A stretch of DNA of 64,000 bases from Onthophagus taurus. Lineage: Eukaryota > Arthropoda > Insecta > Coleoptera > Scarabaeidae. Of this stretch, positions 1-64,000 are shown piece after piece. Below the pieces are notes generated by a model. The model did not search any database, was not told where the DNA came from, and saw only the letters and a program-made list of their open reading frames with translations. The stretch is taken from the NCBI RefSeq assembly GCF_036711975.1, contig NC_091973.1, forward strand, positions 248,001 through 312,000. The letters run 5' to 3'. The number at the start of each line of letters is the position of its first letter. Position 1 is the stretch's first letter. A program made the position numbers and the translations under genes.

Positions 1-61
1 TTAATTAAGTTAACCATTTAATCGAAATAGTTGATATCAACATTATTATTACATACGTGTA

Positions 62-270
62 GTGTTAGGTGAGAAACATTCGGGTTTAGCCGTCTTGAGA
101 GACGCTCCGCTAAGCCCGAATGATACTAGTTCTAAGTCTAGTATTAGAGAACTAGCAATATTTGGATTTAGCCATGGGTCTAGCATTAGTTCTAATAGTA
201 GACCTAGAAACATTTGGATTTAGCCATCTTGAAAGACGCACTATTAAATTAAATTTGGTTATGAATGCAC
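62..270. repeat. Dispersed palindromic repeat, TAGTTCTAG/TTTAGCC family
   Basis: The core is an imperfect palindrome: AACATTCGGGTTTAGCC, a short GTCTTGAGAGACGC loop region, then the reverse complement ending in GCCCGAATG. A second, decayed copy follows (ATTTGGATTTAGCC near 160-235), separated by TAGTTCTAAG-type spacer words. The same core recurs near 1230-1310, 29985-30110, 45690-45760, 47260-47325 and, in part, near 51515-51545. Probably a non-autonomous DNA element or foldback family. Confidence 0.6.
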
Positions 271-2489
271 AGATTTTTCCTAATTATCCAATTACTTTGA
301 TTAAATCACTCCAAAAGTTTTATAATCCCAATAAAAAAATGTCGTTTCACGAAAGAAATAACAATTTTTAGCGATAATTAAAATGTTACTTAAAGAAACT
401 GTTTTGAAAATACAATTTTAGCTGGTTAAATTAAAAACGGTATTCCAGTTATATCTATGTCACATTAATTAGAAAGTTTAAACAATTAAACGGTTATAAA
501 ACTAACGTTAGTTCATAAATATACTAATAAAAACAATTGGTATATTGTATACAGTTACATATCAAGATCAATAAAGATTGTATTTATTGATTATACGTCA
601 CAAATTTGGTTAACCTCCGTGTTATTTATTGATGCTTAATAACGTCTACTACGTCAGAGATATTAATTTTAAAGCAAAACTTATTTGGCATTCGATGTCG
701 TAAAGCGCCCAAAAAATTAACTGTATAAATTAAATTAATACAAATTGAATTAATAACAAAAATTAAATAAACAAAATAAATTAAGTAAACAGTAAATGAA
801 AAATTGCGATGTATAATAAATGATGAAGCTTTCTATTTAAAGGTACGTTACCCTAGATAAGTGCTAGAAATGTATTAGAGAACGTGGACGCTCAAGGGGC
901 GGCTCCGTGATTGTTTCGATTGTCAAAGTGTGCGTGCGCGGACACGTATCCGAGTTCTGATCGGTCGCAACTAGGTTATTCAGTTCGAATTATCGATACC
1001 AGGATCCTCAGAAATTATAATTACATCACCTATAATAAATATTCTAAATCGAAATCACAAAATAAGCATTAAAAAATAAATTGAACGCATTCCTGTATTC
1101 TACAATTTTATTAGTTATTGAAAATGTCATTCAGAAGAAATCCAAAGTAGCCTATATCAACCAAACTTTTTTTTTATTATACAGGTGTCCCGTATCTTCT
1201 GGATCAGAGCATTATGCGGTTGAAGGATACATTATTCTGCGTTTAGCCGTCTTAAGAGCCGTTCAGCTAAAATGTTTGTAGTTCTAACACGACATCTGGA
1301 AACGCTAGAAAAAAAGCAACTGAAGGTCTTTGATGGAGGATGGCTATTAAATTAAAGTTCCTGAATGAGTGTGGCGTTTGTTGCTATTATTACAGTACAT
1401 TTCCATGTTTACTGCATAAAATATCGAATTTGTTGTGATGCTTTTTTGCCAGCACTTTCATAATAATAATGGGCGTAAATAATGTTGACAATTTGCCCCT
1501 AGGAAAAGTTTGAGTAAACATGTCTCGGGAAATACGTGGTAGCTCAATATTATTTACACCATTATTTAGATCCTATCTTTAAAAATGCAATGACACAATT
1601 ATGAGGTGTATAATGTAAATTAAGTTTAAATGTACCGTTACATAATTTTACATTTTATTACTAATCTGCGCCATTTTTGTCAAAAGCAATCATTCCCACG
1701 AGTGCACTTACTACAAAAAGGAAAAATATGCAAAAATGAGACTTCATAAGAATGCGACTGGATCATATACAGTAAATCACAAAGGTTCTGCCGGTCAAAT
1801 GGAGATTGTCGTCATTGAGGCGTCTTAAAGGTTCCAAGAACGATTCGGAATTCTGTATAAAATTATATAGGTGACGGTTATTCGAAAATGTTCAAAGAAA
1901 TTCTAGATGCCAATTCGTACGGCAATGAAAAACGATTGCATGGGGCGTATCAAGAAGCACACGTCTTCCCAACGCCAAAAAGGAATAGAAATCAGGCGGA
2001 AAAAAGAAGTTTACGAATAAGTTTATAAATGACCTTACAAAATATCGCGATTTGGCTATGAATAGATATGAAAATTTATTCAACCATGTTTCGGTGGGAA
2101 CTAATTTGTTTACATCATAAGATATAAACAAAATGTTTAAGGAGCAATCAGTAATTTTACTAATTTACTAACTAAACACTAGAACTGGGAAGTTTCGTCT
2201 AATTTGGTAATATAACTAATCATGTCTTGAAGTCAAATTTAGAATCCCTAAATGTTTTTATGTGTTTTTGCTTCTTTTTAGCATCTCGTTCGTGTATATC
2301 TTGTTGTTGGAATTTGTTTAGATACAATGTGTGTCCATAATTATCTTGTGTGGCAGTTTAGTTAGTTTCGCCGGCATTATAAATCTGGGATTACAATAAC
2401 ATTTCTTGATTATACCATGAGTGTTGAATTCAATCTGTATGCGCTGACATTTAGACTTCAAATATTACATGCATATATCAATAATATGA

Positions 2490-2534
2490 CAAAAACCGTT
2501 TTAATGAGGTCCGATATATATTGAGGTTTTACTG
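2490..2534. repeat. Solo terminus of a pogo-like/MITE repeat
   Basis: The stretch ends GAGGTTTTACTG followed by TA, and contains AAAACCG...GAGGTCCGATATAT. This matches, in the same order, the right end of the complete element at 45636-45803. I did not find the partner left terminus nearby, so this is a fragment. Confidence 0.35.
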
Positions 2535-3164
2535 TATCATGAAATAAAATATTATATTTAAGATGCCCATTTGTTTATTTATTTCTTACAATACCTAATA
2601 GTTATATACCATTATATGTTAATTAAAAATGCTGTGGCGTGTATGATGTCTTTTTGATCCGGCGTATCTTTTGATCCTCATTTCTTCACTTCGTACTTGT
2701 TTCTGAAAAATATTGCAGCCAGATGGACCGTATTATTTGATTTTCAGTAACTGTTAAAACCTTATTTTGTGAATTTTCTTGTAACAACCCTAGTAGTTGT
2801 AGGATAGAAAAAATCAATATAACGCGTTGTGAGATTAAGAAAGTTTGATCGAATTTTACGATAGTAAACGCTCAGATTATGCAACCAAATACGCGTATGC
2901 GTCATCGTGTTTTATCGAATTTTCCGATCATTGTAAAATAAAAACATCTGTTTTTGTGGGTATCTGTTCTTATCGGATAAAAAACGATTTAATACTCTAT
3001 TTCACAAATTCAATTTTGCAGTACAAGGACAAATGCTGTCATAAAAAAATTCATGATTAAGAAACGTATTTAATTTATGACATAGATTTATTTTTTAAAC
3101 CTTATTTTATGACTGCATAAAGATGTTAATGATATTATAAAAATGTGTTTTTTAATGAACTTAC

Positions 3165-3394
3165 CTTTCGTCCTGAACTCTTTTTAGTTCGACCATCTCA
3201 AGTTCGAATCGAAGATTGCTATTTTCACACAGCAGGAGGTCCCTTTCGCTGGCCAAGCCATCTAGTTCCCTTTTGAGTCTTAAAATTTGTTCCCGCTGGT
3301 CCCTTATGATGGTATCTTTTTGGGCTAGCAAAGTGTTCACATCCAGGGTGTCTCCGGGTATGGCCAGGGGCCTCCCACCGTTGTAATCACACAT
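3165..3394 (-). CDS. First coding exon (partial) of a coiled-coil N-terminus; possible cGMP-dependent protein kinase
   Basis: ATG at 3394 opens 76 codons ending in a strong donor (GACGAAAG then GTAAGT) at 3165/3164, phase 2. The rest of the gene would lie further left on the minus strand, beyond the window. The peptide has a heptad-like stretch from about residue 21 (LLAQKDTIIRDQREQIL, then RLKRELDGL) rich in Leu, Glu and Arg. That is the layout of the N-terminal leucine zipper of PKG/foraging-type kinases (LLxQKDxxIxxQ...), but no kinase or cyclic-nucleotide domain is in view, so the identity is a guess. A GC-richer region just upstream (3400-3650) could be the promoter. Another coiled-coil family is possible. 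Confidence 0.5.
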
Positions 3395-5983
3395 GCTGAT
3401 TCGCCGCCCTCGTACTTCGCTCCCTTAAGCGTCCCCATTGATTTGATGGGCCATACTTATCGACGTTGCGTCGATTACCTTTTTAAACGATTTATTATTA
3501 ACAATTTTGACCTGACATAAAAGCTATTCAACTTTGGGGGCCCCGTTTTTACCGTACAAACAACAACAATGACAGTTCTAGCGCGCCATGTTTGTCTTTT
3601 TGTCAATTATTGGTCGACCGCTAGAGGTCGCCCTAATTTTTTTTTCGGCTTTATCTATCTATTGTGGTTATGTACAGGTGTTTACAAAAATTTTATACCT
3701 TCTTAATAAACAAAATAAATTCAATAATTAAGAAAAAATTACTAATTAATATTATTATTAATTACATTGTAATTAATTCGCGTTTGTTTGCAATGTTTCG
3801 ACATCTAAAAATCAACAAAAGTAAGTAGACCTTAATAAATAAGTATATATATACATATATTTATATACAGTAAGAAATATATATAAAGTTTTTAATTTTT
3901 TATTATTTAACATTTGCTTCATTTTTAATTTAGTGTTAAAGGATCGATCAATATTTTTATTCTAACCTCAAAATGATTGTTTACCGGTATATATAGGTGT
4001 TTTTAAGTTGATGCGACCCAACCCAACTCAACCCAACCCCTCCTCCTCCAAGTTATAGCCCTCTAAAGTTAAGGGAAAAAATCTGCAATTTGCCTATCTC
4101 TTGACATTTTACAACTAACACATTGTTAGTTTAATCACAAAAAATAAAATAATGCTGAGATCAACTTGACATAACTTCATTTTTTTGACTAATAACCGAT
4201 CTCTGAATTAATTCACTTGAGCCTGTGTATTATTTTATTTTTTTGTGATCAAACAATTTTAGCAGAAAATGTTAAGAGACAAATAAGTTGCGTGTTGAAT
4301 CCCTCTATTTAAATCAAGTTTTTAAATAGCAAAATGTAGACGCATTAAAAAGTTCTGATGCAAAGTATTATAGGGATTGATATTTTCAGCTCCTTGTCGT
4401 CAAAAAGTGTCATTTTATTAGCAACAGTTATCTACTAAATTTCATTCTTCTAAATTCCTCCATAGTGGATTTATTAAATAAAAACAATTTTTTCCCCTAA
4501 CTTTATAGTGCTGTAACTCCGTGGGGAAGGACTTTTGAACAAAAAGTTATATGAAAGACCCCCCTTAATTTTTGCTGAAAAATCACTCCTTGAAAGATTT
4601 CGCTTCAATTTAGAAACACCTGTATATATAAATAACAGGGTGGTTCAGTTTTTAATCTGGAAACTTTAATATTATATAATAATAAACATATAATTTTATT
4701 ATATATTTATTTATAATAAACTTTATTATTCAATAATAAAATCAAAACAATAGATATTTGAAAAATCGGTTTAATTAATTCAACCGAGCCTTTCATTGAC
4801 CACAAATGCACCTCAACTAATAATGGTTTTATTAATAACCATGCCGAAATTGGAAAATTACCGCGCACATACACCGCCGGAATGCGATAATTAAATAGCA
4901 TGCGTTAATATGAGCATTAGTGGCTAATTCTATCTCTATTCTGGGCAATACTTTTTCATTAACAACCATTCAGTCTACTTGTCGAAGATTTTCCGGGGGT
5001 TTTCAGCAATGCTCGCCATTTAAGCCTCTTTTCCGTACGCCAAAATCACCCTGTGCGTTCAAATTATATTTATTGTATACATATATTAACTCCTTTGTAT
5101 CATTTAATGGATACAGTACTATAAAAACCAATTTAAATTAATTGATTTAATCAATTTAGAAAATGCGTTTTCCTCTGCAAATATCTTCAATATATCCAAA
5201 TAATTGGTATCCAAAGCGTTGCCTTGTCCTTTGTGCTCATCAATTGTCAGAATCATTGTCTTTAGTCCCTTGGAGGAAACCTTACCTTATTGTTGTTTCT
5301 GGAAAAAAATGTTCTAACTGCTATAGGTGTCTTAAAATTTTGTCTTTGTGCAACGAAGGTGTTTCGGATTATTATAAATTAAATAACTGAGATTTCCAAT
5401 TTTTTCAAGCATGCATATAATTATATAATTTATTACTGAGCTATTAAAGGACCCAAATTGATCGCGTCATTTAAATATTTTGCGAAGCTGGCTTTTTAAT
5501 TTAATTAATAAATAAAAAGCCGAATTTTTAATTTTTATTTAATGTATTATTTTAGGTGCCTGGTATACTTTTTTTCATCACATTGGAAGAATAAATTTAT
5601 CTCTCGCGATCGGACAATTAACATTGTAATATACCGATAAATAGAAAGAAAATAATAATACATTTCCAACGAAAATTGAATAAATCCTTTATAAGTATGT
5701 TATAATGCAAATATTGGAATCGACGGGGATGGTATAAACATGCTGAATTTCAACAGTTTGCGTGGGTATTATAGGAAGATCGGCAGATGTCGGGTGGATT
5801 CGCGGACCGGGCATATGATTACAAATAGAAAGCCCGGCAACTTTCGATAGTATTTGTTTACGATTCGAGCCGATAACATCTAGATAAGATACAACCGTTG
5901 CTTGGATAGGTCGACGCTTCCTCTGAAGCTAAGTTGACTTTAAAACTTATAAAATACTGAAGATTTCCAGTTTTTCTGCAAAT
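3395..5983. other. Intergenic region between the 3.2 kb exon and dispatched
   Basis: No gene recognised. It holds a putative promoter-like segment for the minus-strand exon (3400-3650), one MITE (3994-4622), and AT-rich sequence. The short open frames at 4707-5390 have no recognisable domain or splice support. About 40 bp upstream of the dispatched ATG the sequence becomes ordinary AT-rich leader. Confidence 0.5.
3994..4622. mobile_element. MITE of about 629 bp with long terminal inverted repeats
   Basis: The left end AGGTGTTTTTAAGTTGATGCG and the right end (reverse complement AGGTGTTTCTAAATTGAAGC) match imperfectly. A second, inner inverted block also matches: AGTTATAGCCCTCTAAAGTT near 4051 and its counterpart near 4495-4525. 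The element is bordered by TA on both sides, as in Tc1/mariner-type insertions. No coding capacity is seen. It is non-autonomous and mutated. Confidence 0.6.
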
Positions 5984-8900
5984 ATGGGTGTTAATTGGCT
6001 CGCACACGTTTATGTTCATCATCCTTTTAAGATCATTATCACGATTTCTCTTCTTTCTGGAACTTGTTTAATTCTTCCTTTTGTTATAAGAGATTTTCCG
6101 AACTTTAGTGATCCCCAATTGGTAAGTAATACTAAAATTTTATTTATACATAAAATTAAAAAAAAAATCATTTTAGGGCTATCAAACAAGAGGCACACCA
6201 ATGGCTAATAAGTTGACGACTTGGTTCAATTTAATTGAACAGACCAAGGAGGATGGAATTTTTACCACAAACCCCATGGAATATTTATATAGAAAGAATA
6301 TTACCACTTTTTCTTTGAATCGCAATAACACAGCCCAAGAACTAGATAACAAGGTTTATGGAAAGGTGCTTAATTCATCTAAAAGACGGGTAAAAGAAAT
6401 TATTAATTATCATTCTAACACAACAAAACATTATTTCCAAATAACTAACAGCAGCAACTTTCTGCAGGTAAAGATTTATATTTGTTGTTATTTTTCGTTC
6501 AATAAACTTTATTGCTCATTTTTGTTAGCGCCATTCGTTTACACAAAATCATCCTCATCAATTTATTCGCGTAATTGTTTTTAATAGAAACTGACCCGCA
6601 GCATATTCAATGGAACCTCCCAAGATCACAACTGGTTTCAGTTACGCCTCTTTTTCGTGGGTAACCAAAAACACAAGATCAGCGAAGAGGATTGGGACCG
6701 ACTCAGCGCTGGCAAATCTGGCTACTTTTGCGGTTCTCCACGTAAGTAAGAAAAGTTAACCAAAAAATTATTAATATGTTAAAGAAAATTTTAAACTCAG
6801 ATCCGGATTATTCTCATGTCGTCTTGGAATCAGCCTATGGACACGATTTATTCACATTACAATCCCTTCAAGCAATCTGTCGCATGCAAGATGTTTTAAC
6901 CCAAAATAAACTATTTAAAGGACTTTGTGTTAGACGTATAAAAAGTAAACAATGTTGTCGATGTTGGTCCCTTCCAAATTATGTAGCTCTCCTGAATGAT
7001 CGTGAATCTTGTCGAGATATTACGGTAAGATTTTATCAATAGAAAATTTGTTTTATATTAATTTTTAATTAATGTAAGGTTAATGATGTAGAAAAAACGA
7101 AAGAGTTATTACGAAATTGTTCGCATTATTATCACAGTGCGAAATTAAGCTACGATTGCAGCCAAGAAAACGAAGCATGTCATCTTCCTGCTCATTGTTC
7201 AAAACATAATGCTGTCTTTAGTATTATGAATTATTTAACAAGTACTTCATTTTTGCCACCAAATGTATGTATAGAAAAAAAAATTAATAATGACTTGTAT
7301 TTATTCTTTTTTGTAGAAAACTGAAGACATAAAATTACACCAAACAATAATTTTTATTCCGGTTGCTTGTTCTTCTGTTATGTTAGATTATTACAATGAA
7401 ATTGTTGTTGCTACATTGAATTTCGATGGAATTTCAATTGTAGCAAGTGAGTTTGGTTTAAAAAGTTTAGTTTTTGAGCAATATTTAATTAGAGATTCTT
7501 GGCTACTCAGTTTTGGTGCTTTGTTTGTTTTTGTAACCATGTGTTTTTATACACGATCAATATTTCTTACTATTATGACAATAATTGGCATATTATTTTC
7601 ACTTGGAGTTTCATATTTCCTGTACAAGTTCGTTTTTAACCTGGATTATTTTCCGTTCATGAATCTGTTGACCATCGTTATCGTTTTAGGTACGACATAT
7701 TAATCACAATATTTATATATTCATTTTTTAATCATTTTTTTTATTATTTGTTTATAATTGTTTTGTTAGGTATCGGTACTGATGATGCGTTTGTGTTTTG
7801 TAATATCTGGAAAATGCAGAAAGAATCTTTCGGGGGTCCTTTGGTTAAGGTGATGTCTTCAACGTTAGATCACGCAATCGTTTCGATGATAATAACATCA
7901 TTTACGACCGCGGTAGCTTTTGCCGCATCATATATTAGTTCAATAACGGCAATTAAGTGTTTCAGGTGAGTTAGAAGTTATGAAATTTCGAGTAATATTA
8001 TTTATTTATTTATTTTTTGTAGTTTATTTGCGAGTATTACGATTATGATTAACTGTTTTATGATGATATTTTGGTTCCCACCTTGCGTAATTATTTGGGA
8101 AAACAAGTTTCGATCGATGAATAGCCCCTCAAAATGTACGCGACCGATTTGGAAACGATTTTCGCGACAATTTCGTCGCCATAGTCCAAGTTGGATAATT
8201 ACATTGAAAACTATCTTTATCGATTCAGTTATAAGATTTAGACACACTTGGTTTTGGACGTTATCACCGGTGGCTGTTGCGTGTGGAATTGTTGTTTTTT
8301 ATTATCCAAAACTTCAGTTACCCAATACGAACGAATTTCAATTATTGCATAATTCACATCCTTTCGAGCAATATGAAATGCATTATAGTAAAATGTTTTG
8401 GTTCAGTAAATCATTGAGGGTTAGTTTTACAAAATAATTTTTTGATATTATTTTGATGTTAATTATATTTTTTAGGAAGATCAAAAAATGAAATTACCAC
8501 TAAGATTTGTTTGGGGAGTTGTTCCCCAAGATAACGGAAATTACCTTGAACCATTATCGTATGGAACTTTACAACTCGACGAAAGGTTTAACATGTCTCA
8601 CCCAGATTCGCAGGTTTGGTTGTTAAATTTTTGTCGAAACATCCGCGAACATTTTTTTCATGGAATAAATTTGGGTTTGACGCTTACAAATTGTTTTATC
8701 GAAACGTTCAAGGAATGGATGAAAAGGAAATGTGAGGATGATATGGAAAACGTAAATCATAGCCCTTGCTGCGAAACGGAAACATTTCCGTTTCGCAGCT
8801 GGGTATTCGAAAAATGTGTTGTCGAAGCGATTGCTTATCTTTACAAAACACCACAAGCTTTTCGTTCACACGGTTTTGCAGGCCCCAAATTTTCAAAAGA

Positions 8901-9795
8901 AAATGATCCCGTTATTAAAGCCTTGGTCATTGAATTCCAGAGTAACTACACATTTTCATTATCCTATAACCACATGAAAGAATTTGTAAATGAAGTGGAA
9001 ACTTGGTTTATTAATGAATTAGAAACTGCACCAGAAACGATGCGGGGTGGCTTTTTTATCAGTAACACCGACTTTTACGATTTACAAAAAGTTTTGTCCG
9101 AAGGTACAGTAACAGCTGTAATAGTATCAATGACTTTGTCACTAATAGTGTTGTATTTGACAACGCTAAATATCATCACAAGCACTTTTGCTATCATGAA
9201 CATCACTTGTAATGTTGTAGTAACGCTGGCATTTTTAATTTTATTAAAATGGACCTTAAATATTATTGAATCAATGTCTATATCATGCGCCATTGGTTTA
9301 GCCGTTGATTTTCCGCTACATTACACGATCAGTTACAAATTTCAATCGTCTAATCATCAAAATAGACTCGGCATTGCTCGACAAGCTTTAACGAATATGT
9401 TAACACCGGTTACGATGTCCGCTTTAACAACCGGAGTAGTCGGTGCTTTAATGTTACCTTCAAGGGTAATGGCTTATATCCAAATCGGCACGTTTCTTAT
9501 AATCGTTGTAACCATAAGCTGGATATACTCGACTGTTCATTTAGTATCAATGTTGGCTTTGTTTGGACCCATACGCAATTTTGGCCAATGTACCTACAAA
9601 CGATTATTTTGTAAGAAAACGGAAAGGAGGCCGAACCCTCTTCGAAGAGTTCCTCCGAAGTCCGATGAGCACGAGATGGATTTGCTACCGGTTAAACCAA
9701 GCACTACAAATATTAAACCTCCCTCTTCATCTTCAAACCAATCTCCTTCGGGTGTCAGTGTAATCACGGTTACAACGCAACCCGAAGAAATTTGA
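5984..9795 (+). CDS. disp: Dispatched, RND/SSD transporter for Hedgehog release
   Basis: Nine exons: 5984-6121, 6177-6467, 6588-6741, 6801-7024, 7079-7264, 7317-7689, 7770-7965, 8023-8419, 8476-9795, giving about 1092 residues. All junctions are GT/AG and in phase. Dispatched is a twelve-pass membrane protein of the RND family with a sterol-sensing domain, which releases lipid-modified Hedgehog from producing cells. Visible features: an N-terminal membrane helix and the family signature [17 protein letters not shown] (about residues 37-53), the proton-relay motif GIGTDDAFV (about 456), and the second-half counterpart [10 protein letters not shown] (about 928) within YDLQ...[21 protein letters not shown]-type helices. 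The tail is short and Ser/Pro-rich. Length is a little under that of the fly protein. The last exon's 3' part is duplicated downstream. Patched-domain relatives are less likely given the DPQLG motif. Confidence 0.93.
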
Positions 9796-11813
9796 TTACA
9801 ATCGAATTTCCTAATAAAAAGATCCCCGCTTAACTCAACATACGTACTTAACGTATGTTCAATATTAAGAGTACCAAATCATTACATCAATAGATAAATC
9901 TGTTAATGTAACTTAAAAGAACTTATTAAATAGGAGTTCAAACATTTTTGTGACACTTCAGGGGTGTTTCTAATGAACATACGATATATCAATGATAAAA
10001 TCTTGGCTTTAAGTCTCATAATCTATCTTTCACCCCAAACACCTGAATGTTAACTGTGATAATTGTATGCATTTACAGTTTTGTAGTTTTTTATGTTGAA
10101 TGTAAAAGCGGCTTTTGGAAACGTTCGAGAGTTTATCTTGGTGTTAACCGATAAAATCTTTTAATTTTTTGACAGACTTCGAAAGAAATATTATGATCGT
10201 TGGATATTTAAACGTTCTTTAAAGCCGTTTATGCATTTTTGCAGGAGGTTTTATCCACTTTATTCAAAAATATGTAAGTATATACTCTTGACTGTCTATG
10301 AATGTTAGATATTAATCTGTATTTGGAAATATTATAAATGTAACATTCCAAATGTACTTTAATAAAACTTAAAAGGCACTTACTTTTTTAATAATACATT
10401 TTTTTTTGATCAAATAACTATAATTCAATAATTAAAACAATTTTCAATGACTTTGTCAGTAATAGTGTTGCATTTGACAATATTAAATATCATCACAAGC
10501 ACTTTTGCTATCATAAACATCACTTGTAATGTTGTAGTAACGTTGGCCTTTTTAATTTTATTAAAATGGACCTTAAATATTATTGAATCAATGTCTATAT
10601 CATATAGGGTCAGTCATAAATTTGAATCGTCTAACCATCAATAGACTCGGCATTGGTTACGATGTCCGTTTTAACAACCGAAGTAGTCGGTGTTTTAATG
10701 TTACCTTCATCCGTAATGGCGTATATTCAAATCGGCACGTATCTTATACGTGTTATAATCATAAACTGGATATTCTCGACGATTCATTTAGGATCAGTAT
10801 TCGCCTTGTTTGGACCAATACACAATTATAGACAATGTTCCAACAACCAATTATTTTGTAAGATAACGGAAAGGAGGCCGAACCCTGTTTGAAGAGTTCT
10901 GCCGAAATCCGATGAGCACGAGCTGTTTGCGCACAATTTTGAATACACTCAAATTTCCTTATAAAAAAATCCCCGCATAACTCCTTAAAGAATATTTCAG
11001 ACTTACGATCTAAGTATACAGCAAAAAGACTTAAAATAAAAAAAAAATTGTATTCTTGGAAAAATCGTAAGTCGGAAATAACGTATGTTCAATATTAGGA
11101 GTATCAAATCATTTTAATTAATGATTGATCCTTATTGTACCTTTAGTCACTATCTTCTTTGTTATTATCATTAATTTATATCCTTTATAACTTAATTTTC
11201 TTAAAATTGTCAACAAAATACTTTTGGAGTGCCATGATTTAACTAATACATAAATCTGTTAATGTATAATTATATTAAATATCTTATTAAATGGGAGTTC
11301 TATAATTTTTGTGGCTCTTCGGAAGTGTTTCTATTGAACATACGATATATCAATGATAAAACCTTGGCTTTAAGTGTAATAACCCTTCAATTCCCGTCTT
11401 TTACCCCAAACACCTGAATGTTAACTGTGATAATTGTATTTATTTACAGTTTTGTAGTTTTTTATATTGAATGTAAAGGCGGCTTTGGGAAACTTTTTTT
11501 TATTATTTTGACAGACATTGAAAGAAATTTTATGATCGTTGGATATTTAAACGTTCCTTAAAGCCGTTTATGCATGTTTGTAGGAGGTTTTGTCCTCTTT
11601 ATTCTAAAATATATAAGTATATACTCTTGATTGTCTACGAATGTAATTAATGTACTTCAATAAAACTTAAAAGGCACTCCGTTTTTTGTTATTAATTCAT
11701 TTATTTTTAATCAAATAATTATAATTCAATAATTACAATAATTTGATAAATCAATTTGCAATGACTTTGTCACTAATATAGAATACAATGGAATAGTGTT
11801 GTATTTGAACCGG
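9129..11813 (+). repeat. Head-to-tail tandem duplication of the dispatched 3' end
   Basis: Unit A (9129-10446) runs from inside the last dispatched exon (TCAATGACTTTGTCAC) through the 3' flank. Unit B (10447-11758) repeats it in the same order: coding tail, TAAATCTGTTAATGTA, GAACATACGATATATCAATG, CACCTGAATGTTAACTGTG, then the AT-rich joint. A third start (GCAATGACTTTGTCACTAATA, 11759-11813) is cut off after about 55 bp and carries a 17-bp insertion. Units are about 1.3 kb and diverged, so the event is not recent. Confidence 0.85.
10447..10891 (+). pseudogene. Partial pseudo-copy of the dispatched last exon
   Basis: The sequence is readable as the last five or six membrane segments of dispatched (MTLSVIVLHLTILNIITST, then [13 protein letters not shown] and the FCKITERRPNPV tail). 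Compared with 9131-9640 it lacks the segment holding [15 protein letters not shown], has lost another short coding block after SSNHQ (in-frame TAG), and the reading frame shifts between the two halves. It has no start, no upstream exons and no promoter of its own. It is a by-product of the tandem duplication. It could still be transcribed by read-through from dispatched. Confidence 0.85.
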
Positions 11814-13308
11814 TGTGAAGGTAGCAGTAGAAGATCGCAGTAGAAATTCCAAAAGTTACCCGAACGTCCATAGACATCCGCAAAATGGGGGCTCAATATG
11901 TTAGGTGTAGAAAACATTACGTTATTAAATTATAAAATTAATCGTGGCAAATTAGATGAGTTTAGACAAGATTTATACATACTTCAGGCGGGAAGAAAGT
12001 ATTTTAACTGGTTACTACATTGAAGCGCCTTCCCCCAAAGTCCTCTTTAGGACCTGCTGGTAAAGTTTGAGATAGCCAAAGAAACAGTGGTCATTTCAAG
12101 AGTCAGAGCGTCTCCTCGAGGTGCTTTAGAGCCTTTACCACCGTTTCCACCACATTTCCCTTTTCCTTCTCCGGAATTACTATAAGGTATTTCGGACTTA
12201 AGCCTAGGTCACACGTAACGAGTACAGTGGCGAGACAGTAAAATGACACTAGGCCGAGAGAGTAGCGTGGCACTCGGTCCAGTAAATAGAATAGGGTCCG
12301 AGTGACTGTCTCGCCCTGGTACTATCTAGCCCTGGTAATATGTTTATACCAACCGAGGACTCGGCCGAGTACACTGTCTCGTACACTGGCTTAAGCCTAG
12401 GTCACACGTAACGAGTACAGTGGCGAGACAGTGTACTCGGCCGAGCGCTCGACCTAGTACCAGGACGAGACAGTCAGTCTAGTGTCATTTTACTGTCTCG
12501 CCACTGTACTCGTTACGTGTGACCTAGGCTTTACTGCAGGAGTATCCCCGCCCTACTTCCATCGACATCCTCCCATTCCACAATCTCGTGCCATGGGAAT
12601 AACTTTTTAATCTAATTTTTTTTGTTGTTATCCTCTATGCCTTGCCCCACACATTATCATTTATTTCTGTGAGCAGAAATAAGCTTCTGTGAGTTTTTGT
12701 TGCTTTCTCTCCTGGATTTCGTTACTAGCAACATCGGCATTCTGCCAATACACCGGGTTCTATTTCTTCCTTTTTACCAATAAAACGTTGCATTTATATG
12801 TAATCTTCCATAACATTGTCGCAGGTGAGATCGGTTCCTCTTTCTCGAAGAGACCGAAGCATATCTCAATGTATCTCTTTATCGATAGATCGTTCGTGTG
12901 CCACATCAGTTGCTCTACCTACAAACTGATTGGTATCTTGTAAGGATACTTTACAACCCTCAGTTTAGTTAAATCTAACCTAAATAATTCCACACAAAAA
13001 CTTAAAGCGTTTTCGTTTGATAAGAATCATAAATTTGAAGAATCTCTGCATAAAGCCAGTTTAACAAATCGGTATTCATTATAATCACTCATTAACCTTA
13101 GAGTACAAAACTTACCTAAAATTATTAACTTAACAACTACTATAACAATCACATATTTTTTTAATAAATAAAATAGTATAGACGGTCACTTCAATTTATT
13201 TCAATAAAAAAATAGCCGAAATTAAAAAAAAAATACAGAGAATTTTGATTAAGCCAAATCGAACGCCGTCATAAATTGACTCTGGCGTTTTTACGTAGTG
13301 AATGATGA
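11814..13308. other. Intergenic region; one foldback element, no gene
   Basis: Apart from the foldback element at 12200-12531, I see no coding signal. The frames at 11726-11917 and 12689-12943 have no recognisable domain and no splice support. The segment 12960-13300 is AT-rich and may include the 3' flank of the Arg-rich minus-strand gene. Confidence 0.5.
12200..12531. mobile_element. Foldback/MITE element with about 50-bp terminal inverted repeats
   Basis: The left arm AGCCTAGGTCACACGTAACG continues through GAGTACAGTGGCGAGACAGT and is repeated in inverse at 12480-12531. An additional copy of the left arm starts at 12391, and the middle contains further palindromic words (CTCGGCCGAG), so the whole element can fold on itself. 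TTA flanks both ends, which fits a PIF/Harbinger-type 3-bp target duplication. No open frame. It appears fairly intact, with near-identical arms, so it may be young. Confidence 0.7.
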
Positions 13309-13828
13309 TTATGGGAGGATGTTAGCGATCATACGCGTATTATTGCAAAATTCGCAAGCACGTCGTATCGTCAACAGAAACCACTCCGCAGCTTGGCGAG
13401 ATCTGAAGTGGAAATCAAGATCGCAATAGCCATTACGTCTATTGCGTTTCACAATCCTTAAGACGAAATCGACCCCGCGATACATTTCGCGGAGATTGTT
13501 AAGGGTGATTAAATCCCAAACGTGTCTCACTCTAACTATGGTGGTATCGTCATCAGCAGCTCTTTGCGCATGCGCACGATCTGGTTGTCCGTTAGCAGCC
13601 CTGCGACGTTCTCTGCGATTGGCGCGATTGCGATTCCTAATATACAAAAAAAATAGAAAAGGGTTGATGTAATAAATGTTATACGGACCTTCCCGCTTGA
13701 TCAGGAGCTTCATCTGAGCTTGTTGACGATGACCTGTTCGACACAGGACTCAAGCTTCGTCGTCGTTGGGTTCCCGATCCTGATGCAGAATCCCCACGAT
13801 CGTTGTTCCTGTTGTTTATTGGTGCCAT
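13309..13828 (-). CDS. Small Arg-rich protein of unknown function (155 aa)
   Basis: Two exons on the minus strand: 13828-13689 and 13636-13309, with a 52-bp intron, in phase. Residues 1-47 are polar and low-complexity (Ser, Asn, Arg; SLSPVSNRSSSTSS). Residues 48-70 are an Arg-rich block (NRNRANRRERRR), probably a nuclear or nucleic-acid-binding patch. Residues 80-155 look folded (VRHVWDLITL, then MYRGVDFVLRIVKR, DFHFRSRQAAEWFLLTIRRA). I recognise no family. A likely 5' untranslated exon ends with donor GAG|GTAAAA near 13902, and four perfect heat-shock units lie at 13977-13994, about 150 bp upstream of the ATG. The gene may therefore be stress-induced; that is inference. The distribution of Arg residues, not codons, is the oddity. 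Confidence 0.7.
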
Positions 13829-13976
13829 CGTTCAATCGTTACTAATAATAAATAAATTCGATGAAATAATGCAAAAATGTTAAGAAAAAACCAGTTTTTT
13901 TACCTCTTGCAAAACTCAACGTGCGTCAGAGTCAAAAATCAAACTTAAAATGGCCGCTTTGACTGCGCTCAAAATG

Positions 13977-13999
13977 TTCTAGAACTTTCTAGAAGATTT
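13977..13999 (-). promoter_or_regulatory. Canonical heat-shock element (four perfect units)
   Basis: The site reads TTCTAGAACTTTCTAGAAGA: TTC-nn-GAA-nn-TTC-nn-GAA with perfect 5-bp spacing, followed by a near-match fifth unit (TTT). Three or more contiguous nGAAn units in alternating orientation are what HSF trimers bind. It lies upstream of the putative 5' exon of the Arg-rich minus-strand gene, at the distance usual for heat-shock promoters. Confidence 0.75.
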
Positions 14000-14304
14000 C
14001 AAATAACACCGAAGTTTCTTTTTAAATTTATAAGACGACCTCTTTTTTGGGTGTATTACATCACGTTGTGATAATATACACTGATTTTGTAAATTAACTA
14101 ATTCGTTTTAAAAAATTAATCTTCCCAAAAATCATTTGGCGCCATCTAACTTTTATAAACCGAACTAAAAATTTTGGAAAGTTGGGTTAGAATAAAATAG
14201 ATGAGAAATATGTGAAAATTTGAATTAAAAACGGTTTTATTTATTGACCATGAACAAATTTAAATGTTATCATAAACATTTTTAGGCGAAATATAAAGGT
14301 TTAG

Positions 14305-14827
14305 TTACTTTGGACATTGAGTTGGAAGAATACAAGGGCTGTCGTGGCTATTAAGGGTTCTCACATATCCCGGTTCGCATAAGCAGCCTTTAATACACCA
14401 TCTGTCACACTTAGGATCTCGTAAATTCTCGCAAGTTTTTACGCAATCCCATTGACATTCGTTGATGTATCTCTCATACTTTTTGCATTTTGGAATGGGT
14501 ACGGTGTCACACATCTTTAGTGGGACGCACTCCAACATTTCGGGCGTTAATTTAATATAACCAGGCATGCAAAAGCATCCTTCCACACACCGTCCACAAG
14601 ATCCTGATTCCTCGTTAGTTTGGTTACAAACATATGGGATGCAACTGTTACCGCATTTTAGGTAAACTGCGTTTGATCCACATTTACTATCTTGATTAAA
14701 ATTCATTGTAGCTGAGTCTAATTAATTGAATTAATTTAAATCACAAAAAAGATTTCATTAAAAATTACTTACCGCACAGAACAACCAAAATCGTAACGAT
14801 GAGAAGTGAAGTGTAAAATTGGGCCAT
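14305..14827 (-). CDS. Secreted protein with two TIL (trypsin inhibitor-like) domains
   Basis: Two exons, 14827-14773 and 14717-14305, 155 residues. Residues 1-18 form a signal peptide (MAQFYTSLLIVTILVVLC). Two Cys-rich modules follow: about 29-90 (CGSNAVYLKCGNSCIPYVC ... CVEGCFCMPGYI ... CVPLKMC) and about 96-153 (CKKYERYINECQWDCVKTC ... WCIKGCLCEPGYV ... CILPTQC). The GCFCxxGY and GCLCEPGYV words are diagnostic of TIL domains. Such proteins inhibit serine proteases outside the cell or act in immunity. The second module's reactive-site region cannot be judged by eye. A TATA box lies upstream at 14895-14902. Confidence 0.88.
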
Positions 14828-14894
14828 TTTTAGTCTTTTTAAGTACACACCTCGAGTGTTAATGATTTAATGATAATTTAAAAGTAAAATCTTC

Positions 14895-14902
14895 TTTTTA
14901 TA
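14895..14902 (-). promoter_or_regulatory. TATA box of the TIL-domain gene
   Basis: TATAAAAA on the minus strand, about 70 bp upstream of the ATG at 14827. A transcription start about 30 bp downstream (near 14870) would leave a leader of about 40 bases. Matches the usual core promoter of highly inducible or tissue-specific insect secreted-protein genes. Confidence 0.5.
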
Positions 14903-15244
14903 CCTTAAATTACTCGGCATCAAATTAATAATCGCCAAATCGTGACGAATTAATTTAATTTTAATTCGCAGGTGTTCTAATAATTGATTTGGAATTTTTG
15001 ATATTTCAAAAATAATTCTTGCTATTACTAATAGCCTAATATCTATATGATAAAACATTATGATTAATTTTAAAATATTTATGCAACTAAATCTACCGCA
15101 AACAACGTTATGTTTCTCTTCATTCATAGACGTCGCCCAAATAAACACCATTCAAGGTTGTTCTAATTATGACTCAAACCCCATCTTTTAAGAAATCCAC
15201 GAACAATTCGCTTACAGGAAGAATTTACACTCAAAAGTAAAAAA

Positions 15245-16542
15245 ATGGGCTTAAAAGAATTTAACATCACGTTCGACAACCCTTATCGAACATATTACGT
15301 TGGCCAAACAGTAACAGGAAGACTCGAAGTTGTGTTAGATTCGCCGAAGAAAATCAGAGGTATTTTATTGAAATTTAAGGGTGAGGCCAAAGTTAGATGG
15401 ACAGAGCAGGAATCAAGAACGAATCAAGAAGGGAAATCGGAAACCCAATCTGTGTCTATGACCGGAGATGAGGAGTATTTTAAAACGCAATATTATTGTT
15501 TTGGTGGAGCAAACGGTGTGTTTAGTTATCTTAAAAATAGCTCGCTTAATACATTTTGTTTTAGCTGATACAACCGAGTTACCAATCGGAAGCCACATTT
15601 ACCCATTTACTTGTGTTTTACCACCAAATTTACCATCATCGTTTGAAGATGAGTACGGTTATATAAGATATACGATAAAAGCAATTATAGACCGTCCGTG
15701 GAAATTCGATCATGAAACCAAACAAGCATTCACAGTTTTATCTCAATATGATTTAAACTCAAATCCTAAATTAAGCGAACAAGCTAAAATAACCATGGAA
15801 AAATTTATGTGTTGCTGTTGGTGTCAATCTGGTCCGTTATCTTGTGTTGTAACGTTACCAAAAGCCGGTTATGTACCTGGCGAGGCCATACCTATTTTAG
15901 CTGAAGTCGATAATAACTCTAATGTTACGGTATCTAAAATTAAATTTGAGCTACAAAAAGTTATCACGTGTTATTCGCAATTTCCAAGGAGGGATTCCAA
16001 GAAATCAGTGCATGTTGTTGCGGTTTTAGCAATGGGACCGATTAATAATAACAGTTTGCAGCTTTACACTCCTACAATGACTTTACCACCACTACCACCA
16101 TCTAATTTAGTTCATTGCAATATTATTGATTTGGATTATGCTTTAGAAGTAAATATTTTGATATTAACGAAATTCTAGGATTAAAAATTTTTTTTTAGAT
16201 AGTTTTAGATATAGATGGGTGCCACAGCAATTTAAGTAAATCCATACCAATTTCAATAGGCACAATTCCGTTAAAGGTATCTCCATCCGCACCACCATTA
16301 ACCCCACCTCCATCCGAAGGAGGCCCATTGTTGGGGTGGGTCTTAGACGGACAGGGTAAGTGAAAAAATTTACAAAGTATTAACTTCTAATTATTATCTT
16401 TTTAGCACCTACTTTTGGAATGTACAATTACGGAGCAACAAATTTACAAGATCGGGATGATAATCAGCACACGATGTTCGATACGGAACCATTTCATCCA
16501 ATGTATCCAGTTTATAAATTCACGAATGGTCCTCAAAGTTAA
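15245..16542 (+). CDS. Alpha-arrestin (arrestin domain-containing protein), copy 1
   Basis: Four exons: 15245-15515, 15565-16148, 16199-16355, 16406-16542; 382 residues. The N-terminal arrestin fold opens with the family pattern FNITFDNPYRTYYVGQTVTG (from residue 5) and continues with ILLKFKGEAKVRW and LPIGSHIYPFTCVLPPNLPS, EDEYGYIRYTIKA. The C-terminal arrestin fold starts near 190 (LPKAGYVPGEAIPILAEVDN). Alpha-arrestins are adaptors that bring ubiquitin ligases to membrane receptors and help their endocytosis. The C-tail is Pro-rich (PSAPPLTPPPSEGG) but shows no clear PPxY motif for NEDD4 ligases. It leads a cluster of three related genes in the same direction. Confidence 0.93.
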
Positions 16543-16722
16543 TCTTTAGAGATTTAAGAGGGGTTTGGTGCTTTTTCAGATTTATTTACCTCAATTTTTG
16601 CTGTTGTTTTTTTGATATACTTGCGAAATAAATTTAATAATTTTGCAATGCGTTTTTTTAAGCTACTTAAACAGATATGATGAGCTGCAATTCCCTACCA
16701 TAAAGCTTATTTTTTACATCTA

Positions 16723-18357
16723 CAGGCTGTCCCGCAACGATTGTACAAAACTACATCAGCGTATTCTATGATCAAAAATAAACAAAAAAAGCCTAATAAA
16801 CATAGGTCCGAAAATGGACCATTTTCGAGATATTCAAAGATTTAGTTTCATAAGTTGATATTGTTAACATCATGAATTTAAATTTGTTTTTATAATAATT
16901 AAGTCGTTACTATGATTACGATAAGTTGTCTAATCAAAAAAAAATAATAATACGTCATGAAATTATTATTTTACTATTTAATTTAATAAAACTATTAAGT
17001 ATGGCTCCTATTAATTACTCCAAGGAAGAGATGGCGGATATGGTGTATTGTTACTCGTCATTAGGCGCAAAGATTCCAGAACAGACGATAGCCTAATAGT
17101 CACACCTTTAGCAGACTATTTCTCAGATTAAAAGAAACGGGAAGCGTAACCCACAGCCATTCCACGGAGAGACATTACGCAAGGCCGGTGGAATTAAAAG
17201 AAGCAGTTTTGAGAAGAGCCGATGAAAATGCCTCAACCAGCATTAGAAGAATTTCTGCACAAGAAAACATTAACAAAACAACCGTTCACCGCATTTTAAG
17301 GGAGCAGTTGCTTTATCCTTCTCATTACAACACCGTTCAAGCTCTAACAGAAAATGATGGCGAAAAAAGAGAGATTTTTTGTAGGTGGGCCATACAGGAA
17401 GAGGTAGTAAACGTCGACTTTCCCATAAACATTGTATTTACGGATGAAGCAACATTTACTCAAAGCGGAATTTTTAATATTCATAATGCGCACATTTGGA
17501 GCGATGAAAATCCCCATGAAATACTAGATACTCATCATCAGTGGCGATTCAGTGTTAATGTATGGACTGGAGTTATAGGTGCTCAGTTATTAGGTGCATT
17601 TTTTCTTCCAAAGAGATTGAGAGCCGATGCCTACATACATTTTTTACAAAATGACCTTACAGAGGCATTTGATGAATTACCTCAACAAATTCTAGAAGAT
17701 TGCTACTTTATGCACGCGCTACTCGAGCATACTTAAATAACAGATTTGGCAATAAGTGGATTGGCCGAGGAGGATTCACCAGATTTAAATTAGTTAGATT
17801 TTTGGTTTTGGGGACATTTAAAACAAATTGTTTATTCTGAAGACGTTCAAAATGTGCAGGATTTGAAGAATAAAATTAGTAACGCATTTGACACAGTAAA
17901 ACAAATTCCTGGTATCTTTGAACGCATTAGAAGTTCATTTAGAAAACGTATCCGTTTGTGTTTAGAAGTAAATGGTGCGCATATTGAACATTTATTATGA
18001 TATGAATCTTTTCCAATTTGTCAAATATTCGTTGTTTTTATGCTGGTTGAACGATTTTCTTCGACAATCTTTGTTACTTGTTTTGTTAAATTATTAATGA
18101 ACTGTATTAATTAACTTAATATTATCTTATTATTTATTAAACTTTATCTTAACCATCGTAACCATGGTAATCATATAATTACTGCATCTAAATCGTTAGA
18201 ATTAATGATGTTTACAATAGGTCAGCTTATGAAACTAAAAGTTTGAATATCTCGAAATTGGTCCATTTTCGGACCTATGTTTATTAGACTTTTCTTGTCT
18301 GTTTTCGATCAGAGAATACGCTGATGCAGTATTGTACAATCGTTGCGGGACACCCTG
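16723..18357 (+). mobile_element. Tc1/mariner-superfamily transposon, 1.6 kb, degenerate
   Basis: Terminal inverted repeats of roughly 45-55 bp: left CAGGCTGTCCCGCAACGATT, right the inverse of CAGGGTGTCCCGCAACGATT, both continuing through TGTACAA...CATCAGCGTATTCT. TA flanks both ends. Further subterminal similarity exists (GGTCCATTTTCGGACC region near 16805 and 18255). The inside holds a broken transposase. A related repeat at 20571-20650 lacks this insertion and shows what the target looked like. Confidence 0.88.
17001..18000 (+). pseudogene. Broken Tc1/mariner transposase
   Basis: The reading starts MAPINYSKEEMADMVY and continues with a helix-turn-helix part (RADENASTSIRRISAQENIN, TTVHRILREQ), a catalytic core with TDEATFTQSGIFN and WRFSVNVWTGVIG, and a C-terminal DFWFWGHLKQIVY block. 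Two stops follow IPEQTIA, the frame changes before VELKEAV, the region expected to hold the second catalytic Asp (MHDGAPAH in relatives) reads MHALLEHT followed by a stop, and another stop falls in SPDLN*LDF. It is therefore inactive. The family with CAGGGTGTCCCGC ends is common in insects. Confidence 0.85.
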
Positions 18358-18360
18358 TAT

Positions 18361-19335
18361 ATATCACTTGGAAGCCAAGGCAGCTTTGTCGAATCGAAAA
18401 ACAGACAGTAAACCTAATTTTTTACATTCATGTATCATTTTACAGCTTAAGCAATTATGCTACTGAGGTAATAGAACGCAAGTCTTCTTAATCTTACATT
18501 GTTTATCTGGTCCGGATGTCATATCCTTGTTCACTGCTGCACGAAATAGTCCTGTTATTGTTGAAAACCACGTCCTAAGATTCTTGAGCCATCAATTTCT
18601 CCATTGACCCAGACCTCGTTGGCCAGGAATCTTCTCCTATATATTGTGTAGTAAACCAGACAAATGAGATAAAACACAGGGATGAGGAAGCTAAAGACAA
18701 GAAATTACAGGAGGATTGATTCTATTAAAAATTAAAAGAAATAAAAACATGGGTCACCTACATGGCTGAGCTATTCTAAAACCTACAATTAAAAATATTA
18801 CCCAAACTTACATCACCGTTAGCGTTTTATTATTACGATTAGCGAGAAACAATTAATAATATTTTTTTGGAAGTATTAAAAAATCAATAAGTACATACAT
18901 ATTCCATTAAGTAATAATGAAGGTTGCTGATTCATGAAAATTTATTTAATAAATTGTTTGTTAATCTACGTTTAATAATCTATATTTTTGATAAAATTTT
19001 AAGATCTTATTTGTATTTTGTATCATACATCAATCATCGATCGAGGATGGGCAAATTCAAAATATCACTCAGAATTTATTTTTAGGAATAATCAATTTTT
19101 GTTTCAATTTAATACTAAAAGACCTTTTTCATTGGAAATCATTAAGGATTATGAGTAATTTAGCAATTTTTATGGCAGAAAAAATATATTACATTTTAGA
19201 TATAAAATGATAAATCATTTATCAAGCTTTGTCTGATTCGATAAATGTGTGTTTATCGGTATAATTAGTTTCTAGCGCGATTAATCGTTAGCGCGGTTCC
19301 ATTTTTTTTAATGTATTTTCGTTACTCTACTAATT
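18361..19335. other. Intergenic region between transposon and second arrestin gene
   Basis: The first about 130 bp belong to a dispersed repeat (TTGGAAGCCAAGGCAGCTTTG and neighbours) that was split by the Tc1/mariner insertion. An orphan exon-like frame on the minus strand lies at 18555-18690. The remainder is AT-rich with no coding signal and should include the promoter of the gene starting at 19336. Confidence 0.5.
18555..18690 (-). other. Orphan exon-like frame with a membrane segment
   Basis: After a plausible acceptor (TTTCTTGTCTTTAG) the frame reads FLIPVFYLICLVYYTIYRRR, i.e. a hydrophobic helix followed by a basic stop-transfer patch, then FLANEVWVNGEIDGSRILG and a stop: 44 residues. 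The composition is protein-like, unlike the surrounding sequence. I found no neighbouring exon to join it to. It may be a transposed gene fragment or a last exon of a transcript whose other exons I cannot recognise. Low certainty. Confidence 0.3.
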
Positions 19336-20500
19336 ATGGAGCTAGGAAGAATAAATTTAGTCTTAAATAAAAATGATTGTGTGTATTCTCCGGGGGATAT
19401 AATTCAAGGCCGTTTAGAAATTGATATGCCGATTCAAAAAAAAATTAGAGGTAAAATAAGTTTATTTTATAACAACAAATTATTACTCTGTGATTTGAGT
19501 AGGTATTTATATAAAATTTAGTGGTGATGGCGGTGTTCGATTTCAAAATGTTATGGTTATATCCAATACTGGGAAAACTCAAAGTGTTTTATCGTACGCG
19601 GATGAAAAATATCTTCATTATAAACACGAATGCTTAAAAAATACGGGTAAGTTTAATCTAATTGTTGTAATGGAACGCTCGAATGTTGATATTTAGGAAG
19701 TTGTGCAATATTGGCGTCAGGAAAACATATTTACCCATTTTCTTGTCATTTACCGTACGATTTGCCGTCGAGTTTTCATCACGAATATGGAACGATACGT
19801 TATTTTTTAAAAACGGTCATCGAACAAAATAGGGGATTTAAACAAAGATCCTACAAAGACTTCTATGTTAAATCTTACCTTAATTTAAGATTATATCCAA
19901 AGTTGCAGGTAAGAAGATTCTTAATAAGAATTTCATGTTTATTTACTTATTTTTTTAAGGAAAATCGTGTAATAAGTTTAATAAAAAAATCGTCGTTTTT
20001 GTGGTTAAAAAATATAAAAGTAAAAGTAAATATTAAATTACCCAAAACTGGTTACGTTGTTGGCGAAACCATTTCTATGTACATCGAAGTAATAAACATG
20101 TCCGAAAGAGACATTTTAGATATCGTTTTTAATTTGCAACAAGTACTATTTTAGTTGAGGGAAAATTTCTTGTTTATTAATTTGTTTTTAGACCCTCCAA
20201 TTTTACGCTCATTCCCCGAAGAAAGATTCAAAAACAATCCATGTCACTTTATCTTCGAGTCGTTTAGGTTTACAACCAGCTAGGAGTGCTCAAAACTTTA
20301 ATCATCAATTGATCATACCGGATTTTTCGCACGAGAGTTTAAGCGGCTCAAAAATAATTAATCTTAGATATTATCTTGAGGTAAGGCTTCTAAAATTCTT
20401 TCAATTTTTTTATAATTTTTTTTAGATTATTGCTATTCGTGGTGACCACGAACAATTTTCAGAAAAAGTACCGATTACAATCGGAAATTGGAATGTTTAG
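19336..20500 (+). CDS. Alpha-arrestin, copy 2 (305 aa)
   Basis: Six exons: 19336-19450, 19503-19646, 19697-19908, 19960-20142, 20192-20380, 20426-20500, all in phase. It begins MELGRINLVLNKNDCVYSPG and keeps the N-fold words GIYIKFSGDGGV and ASGKHIYPFSCHLPYDLPSS, FHHEYGTIRYFLK, and the C-fold start KLPKTGYVVGETISMYIEV. It ends right after the second fold (KVPITIGNWNV), so it has no C-terminal tail for PPxY motifs. Relative to copy 1 it is shorter and has more introns in the second half. The final three exons have a decayed duplicate at 20806-21140. Function as a receptor-trafficking adaptor is inferred from family. Confidence 0.88.
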
Positions 20501-20570
20501 GTTTATTTAAAGTTATACGTATGAATAAATGCGATTACTATAAAAATAAATAGAAAATTATAGCGGTCAT

Positions 20571-20650
20571 ACTTGAAAAACAGACAGTAAAGCTTATTTT
20601 ATACATTTATATAACAATTGGAAGCCGAGACAGCTTCACTGCCGAGGTAA
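20571..20650. repeat. Dispersed repeat copy matching the mariner target (empty site)
   Basis: The stretch AAACAGACAGTAAAGCTTAT through TTGGAAGCCGAGACAGC matches the sequence on both sides of the Tc1/mariner element at 16723-18357 (TAAAGCTTATTTTTTACATC on the left, CTTGGAAGCCAAGGCAGC on the right) but without the insertion. It separates the second arrestin gene from its pseudo-copy. Related words recur at 20715-20745. Origin unknown. Confidence 0.6.
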
Positions 20651-20805
20651 CAGGCTACCTATACTTCTAAAAAGACATTAAAACTATTATTGAAGTGAAT
20701 TGTATTATTTTATTTCCGAAGCAACTGTGCTGCTGAGGCAGTAGCGCGATTACCATAAAAATAAACTGTGAATATTATTAACGATAAAGTGATAAATATG
20801 AGACA

Positions 20806-21140
20806 TTTAGATATCGTTTTTAATTTGCAACAAGTACTATTTTAATTGGGGGAAAATTTGTTGTTAATTAATTTGTTTATATACAGTATAATTTTACGCG
20901 TATTCCTCGACGATATATTCAAAAACAATCAGTTTATCTTCGAGTCGTTTATGTTTACAACCAGTCAGGAGTGCTGAAAACTTTTATCATCAATTGATCA
21001 TACCGGATTGTTCGCACGATCAATAATCAATCTTCGATATTATCTTGAAGTAGTAAGTTTCATAAAATTCTTTCAATATTTTTATAATTTTTTTTTAGAT
21101 TATTGCTATTCGTAGCGACCACGAACAATCGGAATGTTTA
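20806..21140 (+). pseudogene. Partial pseudo-copy of alpha-arrestin 2 (exons 4-end to 6)
   Basis: The order matches 20108-20500: the TTTAGATATCGTTTTTAATT exon end, the intron, a decayed exon 5 (TTATCTTCGAGTCGTTTATG), the next intron with the same TTTATAATTTTTTTTTAG acceptor, and ATTATTGCTATTCG. There are several small deletions in exon 5, an exon 6 missing the FSEKVPITI segment, and a shift of frame. Introns are retained, so it arose by DNA-level tandem duplication, not retrotransposition. The join is marked by a repeated GCGATTAC-ATAAAAATAAA word at 20530 and 20747. Confidence 0.82.
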
Positions 21141-21435
21141 AGTTTATTTAAAGTTATACGCATGAAAAAATGTGATTAAAAAATTTATTAATAAAAATTA
21201 GTGCCATATTTTTGGCCTTCTTGAAATTGATTTTGTGTGAATAAGTTTGACTTTTGTGCGAAACTGTAAATTCCGGTGTTCTTGGTAACGTAGATAACAG
21301 GCGATAAGGGGATTACCACGTTATGACAATATATAATATATATATAATTTTTTATAGACTCCTTGTTAGTGTATTTGGAACCAGTTATTAATTCGGTTGT
21401 CAACTTAATTCGAATTTGTTTCAATATTTTTTAAG

Positions 21436-22533
21436 ATGGTTATTAAAGATCTTAGTTTGCAGCTAAATAAACAAAATCTTGTTTATTTTCCCGGCGAAAC
21501 CATTTCTGGTTATCTCACGTTCTTTGTACATTCTTCAAAAGAGGTCAAAGGTAAGGTTTGAAATATATAAATAAAATCGAGCGAAGTAATTTTTTTTTGA
21601 TTAATTTTTTTAGTAAATGAAATTTATGTTAAATTTAATGGGATAGCGAAAGTTTCTTGGAGTGTTAGCGACTCAAGTGGAGATTCAAGCGATGCAACAA
21701 CATACTCATCGAACGAAAACTATTTTAAGTACAAATTTGATATTTTAAAAACAACCGGTAAGTTTCCTTTTTAATTTTCGAGTCAATTTATTTTAAATTA
21801 AAATCATTTTTTTCTAAGATTTATCCCCTGGGAAGCATTCGTACCAATTCATTTTTTATCTACCAAACGAAATCCCATCAACTTTTAAGGGATATCATGG
21901 AGACGTTACTTATACTTTAAAAGTGCGAGTGAGGGTGCCATGGAAACTTACTTACAAATACGAATGCCCAATTAACGTTGTACCAAACATCAATGTTGAT
22001 TGTTTTCCTTTACTAGCTGTAAGTAAATTTATTTATAACATAATCAATCAACTCTTATCAGGAGTCGATTAGATTTTAAATACTTACATTATTTTTAGTT
22101 GCCCCGTCGAATGTTTTTAGAAAAAACTTACAGCTCCTGTTGCACCGCGGGGGAAATGGATCTCCAAATAACATTCCCAAAAACAATTTATAGATGCGGC
22201 GAAACGATCCACATCACTTTAGATTTGGAAAATCGTTCGAATGTCAGAGTAAAAGATATTGTTTTTAAAATACAAAAACACGTCGAATTTATTTCGAATT
22301 TTCCGAGAACATTAAAAAAAAAGAAAGTTTTAACAGTGCAAAAACTCCATACAGAAGCGATTACTGGTGGGAATAGGCAATTTATTTATATCATTCCAAT
22401 CCCAAACGATTTAGAAATCTACGATTTAAGTTATTGCTCAATCATTAATTTTAGTTATCTTTTAAGCGTTACTGTTAAACTAGGAGGTTGTATGAAGTTA
22501 AAGGATAGTGTACCTTTATTAATTTACAATTAA
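21436..22533 (+). CDS. Alpha-arrestin, copy 3 (297 aa)
   Basis: Four exons: 21436-21550, 21614-21757, 21819-22018, 22099-22533, in phase. Start MVIKDLSLQLNKQNLVYFPG fits the family's first strand. Further matches: NEIYVKFNGIAKVSW, SPGKHSYQFIFYLPNEIPST, FKGYHGDVTYTLKVRVRVPW, and the C-fold start FPKTIYRCGETIHITLDLEN. It contains a short Cys pair (SSCC) ahead of the second fold, as copy 1 has CCCWC. No PPxY tail. First-exon length (115 nt) and second-exon length (144 nt) equal those of copy 2, showing common descent. It ends 268 bp before the end of the convergent kinesin gene. Confidence 0.9.
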
Positions 22534-22801
22534 GATTAGAAAAACACAGCTATTTATTTATTGTCATTTAGACTTACATTTAAAGTTAAACTCAAAAAAA
22601 ACTGTACAAACAAAAAACAACAACGAGTAAACGCAGAGAATAAATAAATATTCATTTCAGTCTATATTAAATGACTCAAATGACTTTTTAAACGCCTTTA
22701 AAGCTAATACTCTTTTTTTGGAGGAACATTAAGGAACACATCTCGAATTAAAGTTACGTTAAGTACGAATAAAAAATCTTAATTTAAATATCACGTTCAT
22801 T

Positions 22802-25800
22802 CTATTTTTTTTCAAGCTGCTTGCGCAAGCTGAAGATTTCTTCATTGCGTTTTACAGCGATGGCTTTGACCTGCTGATATTTTTCTTTAATTTTCTTGTT
22901 TTCAACAAGAAGTTTATCCCTTTCATCCTATTAAAAAAAAAATCAATCTTCTTTAGAAAGGTCATCATGGGATTTAATAATGAAAAAGATGTTGATTGAT
23001 AAAACGATGGTATCATATATCAGTATATTGGAATACTGTCAACGTAGTATCAAGCTGTAATGTCTTGAAAGTAGTAATCTCAAGTGTTGTCCTTCAAACT
23101 TGGGGTGGCCGCGATTATTTCTTATATCACGAAGAATACTTGGGCGGCCCCAAGTTTGAGAGACAACACTTGTGTTGAAAAATGAAGCGTGGCACAGAAG
23201 ATATAATTTCGAGGTCTACTTAACATACAGAGAATGAAAGACGATGACAGTCCCAAGAAAATATCAAGTCAAAATTCATTTTTATAAAACTTTTTGGTTG
23301 GAAAATATAATTAAAAATTAACTTACCAATTCTGCCATCAAAGAACTACGTTCATCTTGAACTTCTTTCAGCTGCTTTTGTAATTGATCATTTGATTGTT
23401 GTAAATTTGTGATTAGTTCATTGCAAACTTCTAATGAAGACTGATAATACCAATCGGTCGACGTTTCCTTTTTCGACGCCAGTTTTTCGCATTCCATATG
23501 AAATATTTGTAAATCCTTTTCTTTACAATTGGCACATTCGGTTTCTTTTCCTTGTTCCTTTTCTCTTTGCGTATCTTGAGCGACTCTTCTTTTCGTTTTC
23601 CACGGTGCAACTCCGGCGGCGGCGGACGTAGTTGGAGATTCGCATTCGCATCGTTGTTTGTACCGTCGTAATTCTTTATTGCTTGTATGTAATTCGGACC
23701 GCAATTGTGTCAGTTCAGCATTGAGGGTTTCTTTCGCTTTACGTTCTTCAATTTCTTTTTTCTGCGCTGATTGGATCGCTTCTTCAAATTCTTTCTTTTG
23801 ATCGAGTAAACTCTGTTGATGTTTGCGCTCTTTTTGCTTCGACTCGTGTTCCAAACAGCGTATCCTTGTAGTCAAACCACTATTTTCTTCTTCCATATCG
23901 CTTAATTTTCGCATATATTTTTTGAGTTTGAATTCCATTCGTTGATCGGGGGAGTTCGATTTGATCCGTTTTTGGAGAGCTTCAGTATCAGCGTTTAATC
24001 GGGTAATATTAGTGCGTTGAGTGTGGATTATAGCTCCTTGTTCTTGAGTGAGTATTTCGACCGATTGCAATTTATTCGCCAACTCGAGCTTTTCGCGTTC
24101 TAATTGCTTTCTTATTGCCTTATTTGAGTCGTGAGATGATTTTAAGCTCAAAATGTAAGAGTCGCGTTCACATAGCAATTTACTGTACTTTTCAACATTT
24201 GCTTGAGTAATTTCGTTTTGTTGTAAGAGCTGTTTGTTTTCCATTACTAACATGTTGTAGCGTTTTTCAAACGTGCCTTGAGCTTGTTGGATCCTCATCC
24301 GTAATTCTTGACTCTCCTGAACTGCCATATCCACTTTTTGGTCGGCGGAAGAAACGTATGCCGCATAGTCTTCGTTTTGGTCCAATAAATTGTTGATTTG
24401 TTTTTCGTTATCTTCCGCTTGCACTTTTTGTTGCCAATTTTCGTCGCGTAATTTTTCGTTGACTTCAAGTAAATTATTTAATTCCGTCCGTAATTTTGTG
24501 TTATCATCGTTAATCTCGGAGATTTTTTGTTGGTATTGGCTAATCATGCGTAACTTTGAATCGCAGAGGGTATGTAACGAATCCACTTTATCAGATAAAC
24601 CAGCTATCGTTTCTTCGTATTTTTTTATTTTACTCTCGGTAAGACGAGTATGAGCTTCTGCAGTTGTTCTTACATCTTCTAATTCTCCTCGTAATTTATC
24701 GCAAGTTTCGGCTTCTTTTTGGCTACTTTCAATTGCCTCTTGATAGTTGGCATACAGGTGGTTATATTGTTCTTGCGCCGAACGAATTTCATCTCTCGAG
24801 GTTTCTTTGTAAGTTTTATAGGTGTTTCGTAAATCGGCATTTTCCGCCTGTAAGTGTGAAAGATCCTTAGACATAATTTGCATATTTGTGTGTAATTGAT
24901 TCAATTGTTCTATTAAATGTTTGTTTTCCTCTGTTACTTTATGAAGTTGTTGGCCGATTTCGGTTTGAGTATTTGCGCTGGATTGAGCTTTCGTAATTTT
25001 TTCTTGCAGACGTATGACGGTTTCTTTAAGTTGTGTATTTAATGTAGTGCTTGCTGAAATCAATTCCATTTTGCTTTTAATAGAATTTTCTGCCGATTGT
25101 AACCTGTTAAGTAAATGGGCGTTTTCTGTTTGTACCTCGTCCAATTCTTTCACTTTTCCGGTTAATTGTTGATTTGCTGTTGTTATATCCGAATTCGATG
25201 CTTGGAGGCGCGCAATCAATTCTTTTTTCGCGTTAAGATCATCTTCAAGTCCTTTTTTAAGCCCCTCTAATTTACTAATTTCTGCTTGCTTATCAGCAAA
25301 TAATGTTTGTAAGTTTTCATAGTTGCTTTTAACTGTTTTGTATTCATTCTCGATTTTGAGACTGTCTTCGGACATCTTCAAAGTTTCCATCTCACTTGTT
25401 GATTTCACATCATCGATAGTTTTGTTTAAGTCTTCATATTTCTTTTTTAATTCTGTGCATTCTTCTACTTTGCGCATGTATTTCCTTTCAAATTTTTTCT
25501 CTTTGTAGGACGATTCTTGGTAGTTTTTGAACATTTCGTTGTATTTAATGCTTGCAGCTTTAACCTGATTTTTGAGCTCATCTCTCGCTATATGCTGCAT
25601 TTGTGTCATTTCGTCCTCTAAGTAACGATTTCGCTGTTTAAGATGAGTGATTTCGTCATTAGAGGACTCGACGTCTAATAAGTATCTTTCGACTTGATTT
25701 TGTAACGTGGTGATTCGGTTTCTTGCCAAGCTCAAGGACTCTTCCATTTCAATGCTTTTTGAATTTCCTGGGCCGCGTGATAAAACTTGGGAGAGACTCA

Positions 25801-28800
25801 ATAAATCATCGCTGATTTCGCGGAAAGACGGTTCGTGCAAACATAAATGGATATTTTGTAATGAGCCACTGCTGGCGGGTTTTAATTGTTTAATTTCTGA
25901 TTCTTTAAGAGAGGGTAAACTTTTGACGCGGAACAACCCCCCTGTCACTTTTTTCGAGTCTTCAGCTTTCAAGGTTTTCAAGATATTCTTTAAATCTTTG
26001 GATTTAGATTCATAATAAAGGTCCATAAATTTGACAAGTGATCGGTACGCTTTATTTTGCTGTGATAATGCTGCCATTCTTTTTTCGTACGCGTCAACGC
26101 TTTGAGACAACTCCAAGAGTTCGTCTTCGGCTTTCTCCAAAGTAGTCCTGGTAGTTTTTAATTCTAGCATTTTAATGACGTGCTCCTTCTTTAAGGTTTC
26201 AAGGTAACCATCTTTATCCACTAAATCTTGTTCTGAATGTTGAAGATTTAGTTCCAGGATACGCTTCTCTCTTGTTAACTCGTCTATGTTTACCTTTAGT
26301 GAATTCACATCATCAAGTTTTTTCAGGTTTTTCTCCAGAATCTTATCTAGAGCCATTTGACTATCGCAGACTTTTTCGAAAACTAATTTACTAGCTTCTT
26401 GGGGAAGTGTTTTATATAATTCATTTCTTAATAATGAAATCTCTTGATTGGCTCTGCACAAGTTGAACTCCAAATCTTGGATTTTTAGAGCGTCCGATTC
26501 CAGCTTGCTCGTGCTAGGTTCCTCGGCGAGTCTTTTGTGAGTTTCAGCCAATCTAATTTTTTTTAAAAGGACGAAAAATAAATCAGTTAACATAAAGCTA
26601 TTTTGTTTTGGGTACTTATTAAAAGCTCGATATTTTATTATAATTTTCTAGGCTTTATAACGCAGCGAGAGCATTGAATGTGCTACAAAAAAATTATGTA
26701 TTTGCAACGGCGTGATAGATTACATGTAAAGTATGGAAAATACAAATTAGGAAAAATGCTGAATTTTACAACAACTATATAACAAGCACATAATAATGTA
26801 TAACAAAACATAAATAAAAAAGACTATTATGCACTATCGACAAAACATAGGCAACAAAGACTGGAGGAGACCAAATTAAGCGAGTGAATTTAGGTAGTCC
26901 TTCGCGGAGAGTTGCTCAGGCAACCAAATCCATAGTGCCTAATAGCCCAAAGGGTTGGATCAACAGTCGCAGGGGATCAGTTTAATGGGAAAAGATAGAT
27001 TTATTTTACCTACATAAAAGAAACAATACGAATTCATCTAATTTTCATATTTTTATCGATATTTATGCATCTGAGAGCAAAAGTTGTCAAAATTAAAGTA
27101 TAAACTCGGGATAAGTAATTATCTTGCGATTGTTGAACCGGCCCTAAGAGAATACATGCCCTCAATTTTGCAAAAATATAAAAAAACATCTTTTCCTTTA
27201 ATTATAAAAATCAATCCCGAATCAAAGCTCACAAAATCGATTATGGATAAGTAATCTAATAGGAAAGAATAATGGTGTCTCGCCACGTTCATCACAAAAA
27301 ATTAGAAAAATTAATTCTTAACTTTGCAAATTGAATTGGTTTATCGAGCATAAATGGACCCTTCAAGTGCAAAAAAAAAAAATAAAAACGATTAAAAAGC
27401 ATGGTTGTTTTAGCACTCATAACCCAAAAGAACAATTATCTCACCTTTTTAGGTATAGTTTGTGTGCTGTAAATAAAAATTGCCCTTAAATCTTTACCTT
27501 TTTGTATTTTACTTTTTATTTTTAATTAAAAATACTTACTCGGCGTTTTTGGCAGTTAGTTCATCGATGTGGCCTGTTAAAAATTCTTTTTCTTTTAACA
27601 CATGGAAGTATTCTTCCTGATTAATATTCAACTCCTCTTGAATTTCGTGATGTTTCACCTTTTCAGTTTCTAGTTCCTTTGTGAGTTGTTGAATTTCTCT
27701 TGTCATAACATCTTTTGTTATATTGTACTGCTCGAATGCCGGTTGTTTCTCCAATTCCTCAATTCTGTGTGTAGCCGCAACGAGTTTATCCATCAATTTT
27801 TGATTGGAGCTTTTTAGAAAAGTATTTAATGCCACTTGTTGTGAATATTGTTGTAAAGCAGTTGCAGCATAATCACGATTTTTTTTTAGTTCGTCTTGGA
27901 GATCTTTTGTAGGCGTTTTATGGGTCTCCTCTAATTCCATAAATTCTTGCAGATCCTCATCGGTGTCACTTAATGAGAAATCCACATTGTTTAAAAATTA
28001 AAATAAAAAAGAGTAAATAAAAGTACCTCTCTGCTAAATCCTTATCACACACAGAGTAGTCAACAATTGAGATATCGGGAGAGATCGTGCCATCCTCGTC
28101 TGTACCATCACCAGCTTCACCAACAGACAAATCTAATTGTGCTTCAAAAGGTAACGTTTGAACGTTTTCGGTAATTGAGGTTGATGAGGGATTCCTTTCG
28201 ATGGCATTAGTTCGGGCTACACGCAGCATGCTTTTTTCAATTACAGTTAAAGGAATCGTTGAAGAAGTAACTAATAAAGGAAAATAAAAATTTTTTCAAG
28301 TCTCATTTTTTTTTTTTTTTTAAACTCACCTTGAAAAATATTATCAATATCATCATGTGAGCAAGCAACAACATCTCTAGTCTTTGAGATGGTGTGGCGA
28401 CGATGAATTGGATCGGCAACATTTCCTTTAGCGAAAAGTCTGTTATTCAATTTAATCAGGTGATTGTAAGGTTGTTTATTTTCCGCCCGAGCCATTAACA
28501 ATTCCCGTTCCAACTCCTTTATACGAATTTGTTGTCTTAAAAGTATACTACCTCCTTCGGTATTATTAATAACAGCTGTATTTTTAATAGCTTTCGCGCG
28601 ACGAGCAAACCTAAATTTAAAAAATCAATCAAATTAAAAAAAAAAGAAAATGTTTGATAGAAAACCCTTACGATAACGTTGAATGAGTATCTTCTAGAGA
28701 TGCCGGAGTTATATTTGCGACAATTAAAGTTTTCGCGTTTCCTCCAAGCGCATTTTTTAAAATCAATGTTAATTTTGAATCTCTATAACTACGGAATTTA

Positions 28801-31800
28801 CAGTTCTCATCGGTTAATTGCGATATAACCAATGTCAAGGTAGATAATGACCTAAAATAAGAAAAATAAAATAAATAATAAAAATATTAATTAATTCTTA
28901 TTCTTAAACCTAGCACTACAAGTGAATTTAATATGACCCATACATAGGGTGAGTCACAGAAGAGGGATGTTTTTAGAATACAGTACTCGAGAACACTGCG
29001 TGTCAGTGAAGTTTGCGCAAGGAATCAATTGCTTCTTGCTCTAGTGATAACAATCCGAAGTCTCTTCTGGCAAAAATTCCACATCAGTTGTCATGGTGGT
29101 ATCCCCTGCAATACCATTCTTAGGTGCATTAATGCACTGAGAATGAGTAGTTCTGTATTGAAAAGGAAACTGCCAGAATCGCCACAACACCAGCAAATGT
29201 TGATGGAGTAAGAGAGGTATTTATCCGAAGTCCAAACAACATTATGGTAGTTCAACAGTGGTGCAAGACCTCATTTTAATGGGACAGTTAATAAACAAAA
29301 TTGTCGATTCTGAGCTTCGATAAATAATTGTAGATTACATCAACCCATGCTACCAAACTGGGATGCTACCATTTCGGTAGCATGGGTTGTAATTAGTAAC
29401 GGCAATTATAGCGTGAAGTTTTCTTTTGTAATGTCAATTATAGCGTGAAGGAATGTGAGGTAAGGTTAGTTTTGTTTACAAACATTAATTATACCATGAA
29501 GTATTCTTTGGCAATTAGTAATGGCAATTATAGCGTGAAGTTTTCTTTTGTAATGTCAACTGTAGCGTGAAGGAATGTGAGGTAAGGTTAGTTTTGTTTA
29601 CAAACATTAATTATACCATGAAGTTTTCTTTGGCAATTAGTAATGGCAATTATAGCGTGAAGTTTTCTTTTGTAATGTCAACTGTAGCGTGAAGGAATGT
29701 GAGGTAAGGTTAGTTTTGTTTACAAACATTAATTATACCATGAAGTATTCTTTGGCAATTAGTAATGGCAATTATAGCGTGAAGTTTTCTTTTGTAATGT
29801 CAATTATAGCGTGAAGGAATGTTAAGTAAGGTTAGTTTTGTTTACAAACATTAATTATACGGGTGGAGAAGGTAGGAACTTAACGAAACCTTCTCCACCC
29901 GGATTTGACAAAAACAATTTAGTTGACAATTAGACACTAATTAGTCATTTTTACATATTTATTGTCAAAATGCAACATGGCATCCGAAACGTTAAACACT
30001 TTTCGAAAAGACGCACGGCTTAACACGAAAGTTTTTAGTTCTCGGTCTAGTGTTAGTTCTAGCGATAGTGCTATTATTAGTTCTAATTTGACAACGGCTG
30101 TGAAAGCCTTCAAATTAATTTGTGGGCGTTATCATATCTAACAGAGGATTATAAAGCATAATGATACATTGGTTCCAGTCATATTTTGTGAACAGATCTC
30201 AACATACAAAGATTAATGGTAATATATCTAGCGGTATCCTAGTCAAGCAAGGTGTTCCACAGGGAAGTGTTTTGGGTCCTATATTATTCAACTTATTTAC
30301 GGCAGACATGCCAAATGTAGTGACGAGCTGTTCGGTTCATCAATACGCGGATGATGCGCAGATTTACATCTCTTGTGATATTATCAGTGTTGATGACACG
30401 GTGCGCTTGCTTAACTCTGATTTAAAGAATATTTGTGAGTGGTGTTCTGTTAACGGGTTAATTCTTAACGCGAAAAAAACTATATGTATGTGTGTCGGGT
30501 CGGCCAACATTCGCAGAAGAGCAATCGATAATTTATCGGTTCCTATACACCTCAATGGAGCTGTCTTAGCGTTCTCTGAATCGACCAACAACTTAGGTCT
30601 TACTGTCGACAGTAATCTTAATTTTGCAGAACATGTAAATAAGAAAATTGGTGTGTGCTACTATAAGTTAAAATCGTTATATAAATTTAAGTCATTGTTG
30701 TCACCATAATTGAAATGGAGACTTGTTAACTCCTTAATTCTAAGTCAACTTGATTACTGTAGTAACGTTTACTACAATTTTCTATCAGCTACTTTAAAAA
30801 ATCGTATTTGAATACTTCAGAACAGCGGACTTAGGTTTTCATACTCGATTGATCGTAGAGAACATGTTACCCCCTATTACATAAGATATTCTATCTTAAA
30901 AATGGAACCTAGATGTACACTCTTGCTAGCTGTTATGTTATACAATGTAATATTTTACAAATTGCCTTATTATTTATATTGTATCTTAGTACCAAGATCG
31001 CAAATACATAATGTTAATCTAAGACAAACGAAGTTGTTGACGATTCCCAAACATAAACCTGCTAAATTTTGTGGTAGCTTTGCGTACAGAGCACCTACAA
31101 TTTATAATTGCTTTTCAGATGTTTTTCAGTTGAAATCTAATAGATCTTTTAAATGCACCTTGAAGCGCAGGCTTCTTGAGGAACAAGAATCAAAATGTTA
31201 AGTTTAATTATTTTTATTTATAATTATTTTTATTTTGTTGGTTATTACTTTGATATATATGTATTTATTTTTGGTTTTCTAGTTTTCTAGTAATCAGCTA
31301 TGCTGTACCCTATATATATATATGTATATATATGTTTATTGATGATGCAACAAAGAATTTACAAGCCCACAAAAAAAATACAAAAAATAATACATAAAAG
31401 TAAATAAAATAATAAACACTCTGAAATTATCAACAAAACCGGACTTAATAACAGCGCATCATCAAAAAGAGCCGACATAGCTTGTCTGCTATTGTTTTTC
31501 ATCGGCCCTTTTATAATAGAAATAATAAATAAATTGGTTTCAAACAAGATAGCACTAACTATATATATATATATATAAAAACTATATTAACAGAAGTAAG
31601 CACCTAAATTAGTTAGCAATGAAAGATAACAATAATAAGGAATAATAAAAAAAATACAACAAAATTAAAGAACAAAAACATAGCAAAATGAAGAAAAGGT
31701 TGAACAAGCTGCCGCGAACAATCTCCCCCTGCCCTGTTAGGTCATACAATTCAGAAATGTAAAAAGTGAATATTACCTCTTAATAAGAACTTAAATTTAA

Positions 31801-33885
31801 AATTTAAATTTAAATGCTGTTCTGCTCAATCAAAAGAATTTTTTTATAATATGACTTGAAACTTCGCTCACTCAGCTGCTTGACTGAATCAGGAAGGCTA
31901 TTCATAATAGTAGGATCTTTTAAAGATTTGAAGTTCATGGCGTGGTATGCATAACATGTGCCGATGTCGTATATTAATATTGTGCACGTCACTGCGATAC
32001 CTGATTCTATTGGCTAAATATGGTGGACATTTATACGTAATAATTCTGTGAAAGAGGCAAGCACTGTGAAGGATTCTACGACGCGTCATATTCAACCAAT
32101 TTGCCCAATTCAGAGTGTGTGATATGTTTTCCCGTCTTTTAATACCATATATAAACCTCAGACATGAGTTCTGCACTCTTTGGATACGCACTTTGGTTAC
32201 AGAGTCTAAGCATGGATGATATAAAGCATCTCCGTAATTGAATATGGACAGAACAAGAGCTTCACATAATTGGATTTTCAAACGTTGGTTAAGTAAGCTC
32301 CTGTTACTGTACAATAATTTAAGCGTCACGTAGGCTCTACGAATTAGTGAAGAAACATGTCCACGGAATCGGAGTGCGGTATCAAGACGTATACCCAAAT
32401 TACAGCACTCGTCCGTAAAATTCAATTTAACACCACCCACTCCGACACTCAGAGACCCCTTGACCCTGTTCACCACACCACCACTCCCAAATACCATAAC
32501 TGCTGATTTAGACGGATTAATAATCAAACAATGATTTGAAGCTTCGTGGGCCAATTTGTCTAAATCAGAATTGATAGCTCTTTCAGCCTTGTCAATGTTA
32601 TTCTCATTGAATGAGTAATAGACCTGAGTATCGTCAGCATACATGTGAGCAGTGCAATAGTCTAGTACTTTTGGTAAAGCAGCCGTATAAATTAGATAGA
32701 GCAGAGGGCCAAGAATTGAACCCTGCGGCACGCCTGAGGACACCACTGCTGCTGAAGATTCCTTTCCATGAAGCTTAACAGTTTGTGACCGATTCAGGAG
32801 GTAACTATTAAAAAACTTTATGGCACCCTCCGAAAGGCCAATATGGTGGAGTATTGCTAAGAGAGTGGGGTGGTGAATGGTATCAAAGGCCTTAGAGAAG
32901 TCCAAGAGAATCAGGATCTATATATATATGATATGTATATACTTTATATGTATATTTCTTTTTGGGCAAATTAAATAAATACAACCAACTAAAAAAATAT
33001 TTACTTATTAATAGCAGCCCCTTCGAGAAGTCGTTGTCCTGTCGCTTTAGTTTGTGCGACCCTTTCCGTTCCAGCAAGATCAACCAAATTAAAATGGGAT
33101 ACTCTAACAGGAAGTGGAAGTCCGTCTTCGGTCCTGCCAGAATTTTCAACAATCTGTATATAGAAAAAGAAGTTAATTTTATATCGATTAATAAAAAAGA
33201 AAATTTATTACAATACGAAAAATTGTGTGACTACGACTGCTGTTGATATTCATGTTTGTCGAATATATTTTCCTGTTTTTCTTCCCCACCTTCATGATTT
33301 CTAATATTTGGTCTTTCGTAGATGTTACCAGTTCTTCGGAAAGAATTAAAATGTTTCCGTCAACATCTTCCCGTGTCTTTACATCTACGTTGTTCTTCTT
33401 TAATAAATCGTATATCTTCTCGTTGTAAATTTCTACGTAAGCCACCCTTATGAGGAATTTTGAATCATGTCGAACATCAATGATGTCAAAAAGTTGGTCG
33501 ATTACACGAGGGATGATACCAGGATCCGATGGAGTTCCATGCATTGTGTGAGTTTTCCCACTCGATGTTTGGCCGTATGTGAATATTGTGCAATGGTATC
33601 CCTCGACGCAGGTTAACACCAACGGGGCAACTACGCTGTCGTAAACTTCTTCATTTGTGGAGTCGGTATCGAAAATGTGATCTTTAAGAAAATAATTAAT
33701 TAGTTAATTAATAAAGAATCAAAAAAATTCTTACCAAACTGATAAACATCAGACCGAGAGTCAGCAGGATCTATTGGACTTATAATATTATTGTGAACTT
33801 GCCACTTCACTTTGTCTCTATTGTTCACCTCTCTTGTTATAAGGGGGCGAACCCTTATAACCACTTCTACGTTATCTCCCGACAT
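22802..33885 (-). CDS. CENP-E-like kinesin-7 (1751 aa)
   Basis: Nine exons on the minus strand: 33885-33735, 33681-33212, 33153-33005, 28851-28672, 28610-28330, 28270-28027, 27968-27540, 26552-23327, 22927-22802; phases agree throughout. Residues 1 to about 325 are a motor domain: [11 protein letters not shown]-loop [11 protein letters not shown] (about 87), switch [10 protein letters not shown] (about 197), switch [11 protein letters not shown] (about 230), [20 protein letters not shown] and the neck start [10 protein letters not shown]. The remaining 1400 residues are nearly all coiled coil, mainly in one 3.2-kb exon. CENP-E moves chromosomes along spindle microtubules and sits at kinetochores. 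The [10 protein letters not shown] loop and N-terminal placement of the motor match CENP-E/CENP-meta. Intron 3 (28852-33004) carries two LINEs and a minisatellite. A TTTGAA word upstream (33969-33974) could be a cell-cycle (CHR) element. Confidence 0.9.
29341..29389. repeat. Hairpin next to the minisatellite
   Basis: CAACCCATGCTACC and its reverse complement GGTAGCATGGGTTG are separated by about 20 bp that include another GGATGCTACC. It lies directly left of the 122-bp tandem repeat, within an intron of the CENP-E-like gene. Confidence 0.65.
29390..29859. repeat. 122-bp minisatellite, about 3.8 copies
   Basis: Copies start at 29401, 29523, 29645 and 29767, a constant 122-bp period. Within a copy the word AATTATAGCGTGAAG recurs two or three times in variant forms (AACTGTAGCGTGAAG, AATTATACCATGAAG), indicating an older sub-repeat of about 40 bp, together with GGTAAGGTTAGTTTTG. 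Copies are almost identical, so amplification is recent. It is bounded by hairpins on both sides (29341-29389 and 29860-29901). Confidence 0.88.
29860..29901. repeat. Perfect 13-bp-arm hairpin closing the minisatellite
   Basis: CGGGTGGAGAAGG and CCTTCTCCACCCG are separated by 16 bases. It replaces the rest of the fourth minisatellite copy. Terminal hairpins beside internal tandem repeats are seen in Helentron/DINE-type elements, but the expected short 3' motif is not clear here. Confidence 0.6.
29985..30115. repeat. Degenerate copy of the TAGTTCTAG palindrome family
   Basis: CTTTTCGAAAAGACGCACGG followed by GGTCTAGTGTTAGTTCTAG and ATTAGTTCTAA corresponds to the core and spacer words of the repeat at 62-270. 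It lies between the minisatellite and the plus-strand LINE. Confidence 0.45.
30120..31330 (+). mobile_element. 5'-truncated LINE (Jockey/CR1-like), plus strand
   Basis: An open frame at 30161-30709 reads [15 protein letters not shown], then reverse-transcriptase motifs [18 protein letters not shown] and [10 protein letters not shown]. After a stop at 30708 the reading continues in LINE-like form ([20 protein letters not shown]) and at 30902-31200 with the C-terminal part ([26 protein letters not shown]). Endonuclease and N-terminal parts are missing. The 3' end probably falls in the TA-rich microsatellite near 31311-31334. At least two stops, so inactive. Confidence 0.8.
31311..31334. repeat. 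TA-rich microsatellite
   Basis: Runs of TATATATA with TATG interruptions lie between the two tail-to-tail LINEs, at their 3' ends. A similar TA run lies at 31560-31577 and at 32918-32950. Possibly these were the LINE tails or preferred targets. Confidence 0.6.
31337..32925 (-). mobile_element. 5'-truncated LINE (Jockey/CR1-like), minus strand
   Basis: The frame 32905-31898 begins [19 protein letters not shown] and shows [19 protein letters not shown] and [12 protein letters not shown], then [17 protein letters not shown] and the C-terminal [14 protein letters not shown] frameshift near 31910 moves the end ([20 protein letters not shown]) to the next frame. About 560 bp of 3' tail follow to the TA repeat. 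Only the reverse-transcriptase C-terminal two thirds remain. It is a different subfamily from the plus-strand LINE next to it. Confidence 0.82.
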
Positions 33886-34702
33886 TGTCTTTATATTAAC
33901 GAAAACACGTGCGTTTTAGAACATCAAACACTGAGCACAACTCGCCATTCCGTGACAGTCGACGGTTGATTTCAAACTGCTCGCGGCGCCCCAAACGGTC
34001 AATTTACATAAGCTTGACCAATCACATGGCTAACTAGATCCAAGCCGAAACTTTCAAATATTTTACAACGAGATTTTATTTATATTTATTAAAATTTCAT
34101 GATTTATATTAACTCTTATAATTAATCATGCGAAATTCTTTTTATTTTCATAAATTTCATAAATTAAATCGTCGGATATTTATAATAATTTTTATGAAAC
34201 ATTTTCAAAACTAACGCGAAGTTAGCCGCATAATTTGACACTTCAAAAACTTTATTTTCATCCTTTATTTCTAATTATTTACGATTTAAGATTTAAGCGA
34301 TCTCTTTTAATGATTTATTTAAAATTATTAACATCACGTAAATGAAATCGTTGGATATTTTTAGTTTTTATTTTGTTATTATTGAGAAGTTAGCCCCGGT
34401 CGGATTAATTGAGTTAATTTTTAATTAATGCGGCTCTGATTTGGTGGTGTGGATGCTTTTAATTATTTGTATGAGATTTTTATTTAATAAAAATGAATAA
34501 TTCAGGAGAAAATGTGTGGGAATATAACATAAAAAGGGAAAATAAAAATTTGGAACCTCATAAAAGCCGAATACGTTCGGGTATTTCCATGATTACGAAG
34601 TGTAGGTTCGGGTTTGTTCGTATAAATTTTAAAAAATTGTGTCTCAAGAACGATTTGAGATATTTTAACCCTCTTGTTTTATCATAAATGATAAAAATGT
34701 TA
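33886..34702. other. Promoter side of the CENP-E-like gene and AT-rich spacer
   Basis: The first about 130 bp (33886-34020) are GC-richer and probably contain the promoter of the minus-strand kinesin. The rest to 34702 is AT-rich without coding signal; the small frame at 34493-34687 has no recognisable feature. Confidence 0.45.
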
Positions 34703-35174
34703 TATGTAACCAGTGTTGTTAAATACCCGGGTATTTATTTTCAAGGGAAAATTCCCTGGATATATACCCTGGGGTATTTACCCAAGATGGGTATTTAGAG
34801 GTATTTATAAAATTTGATTTAAATTGAGTTGATGGCAGTTTTGCAAGTACTTCAAGAATACAGAGTCCATTATCGATACACCAAACTTATTTATAACATT
34901 TACAAGAATGCTAAAATGAGCGTGGGGTAAGACAAGGCGATATAATGTTGAACCCAAATTGTTTATCACAGTCCTGGAGAGTGCATTTAAATAACTGGAT
35001 TGGTTTAAATCTGGATTGGATTGATATGGTCCTTATTTCGGTATCCTTGGAGAGATGAGACTGATGCTGAATGTATACAGGAGGCGTGTGCAAGAGTTGG
35101 GCTAAATATCAAAAAATTTAGGACAAATCTTGTTCCAAGCTGTAACATCAATATTGGTGATGATGAATATTCCA

Positions 35175-35380
35175 TCTAGAATACTTTCGATGGTATGTTA
35201 TTAATCTCTGATGCCTTTCTATATTTTGCCGCAGAGATTGCGTTTTGAACCTCACTGATTGATATAGGTGCCATGACACTATCCTTTCTATGGTGTGACG
35301 GACTGCTGTCTGTTTCCAAATCAGTTTCTCTATGCTTAATAGGTTTTGGAAATAATTTTTTCAAATGTCATTCATTTCAC
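35175..35380 (-). mobile_element. Reverse-transcriptase N-terminal fragment, minus strand
   Basis: Reading from about 35364: FPKPIKHRETDLETDSSPSH, then SISEVQNAISAAKYRKASEI and NNIPSKVF followed by a stop. The pattern I-S-x-x-E-V-x-x-A-I-x-x-x-K plus NNIPSKV is the start of non-LTR reverse transcriptases. It is only about 65 residues. Confidence 0.55.
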
Positions 35381-35394
35381 TATCACATATTATT

Positions 35395-36450
35395 TATTTA
35401 TTTATTTATTTATTTCATGTGGGTACAGAAACAGGTCGAACCCAATAATACTGTACCACAAACAACCAATTGTATACAAATAAAATAGAATTACAGTTCA
35501 CAATACTAATAATAATGAATTAACATTAATGGTACAAAAGTGATTCAAAAGGAAAAAAAATAAAACAAAGTTTAGGTGATATAAATATATCATATATCAA
35601 ATATCAAATGAACGCTCGAGGCAACACACCAACTGCAGCAAAGAGCAGTTTTTTAAATGCATAGAACGAATGCTGAAACAGATCTATGTTAACACGATTC
35701 GCCGATCTTGCCATTCTCAATAAAGGAGAGTTTTGACAGGCATTGGTTCTAGGAGTAGGTGTCATAAATAGAAAATCAAAGCGAAGTAATCTCGAAGGAA
35801 CGTGAACACATATAGAACCGACAAGCATTGGAGAATCACACTTGTTGTTCAAAAGTTTGTAAAAATATAATATATCCCCACAAAAGCGACGCTGGTTGAG
35901 GGTTAACATACGAAAAGAAGTGCAAGTTGATTCGTAATCAATGTATTGAATGGAAAATTTAAAACAAAGGTGTTTGAGGAATTTAGATTGAATACGCTCA
36001 ATTCTAGATTTATACGAGAGATACTGAGGATTCCAAACGACGCTGCAGAAGTTAAGTGTGCTGTAAACATAGGCAAAATAGAGATTTCTAATTGCAGCAA
36101 TGTTTGAAAAAGCTACCGTTGATCTCATAATAAATCCTAACATACGCCAGGCTTTGGAGACAACAGTATCGATATGTTTATCAAATAATAATTTATAATC
36201 AAATGTAACACCTAAATCTCTAATAAATGAGACACGTTGCAACCTCTCACCAGCGACGCTATAATTGTAGTGGATTGTGTTCACCTTCCTAGAGAAGGAA
36301 ATAACATTACACTTTGATAAGTTTAATGAAAGGCGATTATTTAAGCAAAAAGCATGTAGATTGTTTAAGTCAGATTGCAGCTTAGAACAATCAAGAGGTG
36401 AGGAGATACGGAAAAAGAGTTTTAAATCATCAGCATACATTAAACATTAT
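35395..36450 (-). mobile_element. Jockey-like LINE, 5'-truncated at the YADD box, with (AAAT)n tail
   Basis: The frame 36440-35604 begins at MYADDLKLFFRISSP, the catalytic box, and continues CLNNRLSLNLSKCNVISF, RDLGVTFDYKLLFDKHID and LNFCSVVWNPQYLSYKSRIE, then ends in a normal-looking C-terminus. The 3' end is a tail of AAATAAAT units (35398-35417). Open reading from the truncation point to the stop is uninterrupted for 278 codons, so this copy is relatively young compared with its surroundings. Confidence 0.83.
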
Positions 36451-36876
36451 TTTTCCTGTTCCATCTCAGCATAGAGCTGTGTGCGATTTGTGCCTTTATC
36501 TTAACTGTCTAACAAATTTATACACATTCCTGGTGTTATTAGCTTTAAAGTGTACATATATTTCGGGAAAGTTTATATTTTCACTACCGACCATTCTCGT
36601 TTACGTAATATCTTCTTCGAAAATATTTAACGAATGACTAAATTCAGTTTTTATGCTTCATTAATTCTTGTTGTTTGATTCTTTTCTAGTCATATTGCAC
36701 TTCCATCAAATCCAAGATCCATGAGATTGTTGATTTCCAATTTTAAATTAAGTAGTTCGTTTAAGATCTTATTATTCTTCTTCTTTTATTCAGGTTGTAA
36801 CCTGTTTACGTATCATTCATTGTGTTTCATTAGAGCTGGAAATCCAACTTCCTGGTCTCCAGAGATTTCTTTCTAG

Positions 36877-37062
36877 CTAATCTTTGGTCTCTTTTGTCTT
36901 AATCAGCCAGGTTTCTTCCATTCTTTGGAAGTATTCATAAAATTTTTTTATTTCTCCCCTAGCAAATCTCATGACATATCCGAATCCACAAAATTCTCTT
37001 ACAATTTTGTTCCTAACTCTATCTTTTCTTGTCTTTTCCACTATTGTTCTTAAAGTACTCAT
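36877..37062 (-). mobile_element. Possible LINE C-terminal scrap, minus strand
   Basis: MSTLRTIVEKTRKDRVRNKI and VREFCGFG resemble the LRDRVRNEEIR stretch found near the C-terminus of RTE-type proteins, here on the opposite strand to the neighbouring RTE part. Short and uncertain. Confidence 0.3.
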
Positions 37063-37669
37063 CTCAGTTGGTTCGCATCGCAGTCATATATTTTGGCCAT
37101 GAGGTTCGTGTATCGAGAGATAATAATCAAAGGCAGCCTACAGGAAACTTAGAGACATTTTCATGGGCGATATTCCTGTATATTTGAAAAGAAAGGCTGT
37201 CAATCAATGCGTGGTTCCTCCTTTGGTTATGATATACGGTTCCGAAACTTTAACATTAACGGTGGCCATTACCAGGAGGCTCAACGTAACGCAAAGAAAG
37301 ATGGAGAGGTCGATACTGGGTGTAACCCTGAGGGACCACATACGAAATGAAGACCTACGAAGAAGAACTGGCGTAAATGATGCGGTCAACATTGTGGCAA
37401 AGCTCAAGTGGACTGGGCGGATCATAGTCGCAAGAATGAAGAATGGGCAGTGGTTACCTGATTATAATACGTCTTCGATCGTTGACAATTCTTCGTCTTC
37501 AACGCCCATTTCATCATGTTCCTCTACATTTTTGTCCGAATCTGTTATATTTTTACTTGTATTACTTTTGTATGTACTGTTTGGGTATTTACCCTAGGCC
37601 GGGGTAAATACCCATTTTTTAAATACCTACCCGCCGGGTATTTACCCAGCGCCCATCACTGTATGTAAC

Positions 37670-38304
37670 TGATTTCAATTATGTATAAAGTGTTCCTGGG
37701 GCATCCTCTACGTTGTAACTATACGGAATTTCTTTTATTCAGGGAAGCATGAATTCCTGAATAAGAAGGTAAATTTTTGTTTGCTATCGGGGAATCCCTT
37801 TCCTTGGTTTGTCGACTGTAAAGATGTTCCATTTTGGGAGATTATTTCTTATTATTTCTCACTAACAATACTTAGCTCTTATGAAGATTCTTATTTTCCA
37901 TAAACATCGTTGTTATGATTTTTTAAACCCATCTCTACATGTTTGATTGTTATAGATATAAAACAATGATCATCTTTTGGGGAAGAAAACGCCAATTTTG
38001 AAAAGAAACAAATATTTTATTGTCATATAACATTTTGATTAATTTAAATAAATTATTAAGTTGATACAGAAATTATTTGAGACAACATTCTTAATTAATC
38101 TTGATTACACAAAAATAAGATCTATATTTCATCAAAAAGTTTCCTTTCCTCTAATTTAAATTCAACGCATCACTAGAAATCGATGCATGTCTCTAGCCCG
38201 CAATTTGGACGATTTCTATCTTAAACAATAGTTTTATTTACATTTAAATTAATTGTAGTAATACTGTTTTAAACAAATAAAATAAAAACGCCTTCTAGTC
38301 GAAT
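37670..38304. other. AT-rich spacer without a gene
   Basis: Nothing recognisable between the hAT target duplication and the end of the RPAIN-like gene. The last part (38230-38300) probably carries its 3' untranslated region. Confidence 0.45.
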
Positions 38305-38810
38305 TTATGAGTTAACAAAATCAGCCGAACATTCCCCACATATGAACGATTCATGAGAAATAATATCCAAATTGATGAGTTTTTGACATGAAACGCACTT
38401 TGGTAACGAGTTATTCACCTCTAACTCAAGATCTCTCTCATATATATTACGTAAAACGTTTTGTTCCTCAGTTAAAATTTCTTGTTCGACTTCAGCGATT
38501 AGATTCAACATGGAATTTATATCTTCCGGCTCATTGGATATAACCATATTTTTTATGTGTTCCCCACTTTGTTCTACTAATGTTTTTAGTGTTTCTTCAG
38601 AAAAATTCCGTTGGGAATCCCTCTGTTTCTCCCTTTGTACTTGTAATCGGTTCTTAAACTCCTAATAAAAAAATAATTAATATAAAGAAAAGTGAGGTTA
38701 GAAATCCTTACTGTTCGTATTTCACTCCTAAGGCTATCCACTGTTTGTTTATTATACTTGGAAAACTTTTTTTGGCTGTTGTACGGACTTCGACCGTCTT
38801 CTCCTTCCAT
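38305..38810 (-). CDS. RPA-interacting protein (RPAIN)-like, 151 aa
   Basis: Two exons, 38810-38712 and 38661-38305, phase 0 junction. The N-terminal part (KYNKQTVDSLRSEIRT, EFKNRLQVQREKQRDSQRNF) is a basic helix. Then comes the acidic stretch LNLIAEVEQEILTEEQNVL with LRNIYERDLELE, and a C-terminal zinc-ribbon-like pair CVSC ... CGEC (about residues 125-146). This order (basic N-terminus, E-x-E-Q-E-L-x-x-E-E middle, two CxxC pairs) is that of RPAIN, which carries replication protein A into the nucleus. The protein is shorter than vertebrate RPAIN and lacks the W-K-E-x-Y-R-x-R-C N-terminal signature, so the call is not certain. It is divergent from CIB2 with 247 bp between the ATGs. Confidence 0.62.
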
Positions 38811-39057
38811 GATTAAGCAACAAATTGATGAAATTTATGAAAACAATTTCAAACAAAAAGTTTATTCATCGTAGATGGCGACATCTATGAGAAGGTTAAC
38901 GAATTACACAAAATAGCGGTAAAATTTAAAAGTTCATCATCTAAATTAAGGTGTGATTCCATATAATCGATTTCAATTTAATAAATTAACACGACACTCC
39001 TTTCTAACTGTACAGGATTATATTTAGTTATTCAGGAACCTTGGAGAATACTTTATC
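38811..39057. promoter_or_regulatory. Compact bidirectional promoter between RPAIN-like and CIB2
   Basis: Only 247 bp separate the two start codons. Inside lies the near-palindrome TAGATGGCGACATCTA (38871-38886); its half AGATGGC is the inverse of the Pho/YY1-type core GCCATCT. A similar GGCGCCATCTAAC word lies at 14138-14150, upstream of the heat-shock-element gene. No TATA box is obvious, as expected for housekeeping pairs. Confidence 0.45.
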
Positions 39058-39729
39058 ATGGGGAATAAATTAGTTACTTTTACTGAGCAACAATTGGAGA
39101 ATTACCAAGTAAGATTTTTAATTAAGATTTAATAATTTAAATTTTCTTTAATTTAAATAGGATTGTACGTTTTTCGCACGAAAAGAAATCTTGAGGGTAC
39201 AAAAAAGATACAGGGAGTTAAGACCAAATTTAGTCCCGAAACGAATGACGGGAAATGAAGCTGTTGAAGTAAAAATTCCCTTGGAAAACATGGAGAAGTT
39301 ACCCGAATTGCGGGAAAATCCTTTTCGTCGTCGTATTTGTCAAGTTTTTTCGCGAGATGGTAAAGGAGCTTTATCGTTTGAAGATTTTCTTGATTTATTA
39401 TCTGTGTTCAGCGAACAAGCACCCCGCGATATTAAAGTATATTACACATTTAGAATATATGGTAAGTCACATAACTGGATGAGATCGAAATAATATGTAA
39501 TAATTCATTAGATTTCGATGGGGACAATCACATAGGGCCCGAAGATCTCGAGCAAGCTCTACATTTATTAACAAGAAACGAACTATCATCCGAAGATATA
39601 CAACAAATTGTTGAGAAAGTTGTTGAAGAGGGTGATGTTGATGGTGATGGAAAACTCTCTTATATGGAGTTCGAACATGTTATAACTAGAGCACCCGATT
39701 TTTTTTCTAATTTTCATATTAGAATGTAA
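39058..39729 (+). CDS. Cib2: Calcium and integrin-binding protein CIB2
   Basis: Three exons: 39058-39108, 39161-39461, 39512-39729; 189 residues, the usual length. It starts MGNKLVTFTEQQLENYQDCT, including the N-myristoylation Gly2, and keeps RPNLVPKRMTG, LPELRENPFRRRICQVF and the C-terminal APDFFSNFHIRM. Two functional EF-hands are visible: DFDGDNHIGPED (about residue 118) and DVDGDGKLSYME (about 157); the first two hands are degenerate, as in the family. CIB2 binds calcium and magnesium and is needed in photoreceptors and mechanosensory cells with the TMC channel. A polyadenylation word AATAAA follows at 39746. Confidence 0.95.
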
Positions 39730-39971
39730 ATTCAAAAACAATTTTAATAAAGCAAACTAGAGTAATAAAATTTTTATTAAAAATGCCTAGTCACTCAGGA
39801 ACTTACAAAAACGAATCACTTCTTAAACAAATTTCCCACTTAAAATTAAAATATTCTAATTTTACTACTGATGATTACAGAAACAATCTAAAAAGCTACA
39901 ATATTCTTTTTATTCTAATCATAACTCTAAAAAAATAAATCTAATTGGGGATAAATTAAGTGATATTTCGT

Positions 39972-41091
39972 TTACGGTTTTCTGACTGTATAAGTAGTCA
40001 CTTTTCCGTTATCATTAACCGTTGTGCTCGCTTGATGGAAACTACTTGGCTTTCCATTTACATCAGACGAACTAGAGAAACTGCTTGTAGAAACGCTGTG
40101 GAAACCTCCAGGTGCTCCATCGGGACTCGCAGCGAATCTGGTGTTTATATTGGGAGAGTTCTATAATATAAAAATAAATAAATTATTTTTTAAAACAAAA
40201 TTCTTCTGAGAAATACGTCAACATAGTTCATACTAATTTTAACTCTAATCTACCTCATTGAACATCGAGAAAGAATACAAAAAGGCAGAAAAAACATATA
40301 ATTGGAAAATTTTTGGCGTTTTGAAACGTCCTTGAGATCCTATTTAGCAAGTTTACAAAGACTAATGACCTCGCGTTTTCTCATTTCGCAAAGTTATGCT
40401 TGCCATAGAGTAGAGAATGGATTAAAAAGTTGAATATTCTTACCGGATTTTCAGGAAAGACACCGGCTGTTTGATGTATACCACCAGGTCCAAATGCTGC
40501 TGATGCAGCGGCTCCTTCACCCCCATTTCCAGAGTAATGTTGTTGCCCCTGAAAACCTGCATATGCAGGTACTCCTCCTGGAAATCCATAACCGGCGTAA
40601 CCACCAGGAAATTGTCCAGCACTAAATCAAATTATTAATTATTAATTTGTTATAAACATTTAATATTTGTAAATGGAAAGATAAAGTGTTAATTAACACG
40701 CGCATATTTGTTTAATACCTTTTCGATGAGATTGAAGATTTTGCTTGTGATTTACCATTATGAGCTGTGGAGAAAGCGTAAGAAAAGTCGCTGAAATGAA
40801 AGCGTAAGTTCCGCCACCGAATATGAATTTGTGAAGGTTTGACCTTTTAACTTACTTCCCGATGAGTTGCTCGTGATATTTTCTTAGGGAGCCAACGTAT
40901 TGCTGTAGAAAGTTTTGGAAATCAAACTGTGGGAATTGCGGGAAATTCGGAGGTGCACCATCCCCGGAAAATGATCCAGAGTAACCATATCCATAACCAC
41001 CTGTGACTTTATTATCATTAGTATTATCGGTACCTGAGTATCCGGCGAATGCGGAGGACGCAACAGCGAACAGAACGAATATAGGAAACAT
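39972..41091 (-). CDS. Secreted Gly/Ser-rich protein (224 aa), unknown role
   Basis: Four exons: 41091-40856, 40790-40719, 40621-40444, 40160-39972, in phase. Signal peptide MFPIFVLFAVASSAFAG. Then a Gly/Tyr region (GGYGYGYSGSFSGDG), FPQFPQFDFQNFLQQYVGSL, a short Ser-rich exon, a Gly/Ala exon (QFPGGYAGYGFPGGVPAYAG, GEGAAASAAFGPGGIHQTAG) and a Ser/Thr tail (GGFHSVSTSSFSSSSDVNG). Composition resembles cuticular, silk or eggshell structural proteins, but no chitin-binding RR domain is present. TATA box at 41144-41151. It converges on CIB2 with 242 bp between the stops. Confidence 0.8.
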
Positions 41092-41143
41092 CTTTTCGCA
41101 ACTGGCGCATCAGTTTTCTTATAAACAATATATTACCCACTCT

Positions 41144-41151
41144 CTTTTATA
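41144..41151 (-). promoter_or_regulatory. TATA box of the Gly-rich secreted gene
   Basis: TATAAAAG on the minus strand, about 55 bp upstream of the ATG, with an ACTGATG start region about 28 bp downstream. Consistent with a strongly expressed, tissue-specific secreted protein. Confidence 0.5.
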
Positions 41152-41950
41152 ACAGGTATAGTTATTATGTGCTCCGACGCTAACCGATGTTTCTCGAGTT
41201 CACTAAAACTGGTTATTAACAATTATTATTCAATTATTATTTGCACTATATGCTCCCACGGTTTAAGCACAAAAATTATTTTTCATTGACGCTAAATAAT
41301 CAGAGAAAAAAGAAAATCGTGTCAAGTTCATCTGACATTATAACTTGAGATCGTTGGGTGAAGGTCAATTAAAAGATCCCAGAATCTGATTCAAATAATG
41401 TTTACGCGTTTCATTTTTAAATTAAAATACAATTTTAATAACGGCTCATCTTCCAAGGTAATTATTTCAATTATACCTTTCAACAGGATCTAACAATTTG
41501 TTGCGCAAGGAATTTACATTCAAATGCAGAATAAAATTTTTTTTAAATAGATTATAAGCCATTTACCAAAATAACAATTTTTAAAAGCTACACAAAAAGG
41601 AACAATAAAAGAAAACCGCAGCAATAAAAAAGAACATCTATTAATTTCTTAAAAACGACGTCTAGAACGATTAGATTGTGTTTCAATGTTAATCTAAGGT
41701 CAACGTCTAATTTGTTGCTGAATTTCCAGATTACGTAAGGTTTTAAATATAAATGAAATAATTTTGGTTGCATACTCAATTTATTTTCTGATATCATATT
41801 TTTTTAATAAAACAACAGGAAAATTATCTTTTGTGTACCCCTGTATTTCGTACGGCTTATTTTCAATAAATTCTTGAACATCTTTAAATTGAAAATCTTT
41901 ACTCCCATCTAAAAATTAATTTTAATTAAGAAGTATTCATTATAAAATTA
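41152..41950. other. AT-rich spacer
   Basis: No gene seen. The frame 41588-41797 (minus) is low-complexity and lacks homology. The right end probably carries the 3' flank of the His-rich gene. Confidence 0.45.
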
Positions 41951-42452
41951 TTAACTAATTTGAACCCTACATAACTTCTCCGCAGTCTCAAAAGATGGCG
42001 ATTGTGTTGAAGAATCCTGAAATGAAGGTGCTGGACATGGCGGACCTTTCTTTCTTTGGCCAGGTGGTAAAGAACTTTCTGGCCTCCCTTGTAAACCAGG
42101 AGGAAGTTGATGACATGGTTTCTGATTTTTATTGTGTTGAGATTTTTGATTACCTACAAACATAAATTGCTGAGGATGCACACGATCCGGTCTTCTAGGA
42201 AAATAATCTTCTAGATAATCAGGGGTATAAGGATCATAATAATCGTCGTGATGATTGCGGTTCGGAAGATGATTTCGAAAATAATTTCTATGATGATGAT
42301 GGTGATGATGATGATAATTACCTGCCAAGGCGACTAAAAATAAAACAAAAAATTGATTTGAATATATAAAAAAATATATATGAAAAGGTTAAAGAACAAC
42401 CTGTAACGATGAAACAAAGCAGAAATCGAAGACATGATGTTTTCAATGGCAT
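41951..42452 (-). CDS. Secreted His-rich protein (144 aa), unknown role
   Basis: Two exons, 42452-42401 and 42333-41951. Signal peptide MPLKTSCLRFLLCFIVTVAL followed by AG, then NYHHHHHHHHRNYFRNHLP with eight consecutive His, RNHHDDYYDPYTPDYLEDYF, and a basic, Pro/Gln-rich C-terminal half (CHQLPPGLQGRPESSLPPGQ, KKGPPCPAP) with three Cys (C-x(n)-C-x(n)-C). The His run could bind metal ions. The gene lies next to another secreted protein gene of the same orientation; both may be cuticle- or gland-related, which is inference. I recognise no family. Confidence 0.78.
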
Positions 42453-44037
42453 ATTTCGTTATAAACTAAAAGCCACGAGCAACCTGTTTTGGGTTGTGGA
42501 GTGAACTGCTTGTCTTCAATAATGGCTCCCGTCTCCTTGGTGGCTCATCTTGTAATACTCGTTCATTGTATCACATTTCCAAGGACACCGCCGGTCCCCG
42601 TCTTTTTAAAACGTGCCTTAATGCTAATTACGACACCATGAATTCGTGAGATTAATTGGCATTCACAGATTTGTTAATAAAAAAACTTAAGAAGAATCGA
42701 TTCTTTGAGGCCTTTGTTTTTTGTTTTCTGCTTTGTACATCCGGCAAGAAAATTACTAAGGAAATTGATGATTATTAATTATTACCTTCAATTCAATCAA
42801 AAAAAAAAAATTAAACTAAATTTAAAAAAAAGATTGTTGTATTTTTATAAGTTTACGACATTCCTATTTCGAAATTGTGAGGTATCGATTGACTCATCGA
42901 TTATTCTAAATTTATTCAAGGTGGTTTTTAGCATCACCCTCTTAATGCCAAAGTTAAAAAAAATTTTATCGGTTTCGTATTTTTCCATATTATAAGTTAC
43001 ATATTTTATCGATTATATTTCAAAAATTAACTCTGTAAATTTTATCTTTAACGATCTCAACCACTTTCTCAACCGGTTAGTAAAACTATGGGACCTTGTC
43101 ATACAATTAATTGTATAATTAACCGGTGAAAATATATATTTTTGCTGATTGGAAAAAATTATAATCTATGTTTATAAAGAAGCTAATCATCATATTGTTG
43201 TGCTTGCTTGATCCCCTTTTATGAGTAAAGGTCTCGATTGCAGCGTCTCGTCCACAAGCGACCTTGGCACTAACTTTAAGAGTCTGATCTTTAAGAGTCT
43301 CTCTCTAATTGTAAGTATCTTTTAATGGCCAAAAAGAATCTCGTAATTGTTATAATAATAAATGTATTACAATTAAAAAGTATAATATTTTTAATGGAAA
43401 ATTTCGCTTTTATAAATACCATTTAATTCTTGAGATAAAATCTGATTAAAATTTCTGAAACTCAACCCGAACGAATTGGTATAAAAAATTAGTATTTTTC
43501 ATAACTTTTTTTAACATAAACATATAAAATTAACATATTTGCATGATAAAGAAGCATTTGTCTCAAAGGAGAAGATTAAGTAGGTCGTGTTCATACGGAT
43601 GATTGCACATCCGCTCTATCAAACCAACCCATAGAGGGACCACGATCTATTTTCTTTGTAGTTACAAGTTATTTATGATGATTCGCGATTATAGTTGCTG
43701 TTATTATTTTAGAAACTTGTTTATTGTGATACATACCCCGATAATAATAAAGTTTCATGGTTTTACTAAGTTTCTATTATTAAGTGTTATCTATTTTAGA
43801 TTAATCGTTTAAATAATAAAGCTTTTGTGTTTAAATAAAAAAATTGTATTTTTTTTCTACAAAGGTGTTTACAAAAATTGTTTAAAAATTGATTACAAAA
43901 CGTGACTAATCGATAAGACTTTTAGTTCCTGGTTGGTTAATTAAAAAACCAAGAATGAGGAATACTAACGGAGTAACACTCTTTTTTTATTTAAGGAGAT
44001 GTGGCCGAGTGTTGCAGCAATTTCGCTACCAATGCCA
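42453..44037. other. Intergenic region, no gene seen
   Basis: The frames at 42705-42995 and 43603-43812 are AT-driven and show no domain. The first 150 bp are the promoter side of the His-rich gene. A GATGTGGCCGAG word at 43996 recalls tRNA-Leu/Ser starts but the rest does not fold. Confidence 0.5.
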
Positions 44038-44043
44038 TATAAA
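44038..44043 (+). promoter_or_regulatory. TATA box of the 103-aa secreted gene
   Basis: CATATAAACG lies about 65 bp upstream of the ATG at 44105; a start around CCAGCAGTT (near 44070) would fit. Confidence 0.4.
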
Positions 44044-44104
44044 CGATAATACCTCACAAGTTGGCCAGCAGTTACGGAGATCTCCCAGTGCAAGAAGGTC
44101 GAGG

Positions 44105-44480
44105 ATGATCCGTTTAGTTTATCTTTCGTTGGTGCTTTGCTTCTTGCACATCGGTAACAAACTTAAAAATTTCAAGACGAAAACAAATTGCCGGTGGTAT
44201 TTTTTATGTCGTTTTAGAATGTGTACCGAAAGGTATTAAGGAAGAAGGAAAAGGAAAACTTTTGTATGCAAACCCGAAGATTCAGGTGTTTTTAAGAGAA
44301 GGTGACACACCTTTAGAAGAAATTGATACAGATTTGGCCGCCGCTTTTAATAGTTACGCATTAAAACACAACAAAGTCATCGTGGGTGTACCTATAAATG
44401 AAAAAATTGATGCGAATGAAGCGAATAAAGCCAACGAGGTCGATGATGGTAACTCAAAATTAAATATACCAAAAATATAA
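44105..44480 (+). CDS. Small secreted protein (103 aa), unknown role
   Basis: Two exons, 44105-44153 and 44218-44480. Signal peptide MIRLVYLSLVLCFLHI, cleaved near ECVPKG. The mature part has the words GKGKLLYANPKIQVFLREGD and TPLEEIDTDLAAAFNSYAL, then a charged tail NEANKANEVDDG. Only one Cys is left after cleavage. An upstream frame with an earlier ATG (43955) overlaps but has no signal peptide and runs through the intron, so I chose 44105. AATAAA at 44547-44552 follows the stop. Family not recognised; it could be a humoral or cuticular peptide. Confidence 0.72.
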
Positions 44481-45059
44481 AAGATATATATTATAAATTC
44501 TTAGAACTATGAGTGAGTAATTTATATATAATATAAAAAATGTACCAATAAAACCTTTCAATAAATACCTAAAGCCGTTTTTATCTTATCTTATCACTAA
44601 CACCTTACCTACATAGATTTCAAAACTCACTTGTTATAGTTAATTCAACACTCCCATTTTGAGTGTGGCATTTAGCGTTCATTTGTTTTGGGTAAGTAAC
44701 TCTCTTTTAATTAATTTTTTTGTAACATAATAATTCAAATAACTTAATTTTTTTGTTCTCAAATACTTTATTAAATTCAAATTGTAATCAAAATAGGGGT
44801 AAACGCCCAAAGTTTTTCTTATCTAAAGACAGAAGATAAGAAAACTTGAAACTCAAATTTTGAAAATTATAAAAATTCGACATTAATAATTAAATCTTTA
44901 TATTTAATAAGAATTGATGTAAAGTAAAATTTTTTTTATAATCCAGGTTTTATACTTTAAACATTGTGACTCATTAAGTAATCATCGTTACAAAACTAAG
45001 ATAAAATAATCGAAAAGTATTTATTTGAAACGTGGTTAATACTTAACACCGTTACAGAT
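44481..45059. other. Spacer and promoter of the 816-aa gene
   Basis: AT-rich, no coding signal. The last 60 bp upstream of the ATG at 45060 are the probable leader. Confidence 0.4.
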
Positions 45060-48000
45060 ATGGCTCGAATGACGCCGATTTTTGCATACCTAACAATCCT
45101 GTTTTGTTTAAACAACCACATCGATGCTCAAAATTATGGAAGTTCCATTGCGCCGTATCTTGTGGAGTGTTACAACCAAACCGACCTTTTCGTTGCTGAC
45201 AGAAGACTTCCTTCAACTATAAACGTCCTTATTGATCTTATTAGAAAAGCTGAGGATGGCAGAACTACCCAGGATGCTAGGCAACTCTCCAGTGAATTAA
45301 TCCATAGGTATTAATTATTATTATTTTTTTTTATCAAAACATTAATTCCAATTCATCCATTTTACAGATTTAGGCAAGATGGAATATTAAGATCAACCGA
45401 TACAGCTGAAGATACAGAGTTTTCTTTACCATTCAGCCCCGTGGGGATACAAGCATCCAAAAATAGAGTACTACAACTCATCCTCATTCCAGGATCGGCT
45501 GTTAATTTTCCAAATGAAACTTTGAATGCACTTGAAAGTGTAAGTTGGGTTAAAAATTACTAATTAATTTAGTTAGGGAGGGTTCGGTTTGTGAAATTAT
45601 TTTAAAGTCCAAATTAAACTCAATATATAGAAATGCAGTAAAACCTCCTTATAATGGATTAATATGACCTGTCTAGTTCTAGATCCAGTCTTAGAACTAG
45701 AAACATTCAGGTTTAGCCATGCGTCTCTCAAGACGGCTAATCCTGAATGTTTCTAGCTCTAGGTCCAGTTATATCCGAAGTCCGTTTTAAAGAGGTTTTA
45801 CTGTGTATATAAATTTATAATATATATAAATTAAAAATAATATATTTTAGTGCTCCCTTCACTTTATTTTATCAAGCACTGTTGACACGACGATTCGTAA
45901 TGATGAATCAAACGTTTGTAATCGATTGGGAAGATATGAAAGAAGAGGAAGAAGTGTTGATGATGATGTTGAAGTTTTTGAGAAGGATCAATTATACAAG
46001 TAATATTTAAAAAAAAATTAAAATATTAAAATAATTAATTTTTAAATTGTAATAGAGCACTTCGTGGAAACATGGAAGAAGCTGCTGAAACACCGGCTGA
46101 GCCAAGTGATGAAACACCCGAAGAAACGCTTGATACGCAACATGAAGAAACCGAAGATGACCCAGTTGAATCCCTTGACGAAAAAACTCGTACGGGTGCT
46201 TTACAATCTTTGAGTGATTGCCCGGTTGAAGGTGGTGTAATTTATACTCGTTGGGGAGCTGTTCAAGCGGGCACTGTAATCGCTGGCATCGCCGCCGGGT
46301 TAGCACAACAAACAATAGAAAACCTCGTCGACAGCAGATTTGCAGCAACTCTAAGTGGCGATTTAGCTAAAGCATTATTGTTTCAAACTGGAAGAACAGG
46401 AGCTGTACGTTCTGTGGGCGCAACCGGAGGATGGAACAGTACCCAAGTACCCAGATGGTATTTTATTAACAGCAATACAAACTTCGAAATGACCGATGCT
46501 GATATTAGAGCTGGAATTGATGGGTTAATTATCGCCCAGAATGTTGTTAATTGGAGAAACAGTTTCCAAACGATCAAAGTTTCCCAAATACTTGATTTAT
46601 ATTATTCTCAACGAGGAGTTTTTAACGAAGAAGTTAGAGCGTGTAACAGATATAATTTATTAGCTACTGTTGCACCAACTGAAACATTAATTGCTCAAAC
46701 CACTGCTTTTACTCCTCAATTAGATCGTTTTGCTGTTTCTCCTGGTTCTATCATTCCAGCTGGTATACCAACATTATCACAAAGAATTGTTAATTTGTTT
46801 AATCAATATGCACGTAAGTTTATTTATTTAAATTTATTAATTAAAATTTAAGCATATATAGGCAACTCAATACATTTATTTTTAATTTATCTTTTTAAGC
46901 AACGATGTCATCATCCGATCTTCAATGCAGTGTTGATACAAAAAGTAGGAATAGAATCGCAACGGAAATCATTATCGTTTTAGATACAGCGTGGACTCAT
47001 AACGTTGCCCAAGCTGCTATTTCTTATATTTTAGATAATCTTGATGTTAACAGATTTGAAAGTAGCTACATGATTATTAACGGTGGTGATGGGGGAGTTA
47101 TTGTTAATTCTAGTACAACGATCTTGGATTACCATCAACGTTTTAATTTGACAGTTCAACAAGCTCGTAAGTAAATTTATTCTTGGAAGTATGAAGGTTA
47201 TTGAACTAAAATTAGAATTAACACTAGGATTATCACTAGAACTAAGATTACACCTAGATCTAGAAATATTCAGGTTTAGCTGTGCGTCTCTTAAAACGAC
47301 TAAACCCGAATGTTTCTAATATTAATTCTAATTTTAGTTCAAATTTATTATTGTAACAAAAAAAAATATATTGGATTAATTTTTTTAGATCAAACTGGTT
47401 TTCAATATAGCAGAATGTACGCTGAAGTAGAAAACATAGTAAGGGAAAGAATGGATAATTTCACTGACGTAGGAGGAAAATCAACAATAGCGGTGTTTAT
47501 GCCTTCTCAAGCTACCGTTTCTGAGGCGGATAGGAATTTTGCTCGGGAGAGACTTGAAATGCAACGCTCCTTATTACCAGATTTACGTATTATGGTACTT
47601 GGCCCTGGTCAAGCTACAGTTTATACCGATTTAACAACCGGAGGCGAAATGGATGTATTTACTTTACAAAATTCCATAGATGGAACAAACATTGTAACGG
47701 CACTTAATCCATTTTTGGATAGAGTGCGCGATATACCCAGAAGGCTTATTAATCCTGCGTGCAGATCTGATTTCTCAGGTTCAGAAGGAGAGACGCATAC
47801 ACACGACGATTTCCTTGAACCACAAACAATTAACTATTACAGAATTTCCCCTAATTACTTTTTCGGAGATGGTGATCGTTCGTTAATCGTAAGAGGACAA
47901 GGATACGGTACTTTTGTTGTTTGCACTTCAAGAACCGATATGTATGTTAGTCAAAATAGCACCGCAGCTGATAGAGACTGTAGGAATATCAATTCTAATG

Positions 48001-48306
48001 AAGAAACGTTTATTATGGATGGCTTTTGTACCGGGGGGTTAATTCTAGATTGCGCACCATTTTACATTTCAGTTCAATCAACGGCGGTTAATACAATTTG
48101 GCGTTGTACAGGTATTTAATTTAAATTTCAATTTAAATTAATTTTTATATAACACAATTTTTCTAATTTTAGATGTAGGCTGTAGATTCCCTGATAATAT
48201 CAAATTTACATTTACATTAGTCAACTTTTCTTGCCGTAGCAGTTCCACAACCATCATGGGAAGCGTAGCTTTAATAGCCGTAATGTTAGCGTTATTGAAA
48301 TGGTAA
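45060..48306 (+). CDS. Secreted, probably GPI-anchored protein of 816 aa, unknown role
   Basis: Seven exons: 45060-45307, 45368-45539, 45851-45999, 46056-46813, 46900-47166, 47389-48111, 48173-48306, all in phase. Signal peptide MARMTPIFAYLTILFCLNNH. An acidic linker (about 195-225: EEAAETPAEPSDETPEETLD) follows RYERRGRSVDDD, a possible furin-like site. From about residue 237 a large extracellular region begins (CPVEGGVIYTRWGAVQAGTV, ALLFQTGRTGAVRSVG). EIIIVLDTAWTHNVAQAAIS (about 465) recalls a von Willebrand A strand but lacks a DxSxS motif. A Cys-rich end (CRSDFSG ... CTSRTDMY ... CTGGLILDCAPFY ... CRFPDN ... CRSSS) leads to a hydrophobic C-terminus (MGSVALIAVMLALLKW) typical of a GPI signal. 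I do not recognise a named family; two introns carry small MITEs. Confidence 0.85.
45636..45803. mobile_element. 168-bp MITE with pogo-like ends and palindromic core
   Basis: Ends CAGTAAAACCTC and GAGGTTTTACTG, then GGTCCAG near the inner right, in an intron of the 816-aa gene. The core is the palindrome family AACATTCAGGTTTAGCC ... GGCTAATCCTGAATGTTT. The immediate flanks are TG on both sides rather than clean TA. No coding capacity. Confidence 0.75.
47201..47342. mobile_element. 142-bp MITE with different ends but the same palindromic core
   Basis: Ends TTGAACTAAAATTAGAATTA and the inverse TAATTCTAATTTTAGTTCAA, perfect over 20 bp. The centre again reads AAATATTCAGGTTTAGC ... AACCCGAATGTTTC, with CTAGAACTAAG-type spacer words. 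It lies in intron 5 of the 816-aa gene. Confidence 0.75.
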
Positions 48307-49208
48307 TTATAAAAAAAATAATACATATTGAAGAATACATTTGTAAGATATCAACATTGTAGTTCGATAATTTATTAACATAAGTATTTTTATTTTAATC
48401 AATTATTTTTTTTTGTTCTTTTTGGTATTAAACTTAGCTTTACAATATTTTTGAAAACGATTTTCTTATTCTCCACCAATTTTTCCAAACCCGTTCCCTT
48501 AATAGACATTTTATTTGCATTAATAAGTAAGAGATTGTGAGATTTAGAAGGTGTTGTTTAAACGGAATATGAAGGTGTTGTCTTATGGTACCGAAACCAT
48601 GGATTGAGGGCGTTCATTCTGTACCGGTCGAACCAGTTCTTGGAAGAAACCCAACATGCTTTCTTTACAGGTAGCAAAACCCAGCTTTTACTTTGTAGAA
48701 AAAAATTAATAATTAAAAAAAATGTGTCAATTTCGAAATGTTTAGTGTTTTTAAACGAGTATTTAAGAAGTTTATAGCAGTACTTATTACGGTATTAAAT
48801 TACAAAAGCAATTGTGTTCACTACGCGTCTTTAACTAGGCGCTCGTAAAGCGATTGTTCCTATTTCCAATTTTAACAAACACGTTCTGGGCAGTTACGCA
48901 AATCTCCATGTGTAAATATCGCTTTATGATCGTATAGGCTTGTTTCGAATACTACTGGTAAACAACTTCCACTACCAAATCCAGAACCGTAACGAAACAT
49001 TTATTTATATCCCCCCTATAAAAACAATTTTTAACAAAAATATGTTACAACAAAGTTGTTTTTAAAAATTTATATAAATATTTTCATATCTATTTTAAAC
49101 TTATTACGCCACTGATCTTTCGACCATCTGAAACTTCTGGAGAGGATTCTGGAGGCTCAGCCTAAAAACCGCAGAGATCAACAGCTCAACAGTTTAGTTC
49201 GAACCGCG
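48307..49208. other. Spacer between the 816-aa gene and prolyl 3-hydroxylase
   Basis: No gene seen. It should contain the 3' flank of the first gene and the promoter of the second. The GC-richer 48540-48700 part has no usable frame. Confidence 0.45.
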
Positions 49209-51743
49209 ATGTTCTTCGTCACGTTTTTAACGTTCTCGTTATCACTATCGTCAACACTCGTTTCCGGTTTAAACACAACGACCATCTCATCGTTAATTAG
49301 TGCCACGTCTTGCGCACAATTATACGAAAAAGGAATCGAAGCATATTTAGAAAACGATTTCGAACGTTGCGTTCACTATTTAGAAGCTTCCGTAGAAAAA
49401 TACCGGCAATATAGCCGTTCTCTTCATGGATGCCGCATCGAATGCAAAGATCGCGCACGAGATGTCCCATTTCTCTACGAAGAAAACATCGAGGACTTAC
49501 AATTTTATGAAAAAACACTTAGAAATACACTCTGCATTTTAAAATGTAGAGCGAGCAAATTTTTACCTGAAGAGTATAATTTAAATCCCGAAACTGAAAC
49601 GATTTTTATTGAAAAGAAACCTTACGAATATTTACAATTATGTTATTTTCAGGTAAATAAATAAGATTATAAATTTATTATTTATTAATTTTTGTGTTAG
49701 ATTGAAGAGTACCAAAAATGCGCCTCAGCGGCTTTTACTTATTTAGTGTATCACCCGGATGATAAAATAATGTTAACGAATTTGAAGCATTACTCGAAAC
49801 TTCCTGGGGTCGATGTAAAAGACATCGTTAATTTTGAAGCGCAAGTAACTTTAATAATTATCTTTTAATTTGAGGTTGTAATAACATCTTTTTTAAGATG
49901 TACGTTTATTTGTACGTACACGGATCTGATGCTCACATAAATAAAAATTGGGACGATGTCATCCAAAATATGGAGGAATCGATAACGTATTATTTATACG
50001 CAGAAGAAGAATGTAGGGCATCTTGCGAAGGTCCTTTTAATCAAGGATGGTTCCCCGATTTTATACCTTCCATAGCAAGTAAATAATCTAATTCAATAAA
50101 AAAATAAATAATATTCAAATATTATTTGAATTATTTACAGATCATTTCGCTTATAGTTTAAGATGTAAACGAAGGTGCCCAGAACAACTATCTTCATTAA
50201 ATGGGGAAAAATATGATGATTTATATCCTAGTCATTACCATTATCTACAATATGCTTATTTTAAAACTGATAAATTAAAGGAGGCTTGTGCAGCCGTTGA
50301 AACTTATTTGATGTTTTATCCTAATGATGAAGTGATGATGTCGAATAAGGAATATTATTTAAAGCTGGATGTTAAAAAGGAATGGTTTAAACCGAGGGAG
50401 GAAGCCGAAGAATATTTTAAAAGGGATCTATACGAAAAGAGATTGTTTAAATTTATTATGAAGGAATTTAATGAAGAGTTGGATAAGAAGAGAGTTGATG
50501 TAAGTGAACTTTATTTTCGGTTATTAATTCATTTTCACCGCTATTTATTAATAATGGTATTTTTTAATAAAAGCATGATTTTATTTAAATTTATTTTATT
50601 TTAAGTATTCTTGGTTTGCTTGCAGGATTCTTCAGCAAATGTCAAAGAAAATGCCTTGTGATTCTCTACTTATGCTTTTTTTACTGTGTAAATATCTGGG
50701 ATAAATTAACATTGATTAATTAATTAATAAATGTTCACTTTTTTTAATTATATCTTAATTATAATTTTATAAAAAAACACGATTATACTATTTTGTAAAT
50801 AAATACTCTCTCTTCTTTAACACCTCACTCTCATTAATAAAATTTAGTAAATTAATTTTTTTTGGGAGACAGATAAGAAAAGGAAATAAAATTAAAGTTA
50901 GTAAAAACGCGAAAGATTTAAACGGAACTCACCGGTATTTAGCCGAAGATGTATTAACCGAATCGGAATGCACATCTTTGATTTATTTGGCGAAACTGTT
51001 TGCTTTACCCGGGGATGGTTACATTGGAAACAGAACTCCACACACTTTGATGGAGAATTTCGAAGGTGTTACTTTAAGTAGGACCTCTTTACTCACCTAC
51101 GTTGGAATGTTAAACGCAAACGACCTTAAATTAATAATCAAAGTTACTGAAGACGCTAAAAATCATATTCAATATTATTTCGAATTAAACAGAAAGTTGT
51201 ATTTTACTTACACCCATTTAGTTTGTAGATCTCCAGTTCCAGGTAAATTGAAAAAATTTTTTTTTAGTTAATAAACAACAAAATCGTTTTAGGATCTCCA
51301 AGTAACCGAACTGATTTTAGTCACGTTGTTCACGCCGATAATTGCAACTTAAAAAAAAATTTAAAATGCGAAAAAGAATATCCTAGTTACACGTACAGAG
51401 ATTATAGCGCTATTATTTATTTAAACGATGATTTTGATGGAGGTGAATTCGTTTTTGTTTCGGATTTTTACGGGAAACAATTGGAGGTAAATTAATTATT
51501 AAATTTTATTCAACACAGTCTTGAGAGACGCAAGGCTAACATTTTTTGTTTTAAAATTTTTTTTAGAGTACTATCATCCCAAAATGTGGTCGAATGGTGG
51601 CATTTTCATCTGGAAATGAAAATTTGCACGCTGTAAAAGCGGTAACTAAAGGATCAAGGTGCGCTTTGGCCGTTTGGTTCACTTTTGATAAAAAGTATTC
51701 AGAAAATCGAAATTTCGCTTATCAAATTTTAAAGGGGGCATAA
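49209..51743 (+). CDS. Prolyl 3-hydroxylase (leprecan family)
   Basis: Seven exons: 49209-49652, 49701-49844, 49898-50078, 50141-50499, 50873-51242, 51293-51486, 51567-51743; 622 residues. Signal peptide MFFVTFLTFSLSLSSTLVSG. The N-terminal half carries the four CxxxC motifs of the CRTAP/leprecan region: CRIEC, CILKC, CRASC and CKRRC. The C-terminal half is a 2-oxoglutarate/Fe(II) dioxygenase: LNGTHRYLAEDVLTESEC, the iron site HAD (in HVVHADNCNL), DFDGGEFVF, and the distal His and Arg in NLHAVKAVTKGSRCALAVWF. It hydroxylates collagen proline at C3 in the endoplasmic reticulum. The C-terminus (ILKGA) has no KDEL retrieval signal, unlike many family members. An alternative short last exon lies at 50626. 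Confidence 0.92.
50626..50661 (+). other. Possible alternative terminal exon of prolyl 3-hydroxylase
   Basis: After a good acceptor (TGGTTTGCTTGCAG) the frame reads DSSANVKENAL and stops (TGA at 50659-50661), in phase with exon 4 (ends 50499). AATAAA occurs at about 50726. Use of this exon would give a roughly 387-residue protein with all four CxxxC motifs but no dioxygenase domain, i.e. the layout of CRTAP. Skipping it gives the full enzyme. It is a prediction from sequence only. Confidence 0.45.
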
Positions 51744-53334
51744 TATTAGAATAGAATAAGAAATGTAAAATAAAATGTTATGTTGTTTGGTGATAATGAA
51801 GAAAATGGTTATAAAAAAAATCTTATTTATTAAAACTCATATCCTCGCTACTTTTTATTCATCTCTCTGATTAGTACATTTCTTACATTATAACATAATT
51901 AAAAAAGTACACCTACGATATTTTTTTAATTATTTATAAATAATTGGCAGTTTATATAAAATTTTTCTATGTAATCGTACAGGCGTTCCGTGTACGTGCT
52001 GGATGAACTCAAAAATTTACCGCCAAGCGATAGAGAATTACAAAGTACATTTAAAGAAAAAAAAAATAAAAACGTTTTTGTACACAACAAAATAAAAATT
52101 TGCAAGATCATCAAAAAAACACCTTCGCAATGAAAATATTACTTTGGTCTTGCAGTACAAAAAAAGTTAACGTATAGAACAATAAATTGCGAAAAGTTAT
52201 CCATAAATAAAAATTATTTTTTCATGATTTTTTTTATTACATTTTTTTTAATAATTTCACAGTCTTATTAAACGGTTTTTAATAACATCAAAGAAAAAAA
52301 CGAAAAAACCTATTAAAAACGAAAGTTAATATTATAAAACGAAAATAATTAATACCGCGAATTAGAACAAAAAATTATATATGAATATATTTAACTACAA
52401 ATGAATTCAAGTACAGATTCACATTGAAAAAATTCCATTCTTTTGTGATTACGAAAGATGACCGTGCCTGCACTTGTACTTCAATCGTCGATGAAAAAAA
52501 CCTCCAATGACATATACTCATGGCAGTGATACTTTTATTTATTTATATCTATTTTCTTTTTTTCGAGAAAATCAAAAAATATCATTACAGGTTTTTTACG
52601 CAATAAAACAAACAAAAAGGTACAATTAATAAATTCAATTAAATAATTCCTTAGTTATTAACACTATCTATTTACATATATATCATAATTAATTGTACTT
52701 GTAAAAATTCATTTAATTTAATCATCTCCGGTAGATTTTTTTTTGTACACAAATAAAATCGTTCGTAAAAATATACAATTGAAAGAATATACAAATGAAT
52801 TTATTTTTTATTTAACTCTTTTTTTTATTAACAATGGGATGTGAGTTTTTTTTTGCAAATGGTATTTTTTAAGAAGGCAGTGATTAATGTTTTTCGATTT
52901 CTTTTTAACTAATATTTCTTTTTTCGCTATAATTTATAATGAATAAATAAATTTGCAATGAAATTATCGAATTTAAACGAATAAGTCGAAACGATCTCTG
53001 AACACAAGTATTGCAGTCTAATATTATCCCATAATCTTTATCTTTTTAATTTAAATTAATATTTTATTTCAATTTTTTTTCGGATTTTCAAATATAAAAA
53101 AAATTAAAAACAAAAATTTTCCTAAATGAACACAAATTATACAAAGTTATATTTTTATGTCATAATTTTCTTTGTTTCAAGATGATCTAGTGAAAGATGA
53201 TCTAGTAATGAAACAAATATTAATTATTGCAATTTTATATATCACTCTGTTATAATCAAAAAAGTAACTCAATTAATAATTCAGTTAATAAAGAAAACGT
53301 TTTATTTTTTATCGAGATTCCATACAAACCAAAC
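51744..53334. other. Convergent 3' region of prolyl 3-hydroxylase and DOT1L
   Basis: Extremely AT-rich, with no coding signal. Probably untranslated 3' ends of the two convergent genes. A truncated ACAGTCTTGAGAGACGC word of the palindrome family lies just before it, in the last intron of the hydroxylase (51515-51545). Confidence 0.5.
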
Positions 53335-61761
<8,427 letters not shown>

Positions 61762-64000
61762 GTCGCGAATATTGAAACCGTCAACTAAACAAACTACGGC
61801 CACCGTTCGTCGGTTGCATTTGGAGTTTAAAGGCGCGACCGAAATCCGCGTATTCCGAGGGGAAATAAAAACGACTACAAACAGTGAAAACACGCCATGG
61901 TTAGCGTTTTGAGGGGCTGCGCGCGCATTCACTGTACGTCGGCTTCTTGGAAAATGCAGTTAGGCTGCCGCCATTCATAGCGTTATCAATATCTACTTCT
62001 ACACGTACGCCTCTTTTTTCCCCCTAATATTTGCTTTGCAATTTTTCTCTTTATGCACTCTACGCATAAGGGACTCCGTTTATCAGCTGATCAGAAAAAA
62101 ATACAAACTCGATATGCCCAAGAAATTTTTATTCAAATTTATCTATATCTTATTGAAATATAAAACGATTTACACAATTATGCATTTTATTTGTTTAGTT
62201 GTGAAGCTAACATTTAATTTCATGAGTAATCTTCGACGTAAATGTTAATAAGCTACGTCCGTTGGGCGTCATTGCGTTACGTTTTCTCTCGGGATTTACG
62301 CCACAAGGAAAAATGAATTTTCCAACATATCATTAAAAACAATTTTACAATAACTTTAGAATACCTAAAAACTATTGTAAGTATTTTAAATTACTAAGTT
62401 GGCAACAAGTTTTAGTCCTAAATGATTCATCAACCGTTATGTTTAGTCATAGTTTAAATAAAATCATTCTTTAAGAATTTTTTAACAATTTTAATAAACA
62501 AAATAACAATAATAAATAAATATGGTTATTAACAAATAATTTAAGGTTGATTCCCCAAATTCGTTGACAGATCATTTTTAAATTATTTTCTCTTTAAAAA
62601 ATGTTGGCAATCGTGAATGTTTGCACACGTGCTTGTGTTTTTATCTATTCTAGCACAAAACCAAGATAATTTAAAAGGAAATAAATTCTTTTACAATTAA
62701 TTTATTCTATTTTAGTTTCTCTTCTAGTCTCCGTACAAAATAAAGAAGCCTACAATATCGAGTTTCAAAACACCTTAATGTTATTCAACATCATTAAAAT
62801 CTGAATATTTTTAGATACATTAGATATTTTTAGATTCTCAAGCTTGATCAAGAAAGTTTTTGCTAATGACAAAGTTTAACTTTTAACATTGGTTCCTTTA
62901 AGTGTATCTTTTGAGGTTGGGTTGGGTTTGGTTGAAACTCAATTGAGTTTCATACTCATTATTAGGAGCATTAATAACCTTGCTCCTCATGACTTCATCA
63001 AGGATTATATATTACGGTTGTGTATGATGCTTTCTATCACCAGGTATTCAAAAGATGCATTTCTAAAGGCAATATATCGCTCTCTTAAAGCTGTTGTGAT
63101 CTTTTTTGATATTTTTTTGAAAGTCCACTCTACTTATATAATCATATACTATATATTTTTTTAAATATAAGCATCTTTTTATGAGTTTTTTATGTTTCCT
63201 TTTTATGTTATTCTTTTTTTACGTTAACCTTATTTCCCGCCATTCCCATTATGAGTAAATGGGACATTGTATTTTCCATTTTATTTTTCAAAATTTTACA
63301 GCCTTATTATTCGTTCACAATTCAATCCGTCGTAAATTTGTGTTAAATTCTGACCCGTTTGAATCGACAATCGTTTCAAACAATTGATTTCCCTATAAAT
63401 TCTCATACAAATTGTGTTTAATAACTCACTGTTTCAAAATGACGGTCAAATTTTTATGCATAAAATGAAAAAATGGATTGTAGGCAACCCAATTAACACA
63501 ATTTTATCAAAAATTTGCTAAGTTTAGAAATATTTTGAAATTTTTGTGATTCATATATATATATATATATATAATTATCTCATTGAAAAACAATTTTTAT
63601 CTAATCAAAAAAAAACAGACATAAAAGGGTCAATAATTTAATAATTAAACTTATATTAAGAGATAATTTTTACGTAACTTGAATGAAATAAATAACATGA
63701 CAAGAAATGTTGGGACATCGTTTCCGTTTTGGTGATATTATGAAAATGATAAAGACGGAAGGGCTGTCGAAACGTCGACGTGCAGCGTCGGTTATAAATA
63801 ATATACACCCTTCCAGTCGATATTCTAGGTCTAAAAGCGTCCGTAACTCAAAGCAGGGTGGGGATTTCGTTATCGTAATCCAAGGGTGTTTCGTCACATT
63901 CCATTTAATAAAATAGTTTTAATCCAGTAGTCCACGGTAGTTCTAGGGACCCTATAAAAAAATAAAGACAAATCAATTCTTATCTAACGAAGACTGATTC
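61762..64000. other. Upstream of DOT1L; no gene recognised
   Basis: 61762-62030 is GC-richer and likely includes the DOT1L promoter and leader (a CCGCCATTCATAG word at 61969-61981). Beyond that the sequence is AT-rich. The frames at 62889-63164 and 63707-63916 (and its antisense partner) lack a domain I can name; the latter is GC-richer and could be part of an exon or an old repeat. An AT microsatellite lies at 63553-63573. Confidence 0.45.
63553..63573. repeat. (AT)n microsatellite
   Basis: About ten AT dinucleotides in a row, uninterrupted. Confidence 0.8.

Follow-up and report, generated by a model that had tools for sequence, protein, structure and literature searches.

A contiguous four-unit heat-shock element upstream of a two-exon gene encoding a divergent RRM-like protein in Onthophagus taurus

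A gene for a small basic protein with a divergent RRM-like domain lies, in the genome of the beetle Onthophagus taurus, directly downstream of a contiguous four-unit heat-shock element (HSE). The stretch of DNA that was analysed, referred to here as the window, comprises 64,000 nucleotides of contig NC_091973.1. We see an even chance that this two-exon gene responds to HSF and that its product, with a divergent RRM and an Arg-rich arm, serves in the nucleus as an adaptor for RNA processing or export. When heat or another proteotoxic stress sets in, trimers of HSF would bind the four-unit HSE and thereby raise transcription of the gene, and the small adaptor would then be at work in the nucleus. 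It would contact RNA through its Arg-rich arm and the basic loop KRNRRN, and its RRM face, which is devoid of the usual stacking aromatics, would meet a protein partner. That HSF binds and induces the gene, where the protein resides and what it does biochemically are what we infer from the sequence of the gene and of its promoter. The gene is of an ordinary kind and the regulatory feature is an uncommon one. The best-known insect HSF targets are chaperone genes, and if a contiguous HSE governs a small RRM adaptor, RNA processing or export during heat shock would be linked directly to HSF. Among the matches listed in a literature search, the titles and abstract openings mentioned no HSE-controlled RRM protein of this kind.

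A two-exon gene with a constrained product

The 155-residue protein proposed in the earlier note was recovered as the translation of two exons, to which the minus strand can now be added (Table 1). The product is basic (net charge about +13), carries a Ser/Arg-rich stretch, RRRSLSPVSNRSSSTSSD, at residues 22-39, encoded in exon 1, and contains 10 Arg among the 29 residues of its linker (residues 47-75). A close paralogue, with a 46% identical protein, is found on the same contig at a distance of 9.3 Mb (C8:9575393-9574882), and its 50-bp intron has the same phase. Between the two genes dN is 0.456 and dS is 2.06 (dN/dS about 0.22, NG86), and 19 of the 29 shared fourfold sites differ; the comparison indicates silent sites near saturation and a protein under constraint. 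Both the dN/dS and the common intron phase make it well supported that the locus is a real protein-coding gene.

TABLE 1 Features of the gene and its promoter, in positions of the window
Feature	Position	Strand	Remarks
Four-unit heat-shock element (HSE), TTCTAGAAAGTTCTAGAA	13977..13994	-	Pattern match
Proximal promoter block conserved with the paralogue	13882..13984	-	82 of 101 aligned bases identical, 14 gap positions
Exon 1	13689..13828	-	Codons 1-46 and two bases of codon 47
Intron	13637..13688	-	52 bp, GT-AG, phase 2 (inferred from sequence)
Exon 2 with stop codon	13309..13636	-	Arg-rich linker and RRM-like domain
Divergent RRM-like domain, residues ~79-155	13312..13542	-	AlphaFold models, Foldseek, profile comparison, alignment
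Possible poly(A) signal AATAAA	13195..13200	-	About 110 bases past the stop

The nearest upstream frame on the same strand, cysteine-rich and TIL-like by eye, stops at 14305, before the HSE, and the two-exon gene therefore appears to be the natural target of the element. An arrestin-like frame (by eye) begins at 15245 on the plus strand, 1.25 kb off. Elsewhere in the window, positions 46039-48119 of the plus strand hold two frames, each open for about 270 aa, whose family was not recognised by eye.

The element and its genomic background

The earlier note had described four contiguous, perfectly spaced units some 150 bp upstream of the ATG, with a near fifth. All of this is present in the promoter: 148 bases separate the four-unit run from the ATG, and near units in register flank it on both sides, AAA (for GAA) distally and TTT (for TTC) proximally. 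The four units match the stricter AGAAN form and the distal start is TTC; both traits of HSEs are described in passages of a published study (PMC2871787), which also define an HSE as a contiguous run, in the proximal promoter, of three or more alternating nGAAn/nTTCn units. By that definition, the gene has an HSE of four perfect units, 148 bp from its ATG. No TATAAA occurs between the HSE and the ATG, and TATAAAAG is located upstream of the element, at 14157-14150. Since the distances given here run to the ATG and TATAAAAG is upstream of the HSE, the HSE may not precede the transcription start. Judged by its sequence, the element is a credible HSF element and a stress role of the gene is plausible, with HSF binding and induction as the predicted consequences.

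In the window, the pattern TTCNNGAANNTTCNNGAA occurs once, as the HSE itself, and dinucleotide shuffles of the window contain 0.02 on average (two of 100 shuffles with one). Across the 33 contigs of the genome, which total 290.8 Mb, 112 four-unit places were counted against 72 for the reversed control, a mild 1.6-fold enrichment, at a density of about 0.025 per 64 kb or 8e-5 per 200 bp. Many of the four-unit places in this genome are therefore chance occurrences, and a four-unit run by itself is not decisive. The exact form TTCTAGAANNTTCTAGAA was found 14 times against twice in the reversed control, about 1e-5 per 200 bp, and the HSE of the window counts among both the 112 and the 14 places. 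Its weight lies in the exact form and in the placement before a gene start, not in the four-unit pattern as such.

Several of the strict TTCTAGAANNTTCTAGAA places sit, by eye, among apparent transposon fragments. When the open frames of 12 of the 14 regions, including the window's own, were examined by eye, no HSF-target gene could be named among the frames listed around the strict sites, and these neighbourhoods are not counted as support for HSF control. Longer arrays, with six to eight perfect units, were also observed among the four-unit sites listed individually, a list that reaches the first sites of C5, at C1:4799500-4809000, C3:4439500-4448500 and C3:5362300-5371300; no chaperone was recognised near these listed arrays, around which transposase-like or reverse-transcriptase-like and Ser-rich repeat-like frames were seen by eye. 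The arrays may be repeat-borne HSF sites.

Chaperone promoters of the same genome

Among the seven best Hsp70 matches, four are preceded by a four-unit HSE, which ends 181, 181, 181 and 186 bp before the ATG; these four promoters, selected for comparison because they carry the four-unit element, have TATAAAAG between the element and the ATG. Upstream regions of 20 other chaperone matches were scanned (10 Hsp70-family starts, six of seven sHsp, two of 34 DnaJ matches and two Hsp90 matches). Distances in this set were counted not from the ATG but from where the fetched region ends, close to the domain match, and one Hsp90 region on C6 was searched across 4.5 kb instead of 1 kb. Runs of at least three perfect units were present in eight of the 20, and one (an sHsp) had four, whereas none of 590 random and overlapping 1-kb pieces, all from this window (600 drawn, 10 covering the HSE removed), exceeded two perfect units in a row. 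The contrast was weaker when one mismatch was allowed in four units (5 of 20 chaperone regions vs 8 of 590 background pieces). A gene with an HSF DNA-binding domain is present in the genome, as two exon pieces at C8:2406372-2409384. The four-unit HSE before Hsp70 genes, together with the runs before other chaperone genes, indicates that the promoter of the two-exon gene resembles the HSF-type promoters of its own genome, except for the position of TATAAA.

Four Hsp70 genes of near-equal score, with 653-aa frames, lie within 1.3 Mb on C1 (18.79, 19.86, 20.017 and 20.022 Mb), and the promoters of the three that were read are nearly identical.

Conservation of the promoter in the paralogues

Although silent sites of the pair are near saturation, the proximal promoter still matches that of the close paralogue at 82 of 101 aligned bases. 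Their local alignment reached a score of 64, a value attained by none of 1000 shuffles (maximum 41) and by none of 1648 other genomic pieces (maximum 44), which were drawn from the fetched loci and partly overlap. This alignment opens with the proximal TTCTAGAA of the HSE and also includes shared stretches around GCCATTTTA and GGTAAAAAAA. The paralogue has a single TTCTAGAA, two of the four units, starting 148 bp before its own ATG and so within 8-18 bp of the place of the two copies of the window gene, which start 166 and 156 bp before the ATG. Local alignment pairs it with the proximal copy and global alignment with the distal one. As aligned, the conservation of the promoter covers half an HSE and not the full HSE. 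A distant paralogue on C3 has a two-unit TTCCAGAA 477 bp upstream, and neither TTCTAGAA nor a three-unit run at its locus. The check proposed earlier, whether element and gene are conserved together, was run on these paralogues of the genome: two of the four units are kept in the close one, and the distant one offers only the two-unit TTCCAGAA at -477. Because the close paralogue has two perfect units and the distant one has no TTCTAGAA or three-unit run, HSF control may not be ancestral.

Farther upstream (-500 to -250, both paralogues), the alignment score of 29 was equalled by 30 of 824 genomic pieces and distal conservation is not claimed. An TTAGATGGCGC common to positions 14139-14149 of the window and the upstream region of the paralogue, in an alignment that is not significant (the same 30 of 824), resembles an insect CTCF core. 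A repeat-borne promoter was also considered and rejected, the 171-bp promoter matching itself alone in a DNA search at E up to 1; diverged copies would escape this search, because it also misses the promoter of the paralogue.

The half element bears on a different reading of the locus, in which the divergent RRM gene is real but not heat-induced, and what is conserved is a TTCTAGAA used by another factor or for constitutive expression, which chance has extended to the four-unit HSE. We give this reading a substantial probability, though short of even. A single TTCTAGAA is what the two promoters have in common, the promoter function may reside in the stretches around GCCATTTTA and GGTAAAAAAA that both have, and four-unit places exceed the reversed control only 1.6-fold; the genome-wide scarcity of TTCTAGAANNTTCTAGAA and a distance from HSE to ATG that resembles that of the Hsp70 genes argue for a true HSE instead. 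According to passages of one study, HSEs of two subunits are found in Hsp promoters of Drosophila and can be bound by HSF in vitro (PMC2871787), which means that HSF may weakly target the paralogue as well; these findings come from Hsp genes and would extend to the window gene by analogy.

HSF might also bind the promoter in development or in the germline and not upon heat shock, the protein being a housekeeping or gonadal RNA factor. The intron, the lack of TATAAA between the HSE and the ATG and the promoter block kept in the paralogue would all fit such a use, as would the indication, in passages of the same study, that HSF appears to bind genes without an earlier heat-shock link (PMC2871787). 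We consider it improbable.

The preferred reading, that of an HSF-responsive RNA adaptor, can be extended to the history of the pair. It is possible, if doubtful, that the genes form a small and perhaps lineage-specific Ser/Arg-rich family with a degenerate RRM, in which the window duplicate gained or kept the full HSE and became a heat-induced RNA factor while its sister kept half. If true, this would be a case of regulatory divergence recruiting an RNA adaptor into the HSF regulon. The pair, with four versus two units, is a natural comparison of HSE length and induction.

A divergent RRM-like domain at the C-terminus

The earlier note could name no family for the protein, a view that has to be revised for residues ~79-155, which look like a divergent RRM when their profile is compared with those of RRMs from this genome, and in moderate-confidence models; that the protein is not a chaperone by sequence is supported. 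With hhalign, three family domains matched three same-genome RRMs, one from the gene at C8:2390069 and two from PABP, at 96% and E 4e-9. The close pair against these three RRMs scored 33.2, whereas 100 column shuffles reached 16.7 at most, and the whole exon 2 of the pair scored 30.1 (66%). Against the two PABP RRMs alone the close pair scored 15.9 (2%), within the range of the shuffles, and the profile link of the family to RRMs depends on the one RRM of C8:2390069, with which the domain of the window protein aligned over its full length at about 20% identity.

Template-free, single-sequence AlphaFold predictions gave a beta-alpha-beta-beta-alpha arrangement with a last strand of at most 2 residues; the best models of two runs had a pLDDT of 67.6 and 73.4, and the remaining four of each run had 47-53 and 47-66. 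The top Foldseek match of both models was the RRM of MEC-8 (E 0.046 and 0.058, prob 0.99), followed by RRMs of HuR, ETR-3 and Y14 and by unrelated ferredoxin-like folds; neither model had a Foldseek match with E < 0.001. Fold searches also yielded ACT and PII-like domains at equal or higher Z, and since VIA-align ties them with RRMs, the fold alone does not decide. That the domain is such another ferredoxin-like fold and not an RRM is nevertheless very improbable in view of the profile links to RRMs of the same genome, the first rank of MEC-8 in Foldseek, the Ser/Arg-rich context and the weak RRM_1 match of the third family member. The RRM likeness, as judged from profiles and predicted models, is well supported.

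This third gene (C3:20112357 and downstream, minus strand) was found with exon 2 of the paralogue at E 0.07 and encodes 188 aa with a MAP- start and a long RS-rich N-terminus. Its RRM_1 match (E 0.037, 14.3 bits vs a cut-off of 20.7) is its third Pfam row, the first being an EF-hand model under its own cut-off (E 0.0063); among solved structures a hydrolase came first (E 0.032) and RRMs of HuD and DAZL followed at 0.69 to 0.92. A search with the third gene led to the C8:2390069-2390320 frame at E 0.025 and to PABP at E 1.1. The former is a clear RRM (RRM_1 4.1e-10) adjoining a Ser-rich frame, with solved relatives in PABP (2.2e-23, over several RRMs), Sex-lethal (4e-9) and ALY/THOC4 (8e-7 to 8e-6). 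Since weak links led to the third gene and to the fourth, it is likely but not proven that all belong to one family. Some 16 kb separate the Ser-rich single-RRM gene, C8:2390069-2390320, from the HSF gene, and the scan of the locus of this RRM gene showed, among the matches listed, neither a three-unit HSE nor TTCTAGAA.

Pfam returned no RRM_1 match for either close paralogue and nothing above cut-off. The sole NCBIfam match of the paralogue, PABP-1234 (E 0.0085, 15.3 bits vs a cut-off of 497.1), is a lead to RRMs and not a membership. CCDC106 (PF15794) was rejected at 17.6 bits for the window protein, vs a cut-off of 30.2, and with no match in the paralogue, as were the sub-threshold Pfam matches to TNP-like RNase H C-terminal, SRP-alpha N and DUF5452, all absent from the paralogue. 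Searched by sequence against solved structures, the window protein had a best E of 3.5; the best match of the pair profile, HAUS6 (E 0.56), was taken as an effect of composition. A viral origin was discarded after 39 pattern stretches in viral contigs yielded none that encodes a relative.

The RNP1 and RNP2 positions were placed in the profile alignment by the RNP consensus. RNP1 has D119 at position 3 and D121 at position 5, and RNP2 has R82 at position 2, so that the canonical RNA-stacking aromatics are absent and the usual stacking of an RRM on RNA is unlikely. The earlier idea of an RNA-binding protein survives to the extent that the protein is probably RNA-related by its RRM likeness, but without the aromatics through which RRMs usually stack on RNA. 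The absence of these aromatics, the IVKRNRRN segment, identical in the aligned pair, and the 10 Arg of the linker favour an adaptor.

Comparison with known systems

In its fold, the domain is closest to the C-terminal RRM of MEC-8 (6dg0), the first match of both models; with 16% identity over 62 columns and an E that is not significant, the likeness is one of fold only. SR splicing factors likewise combine an RRM with a Ser/Arg-rich region, and the C3 member has a long RS-rich N-terminus. In an SR protein the RRM is N-terminal and the RS domain C-terminal. The window protein has another order, with the Ser/Arg part first and the RRM last, and differs also in that the RRM is degenerate and the Ser/Arg stretch has only about 18 residues.

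Aly/REF (ALYREF, THOC4), a single-RRM RNA adaptor, shares with the window protein one RRM with basic flanks. The C8:2390069 RRM, which matches ALY/THOC4 chains, has the Arg at RNP2 position 2 and the Asp at RNP1 position 5 in common with the RRM of the window protein. The C8:2390069 relative, however, fits PABP and Sex-lethal better than Aly, the RRM of the window protein is at the extreme C-terminus, and the protein has no match to any solved Aly chain. A UAP56-binding motif at the termini is a feature of Aly/REF; none was seen by eye in the translation of the window gene.

Introns are atypical of the strongest heat-shock genes. The window gene differs from the Hsp70 and sHsp heat-shock genes in that it is a non-chaperone gene, has an intron and lacks TATAAA between the HSE and the ATG, but it has in common with four Hsp70 genes of its own genome a four-unit HSE less than 200 bp from the ATG. 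According to passages of a study on Hymenoptera, heat-induced hsc70-4 genes contain introns (PMC4717527).
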